Shown: in pieces, positions 1 through 64,000 of the stretch
Numbering within the stretch: position 1 is the first letter of the stretch
Layout of the letters: each line of letters opens with the position of its first letter
Assembly (NCBI GenBank): GCA_022984795.1
Contig: JALIHJ010000031.1
Coordinates: 62,001 to 126,000, forward strand
Source: Fabrea salina
Taxonomy: Eukaryota > Ciliophora > Heterotrichea > Heterotrichida > Fabreidae
Direction of reading: 5' to 3'
DNA length: 64,000 nt
The notes under the pieces: generated by a model
The model's database searches: none
What the model saw: only the letters and a program-made list of their open reading frames with translations
What the model was told of the DNA's origin: nothing
Made by a program: the position numbers and the translations under genes

Positions 1-3000
1 CTTTTTTAAGTGTGAGTTCTTGGGACTCGGACTCAAAACTGTGTTTGGCAAACAAGAAAAACTGAAGTAAGTTTTCAATGATGCTTTCGTCAAGTTGGAT
101 GTTCATTGGAGCTAAGTTGAACTGGAGGGTTTGGATCTTGTCGATTTCTTTTGAGTTTTCTCGAATCATAGAAAATAGCAACGAGTGTGCTTTTTTGGAG
201 GATTGCAAAGAGTAAGGAACTAGCAACACAGGAACTTGGGTACTTGGGTGCTGGTTAGCTGCTTCCATGTCAACAACGCTTAAGAACCAAGTCTTAGTTC
301 TGTCCTCGCGGGACCCAAACTGAGCAATTACTTCTTTGAACTGCATGTAAACTACTTCTTGGGGGTGGAAGTCTATTAAGGAGATGCCTATGTCCAGACT
401 TATGAACAACCTAGAGGTGTCTTTGGGGGTTTCTTCTGGGTTTTCCAGCATAAAGTGTTTTTGCTTGCAGTTTTCTTCGTGTTTTTCGGAGTACTTGTCT
501 GGTTTCCAGTCAAGGAACTTCATGATTTGAGTGGAGCCTTTAAGCTCTACTTGCACGTACACTTGTTGTTGTGGACTGGGGAGTTCTTCGTTGCGTGCGT
601 TTTCAATGTCTTTGCACCACTCTTGAAGCTCTTCTCTGGACTCAGCTTTGATGTAATAGTGAGTGTTGCAGGACTCTATAGCTAGTTTTTCGGGCTTCAT
701 GTACACCTTTGTGCAGAGGAACTCTAGGTTTACAGGTTTCTTTCCCTCTACAAAAAGCCAGTTTTGGCAGAGTTGCACTTTTCTGTACTTGTATCTTTGG
801 ATGCGGTGTGACTTTACTTTGAGCACTCCTTCTTTTTTGATTTCGTTCATAAGTGACTCTTTCCACTTGTCTTCGTCAATTCTTAAAGGCGAGTAAACTT
901 TGATGTCTTCGAAACTAAACACTCCAGTGGAGCTCTCAATAGTTACTCTGAGTTCATGCGGGGCAACTTCTTCGTCCCAAGTAAAGTACTCACTGTAGGG
1001 ACCCTGGAAGGTCCTAGGCTTAAGACGCCGCTGAGTAGCTTTTGAGTAGTTTTGCTGGTACTTGATGTTGTGGGCAGTGTGGTTTTCAAGTTTGTAAGGA
1101 AGGGTTTCTGAACTCCTGTTCATGAACTGCACGATAAAGATAGGGTCACTAGAAACTACAGACACCTGAACTACTTCTTCGGACTGTTGGAACACGTGAT
1201 CTAGTGGAATCTTCACAAAGTACTCTCCCAACTCGTTTATGGGAAAGGCCCCTGACCACTTTTTTGGAGCGTCGTGGGACCCCACCATGGCTGCAATTTC
1301 AACGTAGAAAGGTCCTTTGTTGGAACCCCAGTAAAAGTGCTTTTCAGAGTTAACGTTTATAAAGGTGTAGTTCTCCGAGTCAACTTGGCGCACATTAAGC
1401 CCTAAAGAGTACTGGTTTTTAAGGATGTACCTGGGGTAAAAGGTTACTATATTGGTGAGTTGGAACACTCCTATTCCTTTTTCTATAGTAACTCCTAAGT
1501 CATACCTGGAACCTGAGTGGTGGGTGATGTTTACTTCTCCAGAGGTTCCAGTGTTAGTTAGGGAAAAGTTCTGTGACCAGCTAGATTCTAGTTCGTCATT
1601 CTCGTTAGATATTGCTACTTTGAGTTTGCTCATTTGTTTAGAGGTGTCGAAAGGTTTGATCTTTTTCCAGTCAGAAGGTTCAGTTCCAGACATGCAAGTC
1701 CAGTTCTTTTTGAGCATTAAACTGTTTTCTTCAAAGACTTCTTGCAAAGGGGAGTTTTTAGACTCTTCTTCGTACTGCATAACTGGGGCGTCTTCTTCTT
1801 CGTTGAGTTCTTTTCTAATTTTGTTGCGCTTCATTAAAAGTGGTTCAGCGTACTTAAGGTTAAGTTCAGTTTTGTTTATGATCCAAAAAGGCACGTAAAG
1901 GTTGAACCTCCAGCACTTAAAGTCGTCTTTGGATATTTTGATCCACAAGTGGAAGTAATTGCTTTCTTGGCCTTGTTCGTTAACTCTTATAGAGATTTTG
2001 TGTTTCTTTTCAATTTCAAGAAGGTTCACAGTTAGTTTTTTAGTTAAGTCACAACCAGGAATGCGGAGTTTTAGTTGCAGTTTTTTGTCGAAAAAAGGAA
2101 TTGAGCAGAAAGGCTTGGTTTCTCCTTGGTGTATTTTTTCTAAGTGGTGGGGTTCCTCTTCAACACTACTCCACATTTTGATGTAGCACACTCTAGAAGT
2201 AGTGTTTGTAAAGCTAATTATTGGAGTCAGAACTAACTGAATTTGCCTTATTTCTTCAGTTTGCTCTTGGCGCTCAGTTTCTTCTTGGAAAGACTCTGTT
2301 GAGAGTCTTAAGTGGGACTTAGAGTCTAGTTCCTTTACAAACAAAGCAAAGTAAACTGGTTTTGTTTCAGAGTTGTCTTTTAAGTTGCAGCAAAGTGGAA
2401 TGAATTCTAAGAAGCACCTGTAAGTCAGTAACTCATTTGGAAACAGTATTTCAGACAACAAGTGCTTGTCAACTATGCCTTGCCACCCTGAAAGCATTAG
2501 GTTGGAACTGGTGTTGGGCGTTAAGTCTTGGTTAACTTCTGTAATGATTTCTGAAAGGTCGTAGTTACCCTCTTCTGGACGCAGAAACATCTGGCCTTTT
2601 GCAAGCGCTAGCAAAGGCACTGGCAAACTGTCTTTAACTGGAAGTTGGGTTTGTTTGAGGAAGTTGTTCATGTTGGAGTTGCGAGTAAACACTACTTCAA
2701 GGGGAATGTTAAGGTTGTTGTGGAGAGTAATTGAGGAGCGAATGTTAATGTACTTTTGGGCATCTTGGTGGTTCCACTGGATTTCAGTAACCAACAGAGT
2801 CATATTGTGGTACTCAGAGTCAAAATTAGACTCTAAGTTGGCAGAGTTAGGTTTGGTTTTAGGACACCAACAACAAGTTTTAACTGAAATGTCAGTGGGT
2901 TGTGTCTGGAAACTCATTGGGTACTTAAACTTTCTGTTAACTTGTTCAAGGGGAATCAGGTGAAGGTTAGGAGTGTCCATTTCAATACCTTGGATTTTTT

Positions 3001-6000
3001 GGAACTTAACTGAGGAAAACATGCGCGGTCTAAGTCCAGCTTCTGAAGGGTTGACTTCAACATCTAGTTTTTTTCGTTTGAACTTAACAACATTGAGTGT
3101 TCTGTGTAACTCGTCTATAAACCTTTTTTCTTCGTCTTCTAATTCGTAAGTTAGGCTTTGGGTGTCTTGCTTCACTTGGACTCTAACTGGCAACCCTGTT
3201 TGGTTGTGCAAGCAGTAAGGGTTTTCACTTACCCAGTGCCTGTTGAAGGAGTCTTCTAGGTTGTTGAAGGTTTTGTATATGTAGCTTAGAGTGTCTACCA
3301 AAGCATAAGTAATGTTGACTTGGAAAGAGTTGCGGGTTTGCTTCACAGCAATTAAGGACTGATCGGACTGCGAGGAGTAACTAAATTCTAAGCCGATTTC
3401 TTCAATAAGGGGCTCCCAGGAGCTTAGTCTTTCGTTGAAGTGGTTCACTCCTACCATAACGAAGCACTGTCCTTCTTTGCCTTTTTGGCTTTCAATGTCT
3501 GAAATGGTTCCAACCTGATAACCTCCTAAAACTTCTAAAAAATTCACTTGGAATATTGGGTGCATCATTTCGTTTTTCATTTCCACACAAAAGTTGTAAA
3601 AACTTACACTCAAGGCAAACTTCTGGTCTTCTTCAAGCAAAACTTCTTCTGGGGGCCTAGGACTTTCAATGCTGTTTTGTGAAAGCAACTCTGAAACTTC
3701 TTTAAGTGTTTGGACTGACCCTAAACTTAGGTGGAACTTAACTGGGTTTGGCATCCTTAAGTTAACTTGAGTGCAAGGGCTTCCTTCAATGGGCTTGTAA
3801 AAGCAGTATTTCAAATCAAAGCCAAGGTACTCCAGAACGGGTTGTCTGTTCCTGAGTTCAACAAAGTTGGTGTTGGGAGTGACAAATACTGCGTTTTCAA
3901 GGTTTAGTTTCAAGTCTATGCTTTGGGTTCCGGGTCCTGTCCAGCAGTTGTCTTCTTGGGCAAAGTTTCCTTGCAATTCTAAGTCAACCATTAAAGCTGG
4001 ATCCAGTTTACTTTCAAAAGAACTCAAAAAGAGAACTGACACTTCAAAGCAGTTAAAAGAAACTTTAAGGTCAGGCGGAGTATAGTTTTCGGTAGCAAAG
4101 TCTTCACTCATAGGAAACAAGCTTTCGTTAAAAGGACACTGGAAAAAGTTCAGAAGCTGATTAAAAAAGTCAGGAATAACTACTAAATGGATGCTTGATA
4201 AGGTAACTTGCAGGGCTCTAGACTCTTCAATTACCATGTAAAGTTGAATGCTTTTTTGGGCCTGAGCAAAGCTACTAAGGGGAGTGTGCTCTTTTAGTAA
4301 GCTAGTTGGTCTTTCGTCTAGTACCTGAATTGCTTTGGTTTCTAAACTGATTTCTTTAGAAAAGTTGTTTCTAAACCCGATTTCTAAGTAGATTTCTTCT
4401 AAAGTGATTTTGGCTAAGGAATGCTCTTTGGTTAGTTTTTCGTTTAAGTAATGGTCTTTTGAGTTTTCCAAGGACTCAATTATTTCAAGTTCGAGTTTAG
4501 GCACACCAAAGCGGACCCTTTGGTAAATGTCTTCGTTAAGCACGTAAACCTGAAAAGGGTTCCAAGAAGGAGTTTCGTAAAAGTTCTCAAAAAAGATTTT
4601 AAGCAGCAGGTTGTAGTGCTTCATGAATAAACTTAAGTATAGAGTTTCTGCTACTTTTACAGAGATGACTTGAGGGTACTCGTAGTCTATTTCAACTTGA
4701 AGGTGGAAGTCTCTAGGAACTATGTAAGAAAAACAGTCCTTTAAAGTAATGTTGCTGCAGTTCACAAGCATTCTGTCCGTCAGTACTTCAAGAACTACTT
4801 CTCTGCAGTTTAGTTGTGAGTCTTCCGAAGACTCTGCACTAGGCGAGTTTTCTAAAACTGGAGAAAAAGGCACTAGTGGCTTGAGTCCTGAAGGCAGGTC
4901 TTCGTGAATAACTCCTAAACTAAAGGGCTTTGCTTGCTTAGCTGGAGAGTTAAATTCACAAGTTTTTTCAGTAGGATTGTAGTAGTAAATCCGAAAGTTC
5001 TTCAGCAGTTTAAAGTTGGATTGTTTGATTTCCGAAACTGGAATCTCCAAGGCAGGGGGCTCCTCCCTTTTTTTCCAGATTTTGAGTTTTGACCTTAGTT
5101 TTTGGTCGAGTCTTGGATGGCAATAAGTTTTTTGGTCAAAAGCAGCTCTAGAAAAGTCTTTTTCGAACTCAAAAATCCCTGTAGATGCAAACTCACTCAT
5201 GGGGTTGTTAGTGACTAGTATGTTTCCAACTTCTGCAACGAAGCTTTCAGAAGAACTTGAGTTCCTCGGAATAACTATTTGGGCTTCGTTTAGCAGCACA
5301 CTAATGTCCATAAGTCCTTTGTTTTCTTGACTGGTTCCAAGCACTTTTCTTAGTTCGTAGTTGAAGTAAAAGTTTAACTCAGTCACTACTTTTTGCAGAA
5401 ACTTAAGTTTCAAGTAACTCAGTCTTAGCTGCAGAACTGAATTTAAAGAGTCAGTTTCGTAGTTAAGGTCTAAAGGAGCTTGAGCTCTGTCGGGCCAAAC
5501 CAGTTTGAGTTTAGAAAAGTCAACCATAGAAAAGTCCAAGCACCTTAGCCTCAACTGTAGTTTTTCACAGTATTGGTCGCAAGTCCCTATTAGGTCACTA
5601 GCTTTAACAATCCAAAGATCTTTTCCCCCAATGCCCAACTTGAATTTAATAGTTTCAGAGTGAAATATCAACTTAGAAGTAACTAGCAAGTGGTGAGCGT
5701 GACTGTTCTTCACAGGTTCTTGTTTGGGCTGGCACTCCTTTACAGTTTGCAACCACTCATTTAGCAACTCTAACTTAAAGCAGCCTTTTACCTTTCCTAA
5801 GCACACTTCAGTTTCAAGCAGGATGTTTTTAAACTCATGTGATTGGGGGTCAGTACTTTTAACTACAACAACTACTCCACTGTTGTAAGTACCTCCTAGT
5901 GCTGTTTGCATTCCTTTAAAGCCTTTGCAGCTAAAAATCACTCCTTTAGAGTCCTTTGCTTCTACACTGCTTAACTTGCACACCATGTAGCTTTCGAAAA

Positions 6001-8242
6001 AATAGTTGCTGAGTTCCAGAGAAAGTTCTTTTAAGTCTACTTGGACTTTGGAAAGGTTTTCTAACAGTTCTAGTTTGAGTTTCTGAAACTCAGCGCTGAA
6101 ACTCAGAGTCTTAAGTAAAGAAGCATAAACGCACCTGTAAGAATTCAGGTCTAAACTAATGATTTCACTGTGTGACTCTGTTCTTAGTTCTTTTAGCACT
6201 TCTGAAAGTCTGCATACTGCTGCAAGGGAGCTCTTAGGAAGACTGCAGTGTATTTCTTGACCAGTTAAGCTGAGTACAAGTGGCTTTTCTTCTACCTCTG
6301 TGATGGTTTCGTTGTTTTGAAGTTGAATGCTTTGAGGTAGTTGCCTTGCTTGTTTCTGGCACAGAACTCTTAACTTCAGGTCCAAAGCTTGCAAAAGGTT
6401 ACTTGTGTGCTCAGCAGTTACTTTTCCCAGAGTGATTTCTAAGTCTTCACTAGTGCCTTCTGCTTTTGCGTTTCGAATGCAGCTAATTATTTCTTCTGAA
6501 GTCTTTTCTAAGAACACCAGTTTAAGCAGTGAAACTTGACCTTGTATTTTGTACTTAGCAGCTGAGTCTACTAAGTTGATTCTCTGGAACTTTTGAATCA
6601 AGTCCAGGAATCTCATTTCTTTTTCGTAGCCTGATTTTCTGTGTCCGGGGAGAATCTCTTCCCAAAGCTTAAAAAACCTTTCCAAAAAGCAAGGCACTAA
6701 CTTGATTTGGGAATCCTTAACACTGAACTGGACTTTCCTGTTATCGTGGAACTCAATGTTTTTCAACACAAGTTGACTTTTAGCTGAGAAGTCCAAACAC
6801 ACCTTAGTGCCTTTGTCCATGTAAAAGATGTTGTCAGAAAGGTGGTTGACTTCTAAAGAACCTAAGTTTAAGTCTACAGAAAACTCAGACTCATACTCAT
6901 CTTGGAGCTTAGCAGTGGCGCTTAAAGTCTTTTGTACGAAGAGACTCTCAGAAACCTTTAAGTCCAGCAAAGCCAAGTCTCCTTCTGAAAACAAAACTTG
7001 CAGTGCAGAAGTTTTGACTTTAACTTCTACGAAGTAAGTGTTGGGGTTAGTTCTGCTGATGGTTTTTAGTTCAAGTTCTTTGCGGACTTTTCCGCGCAGA
7101 CTAAGAATCTCTTGCAAAGACATGTTTCGTTCAAGGTCTTGCAACAGAGACTTCTCCAGTATTTCTGTGGGACATTCTGACTTAAAGTGTAACGCAGGAA
7201 TTACTCCTTCGATGGGCTCTCCTAAGTAAAACTTTTTGTAGAGTTTTTTGTATAAGGATTCCCACAGAAGCTTTTTGCTCATGAACCACCAAGACCTTGC
7301 TCTTACTTTTTGGGTTATTTTGTGCCTGGCAAGTCTCCACTTGTCTTTAGTTTGTTTACCTTTAAATACTTGAAGTGCTTTTTTAACTGCTTGAACCACA
7401 CTAAGGTTTAGGTGGAGTTTTAAATCTGAAAAGCAAGTGTCTACCTGAACGTCTATTTTATCTTGGGCTTCGATGATCCACCTTAGGTTCTTGAAAGACA
7501 GTTTAAAGTTCACTTCAAAGGGTTTAAGCACTTCTAACCCTTGACAGACAACCTTTACTCCAGAGATCAAAAGCAGCTTGAACTGAATAGCTGTGCTTTT
7601 CAAAAGACTTGAGGGGTGTTTTTGTCTTAGGCTCATCATAAGGTTGCTGAACTTGTTCCAGAGTCCTTCTGAGTAGTTAAGAAGAGGTTCAAACTCCTCG
7701 TTTGTAGGAATAAGGCTGATTTCTTCTATGCTGACTATAAACTGGTCTTCTGGAGTGCATATGTGCACAGATATGTTTTTGAGAGTAAGTCTGAGTTTAG
7801 CTAGAATCACTTCTATGATTTCCCCCGAAAAGTACTTTTGCCACAGCAAAGAGTCAAGCAGTTTAGAAAAGACTGCTTTTTTCCGCTCAGCAGTTTCTTC
7901 AAACTGGTTTAAAACTTCCTCTTTTAAGTCTTTTGATTCAGTTGAACTTGAGTTAGAATTCAAACAACACTCAAGAAAAACCCCTTCGAGTTCTAAATCA
8001 ACAGTGCACTCGTACCCAGTCAGAAGCTTTCCCCAAGGAATAGTGGCTTGCAACTTGTCCACTCTGCCAGTTTTAACTTGGATTGTGCTTTGTTTGAGTT
8101 CTTTGCCTATCAGAATGTTTTCTACACTGAGTTTCCCTGCCAAAAGGTCTACAGCAACCTGTTCAGAGTTGACGTTTTCAAGAGTGCCGTCGAACACCTT
8201 GTTGAGGATATAAGTCAAACTATACACTACTGGGTTTGCCAT
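1..8242 (-). CDS. VPS13: VPS13-family bridge-like lipid transfer protein (5' part, runs off the window)
   Basis: The frame stays open on the minus strand from the ATG at 8242 to the left edge, giving about 2,747 residues without the C terminus. Residues 1-100 form a chorein N-terminal domain, including the family's IPW motif around residue 69. A VPS13 adaptor-binding region spans about residues 1675-2420, with six repeats that each start at an Asn motif (HNQTG, HNNLN, TNTTS, INKTE, KNQYS, ENHTA). It is followed by a PH-like segment at about 2470-2550 (about 593-835), ending in the typical EELQEWCKDIENA helix. VPS13 proteins sit at organelle contact sites and carry bulk lipid along a hydrophobic groove. 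The C-terminal ATG2-like and DH-like parts would lie outside the window. The start is shared with a divergent gene only 10 bp away. I translated the frame by eye, so a stopless 15-nt intron could have been missed. Confidence 0.92.
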   Translation of the reverse strand, partial: MANPVVYSLTYILNKVFDGTLENVNSEQVAVDLLAGKLSVENILIGKELKQSTIQVKTGRVDKLQATIPWGKLLTGYECTVDLELEGVFLECCLNSNSSSTESKDLKEEVLNQFEETAERKKAVFSKLLDSLLWQKYFSGEIIEVILAKLRLTLKNISVHICTPEDQFIVSIEEISLIPTNEEFEPLLNYSEGLWNKFSNLMMSLRQKHPSSLLKSTAIQFKLLLISGVKVVCQGLEVLKPFEVNFKLSFKNLRWIIEAQDKIDVQVDTCFSDLKLHLNLSVVQAVKKALQVFKGKQTKDKWRLARHKITQKVRARSWWFMSKKLLWESLYKKLYKKFYLGEPIEGVIPALHFKSECPTEILEKSLLQDLERNMSLQEILSLRGKVRKELELKTISRTNPNTYFVEVKVKTSALQVLFSEGDLALLDLKVSESLFVQKTLSATAKLQDEYESEFSVDLNLGSLEVNHLSDNIFYMDKGTKVCLDFSAKSQLVLKNIEFHDNRKVQFSVKDSQIKLVPCFLERFFKLWEEILPGHRKSGYEKEMRFLDLIQKFQRINLVDSAAKYKIQGQVSLLKLVFLEKTSEEIISCIRNAKAEGTSEDLEITLGKVTAEHTSNLLQALDLKLRVLCQKQARQLPQSIQLQNNETITEVEEKPLVLSLTGQEIHCSLPKSSLAAVCRLSEVLKELRTESHSEIISLDLNSYRCVYASLLKTLSFSAEFQKLKLELLENLSKVQVDLKELSLELSNYFFESYMVCKLSSVEAKDSKGVIFSCKGFKGMQTALGGTYNSGVVVVVKSTDPQSHEFKNILLETEVCLGKVKGCFKLELLNEWLQTVKECQPKQEPVKNSHAHHLLVTSKLIFHSETIKFKLGIGGKDLWIVKASDLIGTCDQYCEKLQLRLRCLDFSMVDFSKLKLVWPDRAQAPLDLNYETDSLNSVLQLRLSYLKLKFLQKVVTELNFYFNYELRKVLGTSQENKGLMDISVLLNEAQIVIPRNSSSSESFVAEVGNILVTNNPMSEFASTGIFEFEKDFSRAAFDQKTYCHPRLDQKLRSKLKIWKKREEPPALEIPVSEIKQSNFKLLKNFRIYYYNPTEKTCEFNSPAKQAKPFSLGVIHEDLPSGLKPLVPFSPVLENSPSAESSEDSQLNCREVVLEVLTDRMLVNCSNITLKDCFSYIVPRDFHLQVEIDYEYPQVISVKVAETLYLSLFMKHYNLLLKIFFENFYETPSWNPFQVYVLNEDIYQRVRFGVPKLELEIIESLENSKDHYLNEKLTKEHSLAKITLEEIYLEIGFRNNFSKEISLETKAIQVLDERPTSLLKEHTPLSSFAQAQKSIQLYMVIEESRALQVTLSSIHLVVIPDFFNQLLNFFQCPFNESLFPMSEDFATENYTPPDLKVSFNCFEVSVLFLSSFESKLDPALMVDLELQGNFAQEDNCWTGPGTQSIDLKLNLENAVFVTPNTNFVELRNRQPVLEYLGFDLKYCFYKPIEGSPCTQVNLRMPNPVKFHLSLGSVQTLKEVSELLSQNSIESPRPPEEVLLEEDQKFALSVSFYNFCVEMKNEMMHPIFQVNFLEVLGGYQVGTISDIESQKGKEGQCFVMVGVNHFNERLSSWEPLIEEIGLEFSYSSQSDQSLIAVKQTRNSFQVNITYALVDTLSYIYKTFNNLEDSFNRHWVSENPYCLHNQTGLPVRVQVKQDTQSLTYELEDEEKRFIDELHRTLNVVKFKRKKLDVEVNPSEAGLRPRMFSSVKFQKIQGIEMDTPNLHLIPLEQVNRKFKYPMSFQTQPTDISVKTCCWCPKTKPNSANLESNFDSEYHNMTLLVTEIQWNHQDAQKYINIRSSITLHNNLNIPLEVVFTRNSNMNNFLKQTQLPVKDSLPVPLLALAKGQMFLRPEEGNYDLSEIITEVNQDLTPNTSSNLMLSGWQGIVDKHLLSEILFPNELLTYRCFLEFIPLCCNLKDNSETKPVYFALFVKELDSKSHLRLSTESFQEETERQEQTEEIRQIQLVLTPIISFTNTTSRVCYIKMWSSVEEEPHHLEKIHQGETKPFCSIPFFDKKLQLKLRIPGCDLTKKLTVNLLEIEKKHKISIRVNEQGQESNYFHLWIKISKDDFKCWRFNLYVPFWIINKTELNLKYAEPLLMKRNKIRKELNEEEDAPVMQYEEESKNSPLQEVFEENSLMLKKNWTCMSGTEPSDWKKIKPFDTSKQMSKLKVAISNENDELESSWSQNFSLTNTGTSGEVNITHHSGSRYDLGVTIEKGIGVFQLTNIVTFYPRYILKNQYSLGLNVRQVDSENYTFINVNSEKHFYWGSNKGPFYVEIAAMVGSHDAPKKWSGAFPINELGEYFVKIPLDHVFQQSEEVVQVSVVSSDPIFIVQFMNRSSETLPYKLENHTAHNIKYQQNYSKATQRRLKPRTFQGPYSEYFTWDEEVAPHELRVTIESSTGVFSFEDIKVYSPLRIDEDKWKESLMNEIKKEGVLKVKSHRIQRYKYRKVQLCQNWLFVEGKKPVNLEFLCTKVYMKPEKLAIESCNTHYYIKAESREELQEWCKDIENARNEELPSPQQQVYVQVELKGSTQIMKFLDWKPDKYSEKHEENCKQKHFMLENPEETPKDTSRLFISLDIGISLIDFHPQEVVYMQFKEVIAQFGSREDRTKTWFLSVVDMEAANQHPSTQVPVLLVPYSLQSSKKAHSLLFSMIRENSKEIDKIQTLQFNLAPMNIQLDESIIENLLQFFLFAKHSFESESQELTLKK

Positions 8243-8252
8243 TATAATTGCA
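8243..8252. promoter_or_regulatory. 10-bp divergent intergenic spacer
   Basis: These ten bases (TATAATTGCA) are all that separates the minus-strand ATG of VPS13 from the plus-strand ATG of the coiled-coil gene. Core promoter elements for both genes must therefore lie inside the opposite gene, or transcription starts almost at the ATG. Confidence 0.6.
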
Positions 8253-10391
8253 ATGTCATTTCTTCAGAGTAAGACTTATTCAGACTTTTTCGGAAAAAAA
8301 GAAGAAAAGAAACAACCCAAAACTACAACTAAACCCCAAATGAACATGTTCTCCGGAATGGCAGTCAAAGCCAACGCTCCTAAGAAGCCACAGACTAAAA
8401 CTGAAGTGAGTTCAGAGTACTCCCCACCCCCTGTTCCCACACCAATAAGTGTCCCTCAGTATAACCCAACCCCGGTAGACACTGCTCCTCAGCATAACCT
8501 TGAACACTCTGCAACCCAACCAGAAGACCCCTTTGCTAACTTAACTATCCACTCTGCCTCTATAGAAAACTCAAGTGAACCCGACTACTCTAAACCAACT
8601 TACAAAACTAAGTCTGTTGCTAGTTTTGAGTGTGACGAAGATGAGGAAAAGGCTTTCCAAATACGGTCTAAAAAGTCTTTTTTCCGAAACACCAACCTTA
8701 AACCTAGAAGCAATTCTAACTATGAACCAGAAGCTACTCAAAAGCCTTTGGAAGAACCTAGGGAGCCTAAGGAGCCTGAACACCCTAATGAGCCCTTAAA
8801 GGAACTGCCAAAGGAAGCTGAAACCCTCAAAGAGCCTACTCAGGAAACCAAACCCACAGACAAGTCCAAAAACAAGTTTGCCAAACTGATGGAAGAACGC
8901 AAAAAGAAAGAACAAGAAGAAAAAGAACGCAAAGAAAAAGAACAAAGAGAACAAAAAGAACAAGAACAAAAAGAACTAGCCCTTTACTCCAACCCAGACT
9001 CCTTTTCAGAGTTCATTCAAACCAAGTTTAAAGAATTCCAAACCAAAATAGACGGAATCCTTGAAGAACAAGAAACAATCAAAACCCAACAACAAAACTT
9101 GTTCGAAGAAATCAAACAACTCGAAGAGTTCAAACAAGAAACCGAAAAACTCGAAGACGAAGCAGCCTCACAAGAAGACTTCGAAGGAGCTGCACAGCAC
9201 CACGAAACACTACTAGAAATCTCATCCAGCATAAAAGCTTCCCAAGAACAAATAACCTCCAACTCTTCCAAGCACTCCCAACTTGAGTCTCAAAAAAACG
9301 ACCTTTACGAGCAACAAAAGAACTGGCTCAACGAAGTAATCCAAAAAGCTTCAACCCATATGACTAACTTACAAGAGTCCTTAGAACAAGCCAAGTCAGA
9401 GCTAGAGTCTTTCAAAGAAGAAAACCACAAGTCCATTGAAAGCCAACGCGAACTCATCCAAGAAAGACGCCAAGAAATCTCTGCCCAAAAAGACTCAGTT
9501 GAAGAAAAGAAATCCCAACTCGAAGCCAACATTTACCAAAAAACACAAAACCTCCAAGAAACCAAAACCTCCCTAGAGTCCAACTTACAAGAACTCGACA
9601 AAGAAATCGAGGAACTCCAAAAACTCCTAAAGCAAAAAACAGCCCAAGCTGAAGAACTCAGAACCCAGCTCCAAAGCACCCAAGACGAAATCCAAGAAAA
9701 CATGGAAGAGTTCCAAGAAGAACTCCAAAGCTGCCAACAAGAAAGCTCCAAAATCCACGAAGAGTCCCAAGAACTAGAAACCTACAGCCAACAAGTAGAC
9801 TTGGAAGAAACCGAGTTCCTCCAAGAAACCCAACAAAAAGAAAACACCATTTCTTCCAAGTCAGAACAAGTCCTGAACATCCAGAAGTGCTCAGACATGC
9901 TTCAAGAAGAACTCAACAACATCACCCAAGTCCAAGAGTCCAGGGAACAGTTTATCCAGGAACTCAACGAAGTCGAAAATTCGCTTAAAGAAAAACAAGA
10001 CATGCTCAAAGAAGCCGAAGAGTACTACGAAGTCACCAAACAAGAACTAGAAGAGTTCCGAGAAAGTCTCCGCTCAGTTGAAGACAAAAAAAGAGAAATC
10101 GAAGTAAAACTCCCTAGCTTAGAAGCCGAAAAAAAAACAGCTGCTTCCAACAAACAGTTCAAAGATGCTGCCCGCTTAGCAAGTGAAATCAAAGACCTCA
10201 ACAACGAACAGTCTTCTTTAACTCAAAAGATCGAGTCTTTAAAACAACAACTTGAAGACCAAGAAACCCACTTGCAAACCATCGAGCAAAACACCAACGA
10301 AATCAGAACTGACATAGTAGCTAAGCAAGAACACTTAGAGTCATTCAAAGAAAAACTCAGGAACTCTGAATACAAACCTTCTTTTGAATAA
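8253..10391 (+). CDS. Long coiled-coil protein with two UVR-like motifs
   Basis: A 712-codon frame, or 707 residues if the 15-nt intron-like segment at 8269-8283 is spliced. The first 210 residues are Pro/Thr/Lys-rich and disordered. The rest is charged, Gln/Glu-rich coiled coil. Two stretches resemble UvrB/UvrC (UVR) helical-hairpin motifs: one near residue 300 (EDEAASQEDFEGAAQHHETL) and one near residue 625 (EAEKKTAASNKQFKDAARLA). UVR motifs mediate protein contacts and occur in many eukaryotic scaffold proteins unrelated to DNA repair. The start follows from the divergent VPS13 start 10 bp upstream. The next gene begins 8 bp after the stop. No specific function is recognised; a cytoskeletal or ciliary scaffold is a guess. 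Confidence 0.8.
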   Translation: MSFLQSKTYSDFFGKKEEKKQPKTTTKPQMNMFSGMAVKANAPKKPQTKTEVSSEYSPPPVPTPISVPQYNPTPVDTAPQHNLEHSATQPEDPFANLTIHSASIENSSEPDYSKPTYKTKSVASFECDEDEEKAFQIRSKKSFFRNTNLKPRSNSNYEPEATQKPLEEPREPKEPEHPNEPLKELPKEAETLKEPTQETKPTDKSKNKFAKLMEERKKKEQEEKERKEKEQREQKEQEQKELALYSNPDSFSEFIQTKFKEFQTKIDGILEEQETIKTQQQNLFEEIKQLEEFKQETEKLEDEAASQEDFEGAAQHHETLLEISSSIKASQEQITSNSSKHSQLESQKNDLYEQQKNWLNEVIQKASTHMTNLQESLEQAKSELESFKEENHKSIESQRELIQERRQEISAQKDSVEEKKSQLEANIYQKTQNLQETKTSLESNLQELDKEIEELQKLLKQKTAQAEELRTQLQSTQDEIQENMEEFQEELQSCQQESSKIHEESQELETYSQQVDLEETEFLQETQQKENTISSKSEQVLNIQKCSDMLQEELNNITQVQESREQFIQELNEVENSLKEKQDMLKEAEEYYEVTKQELEEFRESLRSVEDKKREIEVKLPSLEAEKKTAASNKQFKDAARLASEIKDLNNEQSSLTQKIESLKQQLEDQETHLQTIEQNTNEIRTDIVAKQEHLESFKEKLRNSEYKPSFE
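8269..8283 (+). other. Probable 15-nt intron without an in-frame stop
   Basis: GTAAGACTTATTCAG fits the intron pattern of this window exactly (GTAA, A at position 10, CAG end). Its length is a multiple of three and it holds no stop, so both spliced and unspliced forms stay open. Splicing changes the N terminus from MSFLQSKTYSDFFGKK to MSFLQNFFGKK. Confidence 0.6.
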
Positions 10392-10399
10392 TAACTAAA

Positions 10400-11326
10400 A
10401 TGTTCATTAAAAACCAACTCTACCCTTACCCTTGGGAAGAACCCAGAAGACCCACTGTACCCAAAGACTACAAGTACTTCCTTCAGAACAACGACAAAAT
10501 CAACTCTTTGTGCCACTCCTCCCCTAAGCTCTCTAAGTACCTACTTAAAAACCAAAATAGTTATCCATCTGTACACTTCCCCAACAGGTACGACCCTAAG
10601 CCTTCCAAAAAGGAGTCCACCCAACAACTCCTTGCTAGGCGCAAGCTAGAACGCTTCTCAGTAATACTTACTTAGTTGCAAACTAAAGCTAGCCAGCACT
10701 CTTACTCCGAAACTCCTGGTTTGCCCAAACAAACCTTCCAAGACCCTTCAAGTAACCCTTTAACTATGAAAGTCCAAAGCTTCAGCAGGTACAACTCCCT
10801 TCCTAAGGACAAACTTAAGATAGTGTTTGACCCCCGAATCGTTAAAAAAGACCAAGAAGCCGTCAAAAGCATAAATGCCAAAATCCAGCAAGAAAAAAAC
10901 TACGAAGCTATGAAGTTCAACTGGTTCAAACAAAACCGCCAAGACATCCTTAACTCGCTTTCAAAAACCAGACAAAAAAACCAAGAACTCGAAAACAAAG
11001 CTGGAGTCCAGAAAGTCAGACTCCAAAAAAACCCTTTGAAACCCCAGGTCTCCCCCAGACTTCTGGAGTTGTCCTCACCCAAGCCCCCAAAAACTGGAAC
11101 ATCTGAAGACTACATTGACTTCAAAGGACTAATTAACACTGAGTTCAAAGAAGCACTTAGCATCATCAAGAAACCCACTCCAGAACGACTCAATACTAAC
11201 CAAAGCAAAAAATCACTAACAACTCTTTCTTCAGAGCGCAGCTCCTTTCCAAGGGCCTCAACTTCTCGGGGAAAAGCCATTTCCGCGCCAGAAATTCGGA
11301 TTAACCCCGCCACTAACCATTTATAA
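10400..11326 (+). CDS. Hypothetical basic protein, two exons
   Basis: Exon 1 is 10400-10660 and exon 2 is 10676-11326, joined across a 15-nt intron in phase 0 to give 303 residues. Read through, the intron ends in an in-frame TAG. The protein is rich in Lys, Pro and Ser with no recognised domain. A predicted helical stretch of charged residues lies around 140-185. The C-terminal third is Ser/Thr-rich and likely disordered. Proteins of this composition beside cytoskeletal genes are often microtubule-associated in ciliates, but that is a guess. The gene follows the coiled-coil gene by 8 bp on the same strand. Confidence 0.7.
10661..10675 (+). other. 15-nt intron
   Basis: GTAATACTTACTTAG interrupts the frame with a terminal TAG. 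Its removal joins two open frames in phase 0, and it matches the shared intron consensus. Confidence 0.85.
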
Positions 11327-11443
11327 TTAGCCATGCCGCAGGTTACCAATTAGAAGTAAACTCATAAATTTAAATGGAAAACTAGCCTACAAAGACAAGA
11401 AACCAGATTCATAACAAAGGAGGGAGATAGGTGCTCATATTTA

Positions 11444-11971
11444 ATGAAGAAAGATCCTTTTAACAAGGCCAGAGAAAAAAGGTCCAAGCGGTGCGTTATC
11501 TGTTTAGAAAGTCTTGAAGGAGGCTGTGTGATGGGACTATTGCCCTGTCAGCATCACGAATTTTGCTTCCCGTGCATACTAGGCTGGGCTGAAGTTAACA
11601 ACAAATGTCCCCTGTGCGCAGAGCGTTTTGCTCAAATACAAGCAGCCAAAACCCGAGGAAGAGGTCTGAGCAAAGGAGAAGTGCTTGCTGTTCCAGACAA
11701 AGAACCTGACAACACCCTTGACCCTGAGTTCCTGGCCTTTTACATGGCCATTCGGTGCCAGGTTTGTGGAGGACAGCATTCAGAGGAGAACTTGCTGCTG
11801 TGCGACGAGTGCGACCGTGCTTACCACATAGATTGCTTGAACATGAGGGCCATTCCAGAGCTAGAAGACTGGTACTGCGACAACTGTCTGAAGTGCATGC
11901 CTATGAACCACAGGAAGTTCCAGTGGCTTGCCATGCACCAAGTAGGAAGGCCTCTTCCCAAACGACTTTAA
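11444..11971 (+). CDS. RING-finger plus PHD-finger protein
   Basis: 175 residues. Residues 17-60 form a RING finger, with CVICLE, CQHHEFCFPCI and CPLC supplying the zinc ligands. Residues 102-150 form a PHD finger (CQVCGG, LLLCDECDRAYHIDCL, WYCDNC). This RING-PHD order is that of PHRF1-type proteins, which bind histone H3 tails and act as ubiquitin ligases. Here the protein is short and lacks the long SR-rich tail of animal PHRF1. The role is inferred to be chromatin-linked ubiquitination. A non-coding stretch of 117 bp precedes it, long for this window. Confidence 0.85.
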   Translation: MKKDPFNKAREKRSKRCVICLESLEGGCVMGLLPCQHHEFCFPCILGWAEVNNKCPLCAERFAQIQAAKTRGRGLSKGEVLAVPDKEPDNTLDPEFLAFYMAIRCQVCGGQHSEENLLLCDECDRAYHIDCLNMRAIPELEDWYCDNCLKCMPMNHRKFQWLAMHQVGRPLPKRL

Positions 11972-12024
11972 CTTATCTTTTAATTGTTAAATTAGTTCCT
12001 TCAAATAGCGAAAAGTATTCAAAA

Positions 12025-13593
12025 ATGGAAAAACACCCTAAGTACTCCACAAAGCCTTTTTCTAGAGGAAGAGAAATCCTAATCATTACAATTGACATCG
12101 GAGATGGGCGCACAGAAGACTTAAGAGTCCACGAAGAAGACGAACCTGAAGACCTAGCCCGTGCTTTCTGTGACAAACACAAACTAGGACCTAAAGTTTT
12201 CCAGGTGATTCAAAACCAAATAGAATTCAACATAGAAAAACTCATAGAAGAAGAAACCAGAGCTATCACACCTACAGTTCCTAAGATCGAAACCAAACCA
12301 CAAACCACCCAAGCAAGACCTGCGACTCCCAAAACCCAGTCCAAACCCCGTTCAGCTTCAGCCCGGAAACCTCAGATTTCGAACTACGGAGAAAAGCTTT
12401 ACTACAAAGGCGTCAAACTCAAAGAAAGGTCAGAAGTTAAAAAGCAAATCATGAGGCAGCAGCTCTTTGAAAGCGAAATGCAGCACAACACCTTTAAGCC
12501 CCGCATTAACAAAAAGAGCCAAGAAAAAACCAGTGTTAGCTTTATTGAGAAAGCCAAAGAGCACTCTGAACACTTAGAAAAACTCAAAGGAATGCGCTTT
12601 GCCCAAGAAATGGAAAACTGCACTTTCAAACCGCAAATTGACAAAAAAAGTTCTATTATTGCCAGAAAGAAAGCTTCACCCAACAGACACTTGCACCTTT
12701 ACAACGACTCTAAAGTTAGAAACCAAAAAATAAATGAAAAGTCCAACGAAATCCTAAAGGAACAGTGCCCTTTCAAGCCTGACACTAAGCTTACAGAGAA
12801 GCAAAACGAACAAATATCTAAAGAGTTCTCTCAAAAGAAAAACATGCCTTACTACTCCCGCAGAACTATTGAAGAGTACCTTGAAAAGTCCAGAATCCAG
12901 CAGTCTCAGGACTTGCAAACTGGACAGAAGCTGTTCCACCCCAAAGTAGGAAGGGGACCTAGAAACAGAGACACAAGTCCTTTTACTATTGGACAACATC
13001 TTTACTCACAACGGTCACAAACTACCTCTACCCAGTCTAAGTCTCCTAAGTCCTACACTAACAAGCAGTCTGACTTCATCATTAAAAAGCTAAAGTTCTC
13101 TAGAATCCAAGAAATCTTCAACATGCTAGGCCCTGACGAAAACGGCTTCATCACTAAAGAAACAGTTGCAAGTTCCAGTCTGCCCCCCACTATCCAAGCT
13201 ATAATCGACCCCTTGTTAGAAGAACTTGTAGAACTTAACGAGACTCTTAACTTCGAAGAGTTCTTCCAAAGCATGGAACTTCTGATACAAACACTAACTC
13301 CGGGTGAAAAAAGCATACTGCTCATGAAGAAACACGAAAGAAGTTCTTCTTCAGACAAGCAAGTCAAGAGTTCCTGCAAGTCGTTTACTAGTTCCCCCGA
13401 AGACTCTATTTACCAGCGCCACTTACAAATCCAGCAAGAAAAAGAAGCCAAACTCAACCACGAAAGACAACAACAATTAAAGCAAGAAATGGAGAGTTGC
13501 ACCTTCAGACCTAAAATCAAAAACTTCAAAACTAAACCCCAAGAAGAAGACCTACTTGATTTAAGTAGTTTGGTCAAGGGTCTATTTTGTTGA
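12025..13593 (+). CDS. CTFKP-repeat protein with degenerate EF-hand
   Basis: 522 residues from the ATG at 12025, chosen because upstream in-frame codons overlap the RING-PHD gene. Residues 16-75 form a small ubiquitin/PB1-like region (REILIITIDIGDGRTEDLRV). A short motif recurs at least four times: NTFKPRINKKS, CTFKPQIDKKS, CPFKPDTKL and CTFRPKIKNF. An EF-hand-like region covers about 350-430 (MLGPDENGFITKE), with a poor calcium loop. Proteins with scattered C/N-T-F-K-P motifs are common in ciliates and other flagellated protists. A microtubule or axonemal role is inferred, not shown. Confidence 0.75.
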   Translation: MEKHPKYSTKPFSRGREILIITIDIGDGRTEDLRVHEEDEPEDLARAFCDKHKLGPKVFQVIQNQIEFNIEKLIEEETRAITPTVPKIETKPQTTQARPATPKTQSKPRSASARKPQISNYGEKLYYKGVKLKERSEVKKQIMRQQLFESEMQHNTFKPRINKKSQEKTSVSFIEKAKEHSEHLEKLKGMRFAQEMENCTFKPQIDKKSSIIARKKASPNRHLHLYNDSKVRNQKINEKSNEILKEQCPFKPDTKLTEKQNEQISKEFSQKKNMPYYSRRTIEEYLEKSRIQQSQDLQTGQKLFHPKVGRGPRNRDTSPFTIGQHLYSQRSQTTSTQSKSPKSYTNKQSDFIIKKLKFSRIQEIFNMLGPDENGFITKETVASSSLPPTIQAIIDPLLEELVELNETLNFEEFFQSMELLIQTLTPGEKSILLMKKHERSSSSDKQVKSSCKSFTSSPEDSIYQRHLQIQQEKEAKLNHERQQQLKQEMESCTFRPKIKNFKTKPQEEDLLDLSSLVKGLFC

Positions 13594-13616
13594 ATTTAAA
13601 GTAATGAGTTATTAAA

Positions 13617-15119
13617 ATGGGAGCTGGTTGCTGCACCAAAAGCTTACATGAAGGTGAAAACAATAAACAATCAAACTCAACTGATTTGTCTTACGATGAT
13701 AAATCCCCAAGAGTACAAATCCAACCTAACTACAAAGCACTTCCAAACCGCTTTGGAAGGTCCAGAACCATTAAAGGCCAAGTTCCTGGGATTGCAGGCT
13801 TGGAAAACTTAGGCAACACTTGCTACATAGGTTCTGCTATACAGTGCTTGTCTAACTGCCAGCCACTTATAGACTACTTTTTGGCTGAAATCTATACAAA
13901 AGACCTAAACGTCAAGAACCCCATGGGCACTGGCGGAGAACTGACTCTTGCCTTTGCCGAACTTGTGTGCACAAACTGGCAAGACTCCTACGACTGCATT
14001 GTACCTAAGCACTTAGTTCGGACTGTTTGGAAGCACAGCAGTGTTTTCAAGCCAGAGATGGAATCAGACGTCCACGAGTTCATGATCTTTATGTTAGAAA
14101 AACTTCACGAAGACCTAAACAGAGCATCTAGAAGCCCTACTGTTAAAGTTCCTCAGTTAGAAGAGAATACCAACGAGGAAATAAGGGCTGCTAAAGCTTG
14201 GCAGCAACATCTCAAGTGTAACAGTTCAGTGATTGTGGACTTGTTCCAAGGCCAGTTTAAGTCTACCATTACTTGCTCTGCTTGCGGTCAAGTTTCAACT
14301 AAGTTTGACGTTTTCCAGTATTTAAGTCTTTCGATTCCATCCAACCAAAAAAAAGTTAACCTTGAAGACTGCATATCTGAGTTCACCAAAAACGAAGAAC
14401 TCGAGGAGGGTTGGAATTGCTTAAGTTGCAACCGAAATACCTCGGCTTTCAAAAGAATCAGTATATGGAAGGTTCCGCCTATTTTGATTTTGTTGCTTAA
14501 GAGGTTTGAGTTTACCAACAAAACTTCTAGAAAGCTGAAAAATAGCGTTAAATTTCCCTTGGTCGACTTAAGTCTTGAAAAGCATGTTGAGGGCCTCCAG
14601 AGAGAACCCCCTGTTTACAACCTTTTTGCAAAAGTAGACCACCAAGGCGATATTAACAGCGGCCACTACACCACTACTGCTAAAAATAGAAACTCCAGCA
14701 AGTGGTATATTTTTGACGACGAACACGTATCCCAGGCTGGAAAGGACGACTTGGTAAATGGCGATACTTACATGCTGTTCTACCATAAAGCATCTGTACA
14801 GGAGTACTGGCGGCAAAGCAAGTCTATGCCTGACCACTGGCCTCATGTTTTGGGTTCTCCTAAATTCGGTAGTTCTTTAAGTGGCCCAATGGCCAGAACT
14901 GGGTCAATTATCGAAGAAGACTCCAGAATGAACACTCAAACAAAACTTGACTCAAAACTTGACTCAAAATTTGACTCAAAACTTGAGCTTAAGCCAGAAC
15001 TCAATCCCCAAGCTGTTCCTCCACCTGACTCTGCAACTCTGATTCACTCCAGAAGTAGCGACATGGGGAATTTGATTCCTCCTTCTTACTTCTTTAAAAA
15101 CCTGTCCTCTGACTCTTAA
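13617..15119 (+). CDS. Ubiquitin-specific protease (USP/UCH family), probably lipid-anchored
   Basis: 500 residues. The peptidase C19 core runs from about 58 to 400. The Cys box is GLENLGNTCYIGSAIQCLSN with catalytic Cys69. The His box is SGHYTTTAKN with His350, followed by WYIFDDEHVS. A zinc-knuckle pair, CSACGQ and CLSCNR, lies between the boxes. The N terminus MGAGCCTKS is a classic signal for N-myristoylation on Gly2 with palmitoylation on Cys5 and Cys6, so membrane attachment is likely. A short KLDS tandem array (12-nt unit) sits in the disordered tail near 14940-14985. The enzyme removes ubiquitin from substrates; the target is unknown. Confidence 0.92.
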   Translation: MGAGCCTKSLHEGENNKQSNSTDLSYDDKSPRVQIQPNYKALPNRFGRSRTIKGQVPGIAGLENLGNTCYIGSAIQCLSNCQPLIDYFLAEIYTKDLNVKNPMGTGGELTLAFAELVCTNWQDSYDCIVPKHLVRTVWKHSSVFKPEMESDVHEFMIFMLEKLHEDLNRASRSPTVKVPQLEENTNEEIRAAKAWQQHLKCNSSVIVDLFQGQFKSTITCSACGQVSTKFDVFQYLSLSIPSNQKKVNLEDCISEFTKNEELEEGWNCLSCNRNTSAFKRISIWKVPPILILLLKRFEFTNKTSRKLKNSVKFPLVDLSLEKHVEGLQREPPVYNLFAKVDHQGDINSGHYTTTAKNRNSSKWYIFDDEHVSQAGKDDLVNGDTYMLFYHKASVQEYWRQSKSMPDHWPHVLGSPKFGSSLSGPMARTGSIIEEDSRMNTQTKLDSKLDSKFDSKLELKPELNPQAVPPPDSATLIHSRSSDMGNLIPPSYFFKNLSSDS

Positions 15120-15129
15120 TCAATATAAT

Positions 15130-17502
15130 ATGGAAAAGCCATTTAAAAAGCCCAAAGGCCCTCACTGCAGCTACTGTCGAAACGAAGAAGTCCAGAGTTT
15201 AGTTAAGTGCTCTACTTTTGGCTGCGACAAGTGGTTCTGCAACGGAGGCTTCCCTGACGGAGGCGGAAGCCATGCTGTGCTGCACTTGAGAAAGTCCAAG
15301 CACAAACAAATAGAACTCAACTCTAAGAACCCACTTTACAACACTCCTATTAAGTGCTGTGTGTGTGATAACGACAATATCTTTATTTTGGGGTTTGCAA
15401 ACGACAAAGAAATCCTTTGCAGAGACGTTTGTAACTACAGGAAGCACCAAAGCTTTGACTACTTCAGTCCTTTAATAGAAGACCACTTCCTTTCAGGCAA
15501 ACTACTACTAAAAAACCCTAAAAAAAGTAACTTTAGTATCAAAAAAGCTGTTGAAATCGAAGACGAAGAGTACAACTTAAGAGTCAGCGAGTACCAACGA
15601 AGAAGCAGCAACTGTATACAAAGTACAAAGGCAGTATACTCTTCTCCACTAGAATACACTCGCATCTACGGAACACTTATTGACTTAGAAGCAGAGTACG
15701 AAAAAATGCTTCTGGAAAGCGCCCACTTCCCCATTGCAGTTGAGTGGATTCTTGAGGACAAGCAGCCTCTAGCCAAGTTCATTTACAGAAATGACGACCC
15801 TGAGTACACAGTTTCGGAACAAGACCAAGTTAAGATTTTCAACACCTATTGGGAGTGCATAGGAACAGTCATTTCTATTTCAAACGAAGACGAAGTAGTG
15901 CTTAGAATGCACTGCAGAAGTGACAACATTCCTACTGAAGACGACAACTTCAACTTGGAGATCTGCTGGACTTCTGTGAGCTACAACCGCATGAAAAAAG
16001 GCTTAGCTGACTTTAAAAACTCAGAAACGGACCCAGTGATGGACTTCATACTAGGCAAAATACAAAAAGCTCCTAACTTTACAGAGCGCATTCCAGAGAA
16101 CCTAGAAGCTCCGGGAATGAAGCTTAACTCTTCACAGATAAAAGCTGTACAAAAAGCACTTAGGTCGACCTTTACTCTTATCCAAGGACCTCCGGGCACA
16201 GGCAAGACCCAAACTTCTGCCACTATAGTGTTCAATGCTGTCAGAAGAATGAACTTGGAGTCTAAAGTTTTAGTTGCTGCTCCTTCTAACATAGCTGTTG
16301 ACAACCTTGCTGAGAGGCTAATTAACGCTGGACTTAAAGTAGTGAGAGTGGCTGCCAAGACTTCAAACAAAGTCAGTCCTTCCATCATGCCTTACGTGCT
16401 TGAAAACCTAGTTGACAAGATTCCTAGTAGAGAGTTCGAAAGACTCAAGGAACTCCAAGACAAAACTGAGCTGGACGACTATGAAAGAGAGGACTACAAA
16501 AGACTCACTCGGCTAGCTGAGGATTATGTGCTGGGGGAAGCCGAAGTGATCTGCACAACTTGTGTTTCTTCGTTTGATAGAAGACTTGACAAAATACTTT
16601 TTTCCTTTGTGCTGATAGACGAGGCTACCCAAGCTATAGAGCCTCAATGTTTGTTGCCCATTACAACTGGGGCTGAACAAGTAGTTCTGGTGGGAGACCA
16701 CAAACAACTAGGACCTTTAGTAATTTCCAACATTGCTAAGAACCACGGCTTAGGTGTTAGTATGTTTGAGCGCTTCATCAAAATGGGAAACAAGCCTGTG
16801 ATGTTGAACTTGCAGTACAGAATGCATCCTTCAATTTGCAGCTTCCCAAGTAGACAGTTTTATGAAAACAAACTTAAAAACGGCATAGGAAGGGACCAAA
16901 GAATTCTAAGGTTCGACTTTAACTGGCCCAATAAAAGCCACCCAGTTATGTTCCACCATGTAAATGGAACTGAAGAAATAGGCTCTACTGGAAGTTCTTA
17001 CTTGAACGTGCAAGAAGCTGAAATTGTAGTTAAGTTCATCAAAGAGTTCATTAGTCTAGGGATGGACCCTGACGAAATAGGAGTAGTCACTCCTTACTTG
17101 GGACAAAAAGCTTTTTTGCAAGCTATACTTGAAAACTCTCAAACTCCTCAAGTCCAAGTGGAGTCAGTAGACGGATTCCAAGGCCGCGAAAAAGGAATCA
17201 TTATATTTTCAACTGTGAGGTCTAACAACGGAAGTCTTGGAATTGGGTTTTTGTCAGATAAGAGAAGAATGAACGTTGCTTTAACCAGGGCTAAGTTTGG
17301 GCTAATCATAGTTGGTAACTCTAGTTTGTTGGAAGGAGATAACGTGTGGGAAGACTTAATTAAGCACTACAAGAAAAAAGGCTATGTAGTGACAGAAGAA
17401 ATTGAAGAAATGCCTACTAGAGTTACTGAATATTCTGGTTTTTCTTGTTTTTCGGATGAGTTGAGGATTTTTTCCGAAGAATCAAGTAGACATAATATAT
17501 GA
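15130..17502 (+). CDS. UPF1: UPF1/RENT1 RNA helicase, nonsense-mediated decay
   Basis: 790 residues. Residues 10-125 are the Cys/His-rich zinc domain that binds UPF2 (CSYCRNE, WFCNGGFPDGGGSHAVLHL, CCVCDND). Superfamily 1 helicase motifs follow: Walker A GPPGTGKT near residue 353, DEATQ near 497, then LVGDHKQLGPL, LQYRMHPSI, VDGFQGREK and ALTRAK. UPF1 is the central ATP-dependent helicase of nonsense-mediated mRNA decay. The protein is shorter than human UPF1 (over 1,100 residues) because the SQ-rich C-terminal tail is nearly absent. In a genome full of 15-nt introns, a retained intron usually creates a stop, so NMD could police splicing here. It starts 10 bp after the protease stop. Confidence 0.96.
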   Translation: MEKPFKKPKGPHCSYCRNEEVQSLVKCSTFGCDKWFCNGGFPDGGGSHAVLHLRKSKHKQIELNSKNPLYNTPIKCCVCDNDNIFILGFANDKEILCRDVCNYRKHQSFDYFSPLIEDHFLSGKLLLKNPKKSNFSIKKAVEIEDEEYNLRVSEYQRRSSNCIQSTKAVYSSPLEYTRIYGTLIDLEAEYEKMLLESAHFPIAVEWILEDKQPLAKFIYRNDDPEYTVSEQDQVKIFNTYWECIGTVISISNEDEVVLRMHCRSDNIPTEDDNFNLEICWTSVSYNRMKKGLADFKNSETDPVMDFILGKIQKAPNFTERIPENLEAPGMKLNSSQIKAVQKALRSTFTLIQGPPGTGKTQTSATIVFNAVRRMNLESKVLVAAPSNIAVDNLAERLINAGLKVVRVAAKTSNKVSPSIMPYVLENLVDKIPSREFERLKELQDKTELDDYEREDYKRLTRLAEDYVLGEAEVICTTCVSSFDRRLDKILFSFVLIDEATQAIEPQCLLPITTGAEQVVLVGDHKQLGPLVISNIAKNHGLGVSMFERFIKMGNKPVMLNLQYRMHPSICSFPSRQFYENKLKNGIGRDQRILRFDFNWPNKSHPVMFHHVNGTEEIGSTGSSYLNVQEAEIVVKFIKEFISLGMDPDEIGVVTPYLGQKAFLQAILENSQTPQVQVESVDGFQGREKGIIIFSTVRSNNGSLGIGFLSDKRRMNVALTRAKFGLIIVGNSSLLEGDNVWEDLIKHYKKKGYVVTEEIEEMPTRVTEYSGFSCFSDELRIFSEESSRHNI

Positions 17503-17512
17503 GTCCTAGTAA

Positions 17513-17686
17513 ATGGAGGCTTCTTGTTCTGCTGGTCTTTGCAACTCTGTAGACACTCAAATACTACCCATTGTTGTGTCTGAAAGTGGGTCAGTAGCTA
17601 TTTCTAGCAATGAAGAGTTTATTGTGCCGGGAAGCTTTGACGTAACACTGGTAGAGTTTGAGCTTAATCTGAGATGCACTACTTAA
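17513..17686 (+). CDS. Small 57-residue ORF, hypothetical
   Basis: ATG at 17513 to TAA at 17684-17686 fills the gap between UPF1 and the WD40 gene, leaving 10 and 4 bp. The protein begins MEASCSAGLCNSVDTQ and is acidic and Val/Ser-rich. Its first residues resemble the start of the next gene (METACVNKCEAVSK), which could mean a remnant of a duplicated first exon. No domain is recognised. The gap is fully open in this frame, which favours coding, but a chance ORF is possible. Confidence 0.4.
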   Translation: MEASCSAGLCNSVDTQILPIVVSESGSVAISSNEEFIVPGSFDVTLVEFELNLRCTT

Positions 17687-17690
17687 TAAA

Positions 17691-18947
17691 ATGGAAACTG
17701 CCTGTGTTAACAAGTGCGAAGCTGTCTCTAAGTGCGATTGTGGAGAACTTCTGTGTAAGCATATGTTTGTTGATCATGCCAAAAAGGGCCACAATACTTA
17801 CTCGATCACTCCGCAAATGAAAGTCGAGCACCTTCTCAGTATTATTTCCCAGAGGAAAGAAGAGGTCATTAAGACTACTGAGAGTATTATGCTGCAAGTC
17901 CAGAAAATAGCTTCCTACCAGCTCTCTCAGCTAGAGAAACTCAGGCAGAAAGTGGTTGATATGGAGGACATCGATCGAGCCAAAAAGAATTTGGATGCCC
18001 TTGGGCCTTCTAAAGAACACCTTAAAGAACTTAAAAGCCTTGTGAAGGCACTTGGCTACGAAAAGCTGACTCGTGGTGTGGTTGTATCAGGTAGCGAAGA
18101 TGGGACTATCAGAGTTTGGGAGGATGGAAAAGCTAGAGTGCTTGAAGGCCATACTGAATGTGTCAATTCATTCGCTGTGTGTCTGAAGAAAGGGATAATA
18201 GTGTATGCTAGTCAGGATTCCGCCATTCGAGTGTGGAGTTTAGCTACCGGACAAGTAACCAAAGTACTCAATGGGCATAGTTGTAGAGTAGAGTCTGTGG
18301 CCATTTCTAGTGATGGCAAGTGGGCTGTGTCAGGGAGTAGAGACAATACACTTAGAGTGTGGAGTCTAGCTTCTGGATTAAACACTCAGGTACTCAACGG
18401 CCATTATGATGATACTGTTAGGTTAGTGGCCATTTCTAACAGAAATCAATACGTTGTCTCTTGTGGTTATGATACACCTATGGTGTGGAGTCTAACTACT
18501 GGAGAAATAATTAGAGTCCTTCAAAGCCATAGCGATTGTGTCTACTCAGTGGCCATTTCCAAGAGTGACCAATTCATTGTCTCTGGAAGTGATGACTCCA
18601 CTGTTAGAGTGTGGAGTCTAGCTTCTGGAAACCTGATTAGAGTCCTTCAAGGACATAGTGGTGAAGTCTTCTCAGTTGCTATTTCAAGTGACGATCAGTT
18701 TGTAGTCTCAGGAAGTGGAGACCAAACCATTAGAGTGTGGAGTCTCACTTCCGGAGAAACTACTCAAGTACTCAGAGGACACGCTGGACAAGTACTTTCA
18801 GTCAACTTATCAAGTGATGACAAGTACTTGGTGTCTGGAGGTGGCTTTGGAGACCATTCAGTGAAAGTTTGGGACCTCTCTACAGGTCAACAGACTCAAG
18901 AACTAAAAGGCCATACTCATCCTGTATGCTCAGTGAACTTAATCTAA
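17691..18947 (+). CDS. B-box-like plus WD40 repeat protein
   Basis: 418 residues. An N-terminal Cys/His cluster (CVNKCEAVSKCDCGELLCKH) resembles a B-box-type zinc site. A helical coiled-coil segment follows at about 45-120, then seven WD40 repeats from about 120 to the end. The repeats are unusually uniform: the strand RVWSLASG or RVWSLTSG recurs in most of them, and SDDQFVVSGSGDQTIRVWSL is typical. Such similarity suggests recent internal expansion or gene conversion. The product is probably a seven-bladed propeller scaffold. Its partners cannot be told from sequence. Confidence 0.88.
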   Translation: METACVNKCEAVSKCDCGELLCKHMFVDHAKKGHNTYSITPQMKVEHLLSIISQRKEEVIKTTESIMLQVQKIASYQLSQLEKLRQKVVDMEDIDRAKKNLDALGPSKEHLKELKSLVKALGYEKLTRGVVVSGSEDGTIRVWEDGKARVLEGHTECVNSFAVCLKKGIIVYASQDSAIRVWSLATGQVTKVLNGHSCRVESVAISSDGKWAVSGSRDNTLRVWSLASGLNTQVLNGHYDDTVRLVAISNRNQYVVSCGYDTPMVWSLTTGEIIRVLQSHSDCVYSVAISKSDQFIVSGSDDSTVRVWSLASGNLIRVLQGHSGEVFSVAISSDDQFVVSGSGDQTIRVWSLTSGETTQVLRGHAGQVLSVNLSSDDKYLVSGGGFGDHSVKVWDLSTGQQTQELKGHTHPVCSVNLI

Positions 18948-18969
18948 GCTTAAAACATTACTATTAAAG

Positions 18970-21708
18970 TTAGAATAGCTGGTCATCACCTGAGTACCTA
19001 GCAAGAGTGTTACAGAACTCTAAGTAGTTGAACTCGTTTCTTTTGTGAGAGAACCTTTTAGTGAGCAAGTAGTAGTGCCTGTCAGAAATCTGGATGCCAG
19101 CAAAACTCATGATGCTTCTGAACCTAGTGGGACTGACCCACCCCACATTGACTTTGTCTTTGTCCTGGAAAAAAGGCTTCAAGTAAAGTCTTCTCGTAGC
19201 TACTTGGTAGCCTAGTCCCCTCAAACACTCTTCGAGTTCAGTTTCCTCTGCCTGAGTTAACGAGTCTCTGGGGTCTAAGTAATAAGTTTGAGAAGAAGGC
19301 CGGACTTGAGGGTTCTTTTCTAAACCTTTAGTGGTGAAGATAGAGTCACAAGCTTCTGTGAACTCAGAGTACCTTACTAAGTCAGAGCCTCTGGCAAAGT
19401 AGGCCTCAAGAAAGTCGAGGTCTTTAGCAGAGAGTTCTAGTTTCATGTTGTCTAGGGCTGAGCGGAACTTAGACTTAGGAATAACTCCTTTGCGAATGGG
19501 GTCGTGCTCCTGCATGAACTCCTGAGGCCTGATTCTTTTGACCTTGACTCCTTGAAGCACTCGTTTGAGCACAGTTACTACGTCTTCAGGAATCTCTGTG
19601 TTCATACAGTAGGGGTTCTGTATGTTGAAGCTCCCTGTGGTTCTTTGGGACACTGAAGTGCTAGGGTAAGACTCATGGAACTGCTTGGGCTTGGCGTCTT
19701 CCACAAACTCTTGGTACTTGACGTAGCCTTCTTTGTTGTACCTCCGACAGACTGCATTGAACTCTTCGTCTGTAAAAGTGAAGTTGAACTGGGCAAGGAC
19801 TTGGCGGAACTGTTTAGGTGTTATTTTGTGGGTGTTATGTCTGTCCCATTCTTGGAAGTGGGATTTGATGTCTAGGAACTTATTCACCATGAAGTTTTTG
19901 AATTTGTTAAGTGCGTTCTCTGAAAGGGACTTTTCTAACCTAGACAAGGGCTGCACTCCGTACTTGGTTTCTGTGTTAGCAGGGTTGAAGTCTACGTTGG
20001 TTTTTTCTAAGTTTTTTTGGGTAAACACCATTTCGATTTCGTCTATAAATCTGGTGTAGCAAACTCTTTGGGAGTCAACTTGGTACTCTGTGCTGATTAA
20101 GTCGAACTCTGAGTCACTTAAGTCGATCTTAGCCATACTCAAGGCACTCCGTAACTGATTTTTAGTCACAATGCCAGTTCTGAGTTTGTCAAAGTCCCTT
20201 ACGAACTCTAGAAGTCTTATTCTGTTGAGTTTAACTATTTTTCGGATTTTAGCAAGCAAGTCAGAAAGGTCTTCAGGAGTGTCTTTGATGATAGGGCCTG
20301 TCATGACAGGTTTGGTGGTGTACTGCAGGTTGGGGAAGTTCTTGCGTCTGTTTTCCAAAGCACCTTGGACGTCAATGCCTGGAGTTTCTTCAGGGGCAAA
20401 AATATCCTCAGGCTTGTCTATATCTCTGCAAAAGTCCATGTAGTTGACTTCTTCCATGTTGCCTTTGTCTAGGTACCGCTTGAGAATGAGTCTTAGTTCT
20501 TCTTGACTAGGAGCTAAAGACAGTTGGTTGAGCACTCTAGTAAACTGAGTTCGTGACACGTGACCTGTTTTGGCTATGTCGAAGTCTTGGAATATAGGTC
20601 GCATGTGGACTCTCCGGTTGCGCATGATCTTTTGGAACTTTTCCAAAGCTGCTATGAGCTGTTCAGTTTCTTGCTGAGAAAAGTCTAGTAGTTGGCGTCT
20701 TGCTGCCAGAGTGTTAACTGACTTAATAGGCTTGAACTCAGGGTCTTTTTCGTAAATGCCTGGTTTGGCCTCTATAAACCGACAAAAGGAAGAGTAGTCA
20801 ATGTCTACAGAGTTGACTCTGTACTTATCTATCAAGCTTTGAAGTTCCTCAGCACTTACACGGAGGTTAGACATTCCAATGGCTGAGCGGAAGTGGTTCT
20901 CCTTAACAACTCCTTTTCTAAGCTTATCAAAGTCCCTAAAGAACTCTGTAACCCTGACTCCTTTCATAGCAACTTCAGCCCTGAGCTTTTCTTCGACTTG
21001 CAAAGGGTTTACGTTACTAGCACTCCTGGTGTCGAAGAACCTCATAGAAGTAAGGTCTTGGGGAGCCTGGGGTTTGGCTTGTGGCTCAAAAGACCTTTGA
21101 ATGGGTCCAGAGTTTAAGCTGCCCACAGTGTCTACTTGGTCAATGTCAGTGCAGAACCTTTGGTAGTTAACGCCTAAGTGGGAGTCAGTGTAAAGACGCA
21201 CCATAAGGCTGATGAGTTCGGAGTTGCGGGGCAGGAGTCCTGTGGATGTCAGTACTCTTTCAAACTGCGAAGCACTTACATGTCCGTTGTTGGACTTGTC
21301 AAAATCCTGAAGCAGTGGTTTGGCCATAATGCGCTTGACTTTCATGACCTGCTTGAACTCTTCCATAGCGGCTTTGATGCGCTCCATCTCCGTAACCGTT
21401 AACTGTTGGCCTCCAAGTTGCCTCTGAGCAGCTTTCACAGGGGAGGACTCCTTTTCGTCAAGGAAAACTGAGTCTAGTTCGTTTTGGAAATCTTTGTAGC
21501 TGATTAGCCCTGAAGGCTTTCTGAATCGGTTGCAGATGGAGTCCATTTCGCTGGCAGTAAGAGTTAGGTTCATCAAACTGAGAACTCTGCGGAACTGGGC
21601 TTCTGTGACTTCGCCCTTTCTAAGCTGGTCAAAGTCTGCAAAGAACTCTTTTGACCTTATTCGTTTTTGGGCAGCTTCAAGTTTTATTCTATTGAGAACT
21701 TGCGCCAT
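18970..21708 (-). CDS. Multi-EF-hand axonemal-type protein (EFCAB6-like)
   Basis: 912 residues built from eight related units in four alternating pairs. Odd units carry RIRxxEFFxDFDxLRKGxV, as at residues 14-35. Even units carry KPxxQDFDxxxxGHVSxxQF, as near 124. Spacers hold degenerate EF-hand helices. Most loops lack the full set of calcium ligands, so the role is probably structural. Proteins of this layout (EFCAB6, formerly DJBP) are inner proteins of ciliary doublet microtubules, which fits a ciliate. The CKS1 gene ends 8 bp upstream on the same strand. The convergent WD40 gene ends 22 bp away. Confidence 0.85.
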   Translation of the reverse strand: MAQVLNRIKLEAAQKRIRSKEFFADFDQLRKGEVTEAQFRRVLSLMNLTLTASEMDSICNRFRKPSGLISYKDFQNELDSVFLDEKESSPVKAAQRQLGGQQLTVTEMERIKAAMEEFKQVMKVKRIMAKPLLQDFDKSNNGHVSASQFERVLTSTGLLPRNSELISLMVRLYTDSHLGVNYQRFCTDIDQVDTVGSLNSGPIQRSFEPQAKPQAPQDLTSMRFFDTRSASNVNPLQVEEKLRAEVAMKGVRVTEFFRDFDKLRKGVVKENHFRSAIGMSNLRVSAEELQSLIDKYRVNSVDIDYSSFCRFIEAKPGIYEKDPEFKPIKSVNTLAARRQLLDFSQQETEQLIAALEKFQKIMRNRRVHMRPIFQDFDIAKTGHVSRTQFTRVLNQLSLAPSQEELRLILKRYLDKGNMEEVNYMDFCRDIDKPEDIFAPEETPGIDVQGALENRRKNFPNLQYTTKPVMTGPIIKDTPEDLSDLLAKIRKIVKLNRIRLLEFVRDFDKLRTGIVTKNQLRSALSMAKIDLSDSEFDLISTEYQVDSQRVCYTRFIDEIEMVFTQKNLEKTNVDFNPANTETKYGVQPLSRLEKSLSENALNKFKNFMVNKFLDIKSHFQEWDRHNTHKITPKQFRQVLAQFNFTFTDEEFNAVCRRYNKEGYVKYQEFVEDAKPKQFHESYPSTSVSQRTTGSFNIQNPYCMNTEIPEDVVTVLKRVLQGVKVKRIRPQEFMQEHDPIRKGVIPKSKFRSALDNMKLELSAKDLDFLEAYFARGSDLVRYSEFTEACDSIFTTKGLEKNPQVRPSSQTYYLDPRDSLTQAEETELEECLRGLGYQVATRRLYLKPFFQDKDKVNVGWVSPTRFRSIMSFAGIQISDRHYYLLTKRFSHKRNEFNYLEFCNTLARYSGDDQLF

Positions 21709-21716
21709 GTTTATTA

Positions 21717-22037
21717 TTAGCTGAATTCTAGCAAAGCTTTGGGGTTTTGCTTGTTGTGCTGATACTCCGCTTCAGATAACTTTAGGATCCTTTGGGAGAC
21801 TTCGCCGGTGGTAGGATCAGTTCCTAGTTTGCGTCTGAATAAAAGTATGTGGGGTTCAGGAAGGTGGATTTGGAAGTGCTCCCACCCTTTGCTTTGAATC
21901 ACTCCGAGACTCCTCCACTCTTGTTCACTTAAGAGTCCTTTGTGCTCTATTGCAGGTCCTAAGCTTTTAGGCAGTAGTACTTGTCTGTACTCGTAGTACT
22001 TTCCAATGAACTTTTCAGTATAGTGAATTTCACTCAT
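21717..22037 (-). CDS. CKS1: CKS1 cyclin-dependent kinase regulatory subunit
   Basis: 106 residues with the whole CKS fold: HYTEKFIGKYYEYRQVLLPK, then LLSEQEWRSLGVIQSKGWEH, then the signature LPEPHILLFRRKL. CKS proteins bind CDKs and, through the conserved Arg and Ser pocket, phosphothreonine on CDK substrates, which promotes multisite phosphorylation. The C-terminal tail of about 25 residues after LFRR is longer than in human CKS1 (79 residues). It diverges from the calmodulin-like gene with 69 bp between start codons. Confidence 0.97.
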   Translation of the reverse strand: MSEIHYTEKFIGKYYEYRQVLLPKSLGPAIEHKGLLSEQEWRSLGVIQSKGWEHFQIHLPEPHILLFRRKLGTDPTTGEVSQRILKLSEAEYQHNKQNPKALLEFS

Positions 22038-22106
22038 ACTATTAACACTCTGCTGAGTTTAAATATTGTGCTTTCTTCACATGAAGATTAGTTATTAAAT
22101 ACTTAA
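22038..22106. promoter_or_regulatory. 69-bp divergent region of CKS1 and calmodulin-like gene
   Basis: The AT-rich spacer contains TTATTAAATACTTAA just before the plus-strand ATG and TATTAACACTC before the minus-strand ATG. Similar TTAATAA-like strings lie right before many start codons in the window, so they may be initiators. Confidence 0.4.
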
Positions 22107-22595
22107 ATGGACGACGAACAACTTGAAGCGTACCAAAGGACATTTAAGCTCTTTGCAAACGAAGAAGGGCTGATTCCTACATCCGAGTTAGGCACTGTGA
22201 TGCGAGCACTGTCACAGAACCCCACAGAAGAAGAACTCGAAGAGTACATTCAAGAAAACGATGTTTACGAAAGCGGTTTCATAGACTACGAGTCATTCCA
22301 AGCACTCATGATAAAGCGACTCAAAAAAGACGAAAAAGAAGAAGAACTCAGAGAAGCTTTGCAAGCATTTGACAAGAAAGGAACAGGCACAGCTAGCTGC
22401 GAAGAAATCAGGGAAACTTTTGTGGCGCTTTGTCACGACTTGAAAGAAGAAGAAGTAGAAGAAATGCTAGGAGTACTTGACCCCGAAGGCACAGGTGAGT
22501 TCAGCATCCAAGACGCAGTGGAGAAGATAATAAGCGCACAAAAAGCTCCCCCTAAAAAAGACAAGAAAAAGGGCAAAAAGAAAAAGAAGAAGTAA
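22107..22595 (+). CDS. Calmodulin/centrin-like protein with lysine tail
   Basis: 162 residues with four EF-hand motifs in calmodulin order. None of the loops has the full D-x-D-x-D pattern. The third (DKKGTGTASCEE) and fourth (DPEGTGEFSIQD) keep only the first Asp and the last acid, so calcium binding is likely weak or absent. The C terminus is a run of about 13 mostly Lys residues. The pattern fits the divergent centrin/calmodulin-like proteins of ciliate basal bodies and cortex. The positive tail may bind membrane, tubulin or nucleic acid. The exact subfamily is uncertain. Confidence 0.85.
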   Translation: MDDEQLEAYQRTFKLFANEEGLIPTSELGTVMRALSQNPTEEELEEYIQENDVYESGFIDYESFQALMIKRLKKDEKEEELREALQAFDKKGTGTASCEEIRETFVALCHDLKEEEVEEMLGVLDPEGTGEFSIQDAVEKIISAQKAPPKKDKKKGKKKKKK

Positions 22596-22627
22596 TATTA
22601 GGAAGTTCGGATATTTCTGTTATAAAT

Positions 22628-24058
22628 ATGAAAGTTAAATTATTTATAGCTGTTTTGTTGGTGGTGTGTTCGTTCTCAGAAGAAGTAGGTAGCTCTAAGT
22701 TAAAGCCTGTAGATATTACTGATTACCTCAACTCTGAGAACGGACGCAGTTTGCGTTCAAGAGCCAATGCAAGGAGAAAGAACGACTTTAAAAACACAGA
22801 AAAAGAAAGAGACACTCCTTCAAAGGATCGTAAGAATAGAGGGAAAAAGAAGTCCAGAGACAAAGCGAACTCGGGAAATGACAAAGAAACTTTTATCCAA
22901 AAGAACCAGTCAGCAACTGAGTCATACAAGCAAGAAAAAATAACAATCAACAACGGAACGCAAACTGAATGGAAAGACTCAGAAAACTCCAATTTGAAAT
23001 TTGAACCTCTTGACGGATTTGGAATCAAAGCAGAAGCACAAAAAGAATCCTCTGGCTCCAAGGAGAATATTTATGAAAGCGAGCTGTCTTCTAAAGCCTA
23101 CTCAGGCAAGAACAAGACCTCAAAAGTAACTGAAAGACCTAAGAATAAAACTCTTGCCAGGTCCAAAGCAACTGAAAACTGGGAAACAAAAACAGAGTCT
23201 CAGAAAAAAGCTAAAAACCAAACTGTAGAAAACCAAGACTCAGAAGTTAACTGGGGGGTGTATTCTATATGCGAAGACTGTTCAATTACTGGTGAGGTCC
23301 AAGGAACCTCAACTCAGAAAACCCAAACTGTAAATACTCACAAGCTAAACAAAGACAAGTCAGAAGAAACGCAAGGAACGAGTAACTACGAATCTTTATC
23401 AAAAAATAAGTCTAGTCACTCAGAAAAAACCTCAAAAGCATCTGGAAACTCCCAAGTAGAACTGAACTCAACAAAAGACTCAGACAAGAACTGGAGTTCA
23501 AAGCACCAAGTAAAAGGCAACTTAAACGTAAAAGACTACTCAGTGGACTTCAAAGGCAAAAAGTCCGAAGAAGGAGTTTCCAGCTCTGAAACTAGTTACT
23601 CAGCTGAGGAAAAAGAATCCTGGGAAACTAACTCTTCTCAAAACAAAACTGTACATAAAGACTCCTTTAAAAGCAATTCTCAAAAAGAAACCAAACAAGA
23701 AAACAAAGGGAACCTTAGCATGAACAAAACTGAAGAATCAACTGTAAATAGCAACTTAGAACTTGAAGCAACGATCAACAATCCTAAAGGAGAAGCCTAT
23801 GAATATACTATTGACAAAAAAGACACTAAGCGTTCAGGTTCAAAAGAAACCTTAGACTCTAATTGGCACTCAGCCGAACAAACTCTAAAAGAAGAAGAAA
23901 TCAGTTGTACAAACTGCAAAGAAGCAAAGTTTGTAGACTTAACTCAAGAAAAACCACAAGAATCCAAACAACAAGAACTAAAAGGAATGATAAACGAGGA
24001 CTCTGTAGAGAACTACTCTGCAAGAGTTGCTTTAAGCTTAATCTTTTTAATAGTTTAA
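22628..24058 (+). CDS. Secreted low-complexity Ser/Lys/Asn-rich protein, probably GPI-anchored
   Basis: 476 residues. It opens with a signal peptide (MKVKLFIAVLLVVCSFSEEV). The body is Ser, Lys, Glu, Asn and Thr-rich with many potential N-glycosylation sites (NKT, NGT, NSS). Two cysteine pairs of similar form, CEDC near 216 and CTNC near 425, are the only ordered hints. It ends in a short hydrophobic stretch after small residues (YSARVALSLIFLIV), like a GPI-attachment signal. A cell-surface or secreted coat protein is inferred; no family is recognised. Its stop codon overlaps that of makorin on the other strand. Confidence 0.75.
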   Translation: MKVKLFIAVLLVVCSFSEEVGSSKLKPVDITDYLNSENGRSLRSRANARRKNDFKNTEKERDTPSKDRKNRGKKKSRDKANSGNDKETFIQKNQSATESYKQEKITINNGTQTEWKDSENSNLKFEPLDGFGIKAEAQKESSGSKENIYESELSSKAYSGKNKTSKVTERPKNKTLARSKATENWETKTESQKKAKNQTVENQDSEVNWGVYSICEDCSITGEVQGTSTQKTQTVNTHKLNKDKSEETQGTSNYESLSKNKSSHSEKTSKASGNSQVELNSTKDSDKNWSSKHQVKGNLNVKDYSVDFKGKKSEEGVSSSETSYSAEEKESWETNSSQNKTVHKDSFKSNSQKETKQENKGNLSMNKTEESTVNSNLELEATINNPKGEAYEYTIDKKDTKRSGSKETLDSNWHSAEQTLKEEEISCTNCKEAKFVDLTQEKPQESKQQELKGMINEDSVENYSARVALSLIFLIV

Positions 24059-24645
24059 GAAAAGTCTATGAACTGGTTAAGTTTAGGAACTTTAGCAAGT
24101 TTCCAGTTTCCTCGTTCGTCACACACGTACTGCTCTGTTTCAGCTTTATTATAAGAGTGCTCGTAAAAACAAGAGTCCCCGAAAGGACAAAAACCTTTTC
24201 CAAAGTTGAAGTATCTACACGGAATAGTTCTGAGGTGGTTTTTATACTCCTCAGTCATCTTAAGTTTTTCCTGGTAATCGTAAACAGGACTTGAGTGAGG
24301 TAAGATGTGCTGGAAAGGTACTTTGCACACAGGGCAACTGTGACAGAGGTCTTTGGGAAGGTCTGGACGGCTTCGCCACTCCCGAATACACGAAATGCAG
24401 AACACGTGCTGGCAGTCCACCAGGAGTCCAAAAGAACGGTTACTTGCCCTAACACTTTGTCGGCAAATATCGCAGTTGGCATCAGTGGGGGTCACTTTAG
24501 GATGCTTGAACCAGCATTTTTCTCCGTATTTACATCTGCCTTCTAAGTAAAAGGGACAAGGTTTGGGCTCTTTCGCGCCTTCAAACAAGTGCTTTTGGTC
24601 AGCTCCAATATGAACATTGGGCAGAAATTCAAGATGATAGTTCAT
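24055..24645 (-). CDS. Makorin-type CCCH/RING ubiquitin ligase
   Basis: 196 residues from the ATG at 24645 (MNYHLEFLP). An earlier in-frame ATG at 24708 is rejected because it would overlap the divergent phosphatase's coding start. Order of domains: CCCH finger (CPFYLEGRCKYGEKCWFKH), RING (CDICRQSV through CQHVFCISCI to CPVC), CCCH finger (CRYFNFGKGFCPFGDSCFYEH). This CCCH-RING-CCCH layout is that of makorins, RNA-binding E3 ligases. It lacks the extra N-terminal CCCH fingers of animal makorins. The final four bases are shared with the preceding convergent gene. Confidence 0.9.
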   Translation of the reverse strand: MNYHLEFLPNVHIGADQKHLFEGAKEPKPCPFYLEGRCKYGEKCWFKHPKVTPTDANCDICRQSVRASNRSFGLLVDCQHVFCISCIREWRSRPDLPKDLCHSCPVCKVPFQHILPHSSPVYDYQEKLKMTEEYKNHLRTIPCRYFNFGKGFCPFGDSCFYEHSYNKAETEQYVCDERGNWKLAKVPKLNQFIDFS

Positions 24646-24651
24646 TTTTAT
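24646..24651. promoter_or_regulatory. 6-bp divergent intergenic spacer
   Basis: TTTTAT is all that lies between the makorin ATG (minus) and the histidine-phosphatase ATG (plus). It is the shortest divergent gap in the window. Confidence 0.6.
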
Positions 24652-25236
24652 ATGGAAGTGTATGCAGTGAGGCACGCCCAGTCTACTTACAACTTGTGGA
24701 GAGTGCAAAGGGTTTTCAAGCCTAGCTTGTGGTTAGTTAAAGACCCTATGTACTACGACTCGCCCCTTACAAAAAAAGGACTGAATCAAGCTTACCAAGC
24801 TTCTTTTTCTGTTAAAGAAGTAGCTTCTGAACTAGACTTAATTCTGTGCTCCCCTTTAACTCGCACTATACAAACCATGCAAGGAATGTTTCCAAACCCT
24901 AAGTGCAAAGTTGTGTTGACTCCACTTATAAGAGAACAACTTAAGCATGCCTGTGACATAGGAAAGCCCTACTCTGAGTTAAGCCAAAGCTACCCAGAGT
25001 ATGAATTCCAACACTTCGAAAAAGAGCACTGGTGGCAACCCAAAACCTCTGACCCTTGGGAAGTCCACAGGGAATCTTGGTCCGAACTCCTTGAAAGGGT
25101 GAACCAAACTATGCTGTTTCTCAAACAGCACCGAGAAAAGAAGGTGTTTTTAGTAACTCATGGAAACTTTTTAAGGGCTTTTTTGAACGTTACTTTTCTT
25201 CCTAGGAACTGTCAGGTCACAAAACTTAGCTTTTGA
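24652..25236 (+). CDS. Histidine phosphatase / phosphoglycerate mutase-like protein
   Basis: 194 residues from the ATG at 24652 (MEVYAVRHAQSTYN). Family motifs are present: the phospho-accepting His in VRHAQS, LCSPLTRTIQTMQGM, a Glu-containing central region, and the second catalytic His in LVTHGNFLRAF. The product belongs to histidine phosphatase branch 1, like plant and protist phosphoglycerate-mutase-like proteins. Its substrate cannot be read from sequence. It is probably cytosolic, since no signal peptide is seen. The start choice is fixed by the RH motif, which must lie near the N terminus. Confidence 0.88.
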   Translation: MEVYAVRHAQSTYNLWRVQRVFKPSLWLVKDPMYYDSPLTKKGLNQAYQASFSVKEVASELDLILCSPLTRTIQTMQGMFPNPKCKVVLTPLIREQLKHACDIGKPYSELSQSYPEYEFQHFEKEHWWQPKTSDPWEVHRESWSELLERVNQTMLFLKQHREKKVFLVTHGNFLRAFLNVTFLPRNCQVTKLSF

Positions 25237-25262
25237 GTAATTTAATAGTTGTTGAATAAAGT

Positions 25263-26282
25263 ATGGGAAACCAAACAGGCAAAGCACAACTCTACATTGC
25301 AGTTGAACAAATGAGTGCTGAAGCAGGTTCTGAAATATCTGGCTTAGTCCACATGAACGTAAGCAGCACCTTTAAAGCAAAGTCTTTGGTGTTTGAATTT
25401 TCAGGCACTGAAAGATGCAGATTTGGCAACTCAGGAATTAAGTGCAAAGGAACCAAAGTTTGTATGAGTATGGAAAACTGGAACGGAAACAAACTCCAAG
25501 AAGGTCAGTACAGCTACCCTTTCAGGTTTGCCATTCCAAACACGGTTCCAGGTTCTTTTAAGGTGAGTTCAAGTTCATTGTCAGCTGAGGTAGCTTACTT
25601 CGCTAAGTGCTATTTGCTCAATAAAAACGACAAAAAAGAAGCCAAAGACAAAACTAGGATACTTGTGTATCAAGCCATCGACCTCGACCGTTTTTCAATT
25701 AAAAACATCGACAGAATACCTGTTCAAAAGTGTTGCTGCAACTACGGCACTAGTGTAATTGAAGCTAAGTGCGATAAAAACGCCTACCTGCCGTCTGAGT
25801 TAGTTAAAGTTATTGTAGAAGTTAACAACTCCCAGTGCAAAGCTAGCATTGACAGACTGGAGTGCTGCCTTTACAGAACTATAAGATTGGCAGGCAAAGG
25901 CCAAAAAGTTAAAGTAGTTAGGGAAAAACTTCACTCTTCCTCTACTAGAAAAAGAATTCCTGGAGGGATCAGCTTACTAAGTGAACAAGCTGTTCAGGTT
26001 GAAATAAACTTAGAAAGCATCTTTGACCAAATCCAGTACGCTGCCACTACTCGGGCCAAACTCGTAGAGTGTAATTACTCTATAGATGTTACAGCCCACT
26101 TTGGAGACTTTGCTTCTACTCAGTCACTCAGCACTATAATAATGCCAACCCAAACTACTTTACCTGGAAGAGCAGTGCCAAGTGCACCCTCAGGCGAGTG
26201 GAACCCCCTTGTGATGGAATGTGCTTATATCAACGAAAGAAACTCCAACATCTTCGAACCCTCTGCTCCAGAAGAAGATTAA
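25263..26282 (+). CDS. Arrestin-fold trafficking adaptor
   Basis: 339 residues with the N- and C-lobe pattern of alpha-arrestins: AGSEISGLVHMNVSS, LVFEFSGTERC, YSYPFRFAIPNTVPGSF, then a C-lobe from about 165. The N terminus MGNQTGKAQ is a candidate N-myristoylation signal. Alpha-arrestin-like proteins link membrane cargo to ubiquitin ligases or endosomal sorting. No PPxY motif is evident. The stop abuts the stop of the convergent PAS gene with no base between. An intron-like 15-mer at 26071-26085 was not accepted because the strand it encodes fits the arrestin fold. Confidence 0.85.
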   Translation: MGNQTGKAQLYIAVEQMSAEAGSEISGLVHMNVSSTFKAKSLVFEFSGTERCRFGNSGIKCKGTKVCMSMENWNGNKLQEGQYSYPFRFAIPNTVPGSFKVSSSSLSAEVAYFAKCYLLNKNDKKEAKDKTRILVYQAIDLDRFSIKNIDRIPVQKCCCNYGTSVIEAKCDKNAYLPSELVKVIVEVNNSQCKASIDRLECCLYRTIRLAGKGQKVKVVREKLHSSSTRKRIPGGISLLSEQAVQVEINLESIFDQIQYAATTRAKLVECNYSIDVTAHFGDFASTQSLSTIIMPTQTTLPGRAVPSAPSGEWNPLVMECAYINERNSNIFEPSAPEED

Positions 26283-29200
26283 TTATCTCCATTTAAAGTT
26301 ATCCCTTCTATCTTTGATTGCAGCGTTGAGTTTCTTAAAGTCTTCTTGGTACTCTTGAGGAATAAGTGTGCACATACTCCAAGCGTTTTTAGTGTCCATT
26401 CCAATTCGGTTGATCATAGGCGAGTAAACGAAGAAGAAGAACAACAGTGAAAACACACAGTATAGCGACATCAGCAAGTTTTGCCAAATCTTCATTTCGT
26501 CTTGGTGGGCACTGTAGTCGTCTTCGTAAAGAGAAGAAGACTTAGTAAGGGGGTCGTACAAGTAGTGGTTGTCGAAGTCTCTGAGCAAAACCATGTCTTC
26601 AGTCATAAAGAAGTTTTTGATTTCGTCTAAAGTCAGGGTCCTGTTGGAACTCATGTTTTGGATTTTGAGAAGCAAAGACCGTGCTAGGGTAGTGTACATG
26701 CCTAAAGCACTGTGGAGTCCTTGTAACATAGCTTTGTCTCCTACAGTTTCGCAGTCACTTTTGCTTCTGTCCACAGGCACATTGCAGGCATTTTCAAACA
26801 GTATGTTGTCGTGTTCTTCACTTCTTATTTCACTAAAAGTAACTCCAGCTTCTTCGTCTCCGAAGATCAAACTGTTTTCTACGTAGTCAAGTTCGTTGAT
26901 GATTTTGTTGGCTTGGTGCAAAGGCGACCCTATGTTTTGCTTAGAAGGCACTACGTACTTCCAACCTACGTCAGTTACGTTCTCGAACAAAGTTTCAGTC
27001 ACCCACATGTTAACTCCTCTGGTGAGTTGGCGTCTTCTGCTGGCCCAGTTCACGTGGACTGGTTCTTCTTTTAAAACGTCACCTATTGCTTCGAACCCAG
27101 TGTAGTATATCAAGTAGAAGTAAACTATCGAAATCACGAAGAAACACAGCAACTTAGCAATGATAACTTTGCGCTGACGTGGGTCGTAAGGCAGTACTTT
27201 TTTAACGTCGTTGTTTTTTCTTTTCTTTTTGGCGTTTTCGTCTTTAGACTTGGTAGCGTCTTTTTTCTCAGCCTTTTCTTCGTCTAACCCAGCTTCTTCT
27301 TGCTGTTGTTCTTCTAAGTCCATTTGGTTTTCGTTGAGTATGTTCAGTCTGTCAGAGCACTTAGCCTTCATGAATCTACACACGTACGCTGGAATCTCAA
27401 AGAAGATTTCCCAAACTTCTCTTTTGGACTTTTCAAGAGTTCGGATTGCTGGGATAATAGCGAACCCTGCACAGAAAGACAGCAAAAACACAGACACAAA
27501 GATCAACATGAGTGCAGTGTACTTCTCGTTTTCTAGGTCTGAAATAGCAGTTTGCACGTAAAAGCTTGCAGAGGTGTTAAGGTACTGGAGGGTTTCTCCG
27601 TTGCCATTTCTAAACAGGTAAAAAGCCCTTCTGTTGGCTAAGCTGATGCTTTGGTCTTGGTACTCCTCTTTTAGCAGAAAACCCTGCAAAATAAAGTTAG
27701 AAGTAGCATCAAACAAGTTAGCTTTGTTCCCTCTCACGTTTCCACCTTCAAGCAGCCAGGTTTGTATGTTTTCGTCTATGTAAACAGCTTGGTCTTCTTC
27801 GCTAAGGAGTTCGTAGTTCTTGTAGAGCCTCAGGTTGATTTCATGCATGTCGTCTATGTCTTTTCCCATCCAGTCGAAGTAAGTAGGTCTTTCTTGTGAA
27901 GGAATTATTCCTGAGTCCATTAAACTAATGATTCGCGAGTAGTAAGACATACTTTGGGCGTAAAGCCTCATGTTGCCTACTAAGTTCACGTAATGAGAAA
28001 GCTCTTCATTGAGTGTTACTGAGTTTTCTATGATTTCAAATGTCACCACAGAAGTTACTATAAGCACCACAATAGTCAAAAGCAAAGTGATTTTAAAGCG
28101 CATCACGTACTTTTTGGTTTTCGAGAACTCAAAAGAAACCAAAGCTTTAATGGACTTGTTGAACTGTGCCAATGAAGCCATGCTTGAGTTCATGCTTTTA
28201 GAGGAGTTGTAGGCGCTTTGCCCGTCGTTTTCGTCTTCTTCATCGTTTTCTTCTTCTTCTAAGCTTTGATCTGAACTTTTTTCTGACTCTTGGGATTCAT
28301 TTGAGCTGTTTTCGGACTCTTCAGATTCGCTTTGGCTCTCTTGACTTTGAGCTTCGAAATCGTCTAGGAGCTCATCTCCTTCTTCAGAGTCTTCTTTTTT
28401 GCCCGAACTGCCTTTTTCTTTGCTGTAGTTTTGTGGCAAACTAGTTTCGTCTTCGCCTTCTGGAACATTGACTCCTGTGAACTTTTCTTTTTTGGACTCG
28501 CTGAGTTCTTTAGCACTTCCTGAGATGTCATCTTCTTCTGATTCTTCAGTAACAGTTTTGGCTTCTTCTGATTCTTCTTCTGATTCTTCTTCTTCTCCAC
28601 TTTCGTCTTCACTTCCTTCGCTTTCATCGCTTCCAGCTTGTTTTTTCTCGTCTGAAGACTCAGACTCTAGTTCGAGGTTAATGTCAGTGTGGGCTACTTC
28701 TTGTTCGTTGGGCATTACAGTGCTTACAGGTTTTATTTCGTCTTCAGTTTCTTCTTTGCTGTAGTTGTTGCCTCCCATATCAAACCCCACTCCGCCCTTG
28801 TCTTTTTTCTCTTGAACTGTGATTTTGAGTAGGTTTGCAGTGTGTTCTCCAATGTTGATTTCTAAAAGTTTTAGGTTGAGTGACAAGCTGTATCGGTCGT
28901 TTTCGTGATTGATGTTGGCACCTGAATCCTCTTTCATCTTAGTTTTAAGTTCCTCAAAAGTAGGAATTAGGTTAACTATTTTCTGTTCGCTGTTTTTGTT
29001 GTTTGAGTAGTCAAAGAGCTCAGCACAGGTTTTACTAATTCCAGTTATGATCCAGTCACTGTTCATCAGGATTACTTCGTAGTTGCTGTAAGTAGGCTTT
29101 ATAATTGCTGAAAGAAAAGGAGGGTGTCCGTCGTTCGGAACAACTTTAACTAAAAGTCTAGCTTCAAAGATAAAGCTGTTTTTGTCAGCAAAGTACAGGA

Positions 29201-31253
29201 CAAGGTTTTGCTGGTCAACAATAGCGTAATTGCCTGTTTCGTGGAGCTTCTTCATGTATTCGTCGTGGTTTTCGTTGAACGGTGAAGGAATGATCAGAGA
29301 AATGTTTCTCCCTATCAACTCAGCTGAAATGTAACTAAGCAGTCTGCAAGCTGTGCTGTTAGCGTTAAGGATTTCTCCCATTGTTTCGAAGTCTGCTGAA
29401 ACCTGGATGATGGCGTTGTCAGCATCAAAAAAGGACAGAGGCTGGGTGAAAGAGTTCATCAGGTTGGCGTTCATGTTTTTTTTCTGAGCTTCTTCTTGGA
29501 CTTCGGCCTTGTTCAGGTACCGCTGGCCCATGTCTGAGAAGTTGTTTAAACTTGCTAAAAAGCAACCGTACATTCTGAGGGCTTCGGTGTTTTTAGAGTT
29601 GAGTTTGAGTAGTCTTTCGTAGTTGCTTTTAGTCACAGAAATGAGTGTGGAAGTTTCTCCTGCAAGTTTGTTGAGCTTGTGGATCTTGGGCGACCTAGAC
29701 TCTAGTTCAGCCCAGAAGTAAAACTGAGAACGTGTTACAGCTTCATCGTTCTTTTGGGCACTAGCCCGTGCTTTTTGGAAGAGTTCATAGTCGTAAGCGT
29801 CGTCTTTCATGTGGGCTTTGTAAAAGCTTTCAGAAGTTCTTCGGAAGTGATACAAGGCATACTGTGAGTCAAGTTTGTTGGCAATCATAATGCCTTTGAA
29901 GCACTGAACTAGTGCCAGTATGTAGTTTTCGAAGATATGCAGTTGCAAAAGCCCTGACCACAGGTAAAGCAGTTCTGAGTTAGGGAACTTTTTAAAAGCT
30001 TCGTAAAAGGTGTTTTCGATTTCTTGTAAAGTTTGGGTCTGAAGGTTTTGGAACTCTTCGTTTTCTCCTTCGTCGTTTTCTACAAATATAGACTTGTTTT
30101 GCTTGTTTTTGGCTTCTTCTAGTTTGAGCACAAGCATCCTAGCTTTCATTTCGACTTGGTAAGGGTTGGTGAGTTGCTGGATGGTTTTTTCAGCAACAGC
30201 TTTGCTTCGCTTCATAAGGGCAAGTTGCATGATTTGCACTAAACAAGGAGTTAAAAAGTAGTAAAGCATGGTGATGGAAGAGTTGGTTTGGTCAGTGCTT
30301 TTGAAGAACTCCCCCACAAGCATACAGAAACTGGCTGAAGTAAAGGTAACTACCACCCCTAGCCTGATGTTGCAGATCCTGGTGTTGTAGTAAGGAATGT
30401 ACTGGCTGTAGACAAAACAAAGCACTATTCCTGCCAACAAACATATTATCAGGTACAAAATAATCTTCCCGTTAGTAGTGATGAAGTAATACGAGAAAAT
30501 TATCAAGGCGTATGAAACTAAGCGAAGCACCTTGAACCTTGCATGGGGCTTTGCCATAGTTCCTCCGCAAATCATGCACAAGTCGTAGTACAGAAGTGCC
30601 GACAAAAGAATTATTCCAAAAAACACCGCACTTACTAGCATGTACAAAGCCATGAACTGGTAGCCTTCTGGAAGCTCCAAGCACTCTGTAGAAGTGCCTA
30701 TCGAACACTTTATTCCAAAGGCAAAAGTGTCCAGAACAGGAATGTAAAGTAAGTTCGTCAAAACAGTAATCAGTAGTTTAAGTATTTTGGTAACAAAGCT
30801 GAAGACCCCTGAAAAGTTCCTAATTTTCCATGCTAGCAAGACGCCAAGTGCAATGGTGGAAGCTATCAGGAAAGAAAAAACACAACAGAGAGTGACGAAC
30901 TGGATGTAAGACCCCCTCAAGTACCTGTCAAGCCGAAACACCCAGCAAATGTCTATGAGCCACTGAGTTTGGTCAAGGTTCCAGGGACTGGAGGTTTCGT
31001 AAGGGCCTAAAGAGGAATAGGTTCCGTCGCCCAAAACCAAGGTCAGTAACTGAAACCCCTCTATGGCTATCATTATGATGTGGTAGTGAATGGGGATTGC
31101 TATTTTCATCGTATTGAGTCTAAAAAACAGTGAAAAGAGCCTTGTCTTCAGGAACTTCAGGATTTGCTCCTTGGACTCTCCGTTCTCGTCATCTTCTCTC
31201 TGGGCGTCTTCTTCGTTCCTTAGGTTTTCGATTTCATCTACGTAACCTTGCAT
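26283..31253 (-). CDS. Giant multipass membrane protein with PAS domain (TmcB-like)
   Basis: 1,656 residues. Residues 50-350 hold many membrane helices. A TPR-like helical region with SELLYLWSGLLQ and KNTEALRMYGCFLASL follows at about 380-590. A PAS domain spans about 600-725 (ADFETMGEILNANSTACRLL, IGRNISLIIPSPFNE). An acidic Ser/Glu/Asp-rich linker spans 850-1020. More membrane helices follow at about 1050, 1250, 1375 and 1610, with extracytoplasmic loops between. This layout matches the large TmcB/TmcC-type family expanded in ciliates, whose function is unknown; sensing of light, redox or ligand through PAS is a guess. Legumain lies upstream. Confidence 0.85.
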   Translation of the reverse strand: MQGYVDEIENLRNEEDAQREDDENGESKEQILKFLKTRLFSLFFRLNTMKIAIPIHYHIIMIAIEGFQLLTLVLGDGTYSSLGPYETSSPWNLDQTQWLIDICWVFRLDRYLRGSYIQFVTLCCVFSFLIASTIALGVLLAWKIRNFSGVFSFVTKILKLLITVLTNLLYIPVLDTFAFGIKCSIGTSTECLELPEGYQFMALYMLVSAVFFGIILLSALLYYDLCMICGGTMAKPHARFKVLRLVSYALIIFSYYFITTNGKIILYLIICLLAGIVLCFVYSQYIPYYNTRICNIRLGVVVTFTSASFCMLVGEFFKSTDQTNSSITMLYYFLTPCLVQIMQLALMKRSKAVAEKTIQQLTNPYQVEMKARMLVLKLEEAKNKQNKSIFVENDEGENEEFQNLQTQTLQEIENTFYEAFKKFPNSELLYLWSGLLQLHIFENYILALVQCFKGIMIANKLDSQYALYHFRRTSESFYKAHMKDDAYDYELFQKARASAQKNDEAVTRSQFYFWAELESRSPKIHKLNKLAGETSTLISVTKSNYERLLKLNSKNTEALRMYGCFLASLNNFSDMGQRYLNKAEVQEEAQKKNMNANLMNSFTQPLSFFDADNAIIQVSADFETMGEILNANSTACRLLSYISAELIGRNISLIIPSPFNENHDEYMKKLHETGNYAIVDQQNLVLYFADKNSFIFEARLLVKVVPNDGHPPFLSAIIKPTYSNYEVILMNSDWIITGISKTCAELFDYSNNKNSEQKIVNLIPTFEELKTKMKEDSGANINHENDRYSLSLNLKLLEINIGEHTANLLKITVQEKKDKGGVGFDMGGNNYSKEETEDEIKPVSTVMPNEQEVAHTDINLELESESSDEKKQAGSDESEGSEDESGEEEESEEESEEAKTVTEESEEDDISGSAKELSESKKEKFTGVNVPEGEDETSLPQNYSKEKGSSGKKEDSEEGDELLDDFEAQSQESQSESEESENSSNESQESEKSSDQSLEEEENDEEDENDGQSAYNSSKSMNSSMASLAQFNKSIKALVSFEFSKTKKYVMRFKITLLLTIVVLIVTSVVTFEIIENSVTLNEELSHYVNLVGNMRLYAQSMSYYSRIISLMDSGIIPSQERPTYFDWMGKDIDDMHEINLRLYKNYELLSEEDQAVYIDENIQTWLLEGGNVRGNKANLFDATSNFILQGFLLKEEYQDQSISLANRRAFYLFRNGNGETLQYLNTSASFYVQTAISDLENEKYTALMLIFVSVFLLSFCAGFAIIPAIRTLEKSKREVWEIFFEIPAYVCRFMKAKCSDRLNILNENQMDLEEQQQEEAGLDEEKAEKKDATKSKDENAKKKRKNNDVKKVLPYDPRQRKVIIAKLLCFFVISIVYFYLIYYTGFEAIGDVLKEEPVHVNWASRRRQLTRGVNMWVTETLFENVTDVGWKYVVPSKQNIGSPLHQANKIINELDYVENSLIFGDEEAGVTFSEIRSEEHDNILFENACNVPVDRSKSDCETVGDKAMLQGLHSALGMYTTLARSLLLKIQNMSSNRTLTLDEIKNFFMTEDMVLLRDFDNHYLYDPLTKSSSLYEDDYSAHQDEMKIWQNLLMSLYCVFSLLFFFFVYSPMINRIGMDTKNAWSMCTLIPQEYQEDFKKLNAAIKDRRDNFKWR

Positions 31254-31302
31254 TTAATATTATTAAATGGTCATCAGAAACTAACTTTTGAATTTAAGTT
31301 AT

Positions 31303-32559
31303 TTACTCAAAACTGCAAATCTTGTAAAAAGCATCTGCAATTTTGCTTTGGGGAACTTCCAGCTCACACGCATTCGCAAGGACTTGTATAAACTTCATCC
31401 CATAATCATCAAACTGGCCACAAAACTCGTGGTAGGCCGAAATAGCTTCTTTAAGGCAAACTGTGTCCATAGGCAGCATTCTTTCTGACATTAAGTGGTC
31501 AGGACTGTCTACTAAAATAGCTCGACTGAACTTTTTGAACACAGAGTGCTGTCTTTCTCTTTTCATAAGCTCAGCCATAATTTCTTGAGCATTCTCCCAG
31601 TTGGGGTGCTCCATGTACTTATTGTATAGGTAGTGGAGCTTGTTGTCACGTGACTCCCAGTTATTAGAAACAACAGGGGACGCTCCTAGTGCTTTGCTCG
31701 ACTGGGTGCCTAAGAACTCTCCAGCTGGGTCTGAGATAAAGCTCATACTACCGTACTTAGACACATTGCTTCTGAAAGTTCTGTTTTTAACTACTTCATA
31801 CTGTTGCTCTAGAGTTTCAGTGTTGATGTTTACCTGATCAGCGTTTTCCATCCAGCTTACACTGAATAAGTCTCCAAGGCAGCTTCCAATCTTAACTCCA
31901 TTTACCACATCGTTAGGAGGGCAGTAGGCTGCAAAACTGCTTTGGGTAGCGTCAGCAGCTGTCATACCATAAACTTCAATGTTATCAGGCAACTTGCCTT
32001 CAAACATGGATCCAGACTCACAAGCTTCGATGAAGAAAACTAGTTTTTTGTACATCTTCTGAGTGTGCATTTCTTTAAGAGCATCAATGAGTTCGTGAGC
32101 GAACAAAAAGTCATTAGGAAAAGCAATAACTCCAGAAGAGCCGTGGTCCACGAAGCTGATGAAAACTTGGTCTTCAGCTGTAGATTCAAGGACCTTTTCT
32201 GAGCCTTTTCCTTGCATAGCTTCTTTTTTGCCCTGAATTACGTTCAAGAAGTTCTCGGAGGTAACCTCTTTCCCTGTGTAGTCTTTGATACAACCTTTGT
32301 TTACGTTAACTGAGTTGTTTCCTGGCTTGTTGTAGAGAGTGCCTGGAATGGGGTTTTCAGGGCTGTTTGGTATGTCATCATAAGAGAAAAGAATTATGTT
32401 TTCGGGGTTGAAGCCATGATTGATAAGCACATGGTAAGAGTGACAAACGTCGGACTGGTGACGGTAGTTCCAAATATCCTTTGAGCCTGCAACTAGTACA
32501 GCGTATTTTTCACCCAATACACTGCTGATTAAGCTTGCAATTAACAGGAATATTTTCAT
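31303..32559 (-). CDS. Legumain-type asparaginyl endopeptidase (family C13)
   Basis: 418 residues with signal peptide MKIFLLIASLISSVLG. The catalytic dyad is His139 in SFVDHGSSG and Cys180 in EACESGSMFEG, at spacing close to human legumain (His148, Cys189). The C-terminal third resembles the legumain prodomain, so it is a legumain and not the GPI8 transamidase, which would carry a C-terminal membrane segment. The enzyme cuts after Asn in acidic vacuoles or lysosomes and is made as a zymogen. It is likely a digestive-vacuole protease. It diverges from the DEAD-box gene with 39 bp between starts. Confidence 0.93.
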   Translation of the reverse strand: MKIFLLIASLISSVLGEKYAVLVAGSKDIWNYRHQSDVCHSYHVLINHGFNPENIILFSYDDIPNSPENPIPGTLYNKPGNNSVNVNKGCIKDYTGKEVTSENFLNVIQGKKEAMQGKGSEKVLESTAEDQVFISFVDHGSSGVIAFPNDFLFAHELIDALKEMHTQKMYKKLVFFIEACESGSMFEGKLPDNIEVYGMTAADATQSSFAAYCPPNDVVNGVKIGSCLGDLFSVSWMENADQVNINTETLEQQYEVVKNRTFRSNVSKYGSMSFISDPAGEFLGTQSSKALGASPVVSNNWESRDNKLHYLYNKYMEHPNWENAQEIMAELMKRERQHSVFKKFSRAILVDSPDHLMSERMLPMDTVCLKEAISAYHEFCGQFDDYGMKFIQVLANACELEVPQSKIADAFYKICSFE

Positions 32560-32598
32560 TATTTCTTCACCAAGTTTAATTAAATTTTAAGTATTAAA

Positions 32599-33810
32599 AT
32601 GTCACTAAAAAGCATATTAAGTTTTCAGGAAAAAGCTAAGTCTTTTCTTTTGGAAGGCAAAAACACCTTGTTAGCAGGGCAGTCAGGCTGCGGAAAAACC
32701 TGGATTGCCCTTAAAGCTATCACACAACAAATACTAGAGGAACAAAACAGACACTTAGTAACTAAATACCTGAAAAACACTTCTTTAGACGACTTATTCA
32801 CAACCGAAACAACTACAGAAACTATAAAAGGAAAGCACGGAGCACTAATTCTAGTGCCCACAAAAGAACTTACACTGCAAGTTTACAGCCAACTTAGAGA
32901 GCTAGATGCTAACTTAAGTATACACAGAACTTCAAGTATGTGCAACTTAGTAGGGATTACTAAGTATTTCCGGAGTCCCAAAGTCTCTGCAGAACTCCTT
33001 CACAAACAAGCCTTTGTGAACTCTGCAGACTCTGTAGACTGGAATAAACTAGACGTAGTAATATCCTCTCCCAAAGTAATGAACGACATCCTGACTTACA
33101 AAGCAGCTTTTGACAAACACATAAACCCCAACATAGTGCTGCTGGACGAGTGCGATTCACTTCTGCAGTAAGACTTACTTAGAGACGAACTATACTCAAA
33201 AACCACAGCAAGCATCCTTAAGCACCTGAAAGAGCCTGAAAAAACACAGTTCATCCTTACTTGTTCTTCTTTCAAGAACTTAAAAACGCTTGAAGGAAGT
33301 TTTAAGCAGCTTAAAGTTATTAAGCACAACTTTCAAAAGTTCCCTTCTAATATCAAAGTAGACTCAGTCACAGTGTCAGACACCAGTTCTAGTTTGGAGT
33401 CCTTACTCAACATAGTTGAATCCTCAACTTCTGCCCAAATAGCAGTGTTTAGTTCTTTAATAAGCTCAATAGAAGAAGTCACTCAGTTCCTTCAAACAAA
33501 AGGCATTCAAACCACTTGCATACACTCAGAACTTAAACTAGAACAAAGAGCAGAGAACTTACTTAACTTTTTGAACGGAAGCAAAAGGGTCCTTGTAGGT
33601 TCAGACCTTATTGAACGAGGACTAGAGTTAAATGTTCAACACGTGATTCTTTTCAACGTGACTGAAAAACTAGACTCTTTACTACGCAGAGTTGGAAGAA
33701 CAGGCCGCAAAGACAAGCCTGGAAGAGCCACTTTGTTTCTGAGGAAAAACCAAGAGTACCTAATTCCCCTTATAAAAAAAAACCAAGCACAACTTAAAAA
33801 AACCCGCTAA
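32599..33810 (+). CDS. DEAD-box-type RNA helicase, two exons
   Basis: Exon 1 is 32599-33167 and exon 2 is 33183-33810, joined over a 15-nt intron to give 398 residues. Motif I is AGQSGCGKT, motif Ia VPTKEL, and motif II is DECD in place of DEAD. Motif V is GSDLIERGLEL and motif VI is RRVGRTGR. The Q motif is weak, reduced to SFQEKAK. The protein is a minimal two-RecA-domain helicase without extensions. It might act in mitochondria or ribosome assembly, but its subgroup is unclear. Read through, the intron would stop translation right after motif II. Confidence 0.88.
33168..33182 (+). other. 15-nt intron
   Basis: GTAAGACTTACTTAG lies inside the helicase frame just after motif II and carries TAA in frame. 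Its removal restores LLQDELYSKT in one frame. Confidence 0.93.
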
Positions 33811-33877
33811 GTTTATAAGTCTATGTAAGGAATAAATCAAATAAATTCATTCCCGACAGAGTGTTGAAAAGTTATAA

Positions 33878-34522
33878 ATGGCAATGAACCCGGAATAGTA
33901 AGATTTACTCAGCGACTACCTGTTCAAACTATTGCTGATAGGGGACTCAGGCGTAGGAAAATCAAGCCTACTCTTGCGTTTCTCAGACAACACCTACACT
34001 GAGAGCTTTATTTCAACAATTGGCGTAGACTTCGTAAGTTTCACCTAGAAAATCCGCACCATAGAACTAGAAGGCAAAGTGATCAAACTGCAGATTTGGG
34101 ACACTGCAGGTCAAGAAAAGTTCCGCACGATCACATCATCTTACTACCGAGGAGCTCACGGAATCATCATTACATACGATGTGACTGACAGAGAGTCTTT
34201 CGACAACGTAAAGAACTGGATCCAAGAAGTTTCCCGCTACGCTTCTGAGTCAGTCAACAAGCTTCTGGTCGGAAACAAAAGTGACTTAGAAGACAAACGT
34301 GCAGTGAATTACGACGAAGGCAAAGAGCTTGCAGACTCACTCGGTATTCCTTTCATTGAAACCTCAGCTAAGACTGCCCAGAACGTTGAAGAGTCCTTTG
34401 TAAAAATGGCTGGTGAAATCAAGTCTAAAATTGCTGCTAACACCACCACTTCTGCTCAGGCTAAGGGACAGCGCCTTGCAGGAAAAACAATCACCCAACA
34501 AAAGAAGAGTGGTTGCTGCTAA
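33878..34522 (+). CDS. RAB1: Rab1-type small GTPase, three exons
   Basis: Exons 33878-33897, 33913-34033 and 34049-34522 give 204 residues after removal of two 15-nt introns. The spliced protein begins [20 protein letters not shown] and contains the Rab1 switch and G motifs: [44 protein letters not shown] and ETSAKT. It ends in SGCC for double geranylgeranylation. Rab1 controls ER-to-Golgi traffic. Exon 1 is only 20 nt. Both introns rebuild near-invariant residues, so this gene is the best internal proof of the intron rule. Confidence 0.97.
33898..33912 (+). other. 15-nt intron
   Basis: GTAAGATTTACTCAG after a 20-nt first exon. Splicing gives the Rab1 signature EYDYLFKLL; without it the frame stops at codon 7. 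Confidence 0.97.
34034..34048 (+). other. 15-nt intron
   Basis: GTAAGTTTCACCTAG. Splicing joins GVDF to [10 protein letters not shown], exactly as in Rab1 proteins. Unspliced, it ends in TAG. Confidence 0.97.
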
Positions 34523-34534
34523 CTAACTCAATGA

Positions 34535-35587
34535 TTAATGGTAAAGGCTTTTTAGCAGGGAAGTAGTGTAGTTGCTTACTTGTTGCCAGGTTTCTTGTGA
34601 AGCTGAAAGACTTTCTAGGTACTCTGCAATTTTTTCTTCGTTGATTGACTGGTACTTTTCTTCACTGTGCAAAAAAGGCACTCCTCCTAAGTCTAAGAAA
34701 GTAGCTTTGCTAGTGCTCAGTTCGGTTTGGTAACTTCTAATGAAGATGTAGATACTTAACCCCGAGTCTGCTATAATTAGAGAATGGGGAATGTTTTCTT
34801 CAATGCAGTAGTTAACAATGATTCCTGCCACGTTGCCTAGAGACTCAGTGGCTTCTGAGATATTGGCTTCAGAAACTTCAACGCTAGGCTTGATTACAAA
34901 GCACTTAGAAGGAAACTCTGCTTTGAGTAGCTTAATTCCAATGCTAAACATGTTGATTTCTTCTTCGTCTTTGTGCTGCAGAGAAGACTCTAGCAAAAGT
35001 TCCTCGCCTGCTGCTTCAACTGGGAACTTTTCAAGACCTAGTAAGTCTAGAAACAGTAAGTGCAGGTGCAAGTGGTTAATGTCGCAGTTAGCCCCAATGG
35101 AGTCGTAGCCTAGCCTCAAAGTTGGGTTTTCAGTGATTCTGAAAATGTTCATAGCTAAAGTAAGTAACTCTGTTGAAATAGCTTGGGGCAAACACTCCTC
35201 AGGAAACAGTGCTAGTAAGCTGTGGCCTTGAACTACAGGGTAAGGATTGACAAACACTGGGTGGAAGGAGTCCTCTACTTCTTTGTCTACTTCTTCTTTG
35301 TCTTCTTCAGGTTTCTCTTTAGTGACTTCTTCGTTGTCAAAGTCAACCCAGCAAACAACTTTTTGCAAGTCTTCAATACTAAAGGTTTCAGGAGTGTCTT
35401 CGAAGTCAGTGAAAGCAGTGTTGCTGTAAGGCGAAGGATTTTTTGGCGCGTCAGGATTGAAAGTTAGTAAGTAACTTCCAAGGAACCTTTTTTGGAAGTT
35501 TTCCAAACTAAGGTTGAAGAGCTGAGGGGAGTTTCTGTAAACTTCTTCCCAAAAAGAAATCAAGGTGCTTTCTAAAGGTCCGCTCAT
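34535..35587 (-). CDS. GDP-hexose phosphorylase (GDPGP1/VTC2 family)
   Basis: 350 residues. The central region holds VNPYPVVQGHSLLALFPEE and LRLGYDSIGANCDINHLHLH. The latter carries the HIT-like His triad whose central His forms the GMP-enzyme intermediate. This is the pattern of GDP-D-glucose phosphorylase (animals) and GDP-L-galactose phosphorylase (VTC2, plant ascorbate route). These enzymes release hexose-1-phosphate from a GDP-sugar. Which sugar is used here cannot be decided. An acidic Glu/Lys insert covers about 85-105. The gene lies 22 bp downstream of the RquA-like gene on the same strand. Confidence 0.8.
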   Translation of the reverse strand: MSGPLESTLISFWEEVYRNSPQLFNLSLENFQKRFLGSYLLTFNPDAPKNPSPYSNTAFTDFEDTPETFSIEDLQKVVCWVDFDNEEVTKEKPEEDKEEVDKEVEDSFHPVFVNPYPVVQGHSLLALFPEECLPQAISTELLTLAMNIFRITENPTLRLGYDSIGANCDINHLHLHLLFLDLLGLEKFPVEAAGEELLLESSLQHKDEEEINMFSIGIKLLKAEFPSKCFVIKPSVEVSEANISEATESLGNVAGIIVNYCIEENIPHSLIIADSGLSIYIFIRSYQTELSTSKATFLDLGGVPFLHSEEKYQSINEEKIAEYLESLSASQETWQQVSNYTTSLLKSLYH

Positions 35588-35609
35588 TTTAAAGATTAGT
35601 AAGCATTGC

Positions 35610-36341
35610 TTATTTAGTTATCACTACTTTTTGGTAGAGTCCTCCGAAGTAAAGTTCTTTCTGGATGCTTGAAACCTCAGGAATCCAGGTTTCTAAGTCT
35701 TTTTGCCACAAGTCAAGGGCAAAGGGTTCGAGGTACTTGAGAACAGGGTACATTACGTACCTGAAAGGGTTGTAGGCGTAGGGTTTGTGGTAGTCAATAA
35801 ACACTACTTTGCCTCCAGGTTTGCAAACTCTTACAGCTTCTTGGATGCTAAGCTGTCTGGCGTACTCAGGTTGTTCGTGCAGTAAGAAGAACAGTATTAC
35901 ATTGTCAAAAGACCCGTCTTCGAAGGTCATTGCGTTGGAGTCTTGCTGATGCAGTTTCACATTAGAGAAGTTATTTACCTTTTTTCTAAGGTTTTCAAGC
36001 TGTACATCGGCTACGTCCACTACGTGAATTTCTGATTGGGTGTCTACTTGCTGAGCTAGTTTTTCCGTGAAGTTCCCGTAAACACAAGCTACCTGCAGGA
36101 TCTTTCCTGAGGAGGTGAATTCACTGAGAGCAGTATCTCTCAGGTGGTTGAAGTTTCCCCAGAGGATTGCGTTGACAAGCCATTGTCTCTCGAACACCCA
36201 AACTGCATTAGGGTGAACATAAGCCCACCAGTAAGTTTCTGTCAAATATTTGGGCAACTCAGGCTTTATGTAGGTAGACATCCGGGAGTATTTTCTTTTG
36301 TCTGAGAAACTGCGGAAGACTATTTTGCTTAACCCTTGCAT
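35610..36341 (-). CDS. rquA: RquA-like rhodoquinone biosynthesis protein with mitochondrial presequence
   Basis: 243 residues from the ATG at 36341. A start at 36386 would add 15 residues, but the downstream start gives a good mitochondrial presequence (MQGLSKIVFRSFSDKRKYSR). The body carries motifs I associate with RquA: YLTETYWWAYVHPNAVWVFE, RQWLVNAILWGN, LQVACVYGNFTEKLA, HQQDSNAM, FFLLHEQPEYAR, PGGKVVFIDYHKP, LEPFALDLW and YFGGLYQKVV. The normal methyltransferase glycine motif is replaced by VACVYG, as in RquA. RquA turns ubiquinone into rhodoquinone, which lets mitochondria run fumarate reduction without oxygen. The eukaryotic gene is known to spread by lateral transfer. No intron is needed. 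Confidence 0.9.
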   Translation of the reverse strand: MQGLSKIVFRSFSDKRKYSRMSTYIKPELPKYLTETYWWAYVHPNAVWVFERQWLVNAILWGNFNHLRDTALSEFTSSGKILQVACVYGNFTEKLAQQVDTQSEIHVVDVADVQLENLRKKVNNFSNVKLHQQDSNAMTFEDGSFDNVILFFLLHEQPEYARQLSIQEAVRVCKPGGKVVFIDYHKPYAYNPFRYVMYPVLKYLEPFALDLWQKDLETWIPEVSSIQKELYFGGLYQKVVITK

Positions 36342-36442
36342 TTCGTAATATAAATGGCTCAAAATCTTATAAAAAATAAATTCCAATCATTTAGAACTAG
36401 TAAGGTATGCTTTTAAGCCTTAATATGTTGGTTTAAAATTAA

Positions 36443-37309
36443 ATGTCAGAGCACTCTGAAGAAGTTGAAACTTCAGGTTACGGAGAGTTTGAGTACATGA
36501 ACGGAGACACGTACACTGGCAAGTGGGAACTAGCAGGCGAGGTTAAAAAAAGACAAGGCCACGGCAAGTACACCCACTACATCCGTAACGGAGACTCCTT
36601 TTTGAAAGAAGAATACGAAGGAGAGTGGCTAGACGACAAAATGCACGGGTACGGAGTTTACAAGTACCTGTCTGGAGCTGTTTACGAAGGCCAGTTTGTG
36701 GAGGGAAAACACCACGGCCGAGGAGTTTACTACTTCGCAAATGGAGCCAAGTATGAAGGAAACTGGGAGTCCCACAGAATGCACGGAAGTGGAGTTTACA
36801 CAGACCAGTACGGAGTCGTTTGGAAAGGGATTTTCAACCAGGGAACTTTTGAGTCGTCCATTCAAAAAAGACTTAAAAAAGAACACGAAATCCAACAGAA
36901 AGTCAACAAAATCGCCGGAGTTGCCAAAGAAAAACTAACTGAAATCAAGTCGGTGTTCCAGGGCGAAAAGAAAACTTGGAAAGAAAACTTCACCAAGTAC
37001 TTAGTTAACTTGCCAGAAGATGTTGAACGGTTTGTTGGGGAACCCTATGCAAAGTGGGAAGACAGAACTGGAGACAAGTGGAACGAGCTTTTAGGACAGG
37101 TTTTGGAGGTTGAACCCCACGTGCTCAAAAGCCGAGAAGATTCCTACTGCCTTTCTGAAGAAAGGATATTTGGAGAGCAACTTGAAGGCGAAGGACAAGT
37201 AGTGGAGTTCGTTAAGAAAACTGACAACAGAAAAATCGAACTGTGCATGGTTGTGAACGACTCGGAGAGTTGGTTTATCTTTAACTGCTGTGACTCTGTC
37301 CAGAAGTAA
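36443..37309 (+). CDS. MORN-repeat protein
   Basis: 288 residues. About five MORN repeats span residues 12-145 (GEFEYMNGDTYTGKWELAG, YEGEWLDDKMHGYGVYKY, YEGQFVEGKHHGRGVYYF, YEGNWESHRMHGSGVYTD). MORN repeats form an extended beta sheet that binds lipid headgroups or proteins at membranes and the cytoskeleton. The C-terminal half is helical and charged with no recognised domain (EDRTGDKWNELLGQVLEVEP). Cortex or ciliary-base scaffolding is inferred from how common such proteins are in ciliates. The next gene starts 10 bp after the stop. Confidence 0.88.
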   Translation: MSEHSEEVETSGYGEFEYMNGDTYTGKWELAGEVKKRQGHGKYTHYIRNGDSFLKEEYEGEWLDDKMHGYGVYKYLSGAVYEGQFVEGKHHGRGVYYFANGAKYEGNWESHRMHGSGVYTDQYGVVWKGIFNQGTFESSIQKRLKKEHEIQQKVNKIAGVAKEKLTEIKSVFQGEKKTWKENFTKYLVNLPEDVERFVGEPYAKWEDRTGDKWNELLGQVLEVEPHVLKSREDSYCLSEERIFGEQLEGEGQVVEFVKKTDNRKIELCMVVNDSESWFIFNCCDSVQK

Positions 37310-37319
37310 TTTAATAATA

Positions 37320-39095
37320 ATGGAATTCAAGCCTGGGAAAAGGTACACAGAGTACATCAAAGAACTAGAAGGCAACCTTGAAAAACTAGACTTAGAAATG
37401 AAAGAACACGTCTACACCAACTACCAAACTCTCATTGAAACTTTTAAGGAACTCAGAAGCATGCAACTAGTTAACCTGAACTACTATGACGAGTGCTTTG
37501 AAAGCTTGAAAGGGTCAGTGCAGGAGATTCTGAAACCAGTTGTTTTAAAGACTCCTAACATTTCTAGTAAAGTTGAAAAGTGGTCTAAAGAGTGGTGGCA
37601 AGAACTGCCTGATGAACTAGACTCACTGCTTGCTGAAGAAAAATACGAAGAACTTATTTCTGTAATTGAAGAAGCAAAAGTAGCCCCCATGACTGAAGAA
37701 AGCATTAACTGCAAGCTAGAGTTTGACATCCACGTACTTAAAGTAATTGAACAAATTGCTAAAGAACTCCAGAAACCACAAACTATAGCCCCTGGAATCT
37801 ACATCTACTACCTGCGCAGACTGGACTCAGCACCTGCAGCAGAGGATGCTTACTTCTTAGGAAAGTCGCAACAACTCAAAGTCTTTATCAGGAGAGTTGG
37901 CTTGGAAGAAGACCCCATCGAAGGAATTGAAAAGCAAGCACAGGTGTTTTTCTCAATAATACGCAAAACTGCCCAGGAAAGCCAAGAACTCAGACTAAGC
38001 AGCAGCAGACTCTACATGTGGATGCTTGAAGAAATGAAAACTATAGCTAACGAACTAGGAGAAGAACTCTACTTAATTGGAGACGTCAAACTACTAACAG
38101 ACACCCTTAAAGTAGTCATCAAGAACTGCCAAGCTTTAGAAAAAAGCGGAATATTTTTAGAATTAGAGTTGCACAGAGGAATTGTTCCTTTTCTGCAAAA
38201 AAGAATCCAGGAACTCTACTTGAAGGACGAAGAAAAACTAGAAAAAGAACTAGCAAGTGAAATTTGGAAACCCCAAATCATTAAAGTAGAACACGAGTCT
38301 GGAGTAAGTATATTCCGACTAACAGGGTCTGCCAACACTCTGCACTGTCAAGTACAAGCAGTCATAGAGCAAGCCTGTCTTTTTTTAGAGTTCACTCCGA
38401 TTTGGTCAGCTTCTATAGTTCCCACATTCATAAAGATCATACAGCTTTTCACTGAGAAGTATATTCACTCTGAAAAGCATGAGTACCAAAAAGACCAAAC
38501 TACGCTTCAAAGTGTGACGTGTAACCTTTGGAACATTGCCAACTTCACTGGAATCATCAACTCTAAAATCAGAAAAAAACTTAACTTGCCTGCTTTGGAC
38601 TTGCACGAACTAGATCTGTTAAAGCCCTCTGCAGAAAGCCGAGCTTCCGACTTAGTAACTAGTTTTGCCTATAAAAACTGGGAACTCCTCCTTCCTAAGT
38701 ACATAGAATCCCTAACACCCCTAAACCTGCTTTCTAAAGAGTTTGAAAAGCCCTACAACCTGGAGCACTTAGTTTCAGTGCAAGAAGGGATGGAAAGTGT
38801 AGAAAGTGCTACTGACAGGAACTACTTTTACTCAAAAAAGTTCGGAGAAAACTTGCTACACGCTTACTTAGAAGTACTTAGTCAGACAGAACTCACACAA
38901 TTAAAGCCAGGAGCAGTTCAGCAACTTGTGTTTGACCTCTACATGGTTCAGTTCTTTGCCCAAAAACACAACTTAGAGTTGTCTGTGACTCCAGTGATTG
39001 AAGAAGTTTTAAATAGCCACTCCTTGCAAAGGGACCTACTGGTGTTTGACTTAGAGTTTTATGAAAACGCTTATAATAATGTTTCATTTATATAG
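37320..39095 (+). CDS. Exocyst Exo84-like (CATCHR-family) subunit
   Basis: 591 residues from the ATG at 37320. The protein is all-helical with an N-terminal coiled segment (EYIKELEGNLEKLDLEMKEH) and the phrase LPDELDSLLAEEKYEELISV. That phrase resembles the start of the cullin-like rods in Exo84 and other tethering subunits. The remaining helices (RRVGLEEDPIEGI, SRLYMWMLEEMKTIANEL) fit an Exo84 core. Exocyst tethers secretory vesicles to the plasma membrane. Assignment to Exo84 and not COG or GARP is tentative. It converges with the RING-IBR gene with 10 bp between stops. Confidence 0.6.
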   Translation: MEFKPGKRYTEYIKELEGNLEKLDLEMKEHVYTNYQTLIETFKELRSMQLVNLNYYDECFESLKGSVQEILKPVVLKTPNISSKVEKWSKEWWQELPDELDSLLAEEKYEELISVIEEAKVAPMTEESINCKLEFDIHVLKVIEQIAKELQKPQTIAPGIYIYYLRRLDSAPAAEDAYFLGKSQQLKVFIRRVGLEEDPIEGIEKQAQVFFSIIRKTAQESQELRLSSSRLYMWMLEEMKTIANELGEELYLIGDVKLLTDTLKVVIKNCQALEKSGIFLELELHRGIVPFLQKRIQELYLKDEEKLEKELASEIWKPQIIKVEHESGVSIFRLTGSANTLHCQVQAVIEQACLFLEFTPIWSASIVPTFIKIIQLFTEKYIHSEKHEYQKDQTTLQSVTCNLWNIANFTGIINSKIRKKLNLPALDLHELDLLKPSAESRASDLVTSFAYKNWELLLPKYIESLTPLNLLSKEFEKPYNLEHLVSVQEGMESVESATDRNYFYSKKFGENLLHAYLEVLSQTELTQLKPGAVQQLVFDLYMVQFFAQKHNLELSVTPVIEEVLNSHSLQRDLLVFDLEFYENAYNNVSFI

Positions 39096-39105
39096 TTATT
39101 TATAA

Positions 39106-40134
39106 TCATTTTCCAGGCCTAAACTGTATTTGGTCTGTTTTTCTAGGAAGTCCAAAACTTTTACTCAAGTTCCTTTCTGAAGCACTTCCGCAGAATGAGT
39201 TTCTATGGTAGTAGCTTTCACAAACCGCACAAATGACTACTTTGCACATAGGGCACTTAAGTTTCCTAGTGGATTTGTGGATTTCAATCCCGTTCTTGCA
39301 GGTTTGGTTTGGGCAAAAGATAAGCTTGTTTTCAGAGTCGCAGTAATGACTCGAAACACTTAGTTGCACGTACTTTCCATACTGTTCAGGAGACAGCAAG
39401 CAGCCTAAGTCTTTTTCAGGTATTGATTTGTTACAAATAGGGCAATTCACGGGGAGAACTTTATCTTTAATTGTTGAAGAGACGTAGTCAGCAATGCATT
39501 TTTTGTGGAAAATGTGTTCGCAGCTTCCAAATCCTTCCCATTCCTCCATAGGAAAATACTGGTTGCATAAGTTGCATAAAACCATTTCTTTTGGAATATA
39601 AGAAGTTTTGGCTTTTGGAATTCGAGGGAGTTCTTGGAAGTCTTCTTGCTGGGGCTTGTTTTTGCGTTTAGGAAAGTGCCAAGATTCCACTGAATCCCTT
39701 GAAGCAACTTTTTCTTCTTCAGGGTTGCCTGGAGTGGGTTTTTGTTTTCTAACAGGGAACTTTATGTCGTCTGGTTTGCAAGGGGAACTGTTCATCCTGC
39801 CAAGTTTGGGCACTGCAAACTGGTTTTGAGTAGATTCTTCTCCGTGAGAGTTTTCAAGGTAAGAATTCACAGAAAAAGAAAAACTGCTAGAGTAAAGGTT
39901 AAGTTTTGCTTTGGCCTTTCCAAGCTGGCCTTTGTAAACGAGTTCTAGAAGTTCTTGCTTTGTGGTTTCGTCAATTAGGTTTTCGGACTTCATAGTGCTG
40001 ATTTGGCCCACAAATTTCAACAGAGTTTCAGGCTTGAGTTTGGTTCTTCCAAGTGCAGCTCCTGCTGTGAAGAGTTCTACTTTATCCAAACAACTATACT
40101 CCTCTATAAGGGGTTTGACTGCGCTTAATTCCAT
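39106..40134 (-). CDS. RING-IBR protein lacking the catalytic RING2
   Basis: 342 residues. The first 200 are Pro/Lys-rich and mostly disordered. A RING follows at about 205-260 (CNLCNQYFPM, SCEHIFHKKCI, CPICNK). An IBR-like zinc domain follows (YCDSENKLIFCPNQTCKNG, KCPMCKVVICAVCESYYH). The protein ends about 27 residues later, so the third element of RBR ligases, with its catalytic Cys, is missing. It may act as a plain RING ligase or a regulator of one. The final Lys is followed at once by the stop, so no splice to a further exon is evident. Confidence 0.82.
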   Translation of the reverse strand: MELSAVKPLIEEYSCLDKVELFTAGAALGRTKLKPETLLKFVGQISTMKSENLIDETTKQELLELVYKGQLGKAKAKLNLYSSSFSFSVNSYLENSHGEESTQNQFAVPKLGRMNSSPCKPDDIKFPVRKQKPTPGNPEEEKVASRDSVESWHFPKRKNKPQQEDFQELPRIPKAKTSYIPKEMVLCNLCNQYFPMEEWEGFGSCEHIFHKKCIADYVSSTIKDKVLPVNCPICNKSIPEKDLGCLLSPEQYGKYVQLSVSSHYCDSENKLIFCPNQTCKNGIEIHKSTRKLKCPMCKVVICAVCESYYHRNSFCGSASERNLSKSFGLPRKTDQIQFRPGK

Positions 40135-40183
40135 TATAAGATGACTAGGATTAATGGTGCTCCGATTTAAGTAAAGAATTACA

Positions 40184-41446
40184 TTAAATCTTGCTTGTTT
40201 TTAAGTTTGTAGACTTAACTTCTCTGTAAACAATGCGTGCAAGAAAACAGCACGAAAGAATACTCACTAGCATCATGAACCCAAACACAGCGTTCCATGA
40301 AAAACTTTGTATGTAGCCTATAAGGACTTGGCCAATAGCAGCTCCAAAAGCCCCTGTGCCGTTGATAATTCCTATGATTATAGGCTTAGGTTTAGTAGAA
40401 ATGTCTTTGGCTAAGTCTGAAGCCACCGCTACAGAAATGATATTGGCACTTCCGCCTATCATGTAGCCTGTAATAGGAACTAGCCCAAAAAACAGGTAAC
40501 TGCTTTCTAAACCTACAATTTGAAAAGCCAGCAACAAAGGAACTGAGCATATCATCATGCACTCCACCACTGTGGACCTCTTCATAGTTAAGTCCGAAAT
40601 GTACCCTGAAACTATACTTCCTAGCACCCCTCCTAAGTCATAAAGTGTCGCCAAAATGCTAATTTGGGTCATTTGCATGCCAAAAACTACCTTAAGGTAA
40701 AAAGGCAACCACATAAAAAACCCGTAGTTGAGCATCTTAATGCATCCGTAGCACACTGCACACTCAGTAACCCCTGGGAGCTTCCAAGACTCCCAAAAAC
40801 CTACCTCAGTTGTTTCCTTCTCAATGAGATTTTCAGACAAGCTGTTTCTGGAAGGACTAGGTTCAATAAACACAAAGATAAACACTGCCACTATGCCCAG
40901 CAGACTCGAAGTGGAAACAACCACTCCCTCCCAAGGAAGGTCCAAGTCCTGGTTTGTAATTGCAGCAACCCACTGCCCAAGAATGTTTCCTACAGAGGAA
41001 TTGGCTCCCCAAGCACCCATAACTTGTCCCCTAATGTAAAAAGGAATCCAGTTCCCCAGTATACTTACTCCAGTGGTCAGAATCACCCCCTGCACAGGTC
41101 CTTCGATGGACCATAACAATAAGTACACCCATTTTTCTTGCACCTGCAAAACTCCACACAAAGCCACTGCCCAAAGGGCAAACATAGCCATCACCATTCC
41201 AGAAGTCATCACTTTCACTAAGCAGAACCTACTTGCAACCACTCCTGAAACGAAGTACCCAAACGAATATAAAAAAAGAAATGTAAAGTCCAACGCGCCC
41301 AGAAACGAAGCAGAAAACTCCATGTCGTAGTGCACTTGGGCTTTAACCATCCACCAGCCTTCTCGAGCAGTGTGAGTTGCCACTATACTGAAGAAAGTAA
41401 GCAAGAACACACAGAATTCCTTTCCACTCAGTTTGAGCAAAGCCAT
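40184..41446 (-). CDS. Major facilitator transporter, SLC37-like (copy A)
   Basis: 420 residues with about 12 membrane helices. It begins with FFSIVATHTAREGWWMVKAQ and carries the organophosphate:phosphate antiporter pattern (GIIN-GTGAFGAAIGQVLIGYI, MGAWGANSSVGNILGQWVAA). SLC37 and GlpT-type carriers swap sugar phosphates or glycerol-3-phosphate for phosphate. Its substrate is unknown. A close paralogue lies 16 bp upstream on the same strand, so the two form a tandem pair, with the same helices and the shared REGWWMVKA motif. Confidence 0.85.
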   Translation of the reverse strand: MALLKLSGKEFCVFLLTFFSIVATHTAREGWWMVKAQVHYDMEFSASFLGALDFTFLFLYSFGYFVSGVVASRFCLVKVMTSGMVMAMFALWAVALCGVLQVQEKWVYLLLWSIEGPVQGVILTTGVSILGNWIPFYIRGQVMGAWGANSSVGNILGQWVAAITNQDLDLPWEGVVVSTSSLLGIVAVFIFVFIEPSPSRNSLSENLIEKETTEVGFWESWKLPGVTECAVCYGCIKMLNYGFFMWLPFYLKVVFGMQMTQISILATLYDLGGVLGSIVSGYISDLTMKRSTVVECMMICSVPLLLAFQIVGLESSYLFFGLVPITGYMIGGSANIISVAVASDLAKDISTKPKPIIIGIINGTGAFGAAIGQVLIGYIQSFSWNAVFGFMMLVSILSCCFLARIVYREVKSTNLKTSKI

Positions 41447-41462
41447 TTATTACTTGTCCAGT

Positions 41463-42743
41463 TTAAAATTTGTACTTATTATTAGCAATTTTCTTTTTTG
41501 AGTCCTTTATTGCAAGGGGAAGCAAACTCATCAAGGATCCTGCGCAAACCAATACCATGAAATAGAAAACTGCATTCCAGGATATGGTCTGCAGCCATCC
41601 TATAATGATTTGTCCAATAGCTGCTCCTAAACTCCCTGTTCCGTTAATAATTCCTATAACTGTTGTTCTGGCATTGCACTTAGCTCCTTCTTTCTGTGAC
41701 AAGTCTGCTGAAACAGCTGCAGCAATAATGTTAGCGCTTCCGCCTACCATAAAGCCTGTAGTAGGAACAACTAAGTAAAACATCCATTCATTCCCTAGTT
41801 GCACTGTTTGAAAAACTAACAGCATCGGCACTGCTAATACCAGCATCAACTCCACTGTGGCAGACCTAACTTTCACTAAGTCTGAAAAATACCCCCCTAA
41901 CACACTTCCAACCACCCCTCCTAAGTCGTAGAGGGAAGTTAACAGCCCTATTTCAATCATGTCCATTCCGTAGTACAGCCGCAGGTAGTAAGGAAGCCAC
42001 ATAAAAAACCCGTAGTTCAAGAGCTTAACGCCTCCGTAACAAATAGCGCAACTAGCCACTCCTGGGAGTTTCCAAGCCTTCCAAAACCCAGCTCTTTCAA
42101 CTTCTTCAACAGCATTGTCTAGCAAAGGCATGTGCTGGTCTTCTTCTTCTGGAGAGTCCTTCACAAAAGCGTAAACAGCGTAAACCATGATTCCTAGAAA
42201 GCTTCCGGTGACTATAATCACCCACTCCCATCCTAAGCCTAAGTCGTGATGCAGAATAGCAGCCACCCATTCACCCACTATGTTGCCCACGGAAGCGTTA
42301 GCTCCCCAAAAGCCCATAAGCTTGCCGCGCTCAGAAGAAGGAAACCAGTTGGCCATAATTCCTACTGTGATAGTTAGCACACATCCTTGTGCGGGTCCTT
42401 CAATGCCCCAGAGTACAGTATAAATCCAGTAAGATGTTACTTTGGACAGCCCCAGCACACCCATGATCCAGAAGCAAACCATCCCAATGGACATTCCTGA
42501 CCTCAGAACCTTTGTAGGAGAAAAACAGTCGGCTATGACTCCAGAGGTGAAGTACCCCAGTGCGTACAGGAATAAGAAGGTTGAGTCCATTAAGCCTAGC
42601 TGGGTAGATGTAAATCCCATTTCTTCGTGCACGTCAGCTTTCACCATCCACCACCCTTCTCTCGAGGAGTGGGCTGCTACCATGCACAGAAATGTTATCA
42701 AGTACACAGTCATTTGTCCTCGTTTTAACTTGTAGCCTACCAT
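41463..42743 (-). CDS. Major facilitator transporter, SLC37-like (copy B)
   Basis: 426 residues, paralogous along its whole length to the downstream copy. Shared signatures are SREGWWMVKADVHEEMGF, LDLGGVVGSVLGGYFSDL in loop form, MGFWGANASVGNIVGEWVAA and IGIINGTGSLGAAIGQIIIG. The cytosolic loop between helices 6 and 7 is acidic (SPEEEDQHMPLLDN) and ends in a dileucine-like sorting motif. This motif differs in copy A (SLSENLIEKE), so the copies may sit in different membranes. Divergence is well beyond silent sites, so the duplication is old. Confidence 0.85.
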   Translation of the reverse strand: MVGYKLKRGQMTVYLITFLCMVAAHSSREGWWMVKADVHEEMGFTSTQLGLMDSTFLFLYALGYFTSGVIADCFSPTKVLRSGMSIGMVCFWIMGVLGLSKVTSYWIYTVLWGIEGPAQGCVLTITVGIMANWFPSSERGKLMGFWGANASVGNIVGEWVAAILHHDLGLGWEWVIIVTGSFLGIMVYAVYAFVKDSPEEEDQHMPLLDNAVEEVERAGFWKAWKLPGVASCAICYGGVKLLNYGFFMWLPYYLRLYYGMDMIEIGLLTSLYDLGGVVGSVLGGYFSDLVKVRSATVELMLVLAVPMLLVFQTVQLGNEWMFYLVVPTTGFMVGGSANIIAAAVSADLSQKEGAKCNARTTVIGIINGTGSLGAAIGQIIIGWLQTISWNAVFYFMVLVCAGSLMSLLPLAIKDSKKKIANNKYKF

Positions 42744-43508
42744 ATTTTGTATATCAGAATGCTTTTAATATGCCTAGTTTAGTTAAGTCGGTTAGTTCGG
42801 GATTTGGAATGCTTTTTTGTTTGGGTTAGTTGCTTTGGAGTCAAAAATTACTAGAGGTTAATGGGTAGTGCATAGGCTAGAATATAAATCAAGAAGCTGG
42901 ATTACCTAACTCAAAAGCAAAAGACTAGGCAGTTGATCAGGCGAGAAAATCGCGTAAAACTAGATTCTGAGCTGGAAATCTGATGGGAAAGTCTACCTTT
43001 GGGAAATAGATGGCAATTCAGGTTGTCGAAAGCGAGGACTGAGAGAATAGAATAATCATTAATTTTTTTTATTAAGTTGCCAACCTTTAGACCTTTTTAA
43101 GTATAAGGAAAGAGTTATTATTATTACTTAGCGAGTTCTTGGGCTTTTTATTGATTGCAGTGAGAGGATGCTGCGACTCGAGTTTTTTGTTACACTTGCG
43201 ATTCCTCTTGCGAAGTTTTTCATGGCATTGCCTATGTTTCTTTTCAAATTTTTTGCTGTATGGTACTATGCTGTAGAGGTTTGTTGTTGCTAGATGTATA
43301 ACCACGATTTGTTTAAAGTACCATTCCATGATTTACTTTAAGTCCTTGCATCAAGATTGAATCTGTCACGAATTTCTGACTGGAAATGTTCTTCATTGAG
43401 CAGATGGGTGCTTCAGTAAATATTTCTGACTCTAATAATAGAGGGCATGAAATTTCACTGGACAAATTAACCGTTTTCTGTTGAAACTCCGATTTAATTT
43501 ATAGTAAA
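42744..43508. other. 765-bp gene-poor interval
   Basis: This is the longest stretch without a confident gene. It holds the upstream region of transporter copy B, the decayed lectin-repeat relic (about 42940-43063), an AT-rich tract at 43060-43130, and the upstream region of the lipase gene. A minus-strand ORF of 80 codons (43087-43329) and a plus-strand ORF of 26 codons (43404-43484, MGASVNISDSNN) exist, but neither has support beyond being open. Confidence 0.6.
42940..43063 (+). pseudogene. Relic of the last lectin-like repeat of a lipase gene copy
   Basis: About 120 bp align with the final repeat and 3' flank of the intact lipase gene at 44740-44850. Shared segments include ATTCTGAGCTG, CCTTTGGGAAA, CAATTCAGG and the downstream CATTAAT. 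The copy is clearly decayed and only the end of the gene remains. It implies an older tandem duplicate upstream of the living gene, of which the lipase part has been lost or is beyond recognition. Confidence 0.7.
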
Positions 43509-44840
43509 ATGTTTGGTTTTTTCAATGAGATTGGTAAAGGCATTGAGCACGCAGCCAAAGAAGTTGGAAAGGGAGTTGAACACGCAGCCAAAGAAGTTGG
43601 AAAAGGAGTTGAGCATGCAGCCAAAGAAGTTGCCAAAGGAGCTGGGGATGTAGGACAGTTTGGTTTACAAGTAATGAGAGACGTTGGAGATGGAGTAGGG
43701 GGGTTACTGAACCTAGAATTCAGCATGGACTTGGACGACTCCCACTTGCTCAAACTACTTGCTGCTTGTGCTGAGCACTGTTACGAGCCAGATTCCAAAG
43801 ATCCAGGTTTCGAAAACCATCTTGAACTAGTTCATTCTCGAGAAGAAACTGGATTCAACTCCAATGCTTTTGCAGTGTACCGAGTGAAAACTGGGCACTT
43901 AGCTGGCAAAAGAATAATGGCCTTTAGAGGGACCAGCAGTGCTGGTGGAGTTTTTTCAGACATCTCCTTTGCCCTCCGTGGAGCTGGCGCTATGGGGGAT
44001 CGCATATGGGCAGTTATAAGTTATGCTGTGGATTGTACTAATGAGTTTGGGCCTGATTATGTGTGTGGTCATAGCCTTGGCGGGTTCCTTGCTGAGTGTG
44101 TTTGCTCGCATACTGGAATTGGCGGAGCAGCTTTTAATGGACCTGCATCTCGGGCTGTTATTCCAGCAAACAACTGTGCTAATGGAAATAGGTTCTCAAG
44201 TGCAAGGTTTGAAGTACACCAAACTAAGGGCGATACTGTTTCTAATGTTTGCAGTTTCGCGGGTCCTAATGCCTCGCACATTGGAAAGCCTAAGTGGCAT
44301 AATGGTCCCCCTGATCCTGATCCTTTAAAGCAACACTCAATGAAAGCTATGGTAGATGATATTGGAAGACTTGCCTCATCTCATAGGCAACCAAGCTTGC
44401 ATGACGAAGAACTAGTTGGAGTTTTCAACATTTGGATATCTGGAGGCACTAATCATGGTAAGTCAATTCTGAGCTGTGCACCTAACGGGTTAGTGGACCT
44501 TTGGGAAAGAGATGACAATTCAGGCCGTCAAAAGTGGAGGCTAGAGAAAACATCTGATGGTTACTTCAACATTTGGATATCTGGAGGCACTAATCATGGT
44601 AAGTCAATTCTGAGCTGTAGAGCAGATGGTTTAGTGGACCTTTGGGAAAGAGATGACAATTCAGGTCGCCAAAAGTGGAGGCTAGAGAAAACATCTGATG
44701 GTTACTTCAACATTTGGATATCTGGAGGCACTAATCATGGTAAGTCAATTCTGAGCTGTGCACCTAACGGGCTAGTGGACCTCTGGGAAAGAGATGACAA
44801 TTCAGGTCGCCAAAAGTGGAGGCTAGAGAGAATAGGATAA
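43509..44840 (+). CDS. Class 3 lipase with lectin-like tandem repeats
   Basis: 443 residues. After MFGFFNEI come three 11-residue repeats, GKGIEHAAKEV and twice GKGVEHAAKEV (43533-43631, 33-nt unit), likely an amphipathic helix. A fungal-lipase-type alpha/beta hydrolase covers about 75-295, with the nucleophile Ser in VCGHSLGGFLAE and RIMAFRGTSS forming the oxyanion region. The C terminus has three repeats of 47 residues starting at 44424, 44565 and 44706, each with FNIWISGGTNHGKSILSC and VDLWERDDNSGRQKWRLE. These resemble ricin-type or beta-trefoil lectin strands. No signal peptide is seen. A secreted or vacuolar lipid esterase that binds glycans is inferred. Confidence 0.85.
   Translation: MFGFFNEIGKGIEHAAKEVGKGVEHAAKEVGKGVEHAAKEVAKGAGDVGQFGLQVMRDVGDGVGGLLNLEFSMDLDDSHLLKLLAACAEHCYEPDSKDPGFENHLELVHSREETGFNSNAFAVYRVKTGHLAGKRIMAFRGTSSAGGVFSDISFALRGAGAMGDRIWAVISYAVDCTNEFGPDYVCGHSLGGFLAECVCSHTGIGGAAFNGPASRAVIPANNCANGNRFSSARFEVHQTKGDTVSNVCSFAGPNASHIGKPKWHNGPPDPDPLKQHSMKAMVDDIGRLASSHRQPSLHDEELVGVFNIWISGGTNHGKSILSCAPNGLVDLWERDDNSGRQKWRLEKTSDGYFNIWISGGTNHGKSILSCRADGLVDLWERDDNSGRQKWRLEKTSDGYFNIWISGGTNHGKSILSCAPNGLVDLWERDDNSGRQKWRLERIG
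43533..43631 (+). repeat. 33-nt tandem repeat, three units
   Basis: Three in-frame 33-nt units encode GKG(I/V)EHAAKEV. They differ at only a few bases, which points to recent slippage or conversion. Confidence 0.9.
44424..44840 (+). repeat. 141-nt tandem repeat encoding lectin-like units
   Basis: Units of 141 nt at 44424-44564, 44565-44705 and 44706-44840 (last one slightly shorter) are nearly identical at DNA level. Units 1 and 3 share CAPNG where unit 2 has CRADG, so units 1 and 3 are the closest pair. This suggests gene conversion or duplication in two steps. Confidence 0.93.
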
Positions 44841-44876
44841 CCATTAATCAATTCTTAAGCACTAATATAAATAGGG

Positions 44877-46196
44877 ATGCTTACAACAACAGTCGGAAGA
44901 ACTAGAAATGCTCAAGAAAGCCAAAAGAAGAAGCACCACCACAAAAATAAGTCTAAGAGCTCGTCCGAGATCAAGAAGCACTACCAAAACTACCAAAGTT
45001 TAATAACTATCCAGTCCGAAGACATTAATGTCACCAGTTTCCAATTCGAGAAACTCAAGATTGCAGAAACTCTTTGCTTCATGCTCGCAGCAACAGGCTG
45101 GGGTTGTGCCGCCATTGCAGCAGACTTGACTTACCTAGACAATATTTACGAAGAAAAGAAGACCTCTGCAAACCTTGCACTGATTGGTTGCAGCATTACT
45201 ACTGTGCTGCTTCTAGTTTGTGTGATTTGGAGGACCTTAAAAGAACTAAGGTTCGAGCAAGCAAAGGGTATATTCTCTTACCAAGACACTATTTTCACTA
45301 CTAAAAAGTATAACGTGCTCATAGTTGAGTTAGCTATTAACTTCATCCATCCTTCTTATGGTTTGGACACCTACTCGTTTTCAGTTGACAACGAAAACCA
45401 TACTCCAATTCACTACACTTACATAGGCGTTATTTCAATCATAATGCTGGCGAGGATTTACCACTTTATTAGGTTTGTGTCTGTGATTCAGCAGTACAGA
45501 TCGCCTCGTTCTCAAAGACTTTGTCAGATGAACGGTTGTAGAGCTGGCACTTGGTACAGCGTCAAGTGTTTGATCCAAGAAAGTCCTAATGTTTCGATGA
45601 CAGTGATGATGATTGGAGGCATTTTAGTGTTTGCATACCCTCTTAGAATCTTTGAAAGGTCTGCTGGGCAAGATTTTGCTAGTTACGAAAACTCTGCTTG
45701 GTGCATTATTTTAACAATGACCACTGTGGGCTACGGAGACTACTTCCCTCTTACTGATGCCGGAAGGCTAATTGTGTTTTTCGCTTGTATTTGGGGAGTG
45801 GTAGTGGTTTCCCTGATTGTGGTTACTTTGTCCAACCAACTACTTTTGGACTGTGGTGAAGAGAACTCCTTGCTCATACTCAAGAGACTCCGCTTCAAGG
45901 AAGAAATGAAACAAGTAGCAGCCTTTGTGCTGACTTCTGCAATGAAGTACCGCAACCTAGTGAAGAGTAGTGCTTATGACAAAGGAAAGCTTGAAATGCA
46001 GCTTGGCAAGTTCAGGTATCACCTAAACGAGTTCAGACAATTCAGGATCAAGCAAAGGAGTTTATACGAGTTTGACAGTTTTGAAGACCGCGTGGAAACC
46101 AAAATGCTGAAAGTCATTGAAGACATGGATGAGATTGAGGAACTCAAAAACCAAATTAACCACGTTATTTCTGAACTTGAAGGGAGACGCTCGTAA
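44877..46196 (+). CDS. SK-like potassium channel
   Basis: 439 residues with six membrane helices. The pore has the selectivity filter in TMTTVGYGDYFPLTDAGR. After S6 a helical tail (NSLLILKRLRFKEEMKQVAA, RYHLNEFRQFRIKQRSLYEF) sits where SK channels bind calmodulin. The voltage sensor S4 has few basic residues, which fits a calcium-gated and not voltage-gated channel. The N terminus is Lys/Ser-rich and cytosolic (KKKHHHKNKSKSSSE). Such channels set membrane potential and ciliary reversal in ciliates. Its stop lies 1 bp from that of the convergent TMEM43-like gene. Confidence 0.85.
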   Translation: MLTTTVGRTRNAQESQKKKHHHKNKSKSSSEIKKHYQNYQSLITIQSEDINVTSFQFEKLKIAETLCFMLAATGWGCAAIAADLTYLDNIYEEKKTSANLALIGCSITTVLLLVCVIWRTLKELRFEQAKGIFSYQDTIFTTKKYNVLIVELAINFIHPSYGLDTYSFSVDNENHTPIHYTYIGVISIIMLARIYHFIRFVSVIQQYRSPRSQRLCQMNGCRAGTWYSVKCLIQESPNVSMTVMMIGGILVFAYPLRIFERSAGQDFASYENSAWCIILTMTTVGYGDYFPLTDAGRLIVFFACIWGVVVVSLIVVTLSNQLLLDCGEENSLLILKRLRFKEEMKQVAAFVLTSAMKYRNLVKSSAYDKGKLEMQLGKFRYHLNEFRQFRIKQRSLYEFDSFEDRVETKMLKVIEDMDEIEELKNQINHVISELEGRRS

Positions 46197-46197
46197 T

Positions 46198-47148
46198 TTA
46201 AGTCATAACTATGAACCCAATCACTGATGATATTAAAGCCCCGATTCTAATGATGTACTGTCGGAAGCGCTTAGCACTCAGTTTTTTTTCTATGAGTGCA
46301 CTAACTGTGAGGTTTCCTCTAGCCACTTCTAGCAGTTTTCCTCTGTACTTCTTGAGTGTATTGCCTCTTTGTTCTCCCAAGATGCTTACACTTGTGTCTA
46401 GGTCTAAGTAAGAGTACTTAATTCTGTAGTCTCCTACTTCGGGAGTGTAGGGTGCTTTCTTTTTTTTGCTTAAATAAAAGTACTCGTTGTCTATGTAAAC
46501 ATAAAACCCCTCCAGAGGTCCTAGGTTCTCAGAAGGTCTTACTTTTTTGAGCTTCTGTTTAATAGGGACCTTCTTCATGACTTCTTTAGTTAACTTGTAA
46601 CTCTGAAGGTAAGTTTCTGGTTGGGTTTTGAAAACAGCGTTTTGGAGTGTTTGGTCCCAAGAAGGGTTGCAGTACACTGGGTTTTGGAACCTTTCAGAGT
46701 CAATGTGGTAGCTACTCCAGCCAGGAAAATACTCGCTTTTAGAGTTTTCATTACCTAAAGTTTCCTTCCAAAGGTACATCTGTACAGTTCTTTTGAGCAA
46801 AAAAGCTTGAGACACAGTTACAACGGGTACAGTTGGGTCAGTTAAGTAAACAGGTGGGCTTACCTGGAGTCTTCCTGTAACATAAACTAACTTGCCCTAC
46901 AAGTCAGGGTCTAAGTATGAAGAGGCTTCTCTTGCTTCTCTTTTGCACTTCTTCAAAAACCTTTTGTAAACTAGGTACTTAACTTCGCAGTACAAGCAAA
47001 CACACAAACTCACAAACAAAATCCCAGAGCCTACCAGAAACAAAGGACTCAGGCATTTCTCTTCTTTCAAGAAGCTCGAAAGTTCCTGTGTAAATGAAAA
47101 ACTCCCAACTGCTTCTAATAAAGCAAACCAAGAACTTACAAAGCACAT
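46198..47148 (-). CDS. TMEM43-like membrane protein interrupted by an in-frame TAG
   Basis: From an ATG at 47148 the frame is open to the end except for a TAG at 46897-46899, giving 316 codons. The sequence on both sides fits TMEM43 (LUMA, DUF1625): a membrane helix (SPLFLVGSGILFVSLCVCLY), DPDL, then TAG, then GKLVYVTGRLQVSPPVYL, TVQMYLWKE, PEVGDYRIKYSYLDL, and a last helix. TMEM43 expects GKLVHVSG right after that acidic region, so the reading frame continues. No 15-nt intron covers the TAG. Options are stop readthrough, a recent mutation, or a sequencing error. TMEM43 is an ER and inner-nuclear-membrane protein. The C-terminal helices are fewer than in animals. Confidence 0.7.
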
Positions 47149-47214
47149 TTGTTTTATTGCCACTTCATAAATTCAAGACTACTTTGAGACTAATAACCAT
47201 TAATCAAATTCAAA

Positions 47215-49089
47215 ATGAACTACTCAGAAGTTCTATCAGACATAGGAGACCTAGAATCGCCTTACTGCAAATCCATATCTCTAGAAGCTACTGTTTGCGA
47301 CCTCTGGGACAGGCAACCCCAAGATAAAAGAATTGTGGTACGTATGCACTCCATGCTGCCTCAATTCAAACTTACGTCTGACTTACTAAGGAACCTCTGG
47401 AGCTTTGCAACTTCCCCAGACCCCCGCTTGACTGGAGTTGCCTCAGCTTCAAAGTACTCACCTACTCACTTCCTTTCTCTGAAAGTCAACTCTGCCCACT
47501 GGCTTAAGCGCGGGCATTCTTTGCCCTCTGCAGACTACCTTATTTACTTAGCTGCCCAGTCTGCGCAGGCCCCTGAGTACCTCACTGTGGAAAACAAGTT
47601 TTTTGAAAGAATGAAACGAAGCATTGCGAGACGCATCGACAGGGAGCACCTTATCGAGCCTTTAGATTTGTGCCGCACCTGTGTGGCTTTTGCAGCAGAC
47701 GAAGAAACACAGCGTTTGCTTTTGAAAGTTGTAGTCTACTTTCCAGCTGTAACGCTGCAGTTCACACCTATTTCTTCACTCAAACTTGTAAACTGTCCCT
47801 TAACTATGAACTTGACTCAGGCCAGAAAAGAAGGCTACCAGTGTGGGTTTTTAACAATGGACCAAAACAGAAGAGTTCTTCCTTTGCTTCCTTCAGACTC
47901 TTTGACTTACAAGTACGCACTAGTAGGTATCTGGGCTACTGGAATTCCTGAAAGCCCCAACACTTCAACTAAGTACACTCCTCTCGTCCACCCCCTTGTT
48001 TGGGCTATTTGTGTTCAGTTCATAGAAACAAGAAGTTGCCGGGAAAAAATGTCTCCTAATCCTCAAAGCAATTCCTTTTTATTTATTCACTTTGCTTCAA
48101 AACCTAAGTTTTACGAAGTCTCTACACAAGGCTCAGCTAGTTGGCAAACAACTTCGTTTGAAACTGAGATTCCTAGGGAAGAAGACAGTTACTTCGCAAC
48201 CTGCATTGCTCAGTTTATGAGGGAAGAACAAAGCTCAAGTTCTTTGGACTTGTCTATGGGAAGTGCACCAAAGTTCATAAACACTTCCTACACTTCTCCT
48301 TCCTACCATTCCAGAACCAGTACTCCTACAGCTTACCCACCTAGACCCCCCAGGTATTCAAATTCCCCTTCTATTTCCCGGGAGCCCTCTCACGTTTCTG
48401 AGAGTTACCGTTCCCGGCCTTACTCACCTAGCTCAGAACAAATCATCATGGAACAAAACAAAATGCTAGCCCAACTTCAGGCCCAAGTCAAAGAACTACA
48501 GGCTTACGTCTTTCAGCAAAACGCCATGCAAAGCACTCCTAAACTTAAAAAAAACCACTCCCAAGGAAGCTTTCCGGATCTTCCTAGTATGAACCTGATG
48601 AACGCAAAAACCAACACTACTTTAAGGATTTCCAAAGAACTTGTGACCACTGGAACCAACACTACTTTCGAACCCAAGCCCCTCCAAAGAAGCCAAAGCA
48701 CAGACAGCATACCCGACGAAACTCCCTCAGAAGTCCAAACTACAAAAAAGTTCAATGAAACAGAAGCTGCCAAACCCCCTAGGTTCCAGCCCGTTTTGCC
48801 TAGTAAACTTTTAAAAGGCAAAAAAGAAATACCCCAACTTGACATAGGAAGCTTTGAAGAAGATTCTACGAAAAAGGAGTACAACCCCCTTAGGTATAGC
48901 ACACAGGAATCGCAGGGTTCCCCAGAGCCTTCGCCCCACCCTTTTAACCACAAAATGTCTTACAAGCCAGTTGAAAAAGAGTCCTCTGACAAGACCATTT
49001 GTGTCCCTAAAATAGAGTATGACAGCGGTAGTGATAGTTCAGGTGAGGATGAGCAAATTGAAGCTTTGCAAAGAAAGTACTTAGCTTAG
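47215..49089 (+). CDS. STIL: STIL/Ana2/SAS-5-type centriole duplication protein
   Basis: 624 residues. Residues 205-280 hold the most conserved block of STIL: CGFLTMDQNRRVLPLL, SLTYKYALVGIWATGI, HPLVWAICVQFI. Human STIL has a matching LVGIW followed by a VWACC strand. A disordered Pro/Ser-rich stretch follows, then a short coiled coil at about 408-432 (QIIMEQNKMLAQLQAQVKEL), the place of the STIL oligomerisation helix that binds PLK4. The last residues (DEQIEALQRKYLA) could be the STAN motif that binds SAS-6. STIL links PLK4 to cartwheel assembly in basal body duplication. Confidence 0.85.
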   Translation: MNYSEVLSDIGDLESPYCKSISLEATVCDLWDRQPQDKRIVVRMHSMLPQFKLTSDLLRNLWSFATSPDPRLTGVASASKYSPTHFLSLKVNSAHWLKRGHSLPSADYLIYLAAQSAQAPEYLTVENKFFERMKRSIARRIDREHLIEPLDLCRTCVAFAADEETQRLLLKVVVYFPAVTLQFTPISSLKLVNCPLTMNLTQARKEGYQCGFLTMDQNRRVLPLLPSDSLTYKYALVGIWATGIPESPNTSTKYTPLVHPLVWAICVQFIETRSCREKMSPNPQSNSFLFIHFASKPKFYEVSTQGSASWQTTSFETEIPREEDSYFATCIAQFMREEQSSSSLDLSMGSAPKFINTSYTSPSYHSRTSTPTAYPPRPPRYSNSPSISREPSHVSESYRSRPYSPSSEQIIMEQNKMLAQLQAQVKELQAYVFQQNAMQSTPKLKKNHSQGSFPDLPSMNLMNAKTNTTLRISKELVTTGTNTTFEPKPLQRSQSTDSIPDETPSEVQTTKKFNETEAAKPPRFQPVLPSKLLKGKKEIPQLDIGSFEEDSTKKEYNPLRYSTQESQGSPEPSPHPFNHKMSYKPVEKESSDKTICVPKIEYDSGSDSSGEDEQIEALQRKYLA

Positions 49090-49129
49090 TCCTCTTTGTT
49101 CTTAATAAACATTTAATTATAACTAACTA

Positions 49130-49255
49130 CTACTCTCTTCTGCGTTTAGGCTTTTCAAAGTCACTGAACTTAAGGTCTTTCAGCAAGTAGTAAGTAAGTC
49201 CCATCACTATGCAAGGAACTACAATGCAAATTGCCACTACTAAGTAAATGTCCAT
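49130..49255 (-). CDS. Small single-pass membrane protein, 41 residues
   Basis: ATG at 49255, stop TAG at 49130-49132, encoding MDIYLVVAICIVVPCIVMGL followed by TYYLLKDLKFSDFEKPKRRRE. One hydrophobic helix of about 20 residues is followed by a basic tail, a good transmembrane pattern with the C terminus cytosolic. The stop of IFT70 is 2 bp upstream on the same strand. The size and layout recall tiny subunits such as Ost4 of oligosaccharyltransferase, but identity is not established. The gap here is otherwise unexplained, which supports the call. Confidence 0.6.
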   Translation of the reverse strand: MDIYLVVAICIVVPCIVMGLTYYLLKDLKFSDFEKPKRRRE

Positions 49256-49257
49256 TA

Positions 49258-51192
49258 TTAATCTCTAAGTTTAAGGAACATACGCTTCAGAACTCTTGCT
49301 TCGTAAGTAACTGTTTTCTTTTCGTTGGTTTCTTCTAAAGGCGAAATCTCAGTAGGAATGTTGCCTCCGTACATTTCAGCAGCGTCCAAGAAAAGCAGCA
49401 CCTCTGCTATGCAGTTGTCTGGAAGGACTACCATGTGCTTGGACATTGACTCTATCAAAGCCAAAAAGCAACGCTTGGCGTAGTACCAAGTATCAGTTCC
49501 TAGTTTCTTGTTGTAGGGTTCTAGACTCTTTATGATCCTTGAAATTCCAAACTCAAAGTTGCCCTTGGAACAATACAGAGTTCCAATTACCAAGTTAACT
49601 ATGCACAGGTGGAAGAGTTGCTGGTCAGGGTTTTCGTAACCCATTTTTTCTTCTTCCCTTTCAATCTTCCTCATAAGTTCTTCTGCGTCTTCGTTCTGGG
49701 AGTTCATGATGTAACTTACACACAAGTTAGCCAGCACAATTGCAGTTAAGTCCAGCAGGCTGTCTTCGTATCTACTCACAACGGGCTCATAGTACCTTAT
49801 AGCTTCTATAAATCTGCTTTCTTGCATAAAGAACACGTGGGCTACGTTTAGTTGCCAAGTTTCGTGTTCTGAACAAAACTCAGCTGACTGTCTGAAGAGT
49901 TTTTCCACCATGGCGTAGTTTTCCATGTCCCAGTATATTTTGGCTTGTGCCATTAGAACTGGTATGTACTTTTCCAAAGCGTTATCGTAGTCTTTAAGGG
50001 CTTTTCTGATTTCTTCGTTGTCTCTGCTGAGTCTGGCGTCTTGAATTTGTTTGGTGTACTTTCTAAGCTGGTCTATGTGCTGGTTTGCTAAGTTGTCAAA
50101 CTTCCTGTAAGCTTCTTCTTTAGAGGTTTGTCCCATGATCAAAGCGTCTAAGTAGTCAAAGTCATCTGGAGACAAACACTTATAAGTTAACTGGGCGTTT
50201 TCAGCCAGTACGTCAGCAGCTAAGTCGAAGTAGTTGTACTTGCAATACAGAATCAAAAGGTTAGCAAAGGTTTCGTCAGGGAAAGGAGGATTGGTTAGCA
50301 AAAAGTTGAACTTTCTGAACCCAGTGGTAGGGTCTTCGTCCATGTTCATAAGGGCTTGGTTGTGGAGAGTTACAGGGTCAAGTTCTTCTTCACTCCGAGG
50401 AGGCATGTCCAGCAGTGCTTCTTTAGCTGCTGTGTAGTTTTTGGTCACATATTCAATAGCAGCTTTTAAGTTGAAGGCTTCAATCAGGGCTGTTTCTTTA
50501 AGGATTTGTGTGTTGCCTACACTTTTAACCTCTACTCCTTCAGCGTTACTGCCTACTCCTAGTTCGGGGTGCTCCCTTACTCCTTTTTCTATGATTTCAG
50601 CAATGTACTTCAAACAAGGCGCCCACTGCTGGAGTTTGAAGTAACACAAAGCTACGTTGTAAGCTAAGTCACACTGGTACCCTATTTGGTTAAGGGCTTC
50701 TTGGAACATTTTTCTGGCTTCTTCGTACTTTTCTTCCTTGTACAAAGTAGCGGCTTCAATCATTCCAGCTTCAGGGTCGTTTTGTGCACAACTCGTAAGG
50801 ACTTGTTTGGCGTGGCCTAAGTCGTCTTGTTCGTACTTAACAGCAGCTTGCATCAGAAGAACTCTTTGGGCGTACTGCTGACTTCTAATAGCGTTAAGGG
50901 CTTGCATGGCATCTTCATACTGAGCTCCTTTGTATAAGCTTTGTGCGTGGTAAATGCGGTACTCTTCTATGTCAGGGTAGTACCTAACTAGTTGTTCGTA
51001 CATTGTAGCCGCCATTGCGAAATCCTGGAGGTTGTAGTAACAGTACCCCAGCAGTGAGAGCGCGGCCCTAGAACGCGGGGAGGTTTGCAACTCCTTATTC
51101 AGTATGCTGCAAACTTCTTCTAGTCGTCCTTCGCGAATTAGAGTATAAACAGTTGCAGTGTACTGTCCATCTGGGATTTGCCTAGTTTGCAT
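49258..51192 (-). CDS. IFT70: IFT70 (TTC30) intraflagellar transport protein
   Basis: 644 residues, the usual length of IFT70. TPR repeats run throughout. The conserved N-terminal portion starts IPDGQYTATVYTLIREGRLE and continues RAALSLLGYCYYNLQDFAMA, as in TTC30/DYF-1/Fleer. IFT70 wraps around IFT52 in the IFT-B1 complex and is needed for anterograde transport and tubulin modification in cilia. It diverges from the dynein-2 light intermediate chain gene with 12 bp between start codons, so two intraflagellar transport genes form a head-to-head pair. Confidence 0.96.
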   Translation of the reverse strand: MQTRQIPDGQYTATVYTLIREGRLEEVCSILNKELQTSPRSRAALSLLGYCYYNLQDFAMAATMYEQLVRYYPDIEEYRIYHAQSLYKGAQYEDAMQALNAIRSQQYAQRVLLMQAAVKYEQDDLGHAKQVLTSCAQNDPEAGMIEAATLYKEEKYEEARKMFQEALNQIGYQCDLAYNVALCYFKLQQWAPCLKYIAEIIEKGVREHPELGVGSNAEGVEVKSVGNTQILKETALIEAFNLKAAIEYVTKNYTAAKEALLDMPPRSEEELDPVTLHNQALMNMDEDPTTGFRKFNFLLTNPPFPDETFANLLILYCKYNYFDLAADVLAENAQLTYKCLSPDDFDYLDALIMGQTSKEEAYRKFDNLANQHIDQLRKYTKQIQDARLSRDNEEIRKALKDYDNALEKYIPVLMAQAKIYWDMENYAMVEKLFRQSAEFCSEHETWQLNVAHVFFMQESRFIEAIRYYEPVVSRYEDSLLDLTAIVLANLCVSYIMNSQNEDAEELMRKIEREEEKMGYENPDQQLFHLCIVNLVIGTLYCSKGNFEFGISRIIKSLEPYNKKLGTDTWYYAKRCFLALIESMSKHMVVLPDNCIAEVLLFLDAAEMYGGNIPTEISPLEETNEKKTVTYEARVLKRMFLKLRD

Positions 51193-51204
51193 TTGAAATT
51201 TATT
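51193..51204. promoter_or_regulatory. 12-bp divergent spacer between two IFT genes
   Basis: TTGAAATTTATT separates the ATG of IFT70 (minus) from that of DYNC2LI1 (plus). A shared regulatory element must sit in or around this spacer. Confidence 0.6.
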
Positions 51205-52050
51205 ATGATTCCTGACATTTGGAGTTTGGCAGAGAACGCGGGAGAAGACAAAGAACCCCTCGAAAGAACCCTTGTAGTGCTTGGGGACAATAAGTCAGGC
51301 AAGTCGTCAGTCCTAGCGGGGACGTTTCAGGACAGGGGAGAAACCAAACCTACAGTGGCTTTGGAGTACAGCTACGCTCGGCCTCCTTTAAGTTTTGCAG
51401 AGGACAAAGCACTTAGCCACGTGTATGAATTAGGAGGAGGAAGACTTCTTGGAAGACTAGTCAGCATTCCTATTAACAGTGAAACCTTACCTGGACTCAT
51501 CATACTCATTAACTTAGACTTATCAAGACCCTACAAAGTACTGGACTCACTTTTGTTCTGGATCCAAGTGCTCAACAACCGAATTCAAGAAGTACTTTCT
51601 GGGATGCCCCAACGCCAAGCTCAAAAGTTTTCTCAACGCATACAGAAGAAGTGGGCTAACCACCCAGATTCCAGCAAACTTAGCCCTTTGCCCGTGCCAG
51701 TCGTAGTAGTAGCTAACAAGTACGACGTATTTGCAGATGTAGAAAGTGAAAACCGCAAGTGGATGGCAAGAGTTCTAAGGTACTTTTGCCACAAAAACGG
51801 AGTGAGTTTGTTTTACAACAGCACTAAAGACTCAAGACTGCAAGGAGCTGTAAGGCAAATAATCACGCACTACTTGTTTGGGTCAGCAACTAGGAAGTAC
51901 GAACAGAAAGACCACGCACAAGGCATCCAGATTTCTTCAGGAAACGACTCCTTCAAGTCCATAGGACCCCCGCCTAAAACTCAAGGCGAAGACTCAGACT
52001 CTCAGTGGCAACAAGCTTTTAAAGAAACTTTCCCTAAACCTAGCAAGTAA
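51205..52050 (+). CDS. DYNC2LI1: Cytoplasmic dynein-2 light intermediate chain
   Basis: 281 residues from the ATG at 51205 (MIPDIWSLAENAGEDKEPLE). A P-loop-like GDNKSGKSS lies at 27-35, followed by a Ras-like fold (LEYSYARPP, VYELGGGRLLGRL, VVVVANKYDVF). The family pattern W-S-L-A at the N terminus and the C-terminal tail fit D1bLIC. The protein is a subunit of the retrograde intraflagellar transport motor. It is somewhat shorter than the human protein (351 residues), with a reduced C-terminal tail. Confidence 0.93.
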   Translation: MIPDIWSLAENAGEDKEPLERTLVVLGDNKSGKSSVLAGTFQDRGETKPTVALEYSYARPPLSFAEDKALSHVYELGGGRLLGRLVSIPINSETLPGLIILINLDLSRPYKVLDSLLFWIQVLNNRIQEVLSGMPQRQAQKFSQRIQKKWANHPDSSKLSPLPVPVVVVANKYDVFADVESENRKWMARVLRYFCHKNGVSLFYNSTKDSRLQGAVRQIITHYLFGSATRKYEQKDHAQGIQISSGNDSFKSIGPPPKTQGEDSDSQWQQAFKETFPKPSK

Positions 52051-52097
52051 CATGTTTATCACTAAGTCTTGGAGGTTTCTGAGTTTTATAATAATTT

Positions 52098-54221
52098 ATG
52101 GAGGTAACTGTTAGGTTTGTGGAGGCATCTAAAGAATACACCTTCGGAGGAATAGAAAAAAACCCCTTTGAAGAACTCCAAACCCACATATATACAAACG
52201 TCGGGATTCCAAGACCATCTCAAATCTTGTTGACCAAAGAGGGTCTTTCGCTCAAGGACAAGAAAAACCAGTTGCAGGTTCCTTCTTTGATTTACTTGTT
52301 TTCTAAAGAGTCCCTCAGAAAAGAATCCTTGACTCTAGACCTAGAAATCCATGAAGGTGATGAAGAGATTGCTGATCACTTAGAAGGAGAAGAAAGAGGA
52401 GTGCTTCTTTTAGAAAGGGACCTCCACTCCCAAGCTGCCAAAGCTACTCGCCTTCTCAACCGCTTAACTGGAATCCAGTCTGCTTACTCGCGCCTTCAAA
52501 ACGAAATGCAAATGAGTCAGGACGCTTCAGCTGTTCTTGAAAACTACCACACTAACCACATCCAAGGCCAAATAGCTTCTTTCAAGTCCTTGCAAGAGCG
52601 TTTTGCCAAGCATTACTTTGAAACTCAAGAAGAACTTCAGTACTTTGAAAAAGCTGTCGGAAAGCTAAAGTCAATACAACTCCACTCTTCGCTGCAGAAT
52701 GAAAGGCGCCAAACACTAGCGGATATAATAGACTTAACACAACTCTCCAACTGGAAGAACCAATTCAGTGTAGAAATCCACAGACTTCAAGAAAAGTTCA
52801 AAGAAGTCGAGCAGAGTTTAGAGGGGCTGTCTGGAAGCTTTAAGTTGGAGCCTTACAATCCTACTGACTTGCCTGCTTTTGGTTTGTCAGAGTCTACTTC
52901 TGCAAGTATCCAAAAAGCCAGAGAAACTTACAAAGAGTACCGAGAACTGTGTGTAAAGTACTTAGGCGAAGGCGACGCTGCAGCTGGAGCTAGACTTCAC
53001 GAAGAAAGCTGGGGAGCTAAGCTCCAAAACTTAACTGAGTCTCTTAAAGAAGCTGAGAACGACCTTGAAAAAGCTACTTCTGAAGTGCAACAGATGAAAA
53101 GTATCCGGAAAGAAGCAGCTAGTCAACTACTCCGCATGATAAAGCAAGTAACTGAAGCTGCTATCAAGTTAAGAGACTCTTTAAAAAGCCAAGTGAACAT
53201 GCTGCACTCCCTTTTAAAAAGGTCTGAAAAAAGACTAGGCTTTATTAAAGTTCCAAAACTGCTGCCAGAAGCATACTCTGCAACGCTCTTAGAAATATCC
53301 AGAAGAAGGATATTTGTTAAAAAAGCTATGCAAATGCAAAACGAACTCAACGCCCTTGTAAAAACAGAAATAGAGGCCCGCAAAGACTTTTTAAATAAGT
53401 ACAGACACGTGTTGCCCAGTGAGTTTGTGCCTCAGTTGAGTTCTGCACCTTGTACAAGAGCTGTAAATATTGGAAACGAACCTGACTTTCAGTTGCCTGC
53501 AATTGACTCTGAACTTCCTCAAGACTTTGAGTGTGTGCATTTAAGTGGAAGTTCCCAGGAGTTAAAACTCCTCAAAAACCAGTTAGAAGAGTCCCAAAAA
53601 AGAGAAAAAGACACCTTAACAGAACTCCAAAAAGCTAAAAAAGACTTAAGCTCAAAAGAACAAGAAGTTAACTTTAAAGAAAAAGCTATAGAAGAAACCA
53701 GAAAGTGCTTGGAAGACTTCAGGAATTATATTAAGGACTTAGAAATCAAGAACTCAGAAATGAAACTTAAACTAGACTCCCAGTCTACCAGAATCAAAGA
53801 AGTCAAAACTCTCAAGGACTCCAACAAGAACCTAACACTGCAACTAAAAACAACTTTACAAGAACTTAACCTAGACTCTATTGACCAAATAAAACCTTAT
53901 TTTCTAAGCTTAAGAAACCAACTGCAAGAACTCCAAGACCAAGTAGGCTCCATGATTTGCTTCAACAACTTTCCAGAAGGAAGTCTGGGGTTATTTTTCC
54001 CGACTCCGGAAGGGAACTTCTTGGCTTTTAATTACAACGCTCCTTACCACTTTTTGGACCTAGAGTCTCTTCCTGCAAAAGAGGAGTTGTCATCACTTCC
54101 CTTTGTAGTGGGCCACATAAAAAGCAAACAGACTTTTGTTGCAACTCAGGGCAACCCTTACATGCTTCCCTCTGGAACTACCTACACTCTTCTGTCAATT
54201 CAACAAATTTCTTTAATTTAA
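52098..54221 (+). CDS. ATG11/FIP200-like autophagy scaffold
   Basis: 707 residues. Residues 1-75 form a ubiquitin-like fold ending in LIYLFSKESL, like the start of ATG11 and FIP200 (VYLFNK). A long coiled coil covers about 130-390 and another covers 490-600. The C-terminal 90 residues match the CLAW domain of FIP200/ATG11: FNNFPEGSLGLFFPTPEGNF, YNAPYHFLDLESLPA, FVVGHIKSKQTF and LPSGTTYTLLSI. In FIP200 the claw has YFLHSESLPAL and WVLGKVMEKEY in the same places and binds FIR motifs of cargo receptors. This is the scaffold of the ULK1/ATG1 complex. The call rests on N- and C-terminal motifs recognised by eye. Confidence 0.78.
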   Translation: MEVTVRFVEASKEYTFGGIEKNPFEELQTHIYTNVGIPRPSQILLTKEGLSLKDKKNQLQVPSLIYLFSKESLRKESLTLDLEIHEGDEEIADHLEGEERGVLLLERDLHSQAAKATRLLNRLTGIQSAYSRLQNEMQMSQDASAVLENYHTNHIQGQIASFKSLQERFAKHYFETQEELQYFEKAVGKLKSIQLHSSLQNERRQTLADIIDLTQLSNWKNQFSVEIHRLQEKFKEVEQSLEGLSGSFKLEPYNPTDLPAFGLSESTSASIQKARETYKEYRELCVKYLGEGDAAAGARLHEESWGAKLQNLTESLKEAENDLEKATSEVQQMKSIRKEAASQLLRMIKQVTEAAIKLRDSLKSQVNMLHSLLKRSEKRLGFIKVPKLLPEAYSATLLEISRRRIFVKKAMQMQNELNALVKTEIEARKDFLNKYRHVLPSEFVPQLSSAPCTRAVNIGNEPDFQLPAIDSELPQDFECVHLSGSSQELKLLKNQLEESQKREKDTLTELQKAKKDLSSKEQEVNFKEKAIEETRKCLEDFRNYIKDLEIKNSEMKLKLDSQSTRIKEVKTLKDSNKNLTLQLKTTLQELNLDSIDQIKPYFLSLRNQLQELQDQVGSMICFNNFPEGSLGLFFPTPEGNFLAFNYNAPYHFLDLESLPAKEELSSLPFVVGHIKSKQTFVATQGNPYMLPSGTTYTLLSIQQISLI

Positions 54222-54229
54222 CTGAACCA

Positions 54230-57200
54230 TTACTTACTCAAAAGAATTCTCGGCTTAATGTTCATTGCTTGGAGTTCTTGGAACAGCAGTTTGCACGCGT
54301 AAGGCATCCTCACACTTGCTACGTTAATTCCGTTTTTGCAGTACTGACACCAGTCTTTGAACCCTATGTTCCCGCAAGTTTCGCAAACGTTAGCAGTGAA
54401 CACGTCACTAGAGTGCATAAGTCTTTCCTGAATAAGGGAAGCAGCTCCGTAGCCAATCAAGCAGTCCCTTTCCATTTCTCCCAGTCTCAAGCCGCCTTCT
54501 CTAGCTCTTCCTTCAGTGGGCTGTCTCGTAAGGTTTGTTTTGGGGCCCCTGGCTCTTGCATGCATTTTGTCTGCAACCATGTGTTTTAGTTTCTGGTAAA
54601 ACACTGGACCTGCAAATATATAGGCTTCCACTAGTTCGCCTGTGGTTCCGCACATAAGCAAGTCTTTTCCTGAAAAGTTAAACCCGTGCTCTGCCAGTAT
54701 TCTTCCGCAGTCCTCCACTTTGTCGCCTGCAAAAGCAGTTCCGTACTTAAAGCTTCCTTGACACACTCCTGACTTGCCAGCAACGAGTTCTATTAGTTTT
54801 CCAACAGTCATCCGTGAAGGAAACCCGTGAGGGTTCATGATGAGGTCAGGACAACACCCCTGCTCGTTGAAAGGCATGTCTTCTTGGGGAACTATCAGTC
54901 CAACTACTCCTTTTTGTCCGTGTCTAGAACTGAACTTGTCACCTTGTTCTGGAGGCCGGGTTTCTACTGTGATTGTTTTGATGGTGAAGGGTTCTTCTGG
55001 CGAAGAAGTAAGGTAAATTCTGTCTATTTGAACTGGGTTGGGCCCTTTAAAGGAGTTAAAAGCTGGTTTGTAAGCTTCGTCAGGCAATGAAAAAGGGTCT
55101 GAAACTAAGTCTACTTTGTTTTGAGGAGTTTCTTTGTTCACAAAAACGTCTCCAGTTTGTATTACTGACCCAATTCTCCCTAACCCGTCCTGGTCTACAG
55201 CGTGGAATTTCTTAATTGAAGGAGGAGGGTTTTCTTGGAACACTTGGGGAGGCAAAATGATCCTGTCCTGGGCTCCGTTGGCGTACCTTCTCAGGCTAGC
55301 AGGGTGTCTTTTTAGTATTAAAGACCTTCCAAACCCCCTTTCAACAGAAGACTTGTTAAGTATAATAGCGTCTTCGATGTCGTACCCTGAAAACGACATT
55401 ACAGCTACACAGGCATTGTGCCCTGCTGGCAGTTCTTCGTAGTTCACGAGTTCTATAGTACGGGTTTTAACTAAGGGCTTTTGAGGGTAACCCAACAAGT
55501 AAAGCACAGTGTCCACTCTGGCAAACTGGTTGCAAGCTATCGATCCCAAGGCTTGTTTGCCCATAGCGCACTGGTAAGTGTTTCTGGGGCTTTGATTGTG
55601 GTGGGGGTAAGGAATGAGTCCAGCAACGGCTCCTAGTATAGTGAAAGGGTCTATTTCTAAGTGTGTGGTTTTTTGCTTGATTTCTTTTGGAGTAGAAACA
55701 ATGTTGGCGTTGTTTTGCTCGTTTACGTCTAGGTACTCTATGATTCCTTCCCTCACGAAGTCGTCGAAGTTTTTAACTCCCGAAGCAAGTTGTTGGATGT
55801 GGAAATCTTTGAGCTTACACTCTCCCTTTTCAACCAGTATAAAAGGCTTAGTGAGTCTTCCGCCGTCACATGCAATGTGGACTTGCTGCTCTTCTTCGTT
55901 TATAACTACACTCACGAACTCACTTATGCGGCCCTTCCTTCTGATGGCTCTGATGGACTCAGCTAAAAAAACAGCGTCTCTATGGACTCCTAAAGGCTGC
56001 CCGTTTAAAAACACTCGGAACACTCCAGGTGCGTAAAGTTCGTCCCCAGAAAACAAAGAAGCGTCTTCCACGCCAAGGTTGAAAGCAAGCAACTCAAGGG
56101 GTTCTTGGTCCATGTCAAGTGTGATGTGTGTAGTTAGTGCAAGTGTTTTCACTAAGCCGCAAGACTCTCCTTCAGGAGTATCTGAAGGGCACAACATGCC
56201 GTACTGCGATGGCTGCAAAGAACGGGGCCCTGATATCTTTCGAGTTTTTTCAAACTGAGAGTTAATTCTGCACATCATCCCCAAAGCTGACATGTAAGAC
56301 AACCTAGAAAGCACTTCTGTAACCCCAGCTCTTTCCATTTTGAACCTTTTCAAAGACCAGTTGCCTGTAGATATAGCGTTAGCCAGCCCGTTTGTAATGG
56401 TATCTGTTCTTATTGCACGCACAACGTCAAAAGGCTCTGACTTAGAAGACTTTGGCTTAGAAAGCACTTTGTCTACGTACTTCTTGATATCACTGTTGAA
56501 CCTTTTAAACAAGTCTTCAAACAGTAAAGCCACTAACTGCCCAGCAAGTTCAAGTCTTTTATTTCCGTAGTAGTCTCTGTCGTCTACTTTAGAGGGATCT
56601 TGGGCTACATCAACTACCCTGCGCACCATAGTAGCTAAGTACCTAGCTTTAGCTCTGAAGTCATAGTTTTGGCAAGGTACATGTGAAAGCACCACTTGAG
56701 CTAAAATGTCTTTGGCTTCTTCTACTCTTGTGCGGCCAGTTTTTGCAGCTTTGGAATTCCTAACTTTGGAACCTAGGTACTTAAGAGCTTGTTCCTGAGT
56801 GCAGATCCCTGCAGTGCTGCATTCTTGCAAACTCATTATAAGGGCTTCAAGGTACTTTTTTTGAGTGCCTACGAGTTGGAACAGTTCTTGGTCAGCTTCG
56901 ATGCCCAAAGCTTTAAAAACCACAGCTACTGGAATGTCTTCTGCGTAAGTGTTGTGCTTCATAAACATCTTTCCTCCCTTGTTGATAACTACTGTGCGGG
57001 ACTTCTTTTCGTGTGTAGAACTAGTAACAGAAGCCATGACGTTTTCTTTGCCGTCGTGCTCAACAATGATTCTGTTTTTAGAAGCTTGTTCTTGGATCAG
57101 TATAACCTTTTCTACGCCTTTAACTATAAAGTAGCCTCTGGGGTCATAAGGACACTCCATTATCTTGGCCAACTCCGAATGGGACTTGTTGCGCAGTACG

Positions 57201-57574
57201 CAGTTAGAACACCCCAGCATAATGGGCATCATGCCTATTTCTACGTCTGTCCTTTCAACTATCATGTTGCCTCGAGTGTACTCAATGTCAACCATGATGG
57301 GCGCAGAGTAGGTAAGGTCTCTAAGCCGGCACTCGTGAGGGGTTAGCTGTGAAACTATAAAGTCCTCTTCAATGCAAGGAGTCAAGATTCTTATGTTTGT
57401 GTACTTCAAATAAAAGTTAGGGTCGTAGTCAGAAGTGATTTTGCAATTAGAAGGAGCAGCTACTATGTCTTTGATGTCTTTGTTGATGAAAAAGTCAAAA
57501 GAGTCAATGTGTTGCTTAACTAGTCCCCTTAGCTCCAAAAAGGCCGGAATTAGTTTTTCTCTAGACTCTTTCAT
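54230..57574 (-). CDS. POLR3B: RNA polymerase III second largest subunit (RPC2)
   Basis: 1,114 residues, close to human POLR3B (1,133). Motifs in order: [17 protein letters not shown] in the protrusion, [20 protein letters not shown] in the fork, [38 protein letters not shown] and [19 protein letters not shown] in the hybrid-binding and anchor domains. The C-terminal zinc site is [16 protein letters not shown]. The pattern and the N-terminal [13 protein letters not shown] favour Pol III over Pol I or II. The subunit forms half of the active site that makes tRNA and 5S RNA. No intron is needed. Confidence 0.96.
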
Positions 57575-57584
57575 ATATATTAAA

Positions 57585-58955
57585 TTAGTTTAACATCTGT
57601 TCTTGGTTGTACCCAAACTTAACTTCGAGGTTCCTCAAAAAAGCGTAGTCAGGAGTTTTGCTTCTTCTGGAAATGTCCAAACTTCTTTGCCGAGTAGTTC
57701 TTTTCCAAAGAGGTGCTTTCTTTTCGCCTCTTTTGTTGGATAAAGAACTTTGGGGCCTTGAAAGGTTGACTGAAAGTTTTCTAGTGTACTCTAGGTTCTT
57801 AACGTAACTCATTTTTCTGTTGTTGGACTTAACAGAAGGAAGTCGTTTATAATCTCCGCTTAGTGTGCGCCTTGACTTTTTGCGGTCTCCTTCTTCAGGC
57901 TAAGTAAGAATTACTATTTCTTGGAGTTCACTCAAAAGTCTGCGTTTGTAAGTTTCTGAAACGTGCAGCAGCAAAGGACACTCTGGAGGGAAAAATGCTT
58001 TTAAAAGAGTAATTGACCTGTTGTGGATGAGTTCACTAAGTATGACTTACGCTTCTTTTTTCTTGTCTACAGTGGAGCGAAGGTGCTTCATTTCTGTGGC
58101 TATGCAAAAAAGGGAGACGCTGTGCAAAGCTATTTTGTACAGAAGAAAGTCTTTAGTGATTTCAGCGTGGAGTTGTCTTTTTTCTTGGAACTCTTCGATA
58201 GAAAGTGGCTGCAGCACCATTATGTCTGTGATTTTAAAGTCGTAAACCCAGTTTCCAAAAGTCTTGACTCCCAAAACTGAGCGCATTTGAGTTTGGTTTT
58301 CGTTGCTCAAAAAGCCTTTTTCAATGTACTGGTTGATAACTTTAAGAGTTTCGTTGGCACTGTTCACAATGTTTTGGTACAAAAATATCTGTTTTTCTCC
58401 TAGTTTAGAGGCCACCTTGCGGCTTTTCAGCCTTGAAGAAACAATTTCTAGGGTTTGCACGGTAAGTTTAAGCGCAAGAATAGACTTTTCAGAGGATTCT
58501 TTAGCTTTTTCAAGAGCTTCTTTGTGCTTTTTTAAGTTTGAAAGAGAAACACAGTGCTGTATCAGGACTCTTGTGTGCAATTTGGCGATCTTAAGGCACT
58601 TTGCAACGTTGTTTGCAGATTTAAACAACTTTTCGGATTTCGAACAATTAAAACTGCAAGCTTCTAAGTAAGCAGCGCAGTTCTCGACGTCACCTAGTTT
58701 CTGGTAACAACAAGCTATGTTGTGGAGAGTTACGAGTACGTAGTCCATTTTGGCAGGCTTGCCTTTAGTGGCCATGATTTCCATGATCTCTTCGCTTTGC
58801 TTTAGCTTAGTGAGGGCCCCTACCATATCGTCGTTATTAAAGTACTTAAGTGCTTCCTCAACTAAGTTCTTCATGTAGTCTTCTATGTCCAGTTCGCTAC
58901 CAGAGACTCCTTCTTCTAAATTACTCAACTCCTCTGGGTACTGAGAAGATTCCAT
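57585..58955 (-). CDS. TPR-like protein, three exons
   Basis: Exons 58955-58051, 58035-57915 and 57899-57585 join into 446 residues after removal of two 15-nt introns. Residues 25-230 form TPR-like helical pairs ([40 protein letters not shown]). A helical region follows, then a basic tail rich in Arg, Lys and Ser ([35 protein letters not shown]). The repeat region resembles TPR proteins of cilia and cortex, but no orthologue is recognised. The start is 4 bp after the stop of the SHIPPO gene on the same strand, and the stop is 10 bp from POLR3B. Confidence 0.82.
57900..57914 (-). other. 15-nt intron
   Basis: Sense strand GTAATTCTTACTTAG. Splicing joins SELQEI to PEEGDRKK. The last exon is 315 nt. 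Confidence 0.85.
58036..58050 (-). other. 15-nt intron
   Basis: Sense strand GTAAGTCATACTTAG. Unspliced, translation stops at once (TAA). Splicing joins VDKKKEA to [20 protein letters not shown]. Confidence 0.87.
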
Positions 58956-58959
58956 TTAA

Positions 58960-60245
58960 TTATCTATTCCTTCCAATCATAGACCTGGACTCGTAAGCAC
59001 CTGGACCTGGAGAAGTGTCTCTGTTATTGGTTTTGATTCTTTCTTGCTTACCGAAACCCCACTTCGGACTTGACTTTCTGGGTTCTCCTGAGTAAGTGCC
59101 TGGGCCCGGGTTGCCTTTCAACGACCTTTCAGCTGCTGTTTCAAAAGTTCTTTTGGCTGAACCTATTCCCCAGGCAGGGTTCTTTTTTATGTTGGACTTA
59201 CTTGGAGAGTAGTTTGCTGGGCCCTAAGTTTAAGTTACTGGAAGTTCTGGAATCTTTTTGGAAGGGTTCTTGGTTCTGAAGCTGTAACTAGGAGGTTTTT
59301 TGGTTTGGTGGCTGGGGTAGTAGCTTGCAGGGTCTGGAAGGTCAGACCTTTCTTGGTTAAAGGACCTTTTTTCTTTTCCAAATCTAAAGTAGCGTTACAC
59401 GAATTTCCCAATTGAGATTTTGGAGCATTGGGGTTGTAGGAACCTGGAGCAGGCCCTGTAATTGTTTTATTTAATGAGTCTCTTCCTCCTTTGCTGAAGG
59501 AGTACTGGAACCTTTTAGAGTCAAAAGTAGGGCTGTACTGTCCTGGACCTGGCTCTGAGTCTCTTTTAGAAGCGTATTGGTGCCTAGAAAGCAAGGAGTA
59601 AGCGTTTTTACTTAAGCTGGAGGGCACCTCATAAGAACCTGGGCCTGGTCCAGTGAACTTCCGTTTGTTGAAGTTAGAGCCTGTTCCAAACTTCCACTGG
59701 GGACTTCCAGAAGGGTTTTTGTAGTCGTAGGTGCCAGGACCAGGAGTGTATAAAGAATTTTCAGAGGGGTCTTTTCTCACAGAGGTTCCCATGCCGTAAG
59801 TGGGGAACTGCTTGAGACTAGATCTTACAGAAGGCGAGTAGTCAGAAGGGCCTGGGCTGGGGTCTCTTATTTTGTCCTTAGTTCTTCCCACTATAGTGTA
59901 GGAAGGCCCGTCGCGAACGTCATTTGCTAAATAACTCCCAGGTCCTGGGGAGTTGGAGTTAGAACTAACGGTTTCTCGCTTTGCTTTAGGGATCCTGTTT
60001 AGATATTACACTGTGCGCGGGCTGCCGCTTTTGTATTCGGGTGAGTAGTTGCCAGGTCCTGGGTAGTCTTCTTTTGCGTTTTTTCCAGTTCGGGAGGACT
60101 TTCCAATTTTAAAAGAACGGGTGGAGTCAGCTGGGTTGGGGGTGTATGTGCCAGGTCCAGGCACGTGCTCTGTATACTTATAGTAGTTTTTGCCTTTTAT
60201 GCTCCAAGCTGGTGCTTCTACACTCATGTTATTAGTTATTACCAT
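58960..60245 (-). CDS. SHIPPO (STPGR) repeat ciliary protein, four exons
   Basis: Exons 60245-60010, 59994-59401, 59383-59239 and 59223-58960 give 412 residues after removal of introns of 15, 17 and 15 nt. An ATG at 60227 is an equally likely start. At least ten SHIPPO repeats of the form PGPGxY are seen (VPGPGTYTP, YPGPGNYSP, TPGPGTYDY, TGPGPGSYEV, EPGPGQYSP, TGPAPGSYNP, LPDPASYYP, LPGPANYSP, NPGPGTYSG, SPGPGAYES). SHIPPO proteins line the lumen of ciliary doublets or associate with axonemal microtubules. The 17-nt intron is deduced from the frame change needed to keep the repeats in register. Confidence 0.88.
59224..59238 (-). other. 15-nt intron
   Basis: Sense strand GTAACTTAAACTTAG. Splicing joins KKIPELP to GPANYSPSK, placing a SHIPPO repeat across the junction. 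Confidence 0.87.
59384..59400 (-). other. Probable 17-nt intron
   Basis: Sense strand GTGTAACGCTACTTTAG. Removing 17 nt is the only GT-AG choice here that joins SQLGNS to FGKEKRSFNQ and keeps downstream repeats (LPDPASYYP) in frame. It contains the 15-mer GTAACGCTACTTTAG, whose removal would leave the wrong frame. A sequence error is the alternative. Confidence 0.6.
59995..60009 (-). other. 15-nt intron
   Basis: Sense strand GTAATATCTAAACAG. Splicing joins GSPRTV to IPKAKRETVSS and bypasses a TAA. Confidence 0.85.
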
Positions 60246-60316
60246 TTACGCAGAATTTAACGTTAAACTGAGAAGCATTATTAAGTTTTAATTGTAATGA
60301 ATTAATTTAAACTACT

Positions 60317-62440
60317 CTACATGTAGGGAGTTAAGCTGTGCTTGGTGTCGTAGTAAGTTCTCAAAAGGGGTCTTTTCATTCCAGCACACTCGCAAAACAC
60401 TCTTCGGTTAAGGTGCATGTTTGCACAGCGCAGAATAGTAACCATCATTTCAAAATTGGTGGAGTGAGCAACGTTGTTAGAAAATTTGAAAGGGTCTGCA
60501 ACGTAGAGGTTAGGGTAAGCTTCCTGAGTAAAGTTTACTGGAGTGAACTGGAAAGGGGGAGGACGCACTGTAGGGTCGTAGGCTTGGATAGGGCTGAGGT
60601 ACATGAACTCGTTTGCGTAGTAGTTAAGCACTCCTGAAAAGAGTTCCCCGACGCAGCTAGGGTCTTGTGTTTTGGTATGCGGTATAGTGCAGGTTTGGAA
60701 GTAAGAAGTCACCATCAAAAACAAAGAGTAGCTACTGAGTCCCCCTGTGTAAGGTTCTTTGAAGTCACACACATAAAAAAGCTGTTTAAGCAGCAAGACC
60801 ACTGGACGTATGTTTTTATAGAAGGAAAGTACCCTTTTAACAAAGTCAACACACCTTAACCCAGAGTGCTTGATGTCTTGAACAGTAAAGTCTAAGTGCA
60901 CAGGCACCGAGTCCCACTCCACTTTGACTTTAAGCACAGGAACTACTGCGTTAGCAATTAAATTGGTTTCTTTCACAAACGACCTTTTAGAAAGACTTTC
61001 TTGGAGCCTTGATAGAACGCTCCGCACATTGCCCTCTACGTTAGTCAAAACCATGTCTATGTCTGATGAAGGCAAGTTCAGGTTGTAAGAGAAACTTCCA
61101 TAGTAACAAAGAGAGCCCTCAGAGAAAAGGTCTTCTACAAGTTTTTTGATGTGTGTGCACATTTTGTTTAGAGACGGGGAAGTGGATTCTTGCCAACTGT
61201 TTACTTCGTACAAAAAGAACTCCACGTCTTTTTGGAGAGAACTCAAAAACTTTTCTCTGGAAACTGACTGCAAGTTTCTTATGTTGAGTAAAGAAGAGTT
61301 TTTGCCGAACTTCGACCCGTTTTGGTTTTTGATTTTGGAGAGCTCTTCAACTCTTTGGGTCAAACTAGAGTTTTTCTCTTCTAGGAAGTTCATAGAAGTT
61401 TTAAGGTCTAGAATTGTTTTTTGGGAAGATTCAAGGTCTTCTTGGTAGGTTCTGTGGAGGGTTTCTTTTTCCTGCTGGATTCTTTTGACTTCTTTTTCCA
61501 GTTCGTAGTTAGTTTTGCTGGCTTCTTCTAGTTTTTGTTTTAAGTTGTTGATTTCACTGGAAAGTTCAGAGTTGACTGCTGAGATTTCATCCCTGGCAAG
61601 TTTTTCTCTGTGACACAGTCCTTCAATGCAGGGCTTACAAAACCCTTCTAAAACTACAGCTTTGCACAGCTCGCACTCAAAAGTGTGGGACTCCGGCAGG
61701 GAACTAAAACTTGTGTTGGATTCTTCTTCTTCAAGTGTTTGCTTCGGCGGATTCAGAGCTTCTGGGCTGAAAAGACTCTTAATTTCTTCCTCTGCTTCTT
61801 CGTAGGGCGTTCTGCCTTCTATGTTCTTTTGTGCAGAATTCGCACCAAAAGAAAGCAGTATTCTGACCGAATCTTCTCGTTTGTTGCGGACCGCAAGGTG
61901 CAGAGGTGTGTCCTTAGATACGTTTTGAATATTGACGAAAGCAGACTCTTGCATGAGCGCTTTTATGGAGTTTGCATAACCGCGTTCTGCGCATCTGTGC
62001 AAAGCAGAGTTCCCCATTGCGTCTTGGGCATCTAGTTGAGCACCTCTACTTACCATTAATTTGACAACGTCAGCATTGTCCCCAAAATCACTATCTACTG
62101 CGTACATAAGCGCAGTGCGCTTTTCATTGTCCCGCTCTTCAATGCCAACAACTCCCAGCAGAAGCTCAACTAACTCAATGTGGCCCATTTTAGCAGCATG
62201 CATAAGGAGCGTGTTGCCTGAAGGACCCCGGAAGCTAGGGTTCGCGTCATGGGAAAGTAAAGTTTCTACGCATAAGAAGTGGTCTGAGGTGGAGTGGGAG
62301 CGTGACACAGCGAGATAAAGTGCTTGACTGAGGGTTTGGCGGTCAAATTCGTGAACATTAAGTAGTTCTTGGAGAGCCTCGTTGTCACCTTCAGAACAAG
62401 CTCGCTGCAGAAGACTTGAGGGACTAATCTCGCCTTCCAT
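60317..62440 (-). CDS. Ankyrin repeat protein fused to a Trf4-type nucleotidyltransferase
   Basis: 707 residues. Ankyrin repeats span about 40-215 (GNTLLMHAAKMGHIELVELL, GNSALHRCAERGYANSIKAL, DTPLHLAVRNKREDSVRILL). A small Cys-rich site follows at about 254-275 (CELCKAVVLEGFCKPCIEGL), then a coiled coil at about 285-380. The C-terminal half is a non-canonical poly(A)/uridylyl transferase: GSFSYNLNLPSSDIDMVL with the two metal-binding Asp, VPVHLDFTV with the third, and a PAP-associated helix region (SSYSLFLMVTSYFQ). These enzymes add A or U tails to RNA, as in TRAMP. The ankyrin fusion is unusual. Confidence 0.88.
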   Translation of the reverse strand: MEGEISPSSLLQRACSEGDNEALQELLNVHEFDRQTLSQALYLAVSRSHSTSDHFLCVETLLSHDANPSFRGPSGNTLLMHAAKMGHIELVELLLGVVGIEERDNEKRTALMYAVDSDFGDNADVVKLMVSRGAQLDAQDAMGNSALHRCAERGYANSIKALMQESAFVNIQNVSKDTPLHLAVRNKREDSVRILLSFGANSAQKNIEGRTPYEEAEEEIKSLFSPEALNPPKQTLEEEESNTSFSSLPESHTFECELCKAVVLEGFCKPCIEGLCHREKLARDEISAVNSELSSEINNLKQKLEEASKTNYELEKEVKRIQQEKETLHRTYQEDLESSQKTILDLKTSMNFLEEKNSSLTQRVEELSKIKNQNGSKFGKNSSLLNIRNLQSVSREKFLSSLQKDVEFFLYEVNSWQESTSPSLNKMCTHIKKLVEDLFSEGSLCYYGSFSYNLNLPSSDIDMVLTNVEGNVRSVLSRLQESLSKRSFVKETNLIANAVVPVLKVKVEWDSVPVHLDFTVQDIKHSGLRCVDFVKRVLSFYKNIRPVVLLLKQLFYVCDFKEPYTGGLSSYSLFLMVTSYFQTCTIPHTKTQDPSCVGELFSGVLNYYANEFMYLSPIQAYDPTVRPPPFQFTPVNFTQEAYPNLYVADPFKFSNNVAHSTNFEMMVTILRCANMHLNRRVFCECAGMKRPLLRTYYDTKHSLTPYM

Positions 62441-62487
62441 ATAAAAATGGACTTTCTTCTCTTCAAGAAACAGGCATTAATTTTAGT

Positions 62488-64000
62488 ATGGCAAAGAATG
62501 TTTGTTTGGTGGGCGATTATGTAAGTTCTACTCAGCAAATAGGGGACTGCATTGGAAAGGGTGCTTTTGGAAAAGTGTATAAAGCCCTTAACACAAACAC
62601 TGCTCAAATTGTTGCAATCAAACAAATCTCCGTCAACAACATCTCTGAGGACCAAATCAGCGCTATTCACAGAGAAATCAACCTTATGAAACGACTAGAA
62701 CATGTCAATATCGTCAAGTATATCGGTAACTTGTAAGCAGACGTGATTTCAACAGATGATCACTTAAATATTGTACTGGAGTATATTGAGTCAGGGTCCT
62801 TGGCGGCGATAATAAAGCGGTTCACTCCTTTCAAAGAGAACCTCGTGGCTTTTTACGTTAAGCAAGTTTTAGAAGGGCTCTGTTACCTGCACTCCCAGGG
62901 AGTTGTCCATCGTGATATAAAAGGCGCCAACCTTCTGACTACCAAAGAAGGTGTTGTGAAACTGGCTGATTTCGGGGTTGCCATGAAGCTCACTGAAACT
63001 ACTAAAAGCATGAGTATTGTTGGCACGCCTTATTGGATGGCACCTGAAATAGTTGAGCAAACCGGCCACTGCACAACAGCTTGTGACATTTGGAGTCTGA
63101 GTTGCACTGTGATAGAACTGCTTACAGGGTCTCCTCCTTACTTCAGTTTAGAGACTATGTCTGCTCTGTACCGCATTGTGCAAGATGACTGTCCGCCCTT
63201 GCCCCCAAACATTTCGCCTGAACTCAAAGATTTTCTTCTGAAGTGTTTCCAAAAAGAACCACTGATTCGAATAGATGCTCCTGGGCTACTCAAGCATGAT
63301 TGGATTTTGAATTACTCGGCTAGAGAAGAAATTCACAGAAACCTGTCTATAGAAGAAGAATGTGACTTTGAAGTAAGGGTTCCTTCTCCTGTAGGCCATC
63401 GCAGGTGCGGTGCCCAAGTGAACTACACTAAGAACGAAGTTAGGTTTGAACAAGAAAAAACCCCAAGTGCCAAAATGGATACTATTAAAGAAGAAGTTAA
63501 GGAAACTTCAAGGGAATCAGTAAAAGAAACCCCTCAAGAAACTCCCAAAATAGCTCCAGTAAAAAGCATGAGAAGTCTTTTGAGCAAAAGCACTAAAATA
63601 GAGTCTAGTGACTTCGAAAACTTTGGGTCAATGGAGAAGTTAAGCCGTCTTAGAAGCTCTGTAGCCGAAATGCACAGAAGTTCAGACTTGTTTTACGACC
63701 CTTCAGACACTCAGTACCTTGACAAACTAATAGACGCAATTGACTCGCAAAAAAACTTGAACTACGCACAAGCAGCACTCATAGATTTGCTGAAAGAAAG
63801 GCCTAGTTTAAAAGAATTTGCCACACCAGTGCTGTCAATCCTTAAACAAATTCTTGACGAAAATGACAACTTTGAAAGCTTGCATCTTGCCTTGCAGTTA
63901 GTGAATTGTCTTTGCGAAGAAGATAACTTAATGCAAGAAGTAAGTGCGTGTTTGGGACTTTTCACAGTGGCTTTGAGGTATATAGGCGAAGAGTACTACA
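62488..64000 (+). CDS. MAP3K-epsilon / Cdc15-type protein kinase (runs off the right edge)
   Basis: The kinase is spliced at 62726-62740 and stays open to the window end, giving 499 codons so far. The kinase domain spans about 14-270: [55 protein letters not shown]. The sequence [20 protein letters not shown] matches plant MAP3K-epsilon and fungal Cdc7/SepH, kinases of the septation-initiation and mitotic-exit networks. After the kinase comes a disordered stretch (about 320-410), then helical repeats that look like the ARM/HEAT tail of MAP3K-epsilon ([20 protein letters not shown]). It starts 47 bp from the divergent ankyrin gene. Confidence 0.88.
62726..62740 (+). other. 15-nt intron
   Basis: GTAACTTGTAAGCAG contains an in-frame TAA. 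Its removal joins VKYI to [20 protein letters not shown], restoring kinase subdomains IV-V. Confidence 0.93.

Follow-up and report, generated by a model that had tools for sequence, protein, structure and literature searches.

The window analysed here is a 64,000-nucleotide stretch of the genome of the heterotrich ciliate Fabrea salina (GenBank assembly GCA_022984795.1, contig JALIHJ010000031.1, positions 62,001 to 126,000 of the forward strand). Its minus strand carries a gene for a protein of the RquA family, flanked by genes of eukaryotic type. The span from 35610 to 36341 is exactly one frame from ATG to TAA, which reads in the standard code with no internal stop. A preliminary description, made from the sequence letters, had given this span with no strand and had quoted a series of RquA-type peptides; all of them are present in the translation of the minus strand. 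The features of the locus are listed below (counts refer to the 75 bacterial RquA rows and 12 UbiE/COQ5 rows used for comparison).

33878 to 34534, plus strand: gene of a Rab-type GTPase, a eukaryotic neighbour 1.1 kb from rquA (identified with Pfam; introns read by eye)
34535 to 35587, minus strand: neighbouring gene of 350 codons whose product has no Pfam match
35610 to 36341, minus strand: rquA coding sequence, single exon, 243 amino acids (ATG at 36341-36339, TAA at 35612-35610)
36282 to 36341, minus strand: presequence-like stretch, residues 1-20, net charge +5, with RSFS at residues 10-13
36279 to 36281, minus strand: second methionine of the translation, residue 21
36072 to 36101, minus strand: RquA-type motif I, residues 81-90 (ILQVACVYGN), with Q83 and V87 in place of the D and G of the UbiE/COQ5 rows
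36015 to 36017, minus strand: D109, D in 75/75 bacterial RquA rows, presumed counterpart of D118 of Rhodospirillum rubrum RquA
35940 to 35942, minus strand: D134, D in 70/75 bacterial RquA rows, presumed counterpart of R. rubrum D143
35874 to 35879, minus strand: H155-E156 within FFLLHEQP (H in 73/75 and E in 75/75 bacterial RquA rows; R and N in 12/12 UbiE/COQ5 rows)
36443 to 37309, plus strand: gene of a MORN-repeat protein (Pfam), divergent to rquA, with about 100 bp from start codon to start codon

Relatives of the protein are encoded at 53 loci of the contig collection searched (genome_contigs). These loci were gathered through peptides that match the query exactly, a search that favours near kin. 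The best match over nearly the full length is 61% identical, a 73-residue fragment (L060) is 64% identical, and the nearest relatives found belong to metagenome-assembled genomes (MAGs) of Competibacteraceae and Rhodoferax. A further 26 loci of the class came from 25 of 385 genomes; L112 and L113 were retained with scores below the family cut-off. The fragment was not extracted, which gave 78 bacterial frames, and removal of L095 (the same gene as L055) and of the truncated L030 and L053 left the 75 bacterial RquA rows. L078, below the cut-off, was excluded from the UbiE rows. The search for relatives, the RquA and Pfam model scans and the genome copy search were run with the query minus its two final residues (TK). 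Plasmid records were discarded as a source of relatives: the 85 matches were all below 60% identity, and the 20 listed reached at most 37% and were methyltransferases or unannotated places.

The profile search that the preliminary description had suggested as a check of RquA identity gave 303.1 bits (E 1.1e-90) with the NCBIfam RquA model NF038261, whose cut-off is 175. The runner-up, a demethylmenaquinone methyltransferase model, reached 65.4 bits, below the UbiE/MenG cut-off of 235. Of the positions with 90% identity or more across the bacterial RquA rows, 35 in all, the query keeps 34. The claim that VACVYG replaces the usual glycine motif of methyltransferases agrees with the counts: position 83 is Q in 73/75 RquA rows and D in 12/12 UbiE/COQ5 rows, while position 87 is V in 62/75 and G in 12/12, respectively. 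RquA motif I has been described with these exchanges, Q replacing D/E and V replacing G, in PMC7813818. D109 and D134 are probably the equivalents of R. rubrum D118 and D143, judging from their position relative to the motifs and from the same spacing of 25 residues. The predicted fold is confident overall (mean pLDDT 91.4, pTM 0.86), well formed past residue 30 and uncertain across residues 1-20 (pLDDT about 51). The 50 folds listed in the structure comparison were mostly methyltransferases, with a phosphatidylethanolamine N-methyltransferase at rank 1 and yeast Coq5 (4obw), the quinone enzyme noted among them, at ranks 2, 3 and 6 (TMq 0.66-0.68).

These folds, together with the Pfam matches to Methyltransf_25 (64 bits) and Ubie_methyltran (60 bits), are what one would expect of an ordinary quinone methyltransferase or other SAM methyltransferase (COQ5, COQ3 or UbiE-like) that had acquired RquA-like peptides by chance. 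The query does share the Class I SAM fold with the COQ5/UbiE C-methyltransferases, but it differs from them in motif I, where Q stands in place of D, in H155-E156 and in the C-terminal FGGLYQ region. COQ5 and COQ3 are present as separate genes elsewhere in the genome. The scores of the RquA and best methyltransferase models (303 vs 65 bits), motif I with the other conserved positions, and the failure of the query to pair with COQ5 in the tree tests below refute this explanation, which we consider highly improbable; by its sequence the gene product is identified as RquA, and not as COQ5, COQ3 or UbiE.

A quick tree of 96 rows placed the query with RquA; it had the 76 RquA rows on one side of a branch with an SH-aLRT support of 98 and grouped the 12 UbiE/COQ5 rows with a support of 99. 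In a careful tree of 43 rows, for which 36 of the 75 RquA rows and 5 of 11 UbiE rows were taken by the author's choice, the query fell within a group of 24 rows, mostly beta- and gammaproteobacterial, supported at 100/100. Forcing the query onto the COQ5 of its own genome was rejected (delta lnL 201, p-AU 7e-8), as was forcing it onto COQ5 plus two UbiE rows (cost 175, p 9e-76); placement with six alphaproteobacterial RquA rows cost 40 (p 0.0098). Two other placements were not rejected by the AU test. Joined to six UbiE/COQ5 rows, a position equivalent to the first branch of RquA, the query cost 3.5 (p 0.175); when it was joined to the 13 alphaproteobacterial rows, the tree even scored 5.2 log-likelihood units above the unconstrained tree (p 0.677). 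Because of these two results, and with a long outgroup branch that makes the RquA root unsure, the exact position of the query inside RquA is not fixed. A tree had also been suggested beforehand as a check, with a place among ordinary methyltransferases as the outcome that would count against RquA; the query stands with RquA and not with COQ5/UbiE.

The contig carrying rquA is 264 kb long, in an assembly of 18,328,466 bases and 103 contigs. The window has 35 standard-code frames of at least 150 amino acids, which end in TAA (28 cases), TGA (4) or TAG (3). Thirty of them served for comparison of codon use and N termini, rquA and four short frames (starts at 7728, 11444, 32599 and 59235) being omitted. 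The GC content of rquA is 0.434 against a mean of 0.425 in these 30 frames and its codon score 0.117 against 0.114; its third-position GC (0.506) lies about 1.6 s.d. over the mean of 0.445. Pfam analysis of nine window proteins identified legumain, DEAD-box, Rab, MORN, Exo84, RING/IBR and two MFS proteins, and one protein was without match. The two MFS transporter genes adjoin each other on the minus strand (40184-42743) and have similar starts; they are perhaps a tandem pair. Read by eye, the Rab gene has two apparent 15-nucleotide introns (GT...AG) at 33898 and 34034. When both stretches are taken out the early in-frame stops vanish and the usual Rab sequence results. The stops are held within the apparent introns or end them, and a reading in genetic code 6 would miscall them as Gln. 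Counting GTA-N9-TAG across the window did not help to detect 15-nucleotide introns, as there were 33 occurrences where 24.3 were expected and the highest count among the shuffles was 34, so the evidence for introns of this size consists of the two stretches in the Rab gene. Introns this short, together with stop codons of the standard code, are in keeping with a heterotrich.

The assembled sequence identifies rquA as a gene of the ciliate's own nuclear genome. The location among ordinary ciliate genes given in the preliminary description thus holds, in view of the eukaryotic neighbours, the long contig and the near-average codon use. The alternative is contamination, with the gene coming from a bacterium living with the ciliate or eaten by it. 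The nearest relatives are indeed bacterial, at up to 61% identity, but we regard this origin as extremely improbable for a single frame of host-like GC content and codon score inside a 264-kb contig, flanked by the Rab gene with its apparent introns and by MORN and Exo84 genes. The start of the protein points the same way: it has an R-x-F-S sequence, and among the 78 bacterial frames a single one (L031) has this within 70 residues of the start of its open frame.

The N terminus was proposed in the preliminary description to be a mitochondrial presequence, and the comparison within the genome is compatible with this view. Residues 1-20 include one acidic residue, and R-x-F-S lies within the first 30 residues of rquA as well as of the COQ5, COQ3, SDHA and NDUFV1 proteins of the same genome (four of the five respiratory and ubiquinone proteins checked), all of which have basic starts when read from the first methionine. 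The fifth, the Rieske protein, has a basic start with ASFS instead. We take the R-x-F-S of the query to resemble a processing motif. R-x-[FY]-S is missing from the first 30 residues of all 30 of the other window frames, and R-x-F-S is found in 63 of 14,496 overlapping 30-residue stretches from these frames. Charge alone is weak evidence for a presequence because three of the 30 frames have equally basic starts (net charge of at least +4, no more than one acidic residue). The bacterial frames vary ahead of the core: one of the 78 (L057) aligns with the query from residue 1, through an extension upstream of its likely later start, and others from residue 7 onward. Import of RquA into mitochondria would fit the character of its N terminus. 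Met21 could serve as an alternative start and yield a form lacking the presequence. Elsewhere in the genome, two methyltransferase-like frames (L004 on G000:C15 and L008 on G000:C37) also have presequence-like starts, with RGFS in L004, and are possible mitochondrial enzymes.

The 18.3-Mb genome has one place above the RquA cut-off in a profile search, in which six other matches scored 23-28 bits, and a protein search gave one match of 554 bits and seven others of at most 36 bits. Publications have described RquA in heterotrich ciliates from 2018 on (PMC5953543; also PMC7813818), and PMC6993867 mentions its detection in data from five aerobic heterotrichs. Fabrea and rhodoquinone were not found together in the literature searched. 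Fabrea may be among those five heterotrichs, which is a guess on our part. It is absent from the main texts of PMC5953543 and PMC7813818, and the passages of PMC11077807, PMC10946202 and PMC13310139 consulted hold nothing on rquA in Fabrea. The RquA of Spirostomum, Blepharisma and Stentor, as described in PMC7813818, is of the same class and the same enzyme, with the same motif I substitutions and a presequence-like N terminus, a likeness drawn from the description. The copy number differs: that source gives two to three for Spirostomum and a minimum of two for both Blepharisma and Stentor, compared to one found in the Fabrea genome. PMC5953543 describes a ciliate clade in its Group B (Stairs et al. 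2018), as well as lateral transfer of rquA; the Fabrea protein is likewise nearest to beta- and gammaproteobacterial RquA and would belong to Group B by resemblance to the description. The lateral transfer mentioned in the preliminary description stands as far as bacterial ancestry is concerned, which fits both the bacterial relatives and this published account, but it is not newly shown by the present analysis. With RquA already on record for heterotrichs, a member in Fabrea was to be expected. What it contributes to the heterotrich set is a genomic example that is flanked by host genes and apparently present in a single copy; the known picture of the lateral spread of rquA is left unchanged. 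The point of real interest is whether the ciliate enzyme forms rhodoquinone in vivo.

The locus as a whole is best explained as a nuclear heterotrich gene for the rhodoquinone-forming enzyme RquA, ultimately bacterial in origin, a reading to which we give a probability of about 0.85. R. rubrum RquA, which belongs to the same family and shares motif I and the presumed counterparts of D109 and D134, transfers an amino group from SAM onto ubiquinone, with Mn2+. Its double D118A/D143A form makes no RQ8, and its first 40 residues are reported to be dispensable for activity (PMC9814641, where this biochemistry is shown for the R. rubrum enzyme). Once imported into mitochondria, the Fabrea protein would carry out the reaction measured for the R. 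rubrum enzyme, exchanging a methoxy group on ubiquinone for an amino group donated by SAM, with Mn2+. When oxygen is scarce, rhodoquinone would be reduced by complex I, and its electrons would go to fumarate through a complex II running backwards. In the presence of oxygen the ordinary ubiquinone chain would run, and the rhodoquinone route would be a facultative branch. Use in such a hypoxic electron-transport chain is plausible. Rhodoquinone formation itself is no more than inferred, since LC-MS detected Q10 and no RQ10 in Spirostomum and Blepharisma, both of which have rquA (PMC7813818).

That result would also be accounted for if the protein were RquA by descent but yielded little or no rhodoquinone in the cell, the gene being silent or conditional or its activity altered. 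Nyctotherus ovalis is reported to have rhodoquinone, with no report of RquA for it (PMC6993867), so gene and quinone are not in a one-to-one relation in ciliates. We hold a low rhodoquinone yield to be unlikely, as 34 of the 35 conserved positions and both presumed SAM-site aspartates are kept, and the authors of PMC7813818 themselves offer degradation, low quantity or insufficient sensitivity as causes of the missing RQ10. It is likewise unlikely that heterotrich RquA, with its known catalytic residues intact, serves no standing rhodoquinone pool and is in use only for short times under strict anoxia or to make another quinone; were this true, the apparently single-copy gene and small genome of Fabrea would be the cleanest place for a test. 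A species with one copy would make the relation between gene and quinone easier to test, since the transcriptomes gave two or more copies and no rhodoquinone was found (PMC7813818).

Under the preferred reading of an active RquA, the respiratory genes of Fabrea, together with COQ5 and COQ3, fit a ubiquinone chain that has a side branch to fumarate through rhodoquinone, of the kind proposed for other protists (PMC5953543). The complex II subunit SDHA has one place over the cut-off (964 bits), complex I NuoF exceeds its cut-off with 640 bits, and the Rieske match lies just below (96.6 vs 97.4). A search for alternative oxidase gave no match in this genome, a silence that says nothing because the search was also silent in 14 of 14 control genomes. 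One place with an [FeFe]-hydrogenase domain was found (L119, 1357-2481, on G000:C19). It encodes 374 amino acids that matched the hydrogenase domain and solved hydrogenases, at best with 94 bits, and its start is not presequence-like. Its N terminus and motifs look like those of the cytosolic Fe-S assembly protein Nar1/NARFL, and this gene was not accepted as a sign of hydrogen metabolism. The NuoF/NDUFV1 gene (G000:C28:206896-208125) shares its contig with rquA, at a distance of about 109 kb, which is probably a coincidence.
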